From: a virus
Virus record (IMG/VR): IMGVR_UViG_3300027973_000262
Coordinates: 1 to 20,566 of that record
Length of the DNA stretch: 20,566 nucleotides
Direction: 5' to 3' (one strand)
Positions within the stretch are counted from its first letter, which is position 1. Every line of letters starts with the position of its first letter. This document shows, in pieces, positions 1 to 20,566 of the stretch. The position numbers and the translations under genes are program-made. The notes beneath the pieces are model-generated. The model worked only from the letters and a program-made list of their open reading frames with translations. It had not been told where the DNA came from and did not search any database.

Positions 1-626
1 GTTGTATTGTTCTCCTGGTCCGACCACTTCACTAGGCGCGGGTTACCCGACGCTCCCAATGCGAACATGATGCGCTCGCTGGTGACCATCACCGACGCGC
101 AACTTGTAGGTGCATTGGTGATTACGGCCGCAATGGTTGGAGTTGTGAAACCTAGCTGCCACTCGTACAACTTGCCATCTGTGCTGCTGCAGGCCGTAAG
201 GTACTCGCCCCAGGTGTCCAGGCTCCAGGTGGTAACCGGTATAAATCCAGTATCTGGACGCGCCGTTCCATAGGACAGATTACCATATGTTGAGTACCCG
301 TAACCGGTTGTACCTGTAGCGTCAGCGGAACCAGTGGTGAATCCTGATGGCGTGATGTCCTTCAATACTCCGCTTGTGTTCATCGCGTATAGCTTGGACT
401 GAGTTCCTGCTGCCGCCCAACGGTTTGCGCTGTTATCACGCCAAGCGATAAGACCTCGACACTTACCCGTCATGGCAGAAGTGGACTTCTTTCGCCACCC
501 GCCAATGGGTCGCAGGGTATTCTCAAACCAGCGAACTAGATTGGAGTCGTACCAGCGCCCCATTGCCTGGTACTCAGTGCCGTTACGGTAGACGCCTGGT
601 GGGATTTTGAGAGGAATGAGTGCCAT
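1..626 (-). CDS. Tail nozzle / P22 gp10-like structural protein, N-terminal part (runs off left edge)
   Basis: The ATG at 626-624 opens an uninterrupted frame to the window edge, giving 208 codons without a stop. The protein starts MALIPLKIPPGVYRNG and continues with a W/Y/R-rich stretch (GRWYDSNLVRWFEN, RPIGGW). Later come WSLDTWGEYLTAC, a DGKLYEWQL strand pair and an ERIMFALGA segment. This pattern of short Gly/Trp-rich strands fits a beta-propeller-like tail protein. I recognise it as a family common in podovirus-like phages, usually well over 500 aa, and tentatively compare it with the P22 gp10 or SU10 nozzle proteins that form the tail tip. The start is 2 nt downstream of the stop of the preceding gene, as expected in this operon. 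Family membership is fairly secure; the nozzle role is inferred. The C-terminal half is missing only because the window ends. Confidence 0.75.
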   Translation of the reverse strand, partial: MALIPLKIPPGVYRNGTEYQAMGRWYDSNLVRWFENTLRPIGGWRKKSTSAMTGKCRGLIAWRDNSANRWAAAGTQSKLYAMNTSGVLKDITPSGFTTGSADATGTTGYGYSTYGNLSYGTARPDTGFIPVTTWSLDTWGEYLTACSSTDGKLYEWQLGFTTPTIAAVITNAPTSCASVMVTSERIMFALGASGNPRLVKWSDQENNT

Positions 627-628
627 GA

Positions 629-1282
629 TTACACTGATAGGTTGGAGACAAACGACAGTGTAACGATGGCCGACGGTACTGCTGGCCTGGTTGGGGAAGT
701 GCCTGCCGGATACTGCTCAATCGTCACGCCGACATCAGTAGGCCGCCACATGATTTCCGCATAGTCGTTTGCGTTAAGGTTGACAAAGAAGTTCATTGCG
801 GCAATTATGTGGAACGGGTCGCCAACGCCTTTTCTTGGTGCAAACCCAAACCTTGAGTTCGACTTGTCAATGTTTGTTCCATTCTTTCTGAACCAAACGT
901 CAACGTCTTGGGATGAATTTGTCGTGTTCGTAAACTGGATGGAAAACTGCACGTTGTAGATTCCCGACTGAGATACGTTTAGTCTGGATGAATTTGAGAG
1001 AGTGACGCCGTTGCTGAAGTCGGTAGTGTCAAACGTGATGGCATAGGCCGTTGTGGTGTTAGCCGCCACCTGGTCTGTGGAGTCCTGGAACGCGCCATAT
1101 GGAGCGTTTAGGTACTTGCCTCCACGCGGCCCGAATAACGCTCCCAGGGCGCTTGTGATGCGGTTGGCGTAGATGCCTATGTTGCTGAGTGTTTGGCTGA
1201 AGTACAGGCGATCATATGTATCGCCAGGACTGCCGAGATTCGGCTGCGCTGGCGTTGTGATCTGGCCGCTGTAGTCGGTCAT
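629..1282 (-). CDS. Beta-sandwich virion protein (C1q/TNF-like fold suspected)
   Basis: This 217-aa protein has an N-terminal segment of about 60 residues with a helix (SQTLSNIGIYANRITSALGA). It is followed by a beta-rich C-terminal domain starting near GAFQDSTDQ, with alternating strands such as YNVQFSIQFTN, VDVWFRKNG, MNFFVNLNANDYAEIMWR and IVTLSFV. That strand order and the wording 'vFrknG' and 'v.L.aNDyvei.w' are typical of jelly-roll C1q/TNF-like domains on phage fibres and spikes, which bind receptors or trimerise. No catalytic motif is visible. The ATG overlaps the stop of the upstream endopeptidase gene by 4 nt, so translation is probably coupled. The structural role is inferred from fold-like features and from position next to the nozzle-like gene; the exact function is unknown. 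Confidence 0.65.
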   Translation of the reverse strand: MTDYSGQITTPAQPNLGSPGDTYDRLYFSQTLSNIGIYANRITSALGALFGPRGGKYLNAPYGAFQDSTDQVAANTTTAYAITFDTTDFSNGVTLSNSSRLNVSQSGIYNVQFSIQFTNTTNSSQDVDVWFRKNGTNIDKSNSRFGFAPRKGVGDPFHIIAAMNFFVNLNANDYAEIMWRPTDVGVTIEQYPAGTSPTRPAVPSAIVTLSFVSNLSV

Positions 1283-1617
1283 ATGTTCCGTTCAAAGTGC
1301 GGACAGTCTAGCAACGATTTGAAGTTACCACCCCACCGATTCTTAGGATGCAGACTCTCCCAGTACGCGCCAACCGGAGCCAGGATAGCTTTGTCCCAGA
1401 TGATTTTCCCATCCTTGAAGAAGTTCAAGTCCATCGCGCACCTCTTTAGGTGGATGGAGTTCATGGTCTTAGACCGGCCTGTCTTGACGTAGATAGCCTG
1501 CTGCTCAGGTGTACGCGCCAACTCGCCACCAGTGACCATAAATCCCTGCTCTGTGGCGTGCTGGATCAGCTTGCACATATCCAGCAGGAATGCCGCTTGC
1601 TCTTGACTTAGGCTCAT
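1279..1617 (-). CDS. Endolysin, M15-type peptidoglycan endopeptidase (L-Ala-D-Glu or D-Ala-D-Ala peptidase-like)
   Basis: This 112-aa protein has the zinc peptidase signature of the M15 (VanY/T5 endolysin) family. SIHLKRCAMDL places His56 and Asp63 as two zinc ligands, and CPHFE near the end places His107 as the third with Glu109 next to it. The upstream RTPEQQAIYVKTGRSKT segment is the usual substrate-side loop before the first His. The enzyme would cut peptide cross-links or stems in peptidoglycan after holin action. The length is normal for a single-domain M15C-type lysin, and there is no signal peptide or cell-wall-binding domain. It lies between a 3TM holin (4-nt overlap upstream) and a virion gene (4-nt overlap downstream), which supports a lysis role. 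Which bond it cuts cannot be read from the sequence. Confidence 0.85.
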   Translation of the reverse strand: MSLSQEQAAFLLDMCKLIQHATEQGFMVTGGELARTPEQQAIYVKTGRSKTMNSIHLKRCAMDLNFFKDGKIIWDKAILAPVGAYWESLHPKNRWGGNFKSLLDCPHFERNI

Positions 1618-2126
1618 TTTGCGCTCCTCATTTCTGCCAGCTTCTCTACCGTTCGGCCACCAAAGTAAGCGCCCATTATCAGCATCCCCCAGTTACCCAG
1701 CAGGGTCACATAGGACTCATTGGCGTTGAGGCCGTAGGCACTCATCATGGCGAACAGGAAGTACCCCATGAAGATAGCGATCAGGCTCATTGGCCGAATG
1801 TTCTTTGAGAGCCATGAATCCGAGTTCATGTCTGCCTGCCAGCGGTCTGTCACGTTATCCGCATCACTCTGTGCGGCTTTGGCAAACAATTCCAACTCGG
1901 CCATCTCCAGCTTGGCCTTCTCAATGCCCAGTTCAATCAAGCGCTCCTCGTGGTCGTACTGCAACTCGCGCAGCTTCTCAACGTCGGCCGGCGTAGGGTT
2001 GTCAGGGATCTTCACGCCAAGCGTGTTCTCAACCACCTCCTTGCCTTTGGCCTGGATAGCGGAGGACAGCAGCCCCAATCCGCTTTCAGCAAGTGTGCCG
2101 AGTAGTGCGCCGAGTATTGGAATCAT
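1614..2126 (-). CDS. Holin of the 3TM superfamily (gene-transfer-agent/phage release type)
   Basis: This 170-aa protein starts with a hydrophobic helix (ILGALLGTLAESGLGLLSSAI). A charged coiled coil follows (about 55-95, ELQYDHEERLIELGIEKAK). The C-terminal third holds two hydrophobic segments, SLIAIFMGYFLFAMMSAYG and VTLLGNWGMLIMGAYFGG, ending in RTVEKLAEM. This arrangement, including W..D..S.LSKN.RP before the first C-terminal TM, matches the 3TM holin family (PF11351 as I recall it), which perforates the inner membrane so the endolysin can reach the wall. The immediate downstream gene is the M15 lysin, with a 4-nt overlap. The start overlaps the upstream stop as TAATG, implying coupling. 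Confidence 0.85.
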   Translation of the reverse strand: MIPILGALLGTLAESGLGLLSSAIQAKGKEVVENTLGVKIPDNPTPADVEKLRELQYDHEERLIELGIEKAKLEMAELELFAKAAQSDADNVTDRWQADMNSDSWLSKNIRPMSLIAIFMGYFLFAMMSAYGLNANESYVTLLGNWGMLIMGAYFGGRTVEKLAEMRSAK

Positions 2127-2616
2127 TAGAGACCTCTGTTAGTGATGATATGAAATAACGCGCCAACTAGCGGCACAACGATAGCGGATGCGCCGGAAAT
2201 CCAGAGTGTGTTCATAATGATTGCCACTTTCACTTCCTTGTCCTTCTGCTTTCTTTCCGACTCTTCTCTTTCAAGTGTGTTGCGCTCCTTAATCATCCTG
2301 GTGCGCTCTGCCATCATCTCTTCCCAGACCGGAGCATTGCCACTATAGAAGAGGATGTCCTTCAGTTCCTTCTCATGCTCTCTCAGTGCCTTTGACGCCA
2401 GTGCGATCTGGAGAGCCTCAGAACTGATCTGTGCATTCGTCTTTCCTATTGACGCAATCCTGGCCTTGCTGCTTGCTAGATGAACCGTGTCTGCCGCTTG
2501 ATAGAAACTGCTGAATTCTTTATATAGGCCGTGTATATCTTTACCAAGGGCTACTGCTTTTTTATGCCAGCCACCGCACCCTGGGCAATAGCAAACGCGG
2601 TGAAAGGATCAATCAC
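2126..2616 (-). CDS. Membrane-anchored coiled-coil protein split by a -1 frameshift (163-aa product; 21-aa product without shifting)
   Basis: Frame 0 starts at the GTG at 2616-2614, which overlaps the stop of the preceding ORF as GTGA. It encodes VIDPFTAFAIAQGAVAGIKK, then Q and a TAG at 2553-2551. The -1 frame is open across this point and continues as AVALGKDIHGLYKEFSSFY, followed by a long helical region and a C-terminal membrane segment (WISGASAIVVPLVGALFHI), ending at 2126. The two parts join naturally at the run of six A residues (coding strand). A single -1 slip gives one 163-aa protein. From memory, related aquatic phage proteins are continuous through this point. The 63-aa ORF from the internal ATG at 2317 is only the C-terminal end. 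It sits directly upstream of the holin, so a lysis-accessory or membrane role is likely but unproven. Frameshift versus base-call error is open. Confidence 0.6.
2557..2563 (-). promoter_or_regulatory. Candidate -1 ribosomal frameshift site, A AAA AAG
   Basis: Read on the coding strand, the codons are ATA AAA AAG CAG TAG, so the heptamer A-AAA-AAG is in the correct phase for a tandem -1 slip (X XXY YYZ). This is the same heptamer used in E. coli dnaX. The zero frame stops two codons later. The -1 frame continues for another 143 residues of protein-like sequence. I see no strong downstream stem-loop or well-placed upstream Shine-Dalgarno stimulator, so a missing A in the assembly is the main alternative. 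Confidence 0.5.
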
Positions 2617-2777
2617 TTCTTGTTCACAACCGCCCACCGGCAGATGCGTCCATCTTTGTCCATGAATTCATTTGCTCTAAGCATTTTGTCCTCATCTTTC
2701 TTAGGGATACGACAAACCAAAACAGTCTTTGTCTCAGTGTTCGGCCAGGGGCTTTCCGCTGAGACAATCTGATCCAT
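2613..2777 (-). CDS. Small conserved-looking phage protein, 54 aa
   Basis: The ATG at 2777-2775 shares its A with the TGA of the upstream gene (TGATG). The ORF ends at the TGA at 2615-2613, which itself overlaps the GTG of the next gene. The product begins MDQIVSAESPWPNTETKTV, continues with VCRIPKKDEDKML, and ends GRICRWAVVNKK. It has two cysteines and is mixed in charge, with no membrane segment or recognisable motif. The overlapped start and stop on both sides are the main evidence that it is translated; it would otherwise be missed because of its length. Function is unknown. Its place between two membrane proteins upstream of the holin suggests membership of the lysis cassette. Confidence 0.6.
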   Translation of the reverse strand: MDQIVSAESPWPNTETKTVLVCRIPKKDEDKMLRANEFMDKDGRICRWAVVNKK

Positions 2778-3010
2778 CACTTGTCGGCCTTGTTCTCTAG
2801 CTTGTCAAAGATGCGCTCCAGGGTCGCGTCAATCTTGTCTAGGCGGCTCTCAATATCTGCCTTGCTGACGTAGTGCTTTGGCAAGTCAATCTCAATCGCC
2901 TTGATGTCTGCTTTCAGCGCCTTGACAGAGTCCCATATCTCTTTACACCACCAGCCAACAGCGACCAGGATTGCGCCACCCACGAAATTAAATAATGACT
3001 GGAATTCCAT
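2777..3010 (-). CDS. Small membrane protein with N-terminal TM and coiled-coil tail
   Basis: This 77-aa protein has one hydrophobic segment near the N-terminus (LFNFVGGAILVAVGWW). After it come an amphipathic heptad-like helix (IWDSVKALKADIKAIEIDL), the segment PKHYVSKADIESRLDKI and a second helix LERIFDKLENK. The layout resembles small XhlA-like or spanin-like phage lysis accessory proteins: a membrane anchor with a cytoplasmic or periplasmic coiled coil. I recognise the general type from many phages but know no assigned function. The start codon directly abuts the TAA of the fibre gene (TAAATG), and its own stop overlaps the next start, so it is part of the same transcript. A lysis role is inferred from the holin and endolysin just downstream. 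Confidence 0.7.
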   Translation of the reverse strand: MEFQSLFNFVGGAILVAVGWWCKEIWDSVKALKADIKAIEIDLPKHYVSKADIESRLDKIDATLERIFDKLENKADK

Positions 3011-4108
3011 TTATGCCTCCAATGCTGCGATACGGGCGGTCAGGGAAGTGATGAGGGCTTGCTGTTCTTGGATGGCTTTTAACATCATGGGAACAAACAC
3101 GCTGTACTTTACGGCTTTAATTCCTTCTCCATCTGTTTCAATCATTCCTGGGAAAACTGTTTCTAATTCCTGAGCGACTACACCAATCTGTTTGGTTTTG
3201 TTTACATCGTCTTTAAGGTTGTAATTGCGAACCCTGACTTGCATCAAGCCATCTAGTTTTGGCGTAGCGTCAACAATGTTTTCTTTAAGACTTATGTCAG
3301 ACAAAGAACCATAGCTATTATTTGCATTGAGCAAATTGCCATTAGGCCGAATCAACATTTTGAGTGTAGTGTTGTTATCAAACACCGTAAAAGCGTTGTA
3401 TTCAGTAGTTGCCCCAGACCGAGCGCAGCTTATTTCAACAATGTTGTTTACATAACTTGCGCTTGAGGCGTAAAACCTTACTGCACTTGAGCCTGTATCT
3501 GATTGCGTAACACCAAATTTTTCTGTTGATGTTTGAGCAGTTTGCCCCACCAGCACGTTGCCGCTGGAGTCGATACGCATAGCCTCCGCGCCGCCTTCAG
3601 CAAAAGCAATGGTGTCAGCGGCGGGGAAGAAGATTCCGGTGTTGGTGTCGCCTGATGTAGTGATGGCTGGGGCTGCTGCCGTTCCAGCTTGTACCGTTGT
3701 AACACCTGTAGCCGACAAAGTAGTAAATGCGCCAGTAGACGGTGTAGTTGCTCCTACAGTGCCGTTCATTACCGCCCCCGTCAGCGTCTTGTTTGTCAGC
3801 GTGTCGGTGGTGGCCCTACCAACCAGGGTATCTGTAGCAGCGGGCAGCGTAAGAGTTGTAGTGCCAGCAACAGCAGTGGCCTGCAATGTTGTAGTGCCTG
3901 ATGTAGACCCTGCAAACTTAGTCGTACCAGCAAGCGTGATTGTCTTGCCAGTGCCAATGTTCAAACCTACGCTGGTTCCATTACCAGCCGCAGCAAACAC
4001 CGCATCAACCGAGTCTAGGTCGGTGTTGATCTTTGTCCCCCAGGTGTCAGTGCTTGCGCCTACCTCGGGCTTGGTAAGGAGTAGGTTGGTGGTGGTGGTA
4101 TCAGCCAT
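3011..4108 (-). CDS. Tail fibre/spike with C-terminal S74 intramolecular chaperone domain
   Basis: This 365-aa protein starts with a virion-attachment-like segment ([20 protein letters not shown]). A low-complexity Thr/Ala/Gly-rich shaft of short beta strands follows (about 45-150), then a [20 protein letters not shown] and [13 protein letters not shown] segment typical of phage fibres. From about residue 266 comes a peptidase S74 domain, SDISLKENI, with [12 protein letters not shown] and [17 protein letters not shown]. In this family the chaperone trimerises the fibre and then cuts itself off; here Ser270 and Lys275 have the spacing of the known Ser-Lys dyad. The C-terminal helix ([15 protein letters not shown]) is the usual trimerising coil. 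It is the last fibre gene before the lysis cassette. The mature fibre would end near residue 269. Confidence 0.9.
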
Positions 4109-4116
4109 GATTTACC

Positions 4117-5169
4117 TCATTGGGTTGTCCAATCCTTGGACGTTGCGCCTACTGGTGTCCAGGGGTCGGTGTTGTCAGAAATTATAGTCCAGCTACGTGA
4201 ATTCGGGGACTGCGTAGTCCATGTGGTGGTAGACGTGCCAGAGTCTGTCCAGGTGTCTGAATTGATTGGCTCCGGCTCCCACAATAGCCGCTGCGTGATG
4301 AGGTCCAGTGCGTTTGCAGCCTCGGCAATTGACGCCAAGAACTCCAAGCCTGACAGGTAATCGTCCAGCGCCGATCCTGATTCGGAGATGCTCGCCACAA
4401 AGATACCGACGTTTTCATAGGCATCTATGGCTGCCAAGGACTCCGCAACACTAACTAGGAATGTCGCTGTCACGCTTGACGAATCAGCCGCCGTCACGGA
4501 CTCAGAGTTAAACACCTGGTAGGTTAACGTCGGGAATAGTGACTCCGACGCTGTCAGCGCATCCGCTACAGCGACAGACATGGTCAACGCGCCGACACTG
4601 GAATCTGACGCTGTCAGCGTTTCGGATACAGACGCAACTGCTTGCAGGACATTGGTTACCGCGTCCGATACGCTCAGTGTCTCCGATACCTGGACAGGTA
4701 TTGTCAAGATGCAGACTTGCGCGTCTGCTGCGCTTGCAGCTTCAGAGACAAGCGCCAAGAAGACGATAGTGCCGCTTAGTGAGTCGGATGCCGTTACAGA
4801 CTCGCTGGCAAAGGCCACTGCCACCAGGTTAGTGTCTATGGAATCAAAAGCAGAACCTGATTCCGAGATGCCCGCCACCATTGTGGCAATGTTGGTGAGA
4901 ACGTCGGACGCTGACAATGTCTCCGATATGGTCAGGCCAAGCGTTGTTGTTGCTGAATCGGCATCTACCGCAGAACCTGACTCTGTTAGCGATCTGCTGT
5001 ATCCAAAACCGCTAGTTAGGCCATCTCTTAATGATGTGGATATCCCATATGCTCCGGAACCATATAAATAGTATCCATAACCACTTGTTGGCTCAATTAC
5101 TGAATAATTGAATACAGTGCCGCCAAGTGAACTGAATGGTGTTTGGCTGAATGCTGATATGCCAAACAT
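4117..5169 (-). CDS. Repeat-rod tail protein: twelve 20-residue repeats plus a 10-residue Trp repeat
   Basis: This 350-aa protein has an N-terminal Gly/Tyr/Ser-rich region (1-61, GISAFSQTPFSSLGG). Residues 62-301 are exactly twelve 20-residue units with no insertion or deletion. Each starts S/A/T-E or A-D, followed by x-x-S/T-A-x-D and a hydrophobic half (for example SETLSASDVLTNIATMVAGI). Residues 306-350 are a 10-residue repeat with Trp at 307, 317, 327, 337 and 347, usually followed by Thr. The regularity suggests an elongated beta-rod or solenoid spacing element in a fibre. No enzymatic motif is present. Similar S-E-x-L-x-A-x-D repeat proteins occur in aquatic phages as unassigned structural proteins. 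Its place among fibre genes supports a tail role; which partner it binds is unknown. Confidence 0.75.
   Translation of the reverse strand: MFGISAFSQTPFSSLGGTVFNYSVIEPTSGYGYYLYGSGAYGISTSLRDGLTSGFGYSRSLTESGSAVDADSATTTLGLTISETLSASDVLTNIATMVAGISESGSAFDSIDTNLVAVAFASESVTASDSLSGTIVFLALVSEAASAADAQVCILTIPVQVSETLSVSDAVTNVLQAVASVSETLTASDSSVGALTMSVAVADALTASESLFPTLTYQVFNSESVTAADSSSVTATFLVSVAESLAAIDAYENVGIFVASISESGSALDDYLSGLEFLASIAEAANALDLITQRLLWEPEPINSDTWTDSGTSTTTWTTQSPNSRSWTIISDNTDPWTPVGATSKDWTTQ
4120..4254 (-). repeat. C-terminal 10-residue Trp repeat, 4.5 units
   Basis: Residues 306-350 repeat every 10 positions: TWTDSGTSTT, TWTTQSPNSR, SWTIISDNTD, PWTPVGATSK, DWTTQ. Trp occurs at exactly 307, 317, 327, 337 and 347. 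A four-residue linker separates it from the 20-residue repeat rod. The aromatic ladder could stack in a small beta structure or bind a ligand such as a glycan; that is inference only. Confidence 0.85.
4267..4986 (-). repeat. Twelve in-frame 60-bp (20-residue) coding repeats
   Basis: Residues 62-301 of the repeat-rod protein divide into twelve units of exactly 20 residues. The conserved pattern is S-E-x-x-S/T-A-x-D followed by a mostly hydrophobic half ending in V/I/A. The phase is perfect throughout, while DNA identity between units is only moderate. These are therefore old, selectively maintained protein repeats, not recent tandem duplications. Confidence 0.9.
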
Positions 5170-5175
5170 GATTCA

Positions 5176-5538
5176 CTACTCAATGAGTTTCCAAGATGCA
5201 TTCTCTTCATCCCACGCATAACGATTGCCGTCTGTTGGATACGGAAAAGGCGCGATCCATTGGCAAGTGCTCTCGTCTAATGTCCAGCTTGCATAAGGTT
5301 GAGGAGCAATAAAGGCATCTCGTTGTGCGTCATAGATGTCACCAATTCCAGCATAATTTTTACGGAATGTGCCGTTGTAGGATGTTTGCTTCCAAAAAGG
5401 ATAGCCGCCACTCCATATCACCAAGAACGCAACACCTTGCGCCTCTGACTCTACGCCATTGACTAGCAATTCATTGTTGTGGACACAATGCACTTCAAGA
5501 ACTACATTGTTTTCATCAAGTTTTGCAAAATGTGCCAT
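5176..5538 (-). CDS. Small conserved tail-associated protein (phage family, function unknown)
   Basis: This 120-aa protein starts MAHFAKLDENNVVLEVHCV, then has NGVESEAQGVAFL, FWKQTSYNGTFRKNYAGIGD and YDAQRDAFIAPQPYASWTLD, ending with a Trp/Tyr-rich YAWDEENASWKLIE. I recognise this combination (KLDENN.V, WKQTSYN..FRK.YAGIG, F..PQP.PSW.L) from a protein widespread in cyanophages and other aquatic phages, encoded next to tail fibres. It has no membrane segment or catalytic signature. It could be a baseplate or fibre decoration or a fibre chaperone. The start is 2 nt downstream of the glycine-rich gene's stop, and a 6-nt gap separates its stop from the repeat-rod gene. Identity of the family is fairly sure; the role is not. 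Confidence 0.7.
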   Translation of the reverse strand: MAHFAKLDENNVVLEVHCVHNNELLVNGVESEAQGVAFLVIWSGGYPFWKQTSYNGTFRKNYAGIGDIYDAQRDAFIAPQPYASWTLDESTCQWIAPFPYPTDGNRYAWDEENASWKLIE

Positions 5539-5540
5539 GA

Positions 5541-6497
5541 TTAGAATGTAATTGTTCCGCTACCAGTAAAAGTATAAATTCTGTAACCGCCGGAAGTTGT
5601 TATGGTTGGCGAACCTGTAGTCGCTGCGGCTGCGGAAAAAGTATCAGGGTATCTAATAATTACAACGCCTGATCCACCAGCGCCACCAGTCAAAACTGTC
5701 TCAAATCCACCAGCACCACCACCACCTGATCCAGAATTTGCTGAACCAGCAGTTGCGGCAGATGCTGGATTCCCTGATCCTCCATTACCTCCACCAGCAG
5801 CGCCTACCCCATTAGAACCAGAAGAGTTTGCGCCACCGCCACCACCACCAGCATAAGTTACTGAAGAACCTGACAAAGAAGAAGCAGTTCCAGCGCCGCC
5901 ACTTCCTCCAGCACTGGTCGAGGCACTAGTGCCAACAGCACTAGAGCCACCACCACCGCCAGCATTAGCGCCGTTGTTACCATTGCCACCAGCAAATCCT
6001 TGCCCTGATGTACCAGAACCTCCTGTACCGCCGCCGCCTGAGTCAGTACCGCCACCACCACCGCCTGATCCACCACTAGAGCCATTTAAGGATGCATTTG
6101 GGGCATTGGGTGGAACGCCTTGTGCGCCGCCTCCACCACCAGTTGATGTGATGCTGTCAAAAACAGAATTGCTACCATTTGCGCCGCGTGTTTGAGACAC
6201 GCTCGTGCCTCCAGCACCTCCAGCACCTACAGTAACGGTTAATGCAACACCTCCTGTAATGGAAAATCCAGTGGCAGTCTTAAAGCCACCAGCACCACCG
6301 CCGCCACCAGTATTTTTACCGCCACCACCACCGCCACCGGCAATTACCAGGTAATCGACTGTAGCTGGTATGTAACCAGGCCATGCACTAGCTTGCCTGG
6401 CTTGCATCTGTTCTGTCAAGGTCCATTTGCCAATAGCGTTTGCTGATGAAGTAGGAGCCGCTGTAGCAGACCTAATGCTGCCCTTGAACCGATTCAT
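5541..6497 (-). CDS. Glycine-rich tail fibre/adhesin
   Basis: This 318-aa protein has a short N-terminal part with a YIPATVDYLVIAGGGGGGG entry strand. A very long glycine-rich region follows (about 53-270) made of GGGGGG and GGxGG runs broken by short Ser/Thr/Ala/Asn turns. It ends in the strand GGAGGSGVVIIRYPDTF and a C-terminal SGGYRIYTFTGSGTITF. The 'VDYLVIAGGGGGG ... GVVIIRYP ... YRIYTFTGSGTITF' frame is a recognised phage glycine-rich domain. It is comparable in composition to the polyglycine-helix sandwich of T4-like gp38 adhesins, which bind host receptors. A receptor-binding role is inferred from composition and from its place in the fibre cassette. Start and upstream stop overlap (TAATG). 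Confidence 0.8.
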   Translation of the reverse strand: MNRFKGSIRSATAAPTSSANAIGKWTLTEQMQARQASAWPGYIPATVDYLVIAGGGGGGGKNTGGGGGAGGFKTATGFSITGGVALTVTVGAGGAGGTSVSQTRGANGSNSVFDSITSTGGGGGAQGVPPNAPNASLNGSSGGSGGGGGGTDSGGGGTGGSGTSGQGFAGGNGNNGANAGGGGGSSAVGTSASTSAGGSGGAGTASSLSGSSVTYAGGGGGGANSSGSNGVGAAGGGNGGSGNPASAATAGSANSGSGGGGAGGFETVLTGGAGGSGVVIIRYPDTFSAAAATTGSPTITTSGGYRIYTFTGSGTITF

Positions 6498-6868
6498 TAT
6501 GTAATTGCCTCAAAAGAGGCCACCATTTCTATGGCGTTGGTCGTGCCAGATGTCACCACAATTGACTGCGCCTCGCCAACATAAATCGTTGTGCTTTTGT
6601 CAATTATTAGCAAAGACGAATTAGCTGGAACCATTGTCTGGTAGGTTAAGCGATATGCAGTACCACCGCCACCAGTTGCGCTGTTAATGGATACGGTTAC
6701 AGCAGCAGCAGTTGATGTGACATTAGCCGCGACCATGCTGTTAATTTTATTGACAGTCCCAGCAGATGGTGTCAAAGCACTCCAGGTAGTAGCCGATGTG
6801 GTTGTAGGAACAAGGTACGACGTACTTCCATAAATAGAAATTACGTTAACAATATTGGGATTTGCCAT
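6497..6868 (-). CDS. Small beta-rich virion protein, unknown family
   Basis: This 123-aa protein is rich in Thr, Ser, Val and Ala, with alternating short strands: VNVISIYGSTSYLVP near the N-terminus, AAAVTVSINSATGGGG in the middle, then YRLTYQTMVPANSSLLIID and TTIYVGEAQSIVVTSG. There is no signal peptide, cysteine or catalytic motif. The layout resembles small beta-sandwich proteins that cap or attach fibres (the 'sS.v..g.t......y...VPA.ssl.i.d....i.l.eg.si.v.a' pattern seen in many phages). It is encoded between an Mtd-N-like protein and the glycine-rich adhesin, so a structural tail role is likely. I cannot name it more precisely. Confidence 0.6.
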   Translation of the reverse strand: MANPNIVNVISIYGSTSYLVPTTTSATTWSALTPSAGTVNKINSMVAANVTSTAAAVTVSINSATGGGGTAYRLTYQTMVPANSSLLIIDKSTTIYVGEAQSIVVTSGTTNAIEMVASFEAIT

Positions 6869-6880
6869 TTTGCTGTTTCC

Positions 6881-7099
6881 TTAAAAACCAAAAACCATTG
6901 CCATTGCAATGGATTTTCCAGTAGTAATTCCACCACTACCTGAGAATGAATAACTCAAACTGTTCCATGCAGTAGCGCCATCTCCAATTTTTACTTGGGT
7001 TGTGTCTTTTTCTAAACCAATCTCTCCAAGTGCTAAGATTGGATTTGCGCTAGTCCACTGTGCAGCAGTGCCATTTCGTAACTGAATTTGAACAGCCAT
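6881..7099 (-). CDS. Short protein with Mtd-N-like fibre attachment motif
   Basis: This 72-aa protein begins MAVQIQLRNGTAAQWTSANP, then ILALGEIGLEKDTTQVKIGDG and ATAWNSLSY. This is the well-known 'iqlR.Gta.qW...NPvLa.GE.G.e.dt...KiGDG.t.Wn.L.y' motif found at the N-terminus of many phage tail fibres and of the Bordetella phage major tropism determinant. Normally it precedes a long fibre. Here it is almost the whole protein, followed only by a short SGSGGITTGKSIAMAMVFGF tail. It may act as a separate attachment piece, or its distal part may have moved to a neighbouring gene. The start overlaps the previous stop as TAATG. Confidence 0.75.
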   Translation of the reverse strand: MAVQIQLRNGTAAQWTSANPILALGEIGLEKDTTQVKIGDGATAWNSLSYSFSGSGGITTGKSIAMAMVFGF

Positions 7100-7491
7100 T
7101 ATGGTGTTCCTCCATTAATTGTTTGTATTCCACCATAAGTAGAACCTGGAACCCCACCATCTAAATTGGGGCTGCTGTTACCGATTATGGCTATAGATGC
7201 AGGATATGTACAAAACACATCCTTGGTTCCAGAAGAAAAATTCACCAAAGAGCCAGAATTGCTAGATGAAAGAACGGTAGTTCTTGACAATGTTGTGCCG
7301 GATGCAGTGTATGTTCCTATACCCACTTCCCACTCTAATGTTCCTTGACCAGAAATTGAGTAATAAGTTGAATTGGCGTTACCAATGACAGAGAAAGTCT
7401 GGAAGCCGGTTGTTGCGCCCAAAAGCGTGACAGTCCCTGTACCCGTAGTGGTAGTGGTCTCTTTAACTCGGTCAGCAACAACAAGAGCCAT
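7099..7491 (-). CDS. Small tail-fibre-associated beta protein
   Basis: This 130-aa protein begins MALVVADRVKETTTTTGTG and continues VTLLGATTGFQTFSVIGNA, YYSISGQGTLEWEVGIGTY, LSRTTVLSSSNSG and FCTYPASIAII. I recognise this as a common phage protein ('aDRVkEtt.t.Gtg..tL.ga..gf.sF......g..t.Y.i....eWEvG.Gty....tLsRt.vlsSSn.g..v.fsaGtk.Vf.typa'). It is usually encoded near fibres and presumed structural. The start is the ATG at 7491, not the TTG one codon upstream, because AGGAG lies 6 nt before it. The C-terminus ends in a Gly/Pro-rich tail. The stop overlaps the next start. Function beyond tail association is unknown. Confidence 0.7.
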   Translation of the reverse strand: MALVVADRVKETTTTTGTGTVTLLGATTGFQTFSVIGNANSTYYSISGQGTLEWEVGIGTYTASGTTLSRTTVLSSSNSGSLVNFSSGTKDVFCTYPASIAIIGNSSPNLDGGVPGSTYGGIQTINGGTP

Positions 7492-7497
7492 CAAAGA

Positions 7498-7502
7498 CTC
7501 CT
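7498..7502 (-). promoter_or_regulatory. Shine-Dalgarno AGGAG fixing the start at 7491
   Basis: On the coding strand AGGAG is followed by six bases and the ATG at 7491-7489. The alternative TTG at 7494 would leave only three bases of spacing, so the ATG is preferred. Confidence 0.7.
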
Positions 7503-7507
7503 AAAAA

Positions 7508-7684
7508 TCAGTTTGCAACAAGTTCGTCTTCTTTGAAGAAACGCTCTTGTGCCTGGTTTGATTGATCGGTGTATTGGACCTTGAACAGCAAGGTAGACTC
7601 GTCATCCACAACTGCTCCGACCACAACCGTGCCGGTCATGGATGTACCCTTGATGGTCACGCTGTCGCCTGTCTTGAACGCCAT
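7508..7684 (-). CDS. Small SH3/KOW-like beta protein, 58 aa
   Basis: An ATG at 7684-7682 with a strong AAGGAG six bases upstream (7691-7696) opens a 58-codon frame ending in TGA at 7510-7508. The product reads MAFKTGDSVTIKGTSMTG, TVVVGAVVDDESTLLFKVQY, TDQSNQAQERFFKEDELVAN. The pattern 'F..GD.V.iKg....Gtv.ga.vd......kVqYtd..g...eRfF.e.eLv' looks like a small SH3-like or KOW-like beta barrel, as in short phage head-tail or fibre proteins. The ribosome site overlaps the stop of the preceding gene, implying coupled translation. It sits between the 184-aa tail protein and the fibre cassette. The fold is inferred; the function is unknown. Confidence 0.7.
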   Translation of the reverse strand: MAFKTGDSVTIKGTSMTGTVVVGAVVDDESTLLFKVQYTDQSNQAQERFFKEDELVAN

Positions 7685-7694
7685 ATCTGACTCC

Positions 7695-8249
7695 TTAGAC
7701 CGACGCGGTGTAAGTGACGTTCAGCGTGTCGCCAGACGCAATAGAACGGTTGCCACCGGTAAAGCTGCCAGCAGAGTACAAAGTACCCGTAGTGCCGGAT
7801 TTAGTGCTGCTGGTGGTTAGGAATGCACCGGCCACTGTGGCTGTAGCGTTAATCGTGAAAGACGTTGCCGTAGACGCCTTGGAGCCAGAGGATGCCGAAT
7901 TCCAGGCTACAGATGGACGGGTTGAGTTGGAGTAAGGCACTGTCTCGCTCCAGCCGCTGTGCGAGGACATGGTGTCACCAGCAGCGTAGGTAGGCGAAGA
8001 TGCGCCGTCAACCAGGCCGATGTACCAGGCTGCGGTGTAAGCAGAACCGGCAAAATACTTGTCCAACAAATCATTCTTACCGACAGTCACCACCAAGTTT
8101 TTGATTGGCTCTGACCACTTTAGATTGCCGTCCTTGTCGAAACAAGTCAACTCGTAAGAGCCGGTGATGCCAACGCCTTCATCCATAGATGATTGACGCG
8201 AGATTGCTACGCTTGCAGCATCTTGACCATTGATACGCTCTGATTGCAT
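7695..8249 (-). CDS. Tail/virion structural protein, 184 aa
   Basis: The protein has an N-terminal region MQSERINGQDAASVAISRQ, then a GSYELTCFDKDGNLKWSEP beta segment and IKNLVVTVGKNDLLDKYFAG. Next come YTAAWYIGLVDGASSPTYA with TMSSHSGWSETVPYSNSTRP, and a Thr/Ser/Ala-rich C-terminal beta region. The order 'G.Y.l.c.D.dG.lkW.e...NlVv..G.n.lld..f.gs.yta.wyiGLv.....p..aaGDTm.sH.GW.E...Y' is one I recognise in phage tail proteins of unknown role. The start is set by GGAG six bases before the ATG at 8249; the upstream TTG at 8261 has no ribosome site. It is encoded between the adaptor and the small SH3-like protein. Confidence 0.7.
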   Translation of the reverse strand: MQSERINGQDAASVAISRQSSMDEGVGITGSYELTCFDKDGNLKWSEPIKNLVVTVGKNDLLDKYFAGSAYTAAWYIGLVDGASSPTYAAGDTMSSHSGWSETVPYSNSTRPSVAWNSASSGSKASTATSFTINATATVAGAFLTTSSTKSGTTGTLYSAGSFTGGNRSIASGDTLNVTYTASV

Positions 8250-8255
8250 TTTGTT

Positions 8256-8259
8256 CTCC
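8256..8259 (-). promoter_or_regulatory. Shine-Dalgarno GGAG fixing the start at 8249
   Basis: On the coding strand GGAG lies six bases before the ATG at 8249-8247. It overlaps an in-frame TTG at 8261, which ranks that TTG out as a start. Confidence 0.7.
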
Positions 8260-8274
8260 AAAACTGGGAAAATT

Positions 8275-8895
8275 TTAACCGAAAGACTTGGCGCGTGACT
8301 TCAGAACGCCGCCGCTAGTCGCTCCGCGCTCGTCTGCAATTTGCAGTTCCTCTATGCCTGCCTTGTACAGGCCAGCCCACACTTGGATTCTTGCGTCGTC
8401 CTGTAGGTAGGGGGCAGCCTGTAACAAAGAACCATACAGGTAGACATCAGGCGCTTTGGTGAGCAGCCAGTTGGTGGTGTTGGAGTTTGATAGCTTGGCG
8501 AGCTTGCTGTAGTAGATTAACTCGCCCGTGTAGCTGGAGTCAGGGATAGGCACAACGCGTAGCTGCGACCCGACAACGCCAAAGAACTTAGGCTTTCCGC
8601 TGGATGTGTACTGGGTCAGCAAATCATCTAGGCTGTCAATGGTCTCAAACTGCAACGGACTGACGGGGTTTGTGTCCATCTTGAACGTCCGCGCCTCCAA
8701 GAAGTCGCCTGGCGTTGCGTTGTACTCGGCGTCAATGGTGGCCGTTGCGCGGGTAATCATCTGAGTGGTGCGCAGTGTGCGCTCCATCTGGGATTCCGCG
8801 AGAGAAACAAAGTCGGTGATGGCAGACGTGAGATCGCTACGGTTGAGCCAATCGGCGACCGAGGCTTTCAGTTCAGCGTAGGTGCTAAGTGCCAT
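8275..8895 (-). CDS. Head-tail adaptor (SU10-type)
   Basis: This 206-aa protein is mostly helical at its start: TYAELKASVADWLNRSDLTS, AITDFVSLAESQMERTLRT. A small beta core follows (ATIDAEYNATPGDFLEARTF, PLQFETIDSLDDL, FFGVVGSQLRVVPIPDSSYT, LIYYSKLAKL), then C-terminal helices including a VYLYGSLLQAAPYLQDDARI segment. The N-terminal 'l...va.wlnR.Dlt..i..fv.lae..m.r.lR' signature and length match the SU10 adaptor family as I recall it. Such proteins dock on the portal ring and connect it to the tail. Gene order (portal, scaffold, capsid protein, adaptor) agrees. Its start lies inside the end of the upstream glycosyltransferase gene (11-nt overlap). Confidence 0.8.
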   Translation of the reverse strand: MALSTYAELKASVADWLNRSDLTSAITDFVSLAESQMERTLRTTQMITRATATIDAEYNATPGDFLEARTFKMDTNPVSPLQFETIDSLDDLLTQYTSSGKPKFFGVVGSQLRVVPIPDSSYTGELIYYSKLAKLSNSNTTNWLLTKAPDVYLYGSLLQAAPYLQDDARIQVWAGLYKAGIEELQIADERGATSGGVLKSRAKSFG

Positions 8896-9550
8896 GCTCT
8901 GCCTTTTCCTTCTCGATGTCGCGCATCATCCAGGTGTGGTCGTGCTTGAATTCAAACGTCCCGATGTGGCCGATCTCTTTGCTCACGTCGTGGTCTATGT
9001 AGATTTTATACCCTGCCGCCTGCGCCTTCCGACAGAAGAAGATGTCCTCACCGATGTAGCCGCGCTTGTCGGTGCGCCAGGGAGTCTCGAACCAGGGTTC
9101 TGTCAGTTTCTCAAAGACGTTGCGCTTGATGAGCATCACGCCCATTCCGATGCTGCCAACTTCCTCAATGCCGGTGGATTCCGGCATGGTGTAGACCAGT
9201 TCGCGCTCACCGTCAGGGCCGTACTTCTGGGCAGTCGGGCCAGTAGGGATGCGTCGGCGTGCGCAGTTGGTCGCCACAATGTCCAGGTCATGCTTGAGCA
9301 GGCGCTCGACCATGTCCTGCGGAAACGTCATGTCTGAGTCGATGAACAGGATGTGGGTGCAGCCCTCGGCCATCGCATCCAGCGCCAGGTCAGCACGCTG
9401 GTTTTGGATTAGCGTGCCCTGCATGATCTTGAGAGACACTGCATCTGTCGTGTTCAGCGTGTGGTAGCAAACCATATTCACCAGGCAATAGGTGAAGTTG
9501 GCGTGGACCATGTCCCGCGCTGGGGTGCAGACTGCAATGTAGTTGTTCAT
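8885..9550 (-). CDS. GT-A glycosyltransferase-like protein
   Basis: This 221-aa protein has a GT-A nucleotide-sugar-binding core. It starts NNYIAVCTPARDMVHANF. ILFIDSDMTFP contains the DxD metal site (Asp71, Asp73), and GSIGMGVMLIKRNVFEKL forms the acceptor-side strand and helix. GEDIFFCRKAQAAG supplies the GT2-type ED motif (Glu168, Asp169), and a late His lies in EIGHIG. The family would transfer a sugar from a nucleotide-sugar donor; donor and acceptor cannot be read here. Its place between capsid and adaptor genes suggests sugar modification of virion proteins, but host-surface or DNA modification are also possible. The start overlaps the previous stop as ATGA. Confidence 0.8.
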   Translation of the reverse strand: MNNYIAVCTPARDMVHANFTYCLVNMVCYHTLNTTDAVSLKIMQGTLIQNQRADLALDAMAEGCTHILFIDSDMTFPQDMVERLLKHDLDIVATNCARRRIPTGPTAQKYGPDGERELVYTMPESTGIEEVGSIGMGVMLIKRNVFEKLTEPWFETPWRTDKRGYIGEDIFFCRKAQAAGYKIYIDHDVSKEIGHIGTFEFKHDHTWMMRDIEKEKAEHGT

Positions 9551-9861
9551 ACTTGTCCAGGTCTCGTTCTAAAAAATCTGTTGTCGGGGTCATTGAGCCA
9601 GCGTTTCATGTACGCCTGATCGTCTAGCTTGCCCTCGGCCTTGAGTTTGTAGTAGACGCCTTCTGGAATGCTTGCAACGTGATGCCACTCGCCCTTCCAG
9701 CTTGCACGCTCATCTACCTTATTGAAATCTGCCTTGTTTGCTTCAACAACTGCTGTGACATCCTGCTGAGTCTGAATTGTTGCCTGGCCGGTTTCATCAT
9801 CAAAATGCCAAAAACGGGTGATACCCGCTTCCTTATTTTCGTCAAATATTTGTTTATTCAT
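9547..9861 (-). CDS. Small conserved capsid-region protein
   Basis: This 104-aa protein begins MNKQIFDENKEAGITRFWHF, continues DDETGQATIQTQQDVTAVVE and ANKADFNKVDE, then WHHVASIPEGVYYKLKAEGK, and ends with RWLNDPDNRFFRTRPGQV. I recognise 'HyDe.tg...iqt.qDvt.i.e.nK......e....g..whhVASIP..vy..L...G...D..a..rWLNDpdNr.FRtrpG.l', common directly after capsid genes in aquatic myo- and podovirus-like phages. The function is unknown; a minor capsid or head completion role is plausible. Its ATG lies only five bases beyond the T-run of an intrinsic terminator and has no Shine-Dalgarno, which is unusual in this window. Confidence 0.75.
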   Translation of the reverse strand: MNKQIFDENKEAGITRFWHFDDETGQATIQTQQDVTAVVEANKADFNKVDERASWKGEWHHVASIPEGVYYKLKAEGKLDDQAYMKRWLNDPDNRFFRTRPGQV

Positions 9862-9866
9862 GCGTT

Positions 9867-9896
9867 AAAAAAGGGACCAGGTTTCCCTGATCCCTT
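9867..9896 (-). terminator. Intrinsic terminator after the major capsid gene
   Basis: On the coding strand an 11-bp stem (arms 9896-9886 and 9881-9871, one G-T wobble) closes a GAAA tetraloop at 9885-9882. It is followed by a run of six T residues (9872-9867, the first two shared with the stem). It lies 8 nt after the capsid gene's TAA. The geometry is that of a textbook Rho-independent terminator, probably leaky because late genes follow on the same strand. Confidence 0.9.
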
Positions 9897-9904
9897 CAAG
9901 TTGA

Positions 9905-10867
9905 TTACGAAGTAATCAGGTCAGCAGCTAGGCCGTGGGCGTTCTCGGCCAGCACCTTGTGACCCCACTCCACCAGCAACATACGCTTCTCAGCGTCGCC
10001 GGTCTTAGCGAGTTCAACTTGCTGGTAAGGACGCAACACAGTCATCTTGGCGTACTCAGGATCGAGTACCCATGCATCACGCTCACGCTGGAAACGATTA
10101 GCGATAACGCTGACGTTGCCAAAGTCGCTGACGTAGATGTCAACCGCGCCGATCAAGGTCGCAGGCTTCTCACCGCCGTTGATGTTGAAACGGCTGGAGG
10201 CGATACCAGAGAAACCGCTGACGCGCTGCTTGTTAACAGGGCCGGTCATCAGAATCTTTGGAGTGCCGCCAGATGTCCACACTTGCTGAATCACATTCTT
10301 GAGAATGGTCTCAGTAAAGGTGCGGACGTTGCCGTCAGTGCGTGCGCTGGATGGCAGCGTGGTGTACGACGGGTTTACGCCATTGGTCTGCATATCGACG
10401 TTGGTCTTGATAAACGCGCCCAGAGATGCTGTACCGCGTGCAACGCTGGTGCTACCGGCAGCAGCCACAGCACTGTTCAACAAAGTGAACTCTTGATCGC
10501 GACGAAGTTCAGAACCCCGCTTCGCAATTTGGTAGGCTAGCTCACTGCGACGCCCTGCCTTGTTAACCACCTCTTCAGTCGCGGACAAGACAATGGTCTT
10601 GCGCGAAATCTGAGCATAGTTTTGCAGGCGAACGGTTGCGGTAACAGAATCAAAAGAGGAGACATCGTCGCCCTCGATTTGCTTGTTGGCTGCAGCCGCT
10701 GCCAAGGTATCGGTCTGCCACTCAAACAGCGAATTGCTGATGGACTCGCGGCCAATGTTTGATTGGTACGGTACATCTTCCGGTGCAATATTAGTAATAA
10801 TATTCGAGAGGTCTTCCCGAATACCCTTTGCGTCAAAGGTGGTGAATGTGTTGGTTACGATTGCCAT
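9905..10867 (-). CDS. Major capsid protein, SU10 type (HK97-like fold)
   Basis: This 320-aa protein starts MAIVTNTFTTFDAKGIREDL and contains IAPEDVPYQSNIGR, FEWQTDTLAAAAANKQIEGD and NYAQISRKTIVLSATEEVV, then the long spine helix RRSELAYQIAKRGSELRRDQ. Later landmarks are a P-domain-like ILMTGPVNKQRVSGFSGI, a DIYVSDFGNVSVIANRFQRE beta segment and a C-terminal LLVEWGHKVLAENAHGLAAD. These match the DUF5309/SU10_MCP family as I recall it, which forms the HK97-fold shell. Length is normal. AGTGAG lies a few bases before the ATG. The scaffold gene ends 7 nt upstream, and a strong terminator follows, consistent with high expression. Confidence 0.9.
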   Translation of the reverse strand: MAIVTNTFTTFDAKGIREDLSNIITNIAPEDVPYQSNIGRESISNSLFEWQTDTLAAAAANKQIEGDDVSSFDSVTATVRLQNYAQISRKTIVLSATEEVVNKAGRRSELAYQIAKRGSELRRDQEFTLLNSAVAAAGSTSVARGTASLGAFIKTNVDMQTNGVNPSYTTLPSSARTDGNVRTFTETILKNVIQQVWTSGGTPKILMTGPVNKQRVSGFSGIASSRFNINGGEKPATLIGAVDIYVSDFGNVSVIANRFQRERDAWVLDPEYAKMTVLRPYQQVELAKTGDAEKRMLLVEWGHKVLAENAHGLAADLITS

Positions 10868-10874
10868 AATGTTC

Positions 10875-11831
10875 TCACTTCAATAAAAGTTCAATTGCCG
10901 ATGCCGCATCTTGGACGCGGCCACTTTTTGCAAGACGTTGTTTTGCACGCGTTGACTCGCTTGTCGTAGAGACTCGACCCGCTGCACCTGGCTTGGCTGG
11001 TCTTGGGCCATTGTTGGTCACCGGCTTGATGTTGCCCCGCTTGGACATCATCTGCTCGTACAGTGCCGCTTTACGCAACACGTTCACGACGCGGTGGTCA
11101 AAAATGTTCTTCAGTTCATCAGGCTGGAATCCGGCTTTCTGGCCAAATTCGATGAGTAGCGCCTTCTCTGCCTTGGCTTTAGCTGGGTCCTTCCACTCGG
11201 GTAGGACTTCCATCAATCTTTCCTGCTCTGTGGCAAGAAATGCCTGCATAGACTGCGCCTGTTCCTGGCGTGAGATTTCTGCAAGTCGCTGCTGTTCGCT
11301 CTGAATAGCCGCGTACTTGGTCTGGTTCTCTCGCACTAACTCTTTCTGCCTCACCCACTCGATGGGATCCTCTTGGTAGAGGCGATCCCAATCAACTTGA
11401 GGCTCTGCCGCCTGCTGAACTTGCTGCTCCAACTGTCCTAACAACTGCGCGTATTGCGCACGCTCGGCGCGGATGGCCTGGCTTTCTTGCTCGACTTGCT
11501 TTCGCACCTCGGCAATCTGCTGGGTCTTCCGCGTGTAGTCTTGAGTGCGTGAGTAACCTTGTTGGAGTTCGTCAAGCGTTACAGAAACTTCCTTACCGTC
11601 TACCTTGACGGTGAAAGTCTGCGGCTCTTCGCTCTCCTCCGATTCCTCATCTTCCTCTGACTGTTCGGTAGGTGTTTCATCGTCCGATGCGTCTGCATCA
11701 CCGGACAATTCCTCATCCACCGCCGCCTCAGTTTCCTGAGATAACGCCTCGTCGGGTAACTTTTCTCCGTCTTCCGGAAGTATCGCCGTGAGTGCCTGGA
11801 CTGCTGCGTCCATGTTGAGTGATTCTGTCAT
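10875..11831 (-). CDS. Capsid assembly scaffolding protein
   Basis: This 318-aa protein is strongly acidic in its first 75 residues (runs of E, D and S such as EQSEEDEESEESEEP). A small beta segment follows (FTVKVDGKEVSVTLDELQQG). It then forms a long Gln/Glu/Arg-rich coiled coil (about 95-235: RKTQQIAEVRKQVEQESQA, QLLGQLEQQVQQAAE). The C-terminus is basic (RAKQRLAKSGRVQDAASAIE). An acidic N-terminus, coiled-coil middle and basic capsid-binding tail, immediately upstream of the capsid gene, is the classic scaffold layout. The scaffold guides procapsid assembly and is then removed. The role is inferred from architecture and position. No protease gene is seen nearby. The start overlaps the previous stop as ATGA. 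Confidence 0.85.
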   Translation of the reverse strand: MTESLNMDAAVQALTAILPEDGEKLPDEALSQETEAAVDEELSGDADASDDETPTEQSEEDEESEESEEPQTFTVKVDGKEVSVTLDELQQGYSRTQDYTRKTQQIAEVRKQVEQESQAIRAERAQYAQLLGQLEQQVQQAAEPQVDWDRLYQEDPIEWVRQKELVRENQTKYAAIQSEQQRLAEISRQEQAQSMQAFLATEQERLMEVLPEWKDPAKAKAEKALLIEFGQKAGFQPDELKNIFDHRVVNVLRKAALYEQMMSKRGNIKPVTNNGPRPAKPGAAGRVSTTSESTRAKQRLAKSGRVQDAASAIELLLK

Positions 11832-12079
11832 TTATTTACCCGTTCCGCAGCGCGTTGCGCTACTTTTGCGTTGTCGATGGTCTTTGTTAGTTCATTCTTG
11901 AGGTTCTCAATTGCCCTCAATATGGACCAGGCCATCTCGCGTTTCGCGGATTCCTCGGGTTTGCTGCTCTTGAAAATCCAGAGTTGGTCGTTCTCAATCT
12001 TGGTGATTGCCGTATTGAACGTCTCATCCTCTAAGAGTTCCTGTGCCTTGCGGCCAGCGCGAATTACTTGATCTGTCAT
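11828..12079 (-). CDS. Small helical protein between portal and scaffold
   Basis: This 83-aa protein appears all-helical and highly charged: MTDQVIRAGRKAQELLEDET, FNTAITKIENDQLWIFKSSK, PEESAKREMAWSILRAIENL, then a C-terminal K/A/E-rich helix. I recognise the general type (a small protein with '..a..ll.d..f......i...q...w..s...d...Re..w..l.al..l...l') from phages in the same slot between portal and scaffold. No function is established to my knowledge; it might assist portal or scaffold assembly. It overlaps both neighbours by 4 nt (ATGA on each side), so stoichiometric translation with them is likely. Confidence 0.75.
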   Translation of the reverse strand: MTDQVIRAGRKAQELLEDETFNTAITKIENDQLWIFKSSKPEESAKREMAWSILRAIENLKNELTKTIDNAKVAQRAAERVNK

Positions 12080-14199
12080 GCCATTCCAGGTTGGTTGATG
12101 GTTGCCTCTCGATTCATGCTGGTGACGGCTTGAATCTCAGCGTTGCTAATCTGTGCGTTGTACTTTAACTCAATTTCGTATTTCTTTAATAGTCCACTCT
12201 GAGCCAACTCATCGCGCCGGAAGTCATCGTCACGAATCATCTGCTCACGCTTGAGTTCCAACTCGGCGGCCTTCTTCTGGATGTCGGCCTCGATGGACTT
12301 CGCCTGGACCTCGGCCAGCACCTCCTCTGGTGTTGGTTTGGGAGGTGGAGGCGCTGGTGGCCGGTAGTCGGCAGGAATGTCGTTAAAGAACTGGCTGGAG
12401 TCCTTGAAACCGCTGAGTTCCACGATCTTGCGCAGTGTGCTGGCGTACATGGACGGGCTTACCAGCGGATTCTGAGCGCCGAGTTGCGTCAGCGCCTCCT
12501 GCTGCTTGGCGCTAATCATCATCAGCGCCTGAAGTCGCTCGTTGGTGTCGCCGTTACCCAGGCCGATATTGATGGAAACGTCCATATTCGCATTCCAAGC
12601 GCGTGGATCGATCTCCACAAACTGGTCGCGCAGGCGAATCATGCGGGGCTTGTCCTGGTGGGTCACCATCAGGAACAGGATGCCCTTAAACAGCTTCTTC
12701 ATGCCCTCGGCCATCATCCGCGCCGTGAGTTCGATGCGGCCCTGGGACGCGCTGATAGTGGCGGCCACCGCAGCCTTTGTGCTGGACTGCAAGGCGTCTG
12801 CGTTCAGACCCATCGCGGCCTTGCTCATGCCGGTTCGGTCTTCCTTGATCTGGTCGATGTAGTCCAGCATGGGAAACGCGGCCTGCCCGACAAACGGGCT
12901 GGAGAACGGTTGCACCATGCCAGGCGCGCGCATACGAATGATGGCTCCGGTCTCGTTATTCAGCACATCATCCATGTTGACCTGTCCCTCGACCACTGCG
13001 GTGCGCGGGTGGATTGACTGCGCCAAAGAGTCCAGCGTGTTGCGCAGGATCTCTGACTTGATCTCCTGGATGTCGTGCGTGATGTCGAAAATAGACATCG
13101 CCTCGATAGGGCTGGTATGTGGCTCGGGGTCGCAGGGGAAGTCCACAAACGGGATGTAGGACGCTGGCAAATTCCGCACCACCTTGTAGCCGGAACCCAT
13201 GCAGCAGATTTTCCGCAGCTCGGGAATTCCGTCGCCGTCGTAGTCAATGCGCTCGTACGCCTCGATGTACAGAACGCGCCGCTGCATGGGGTTGGCGCTG
13301 TCTGTCTGTCCGATGGCCGTTGCCAGTGGCTGGCGTGCCAGGTACTCCTCGTTATCGTCTAGGTCGGAGGCTGTTACGTTGTCCAGCACCTCGTCCTCGT
13401 CGTAGCCCATCGCCACCAGTTCGGCGACAGTCGCCATCTTGCGGTGCGCGATCAGACTGCAATCATCAAATGATCGCGCTCGGCGGTCAATTAGCAACTC
13501 CTCGGGCGGCACTGCCATGATCTTGATGCGGCCATCCTTGGTAACGCGCTTGATCTGAACGTCATGCAGCATGGGTGGCGGTGGGGGAGGCATCATCTGA
13601 CCCGTCATAGGGTCAATCATTGGCTGCATGGGTGGCGCGTCGGGATCAGGATAAGAGACCACAATCTTGACCTCGGCCTGCTCCTGCATCAGTATTTGCA
13701 GGGTCTGGTCATCCAGGCCAGAGAAATCGGTGATCTCTACCTTTTCGGAATCCTCCCACCAGAATTTCGCAATTCCGCACTTCCGGACCAGCGAGTCCTT
13801 GAAGATGGCGTAGGTGGTCATAAAACCGTTGTTGTCACGGTTAAAGATGAAGTTTGCGTAGTCGGTTGCCTGCTTGGCGTACTCCACGTCTGCCGGTGTC
13901 TCGGGGACATACTCGACGGTGTTCTCGCTGGAGAAAAACACCCGCATCAGGCTTGGCATCATGGCGCTGACGGTGTCGCGCACCTCCATCGCTACCACCT
14001 GGGAGCGCCCGTCTTCCTCGTTGCCAAACGGGTCGCCGCGGTAGTAGGCGGTTCCCATCGCCCGAATGGGAGATATATCGGAATCGATATAACTGACGGC
14101 GTCGGTCAGGTCCTGTCCGATGATCGCCTCCAGCTCGGTGTCATCCATCTGCTCTTGGGCTGCCACGTCGGTGGTCACTGGCATATCGTTCATGTTCAT
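12076..14199 (-). CDS. Portal protein (SU10/P22-like, large)
   Basis: This 707-aa protein would form the dodecameric DNA entry ring at the capsid vertex. Landmarks in order: an acidic N-terminus with ELEAIIGQDLTDAVSYIDSD, MGTAYYRGDPFGNEEDGRSQ and VVAMEVRDTVSAMMPSLMRV (clip/wing start). FIFNRDNNGFMTTYAIFKDS follows, then GIAKFWWEDSE, EELLIDRRARSFDDCSLIAH, IPFVDFPCDPEPHTSP and the stem region ITHDIQEIKSEILRNTLDSL. TGMSKAAMGLNADALQSSTK and a long C-terminal coiled coil (KAAELELKREQMIRDD) complete it. It carries an unusual Pro/Met-rich insertion at about 184-212 with six consecutive Pro. It lies between the glycosyltransferase pair and the scaffold genes. Family assignment is secure from these landmarks and from gene order. 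Confidence 0.9.
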   Translation of the reverse strand: MNMNDMPVTTDVAAQEQMDDTELEAIIGQDLTDAVSYIDSDISPIRAMGTAYYRGDPFGNEEDGRSQVVAMEVRDTVSAMMPSLMRVFFSSENTVEYVPETPADVEYAKQATDYANFIFNRDNNGFMTTYAIFKDSLVRKCGIAKFWWEDSEKVEITDFSGLDDQTLQILMQEQAEVKIVVSYPDPDAPPMQPMIDPMTGQMMPPPPPPMLHDVQIKRVTKDGRIKIMAVPPEELLIDRRARSFDDCSLIAHRKMATVAELVAMGYDEDEVLDNVTASDLDDNEEYLARQPLATAIGQTDSANPMQRRVLYIEAYERIDYDGDGIPELRKICCMGSGYKVVRNLPASYIPFVDFPCDPEPHTSPIEAMSIFDITHDIQEIKSEILRNTLDSLAQSIHPRTAVVEGQVNMDDVLNNETGAIIRMRAPGMVQPFSSPFVGQAAFPMLDYIDQIKEDRTGMSKAAMGLNADALQSSTKAAVAATISASQGRIELTARMMAEGMKKLFKGILFLMVTHQDKPRMIRLRDQFVEIDPRAWNANMDVSINIGLGNGDTNERLQALMMISAKQQEALTQLGAQNPLVSPSMYASTLRKIVELSGFKDSSQFFNDIPADYRPPAPPPPKPTPEEVLAEVQAKSIEADIQKKAAELELKREQMIRDDDFRRDELAQSGLLKKYEIELKYNAQISNAEIQAVTSMNREATINQPGMA

Positions 14200-14214
14200 A
14201 CGGGTATCTTTCGT

Positions 14215-14907
14215 TCAAGCGTTAAACCATTGTTGAACATATTTTGGCCGATATTTCATAAGCCAGGGCATCGCCTGGTGGGTTAATGCGTTGGCGTCCA
14301 CGCCAACAGTCTGGCTGCCGACGTGGTGGACATAGGATGCGCTTACAAAATTCTTGTACCCGAGTGCCTCTAAGTCAGCGCATTGCACGTCATCTGAGAA
14401 CCAGTTCAGTGGGGGGAATGGGCATTGGGCAAAGGCATCTGCACAAATCCAGGCAAATATGGGCGAGATCACGTCTGTCTGCCGAATCTTCGACTCGGAC
14501 GTGAACCGGCACATATCGATGGCCTCACCCTCCGGATTCCAGCGAATATTCTGCACCTCACGCGCAGAATCACACCTAGAGGCCACCCACCCAGGGTTCA
14601 GACTCAGGTCGCTGATGATGTCCACGTCATCCATCAGGACGCGGTAGCTGGTGGGCGTCAGGACAATATCGTCATTCGCCACCACGACAGAGTCGAAGTC
14701 CTTGAGTGCGCAGTTGATGATGTGGTTGTAGTCATCGCCGAAGTTGCTGGGCTGACCGACCACCTTCACGTCGGCATCAAAACGCTCCAGGACTGACGCC
14801 GGACCGCGCAAGTACACGGGAATCTCGGGGCAATACTCGCGGATAGACGCCAGCATCACCGCCAGGTTTTTGCCGTGGACGGTGCTGATTGCAATGGGGC
14901 TTATCAC
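14215..14907 (-). CDS. Glycosyltransferase-like protein A (GT-A, tandem paralogue)
   Basis: This 230-aa protein opens with MISPIAISTVHGKNLAVML, a nucleotide-binding beta-alpha unit. VVVANDDIVLTPTSYRVLMDDV carries an NDD metal-type motif at 78-80. FSDDVQCADLEALGY follows at about 170, and SYVHHVGSQT near the C-terminus (His194, His195). These correspond to the DxD, the acceptor/base acidic residues and the late His of GT-A enzymes. The neighbour at 14904-15590 shares all three blocks. The start is GTG in a GTGA overlap with that gene. It probably transfers a sugar; substrate unknown. A sampled 60-base stretch (14701-14760) has 55% G+C, like the surrounding structural genes. Confidence 0.75.
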   Translation of the reverse strand: MISPIAISTVHGKNLAVMLASIREYCPEIPVYLRGPASVLERFDADVKVVGQPSNFGDDYNHIINCALKDFDSVVVANDDIVLTPTSYRVLMDDVDIISDLSLNPGWVASRCDSAREVQNIRWNPEGEAIDMCRFTSESKIRQTDVISPIFAWICADAFAQCPFPPLNWFSDDVQCADLEALGYKNFVSASYVHHVGSQTVGVDANALTHQAMPWLMKYRPKYVQQWFNA

Positions 14908-15590
14908 TTCTTCCCTCCAAAGTACCTAGCGTGCATATCGGGCCTATTTTCGCGCAACCATGCCTCTGAATCCTGTTTGCACTTTTTGAAGTCATATCCA
15001 AATGTTTGCGAGCCAACATGGTGGAAATATGCGCGTGACACAAACAATCTAGACTCGTTTTTCAAATATTCCTCGCACTGTACATCATCAGAAAACCAGT
15101 CTATTGGCGCAATATCAACCCATGTTGACTTCTGACACCAGGCAAAAATTCCAGCCAGATAATCTGTTTCGACAATAAAGTTTTCGCTCTCATATGCAAG
15201 AGAACTTAGGCTGCCAGAACCAGTGCGAATATTTTGGTTTCCCTTTGCGTAGTTGGTCCTTCCTGCCACAAGACCAATCTTGTAGCCCATTGACTTTATG
15301 TGGCTCACGTCATCCATCAAGACGCTGTATGTGCTTGGGTTAAGGACTACATCGTCATCAATAGACACAAACTCCTCATGGGTCTCAAATATCTTGTGGG
15401 CCATGAAGTTATGTGCAGCGCCTCCAGTTTCATATGTGTGGACAAAGTGATGAACTTTGTGCTTTGGTAGAGACTGCTTGTTTGGGCTGGTTATGAAAAC
15501 CTCAACATCATCAGGCACATACAACTCAATTGACTTGAGTAGCACCGGCAGGCACTTCTCATTTTTTGAGCATATTCCGATTGGCGTCAC
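14904..15590 (-). CDS. Glycosyltransferase-like protein B (GT-A, tandem paralogue)
   Basis: This 228-aa protein has the same order of blocks as its downstream neighbour: TPIGICSKNEKCLPVLL, then SIDDDVVLNPSTYSVLMDDV with DDD at 78-80, DWFSDDVQCEEYL at about 164-176 and AYFHHVGSQT at 188-196. The spacing of the blocks is nearly identical to paralogue A, so the pair arose by duplication or both were acquired together. Sequence between the blocks has diverged strongly. It is more AT-rich (43% G+C in 15001-15060, counted by hand) than paralogue A, suggesting separate acquisition or a different history. The GTG start overlaps the upstream stop as GTGA. A sugar-transfer role is inferred; the acceptor is unknown. 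Confidence 0.75.
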   Translation of the reverse strand: MTPIGICSKNEKCLPVLLKSIELYVPDDVEVFITSPNKQSLPKHKVHHFVHTYETGGAAHNFMAHKIFETHEEFVSIDDDVVLNPSTYSVLMDDVSHIKSMGYKIGLVAGRTNYAKGNQNIRTGSGSLSSLAYESENFIVETDYLAGIFAWCQKSTWVDIAPIDWFSDDVQCEEYLKNESRLFVSRAYFHHVGSQTFGYDFKKCKQDSEAWLRENRPDMHARYFGGKK

Positions 15591-15877
15591 TTAGCCTTGT
15601 TCCTCGCGGATATAGCCTTCGACTTAGCCTTGGCGTCTGCCTTGGATGATGCGCCCCAAGCGTTCAGACTCAGCAAGAGCCTGGTAGGTTTCCCGTCCTT
15701 CATCTCCGGGCCAGGCATATTGCCCATCCGAGCCAAGAATGACGCACGGCGCGGGTTATCGCCTGACTTGACTGGTGGCTTGATGTCCTGGCCTGCAGCC
15801 TTCAAGCTGGCGCGGCCCTTGGCATTCAACCCGCCTTTAGGGTTCTGCCCCTCCTTGCGTTGCCAGGCCGCGGTCAC
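15587..15877 (-). CDS. DUF6321-like small basic protein
   Basis: This 96-aa protein begins TAAWQRKEGQNPKGGLNAKG and includes GDNPRRASFLARMGNMPGPE, then GKPTRLLLSLNAWG and a Lys/Ala-rich tail (ADAKAKSKAISARNKAK). This matches the small phage domain DUF6321 as I remember it ('W.rkEGqnpkGGLNakGR.sy......NpRRaSFcaRM.gmpgp...dg.pTRl.lsL..Wg'). It is strongly basic and could bind nucleic acid or sit inside the head; no function is known. The start is GTG within a GTGA overlap with the preceding gene, and the stop overlaps the next gene the same way. It belongs to a run of four small genes between the large terminase and the glycosyltransferases. Confidence 0.8.
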   Translation of the reverse strand: MTAAWQRKEGQNPKGGLNAKGRASLKAAGQDIKPPVKSGDNPRRASFLARMGNMPGPEMKDGKPTRLLLSLNAWGASSKADAKAKSKAISARNKAK

Positions 15878-16035
15878 TTCTTCACCGGCTTGGCCGTCTT
15901 AGCCGCCTTGCGAAAGTCGGCCGCGCTAGGCGCTGCCTTGCTTCCGACTTTGTTCATCTTCTCGCCGGAGCCAGCCGCAATACGCTTCTGCTTGGCGTTG
16001 ATGTTTGCGTAGAGTCCAGGTTTTGCCATCTTCAT
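15874..16035 (-). CDS. Very small Lys-rich protein, 53 aa
   Basis: An ATG at 16035-16033 (or the in-frame ATG at 16029) leads to MKMAKPGLYANINAKQKRIA, AGSGEKMNKVGSKAAPSAAD, FRKAAKTAKPVKK and a TGA at 15876-15874. The pattern 'MakpGLyaNInaKrkRIaaGSgEKMrk.GskgaPta..F..aakTak' is one I recognise from many aquatic phages, always as a tiny conserved protein next to terminase and portal genes. It is highly basic, with a Lys/Ala tail. The function is unknown; nucleic-acid contact is a guess from charge. The stop overlaps the next GTG start. The exact start codon is uncertain by two residues. Confidence 0.75.
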   Translation of the reverse strand: MKMAKPGLYANINAKQKRIAAGSGEKMNKVGSKAAPSAADFRKAAKTAKPVKK

Positions 16036-16036
16036 A

Positions 16037-16510
16037 TCATTGCCCCAAGTTAGTGTCTACCGATTCCGTATCGCCGTCATTAGGTCCGCCCACCACCCAC
16101 GCATCGCAAGTACGACTCGCTGCGCACTTGAAGTCAAAGATCTCGCAGTATCCGAGATCAGCCAGCGCAATCGTTCCCCAAGGGTCTGCTTCATTTCCAA
16201 TTCCTTTCGCAATGCATTGCTTGATTGAGTCCTGCACGTTAAACGCCGCGCAGTTACCGCAACGGCTCTTCTTCGCATCATCCACGCTAACGTCCCAGGT
16301 GTCAGCCTTCTTCTTCCAGTAGGCCGTGTTCGGCAACGCGGGATTCTCAGGGCCGTAGGCGGCAGTGGTGATCGCCTTCGCCCGATTCTTCAGATTCAGC
16401 ACCACGTCCTGGGTAGGTGCAGGACACTTTGCCACCTCGCTGGCCGGTGTCATCATCTGATTCATCGCAGCCTGGTACTTGCCAGGCACGTCACGGGTTT
16501 GCGTTGCCAT
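16037..16510 (-). CDS. Cys-rich conserved phage protein, possible metal or Fe-S binding
   Basis: This 157-aa protein has seven cysteines at 29, 84, 87, 99, 122, 129 and 135. The last six lie in RCGNCAAFNVQDSIKQC, then GYCEIFDFKCAASRTCDAW. The CxxC, C-x11-C, C-x6-C and C-x5-C spacing suggests a metal site, either zinc or an iron-sulphur cluster. I recognise the motif 'sRCgNCaaFn...C......GYC.mf.FkCaasRtCdAWv' from uncultured phages, without assigned function. The N-terminal half is Ala/Pro-rich and probably flexible. The start shares a base with the upstream TAA (TAATG). Nothing shows a substrate; a redox or structural role are both possible. Confidence 0.7.
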   Translation of the reverse strand: MATQTRDVPGKYQAAMNQMMTPASEVAKCPAPTQDVVLNLKNRAKAITTAAYGPENPALPNTAYWKKKADTWDVSVDDAKKSRCGNCAAFNVQDSIKQCIAKGIGNEADPWGTIALADLGYCEIFDFKCAASRTCDAWVVGGPNDGDTESVDTNLGQ

Positions 16511-16680
16511 TACATTTTCCCTTTTGGCATAGGCTTGGATTTGCCAGCCTCGGACAATGCAATCGCAATTGCCTGCTTGGGATTCTTTACGACTCGTTTG
16601 GTCATGCCCGAGTGCAACTTACCCGACTTGTACTCGCCCATCACCTTTGCGATCTTCTTTGCGGCCTTGTCAATCTTCAT
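16510..16680 (-). CDS. DUF6496-like small basic protein, 56 aa
   Basis: The ATG at 16680-16678 has AAAGGGG six bases upstream (16687-16693). The product reads MKIDKAAKKIAKVMGEYKSG, KLHSGMTKRVVKNPKQAIAI, ALSEAGKSKPMPKGKM and ends in TAA at 16512-16510. 'KI.KVM.E.k.GkLhSG....vv.NpkQAiAIALSEAgks' is a well-conserved small domain (DUF6496 as I recall it) found in phages and some bacteria. It is very basic, with a pI that would favour nucleic-acid binding. It is encoded 27 nt after the large terminase stop, so a role near packaging or in the head interior is conceivable but unproven. Confidence 0.85.
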   Translation of the reverse strand: MKIDKAAKKIAKVMGEYKSGKLHSGMTKRVVKNPKQAIAIALSEAGKSKPMPKGKM

Positions 16681-16707
16681 AGATTACCCCTTTGGTTGGA
16701 TGCGCAA

Positions 16708-18135
16708 TTATGCAACGCGAGGAAGATTCCTGCGCAGCGGCTTGTTCCAGGATACTTTAGCACCGCCAAATGCACCAATCACAGCGTCGGACGCAAACGT
16801 CAGGCAAAAGGCGTCAGCGCGGTCCGGACTCGGGAAACCGCGCTTCCTGATCTCGTCCTTGCCCTCAATCTGAATCTTTCCGGAACTGGTGAACGAATAC
16901 CGCACGATGGCAAGTTCACTGACCAAAGCCTCGTCCTTGGGCATCTTGCAGTCCCGCCCCTCTAACCAGGCTTTGGCCTTGTGCCATAACTCAGCCTTCA
17001 GATTCCGGTACGTCGCGCCCATCGCTGGTGACTCCGAGACGTTGATGCCGCGACAGGGAAGATTCAACTCTTTGAGCCGGTCAACCACTCCGGCGCCCAG
17101 TCCGATGCTGTCCACCAGGATCTCCATAGGTCTCTCTGACGGTGGCAGAGCCTCGTACTCGGACACCACCGCGCCCGTGAGTTGCATCAGGTCCAAGTTC
17201 TTCCACGTCTTGATTGGCTCGGTCACGGCGTTACCCTTGCGCTTGCAGAGTGCCGACCTGTCCGACCCAAACCTGGCAACGTCCAGACCCCAGACCATTG
17301 GCGCTGACTGGCTCGGCTCAACGTCTCGCTGCTGCGCCATCTCCAGCAACTCCATAGGGATGACGGTATCGTCATCTGATCGCGGAAACTCGCCTAGCAC
17401 GCGGATCCGGTAGGCATTGCTCTCCTCGCCGTAGCGTGCCGCCATCTCTCCAAGGTACGCCTCACTGACGCGGGGAGAGTCGGCGCAACTCACCTTCATG
17501 GTGATCCAGTCATCCTTCAGCCGGTTGTGGGTGTCGTAGAAGAAACCCGTACTGCGCACAGGATTACCCAGCAGCAGGGTGACCGCCTTGTGACCCGACA
17601 TGGAACCGGCGGCGGCCTCAAACACCGCCTCGGGGATGCCGGATGCCTCGTCTGCCACCAGCATGACGTTGTCGCTGTGGACGCCTTGGAGCGCTTCGGG
17701 TTGCTCTGCTCGGCTTGTCCTGGCCGAGATGAACGCCTCGTTGGGCGCTTCCTTCACCTCTACCCTGTCCTGCTTCACGTCCAACTGGTCGGCCAGCATG
17801 GGCGGCAGCTGCTTAACCCAGCGCTTAAGTTCCGCGAACAGGGCGTCGTAAAGCTGGCTTGACGTTGGCGCTGTAACGACAATCTTTACAGGGAACCGCA
17901 GAAACAGATACCAGAGCATTGCCCAGGCGCTGGCGGTTGACTTGCCTACGCCGTGGCCGGAGCGTACGCTAATGCGTCGGTTTCCAGCCGCGATGTGATT
18001 CAGAAACTCTACTTGCCAAGTATCAGGCTCGGTGTTCAGCACCTCGCGCACAAACAGAGTTGGGTCGTTGCGATACCGCAGGGCGAACTCGATAAACGGG
18101 TTCTCGGGAACTTCCAAATTTTTTTTTGTAGCCAT
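16708..18135 (-). CDS. terL: Terminase large subunit (ATPase and nuclease)
   Basis: This 475-aa protein drives genome packaging. Walker A is RSGHGVGKST (58-67). The Walker B strand VMLVADE ends with Asp162 and catalytic Glu163, and the coupling motif LLLGNP lies at 187-192. The C-terminal RNase H-like nuclease has GLDVARFGSDRS (Asp285), ILVDSIGLGAG (Asp342) and PSPDRADAF (Asp438/Asp441). Length and order are typical. The gene lies downstream of the small subunit, separated by a 345-nt non-coding region. No clear Shine-Dalgarno precedes its ATG, and a poly-A stretch (AAAAAAAAA, codons 4-6) follows it, both unusual for such a gene. Identification is firm. Confidence 0.95.
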   Translation of the reverse strand: MATKKNLEVPENPFIEFALRYRNDPTLFVREVLNTEPDTWQVEFLNHIAAGNRRISVRSGHGVGKSTASAWAMLWYLFLRFPVKIVVTAPTSSQLYDALFAELKRWVKQLPPMLADQLDVKQDRVEVKEAPNEAFISARTSRAEQPEALQGVHSDNVMLVADEASGIPEAVFEAAAGSMSGHKAVTLLLGNPVRSTGFFYDTHNRLKDDWITMKVSCADSPRVSEAYLGEMAARYGEESNAYRIRVLGEFPRSDDDTVIPMELLEMAQQRDVEPSQSAPMVWGLDVARFGSDRSALCKRKGNAVTEPIKTWKNLDLMQLTGAVVSEYEALPPSERPMEILVDSIGLGAGVVDRLKELNLPCRGINVSESPAMGATYRNLKAELWHKAKAWLEGRDCKMPKDEALVSELAIVRYSFTSSGKIQIEGKDEIRKRGFPSPDRADAFCLTFASDAVIGAFGGAKVSWNKPLRRNLPRVA

Positions 18136-18480
18136 AGTGCGTAGTCAGGTGGGGGGTAGGGGGTCAGTGGAATAGGACATTCGGTAGGTGTTTAGGTGCT
18201 GCCACAACCGCCCCGCCGCCACGGCCAGACGGGGGGGGGGCGGGCGGCCACGGCCAGGTTAGTTCGTGCAGCGAACAAACGATCTGCAGCCTGTGGATAA
18301 CTCAGCACGCTGTGCGTCCCCTCTGACGCTGGGCTGTGGTACGCGTAACCCGTTGATTCCATTGATGATTATGCTGATCGTCAGCACTAATTCCACAATG
18401 TGTATTTGATACAGTGTCCATTATGTGAAGTTAGAACGGGTGTTTATGCGTGTTTATGCTTAATCTTTAAGCAAATGCAC
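18136..18480. other. Non-coding region between terminase genes: G-tracts, hairpins, repeats
   Basis: No supported gene lies here. From left to right: G6 and G5 runs at about 18150-18163; then a run of ten G (18231-18240) bracketed by two copies of the 11-mer GCCACGGCCAG at 18218-18228 and 18247-18257; then a small inverted repeat GTTCG/CGAAC at 18262-18276. A perfect DnaA box lies at 18291-18302. The right half is AT-richer, with two perfect stem-loops (18372-18386, stem TGCTGA; 18457-18473, stem TGCTTAA) and a tandem 10-mer GTGTTTATGC at 18440-18459. The mixture of G-rich and AT-rich parts, hairpins and DnaA boxes fits an origin or a packaging (cos/pac) site; neither is proven. Confidence 0.7.
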
Positions 18481-18521
18481 TCAATCTGTGGATAACTTTG
18501 GCATCTGGTCTGTGGATAACT
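18291..18521. promoter_or_regulatory. Cluster of three perfect DnaA boxes (candidate replication origin)
   Basis: CTGTGGATAACT occurs at 18291-18302, 18486-18497 and 18510-18521. Each contains TGTGGATAA, the reverse complement of the consensus DnaA box TTATCCACA. All three have the same orientation. Two of them lie inside the last codons of the small terminase gene, 24 nt apart. A fourth TGTGGATAA is at 20539-20547 in the RepA-like gene. By chance, fewer than one copy is expected in a window this size. Between the boxes lie AT-rich sequence and two hairpins, as at many origins. Confidence 0.55.
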
Positions 18522-18927
18522 GCTCAACCACTTCGACGTGGCGCAGCGCCTCCATGCGCAAACCCTGGATGCTGATGTTGACCTGGCTCGCTTTGTCAGT
18601 GCCGTACGTCTTCCTATCCCACCTCTCGGCCAGCCACTGGCGCGTCCGGATGCGCTGCACGTCGCGCTGGCCATTGTCGACGTCCATGTTGTCCGCTATG
18701 GTGAGTGTCTCGCAGGCTAAATGCGAGGCCGCTTCCACCCGCGCGCGTGTAATTATAGTTTCATAGTCGTTGTCCGATATCCAAGTGTCGAGCGCACGCC
18801 GTCCGATGCCTAGGCCACGGCATATGTCTGCCTTGCTGCGCCCTTCCTCAAACATCGACAGGATCAACTCGTCATCGATGTCTTCCAGCAGCGCGATATC
18901 GGCTCTCACTTTCGGATTACCAGGCAT
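18481..18927 (-). CDS. terS: Terminase small subunit
   Basis: This 148-aa protein starts MPGNPKVRADIALLEDIDDE. A helix-turn-helix follows (MFEEGRSKADICRGLGIGRR, ALDTWISDN) for recognition of the packaging site. A central oligomerisation helix (ARVEAASHLACETLTIADNM) comes next. RQWLAERWDRKTYGTDKA, a hallmark just before the C-terminal part of many small terminases, follows. The last residues repeat LSTD twice because they are encoded by two DnaA boxes. The start is the ATG at 18927, which has GGAGGG seven bases upstream; the TTG at 18942 does not. Position upstream of terL supports the assignment. Confidence 0.85.
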   Translation of the reverse strand: MPGNPKVRADIALLEDIDDELILSMFEEGRSKADICRGLGIGRRALDTWISDNDYETIITRARVEAASHLACETLTIADNMDVDNGQRDVQRIRTRQWLAERWDRKTYGTDKASQVNISIQGLRMEALRHVEVVEQLSTDQMPKLSTD

Positions 18928-18934
18928 CAGATGA

Positions 18935-18940
18935 CCCTCC
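18935..18940 (-). promoter_or_regulatory. Shine-Dalgarno GGAGGG fixing the terS start at 18927
   Basis: GGAGGG on the coding strand is separated from ATG 18927-18925 by seven bases. It coincides with codons of the longer TTG-initiated reading, which is therefore rejected. Confidence 0.75.
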
Positions 18941-18990
18941 AAGCGTTTTTCGTTGTGGCAAGCACCCTGAGTACCACCTCATCCCATAAA

Positions 18991-19638
18991 TCACGTCCTG
19001 CGCTCATCTCTTTCCCTTTCTGCTGCCTTTGTGTCGAATAACTTGCCACCCTTAAATGGTTTGCTGATGTCGATGTCGTTCTCCATGTCCTCGAACCCGC
19101 TGCTTCCTTGCGGCGTCACGGGAACCATTGTTGTACCTGGCAGTGCTGCTTTGATCTCGCGTACCTGAGTCAACGTCGGACCCGTCATAACCACCTCAAG
19201 TTCCGCGAGTGTCCAGACCGAGCGTAATCCCGTCTCTTTGCAAAATTGCCCGTACCAGGTCGCCATATTTTTGTCCCTAACGATAACCATCATGCTTTTG
19301 TCTTTCATACGGTGCTCCATGAAATCGATTTTAGGCATCTGCTCAATGCCTGACTCAACCGCCCACCTGGTGAGCGCTTTGTACGCCGCGATCATTCCCT
19401 TGATGGCCTTCTCTAGCCTCTCCTCGTCACGCGCCTGGCTTGCATCCCAGATGCGCTCCCGCTGCGCGTTGAACTTTCTGCGGAACTCGGCATCCACCAG
19501 GTCGATCACTCGGTCAATCCCGTAAACCTTCTCATGCTCCATCTTTGCGGTTTCCATCTCAACCATGAGCGAATGCTGGAACACCTTGAACGGGTCAGAC
19601 GGGAACTCATCCCTATCCGTAAGTTTCTTCGTAGCCAT
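18991..19638 (-). CDS. Unknown charged phage protein, 215 aa
   Basis: The protein starts MATKKLTDRDEFPSDPFKVF. It is helical and charged through the middle (MEHEKVYGIDRVIDLVDAEF, RRKFNAQRERIWDASQARDE, ERLEKAIKGMIAAYKALTRW). A segment SMMVIVRDKNMATWYGQFCK follows, then a beta-like GLRSVWTLAELEVVM, and a disordered, charged tail ending KAAERERDERRT. I recognise the HRM.KsmM.iv.d...a...g...k..g.rsvWtl.Elevv pattern from phage early/packaging border genes, but no function. The start is the ATG at 19638 with GAGGAG six bases upstream; the TTG at 19644 is too close to that site. It is the first gene after the dyad-repeat region and before terS, so it may be controlled by those repeats. Confidence 0.65.
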   Translation of the reverse strand: MATKKLTDRDEFPSDPFKVFQHSLMVEMETAKMEHEKVYGIDRVIDLVDAEFRRKFNAQRERIWDASQARDEERLEKAIKGMIAAYKALTRWAVESGIEQMPKIDFMEHRMKDKSMMVIVRDKNMATWYGQFCKETGLRSVWTLAELEVVMTGPTLTQVREIKAALPGTTMVPVTPQGSSGFEDMENDIDISKPFKGGKLFDTKAAERERDERRT

Positions 19639-19644
19639 CCTCAA

Positions 19645-19650
19645 CTCCTC
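19645..19650 (-). promoter_or_regulatory. Shine-Dalgarno GAGGAG fixing the start at 19638
   Basis: GAGGAG lies six bases upstream of the ATG at 19638-19636. The last copy of the TAGTCAAC repeat (19654-19661) lies only three bases further upstream, so a protein bound there could block ribosomes or transcription. Confidence 0.7.
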
Positions 19651-19652
19651 AT

Positions 19653-19871
19653 CTAGTCAACTTCACCATACCAACTTTCCGAGGTAGTCAACCTAGTTAA
19701 CTTACTTCTTGCATTAAGCAAGAAGTTGTAAGTTGACTAGGTTTTTACCTATTCCTGTGCAACTTGCAGCATAGGCAACTGCCTATATTTCACCGAGTTG
19801 CCTATATTTCTCAAACATAAGTACATAGGCAACTGCCTATATTTACATAGTCAACTTCGCAAGTTGCCTAT
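19653..19871. repeat. Operator/iteron-like repeat field upstream of the packaging genes
   Basis: Two repeat families fill this non-coding stretch. Family 1 is TAGTCAAC: 19654-19661, 19685-19692 and 19848-19855, inverted at 19732-19739, and with one change at 19694-19701. Family 2 is the dyad ATAGGCA-AC-TGCCTAT, complete at 19771-19786 and 19825-19840, with half-sites TTGCCTAT at 19798-19805 and 19864-19871; three of its right halves continue as TATTT. The last half-site runs into the stop codon of the RepA-like gene. No gene and no convincing sigma-70 promoter are visible. Binding sites for a phage repressor or initiator are the simplest reading. Confidence 0.7.
19692..19741. repeat. Long imperfect hairpin with T-run on plus-strand side
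   Basis: Arms 19692-19705 and 19728-19741 are complementary over 14 bp with one wobble. The inner arms 19706-19712 and 19718-19724 pair over 7 bp around a 5-nt loop, with GTT bulged at 19725-19727. On the plus strand it is followed by five T (19742-19746), as in a terminator for leftward-opposing transcription. On the minus strand no T-run follows. It carries inverted TAGTCAAC-type sites in its arms, so an operator or origin function is also possible. Confidence 0.65.
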
Positions 19872-20566
19872 CAAACTGATGCCACAAACGGCTCATCTTT
19901 GTCATCATCGCGGTAGATAACCCAGCAGTAATTTGATACATCCGTCTCGTGATACCCGACCAGCTTCTTGGCAAACATCGCCTTCTTTCCACGGTAGAAA
20001 TCGCTGTCGATTGACTTGCTGTCACCCTTTAGCTTGGCGAATGCCTCCTTCCATTCCGATACCGAGACCGTCTTATGGCGCTCCTCACCGACGTTTGTCA
20101 TGTGGCCGTTCTTCTTTATGGCGTCGTGGATGGCGTCTAATGCCGCCTGCTGGTTCTCCTGCAGCTTGCGTGGCTTGGCCTGGCGCTCGACTGCCTGCTG
20201 CTGCATCTCCTGCTTCAGCGCCTCGTCACTGGCCCTCACAGCCAGGCTGATCTGGGCGTCGCTGATGCCTAGTAGGCTGGCCTTGATCTCCACCTTCACC
20301 ATCTCAAAGCCAATCTTCAGACCGTCCTGGCCGTCCTTCTGCTTACTAATCGTGAGGATGCCTGATCCTGCCACCTGGCTTGCCAGGTTATGAGTTGCGT
20401 CAATCTTCGCCAGTTCAAGCTGGGTGTCAACTGCACCGAGTAGCGAACTATGCCCACGCAAACCCTTAGTGGCGTCTTTACCTGAGTGATGCAGAACCAT
20501 CATGGCGCAGCCCAACATACGCTGTATCCGTCCAGCGTTGTGGATAAACGCTCCCATGTCTTCACT
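19871..20566 (-). CDS. RepA/DnaB-type (RecA-fold, AAA_25-like) replication ATPase, C-terminal part, 5' end outside window
   Basis: The frame is open to the right edge (SEDMGAFIHNAGRIQRML), so the ATG at 20557 is internal and the start lies beyond the window. VLHHSGKDATKGLRGHSSLL is the characteristic strand and loop after Walker B in RecA-like plasmid/phage RepA helicases ('vvvHH.gKd...g.RGss.l.gavD'). It continues GAVDTQLELAKID and ILTISKQKDGQDGLKIGFEM. A C-terminal extension (QQAALDAIHDAIKKNGHMTN onwards, to EPFVASV) looks like a winged-helix module. The protein would unwind or load at the origin. Walker A and B are off the window. A DnaA box (20539-20547) lies within its coding sequence. 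Confidence 0.85.
   Translation of the reverse strand, partial: SEDMGAFIHNAGRIQRMLGCAMMVLHHSGKDATKGLRGHSSLLGAVDTQLELAKIDATHNLASQVAGSGILTISKQKDGQDGLKIGFEMVKVEIKASLLGISDAQISLAVRASDEALKQEMQQQAVERQAKPRKLQENQQAALDAIHDAIKKNGHMTNVGEERHKTVSVSEWKEAFAKLKGDSKSIDSDFYRGKKAMFAKKLVGYHETDVSNYCWVIYRDDDKDEPFVASV

Follow-up and report, generated by a model that had tools for sequence, protein, structure and literature searches.

The window analysed here is the whole of a 20,566-base virus record that encodes an SU10-type portal and a major capsid protein. On its minus strand, the tail-fibre gene is followed by a chain of overlapping genes consisting of a 77-aa ORF, a 54-aa ORF, the recoded gene that is the subject of this study, a holin and an M15 endolysin (Table 1). 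Family searches gave no significant match for the 54-aa ORF, and an Rfam search of positions 2000-3100 gave no match. Elsewhere in the window we noted a C-terminal Peptidase_S74 chaperone domain in the tail-fibre protein (3011-4108), a strongly glycine-rich 318-aa protein in the tail region (5541-6497), and two adjacent, overlapping ORFs of ~230 aa (14215-14907 and 14904-15590) that appear alike by eye and look like glycosyltransferases.

Table 1. Features of the lysis cassette and of the recoded gene (window coordinates)
Feature	Position	Strand	Remarks
Membrane protein, 77 aa, N-terminal hydrophobic segment	2777..3010	-	First cassette gene; phrog_462 E=8.6e-12
54-aa ORF	2613..2777	-	TGA stop overlaps GTG start of recoded gene
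0-frame ORF, 21 aa, MIDPFTAFAIAQGAVAGIKKQ	2551..2616	-	GTG start, TAG stop
Slippery heptamer A_AAA_AAG (dnaX type)	2557..2563	-	C always next
-1 frame continuation (KKAVALGKD...), fusion residues 19-163	2126..2563	-	Codon periodicity, family homology; no conserved internal start
Putative stimulatory helix, 5' arm	2544..2551	-	After 5-nt spacer 2556-2552
Putative stimulatory helix, 3' arm, bulged base 2496	2493..2501	-	RNAalifold, covariation
C-terminal transmembrane segment, fusion residues ~137-158	2144..2209	-	Hydropathy maximum 2.06 over 19 residues
Holin, 170 aa, ATG at 2126	1614..2126	-	phrog_3427 E=1e-13
Endolysin, M15 peptidase	1279..1617	-	PF13539 above curated cut-off; phrog_465 endolysin

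The recoded gene begins with a GTG codon at 2616-2614 (minus strand), and the first 20 residues of its 21-aa 0-frame ORF are the N-terminus of the family protein described below. The sequence ATA-AAA-AAG-CAG-TAG, preceded by GGC, lies at 2565-2551 and places the 0-frame stop two codons past the heptamer. The TAA that ends the -1 frame (2128-2126) overlaps the ATG of the holin gene (TAATG). Joined at the heptamer, the two frames give a fusion of 163 aa (20 + 143) with a C-terminal hydrophobic segment. AAAAAAG occurs once on the minus strand across all 20,566 bases. The anatomy given in the first-pass annotation (GTG at 2616, stop at 2553-2551, heptamer and open -1 frame) was exact to the base.

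Homologues of the fusion are encoded in one frame. The profile phrog_32327 matched the fusion with 43.7 bits (E=4.9e-11; residues 1-138 to profile positions 1-130 of 152), as compared with 25.3 bits for the -1 part alone, and the match covers the N-terminus and spans the junction. Pfam gave no match above cut-off for the fusion. Homologues were found in Roseobacter phages, Puniceispirillum phage HMO-2011, Limnohabitans phage DC31, Pelagibacter phage Mosig and uncultured phages, and they show no gap at the junction when aligned to the 163-aa fusion, with most alignments starting at residue 1. The recoded gene thus resembles phrog_32327 over nearly its full length and, in several phages, in its lysis-cassette position. 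It differs in being split, whereas the family members checked outside the window's clade, including many IMG/VR contigs, are single ORFs, nearly always of 147-163 aa. A census that combined an N-terminal motif scan, a homologue search and the loci found earlier yielded at least 181 unique starts. Among the matches listed, at least 59 were short ORFs, all with the heptamer, at least 112 were single-frame ORFs of 121-163 aa, at least 10 had no stop in the stretch read, and there was no third class. The nearest in-frame sisters (~61% identity) read ATT AAA AAA GCA or, as in L211, ATA AAA AAA GCA; they hold one more base in the A run, indicating that the clade lost one base. In a protein tree from which one exceptional sequence (L341, see below) was left out, the recoded sequences formed one group against the in-frame sisters with support of 100/95.

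The slippery site is highly conserved within the clade. Searching proteins with the -1 frame part gave, as the best 80 IMG/VR loci, relatives with 89-100% identity from dozens of metagenome data sets, and AT-AAAAAA-G is present in identical phase in 80/80 of them. With two further searches added, the unique related stretches with a readable site number 87 (one additional stretch is cut off at the site), and 86 of these keep ATAAAAAAG intact and in the required phase. The first-pass annotation had suggested aligning homologues for conservation of the heptamer and the frame break, and both are kept in these 86. The 81 unique full sequences show up to 30% divergence overall, reaching as much as 65% at third codon positions, and all 81 have a C directly 3' of the heptamer. 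The A run is exactly six in every recoded clade member and is never longer. In addition, the Ile codon before the two lysines is ATA in all recoded genes and rarely so in in-frame members with I-K-K (ATC in 12, ATT in 11, ATA in 2), suggesting that the heptamer itself is selected; judged from these alignments, it is conserved across divergent relatives beyond coding need. A looser pattern, ATAAAAAAGCNNTNGCNYTVGG, gave 12 new loci, 3 of which are recoded relatives; we rejected the other 9 as chance matches with no homology in their -1 frame. Neither a relative nor the recoded signature was found in the bacterial genomes searched, and a literature search of open papers, with subscription journals outside its coverage, found none describing this frameshift site.

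Codon periodicity changes from frame 0 to frame -1 exactly at the heptamer. In frame 0, ahead of the heptamer, variability at codon positions 1/2/3 was 0.04/0.02/0.37; in frame -1, past the heptamer, it was 0.03/0.00/0.27. Because wobble positions in the -1 frame coincide with second positions in frame 0, the tail of the 0-frame product changes freely, and beyond its first 20 residues the stub is, on this measure, not conserved. Of the 81 full sequences, 24 have a 21-aa stub and 57 a 46-aa stub. The stop two codons past the heptamer, correctly described for the window, is therefore not a general feature of the clade, and we find no case for the 21-residue peptide as a conserved product, as both the 0-frame tail and its stop vary freely.

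We also identified a candidate stimulatory structure. The helix found by RNAalifold has an energy of -9.3; of 500 alignments in which synonymous codon columns were permuted, 2 matched this value. In total, 97.4% of its cells are paired, a value not reached in any of 500 shuffles and far lower when the helix was slid by 1-3 columns. The pair 2549/2495 joins the wobble positions of two alanine codons. Core sequences have either C-G or U-A there without exception, three sequences of a divergent subclade have C-C, and there is no C-A or U-G anywhere; the covariation of this pair requires at least six changes on the tree. Strong covariation is limited to one helix pair, and single-sequence folding energies are ordinary. 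In the in-frame sisters the helix is broken rather than kept. One to three of its pairs are also broken in the divergent subclade (L149, L150, L303, L308 and L310), which may form a different hairpin at the same place. Overall, the downstream helix is a candidate that the comparative data support but do not prove. For an upstream Shine-Dalgarno-like stimulator, the duplex energy equalled that of the control and the sequence was not conserved; this element is optional, with an estimated 56% of IS elements having it (PMC5009743).

Taken together, the data make it highly probable that translation of the gene at 2616-2126 involves programmed -1 ribosomal frameshifting, which would give the only complete form of the protein. 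A_AAA_AAG, the natural shift site of E. coli dnaX, ranks with the most shift-prone sequences of that species, and a C on its 3' side is favourable for shifting (PMC5009743). Two lysyl-tRNAs on A_AAA_AAG would slip back to AAA_AAA, probably aided by the following C and by the putative RNA helix beyond the 5-nt spacer. The product of slipping ribosomes would be the 163-aa helical protein, anchored in the membrane by its C-terminus, for which related phages use a single frame. For ribosomes that stay in frame 0, translation would end at 21 residues (46 in other members), leaving a short N-terminal fragment that most likely has no function by itself. Slippage would thereby set the amount of the full-length protein and the number of ribosomes reaching the overlapping holin start; given that the stub is unconserved past its first 20 residues, slippage likely restricts how much full protein is made. 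This reading is built on features visible in the sequences, namely the break in the frame and how it is conserved, the family protein found intact elsewhere, and the stop/start overlap; from them we infer the slip on the ribosome, its efficiency and its effects on holin level or lysis timing. The first-pass proposal of a dnaX-type -1 slippage joining two halves of a protein before the holin is upheld in that conservation, switched periodicity, single-frame homologues and the putative helix agree.

The shift may have been selected for regulation or may only be tolerated. In the latter case, which overlaps in mechanism with programmed frameshifting and which we consider possible but unlikely, a one-base deletion was fixed by chance and leakage at the slippery run suffices, as in the class of corrective or 'savior' indel frameshifting (PMC5009743). 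The likeness to that class is clear: homologues are in one frame, slippage would compensate a one-base deletion, an additional base is present in relatives such as L211, and past the site the 0-frame product is unconserved. An in-frame version can also exist within the clade, as L341 illustrates. However, regaining an A is among the easiest of mutations, and there is a single in-frame case in 87 unique stretches. Unlike the corrective class, the arrangement persists throughout a divergent clade, its heptamer invariant and retained beyond coding need in the ATA Ile codon, and a putative helix with compensatory changes follows it.

The exception, L341 (contig IMGVR_UViG_3300013014_000081), groups with the divergent subclade and is nested in the recoded clade. 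It reads ATC AAA AAG GCC in frame (I-K-K-A, around 2430-2530), which is not a simple seven-A run, indicating that the clade can do without the slippery site. One base inserted after MIDPF (CCT TTT CGT) puts the usual ATG out of frame by one, and an in-frame TTG start that follows an upstream stop would avoid any shift. A pattern for this type of upstream +1 variant matched six contigs, of which L341's own was the only one recognised as family. Either the frame break was lost in L341 or its sequence contains an error. The CCT TTT CGT of this single case resembles UCC_UUU_CGU, reportedly the +1 shift site of influenza PA-X.

Slippage of RNA polymerase on the A run could instead supply the missing A in a fraction of the transcripts. 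One extra A in this A run restores the frame, and such slippage is documented in bacteria, in Buchnera and Shigella (reviewed in PMC5009743). We nevertheless consider it improbable, and programmed -1 frameshifting the better explanation, because the run is always exactly six A, shorter than the nine A or T of the bacterial example in PMC5009743, and never lengthens. The fixed phase, the A_AAA_AAG type and the putative helix at a 5-nt spacer likewise fit slippage on the ribosome. Much less probable still is a pair of separate genes, one for a short peptide and one for an internally started -1 frame protein. The first ATG, GTG or TTG of the window's -1 frame is an ATG at 2317, 82 codons in, which might serve, but in relatives the first such codon lies 54, 59, 66, 78 or 82 codons in; the C-terminal part thus lacks a conserved start. 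Moreover, the codons ahead of the first -1 frame start are conserved as protein, and homologues are one protein. Finally, the loss of an A that the first-pass annotation offered as an alternative stands as history, since the sisters have the extra base, but has practically no chance as a sequencing or assembly error, for which the homopolymer is the sole support: identical six-A runs with divergent flanks recur in contigs from dozens of data sets, and the same break in divergent relatives rules out random error.

Known phage -1 frameshifts lie mainly in tail chaperone and capsid genes. The tail chaperone G/GT and capsid cases likewise use -1 slippage in a late gene to make an extended form, an example being the Kuravirus MCP capsid frameshift at GGGAAAG (PMC9965538). 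In those genes the shift comes near the end of a functional 0-frame protein, whereas here it falls at codons 19-20 of 163, in a gene for a lysis-cassette membrane protein whose fused form is the normal protein of the family. A tail assembly chaperone frameshift, expected in the gene before the tape measure, was considered and rejected, the gene here being located between the tail-fibre gene and the holin. The site and E. coli dnaX are alike in heptamer and phase, and the putative helix here lies 3' of the site as in dnaX. Both dnaX products are functional subunits, unlike the 21-46 aa stub made in frame 0 here. In addition, dnaX has an upstream Shine-Dalgarno stimulator (PMC5009743), whereas no conserved one was found at this locus. 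Overall, this is very probably a known mechanism at a new location, a conserved -1 shift near the N-terminus of a lysis-cassette membrane protein.

The structure of the protein was approached through an AlphaFold model of the in-frame sister L114. The model is all-helical with a long C-terminal helix (mean pLDDT 76), and the transmembrane segment falls in helix 95-162. A BFVD structure search with this model gave confident matches that were all uncharacterised or unnamed phage proteins, and hence no function from the fold. A unimolecular spanin (N-terminal lipobox cysteine and C-terminal transmembrane segment) was rejected, as the fusion sequence has no cysteine. The family gene adjoins holin and endolysin genes in several phages, and this position suggests a role in lysis. 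Two unlike proteins, MIPILG... (170 aa) and MEWLKT... (164-165 aa), occupy the holin position after the recoded gene among L001, L003, L007, L011 and L014, and the recoded gene seems to outlive holin exchange. Some records with the recoded gene, L007, L066, L149 and L150 among them, have no SU10-type capsid gene (they are 26-38 kb and possibly fragments) while others have it; the gene may move between phage backbones.

In 70 of 75 recoded loci the -1 stop shares bases with a start codon of the following gene, an arrangement through which the shift would also feed the holin. The holin gene is, however, preceded by its own Shine-Dalgarno-like sequence, and stop/start overlaps are also seen in in-frame family members. 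That the frameshift is a lysis-timing device, its efficiency setting both the dose of a holin partner and the flow of ribosomes into the holin gene, is a doubtful proposition on present evidence; if true, charged lysine tRNA or the state of the ribosome during infection would feed the lysis clock. Gene callers will split or miss the recoded protein in these contigs. The in-frame sister families provide natural controls, and why a slippery step precedes the holin in these phages becomes a testable question.
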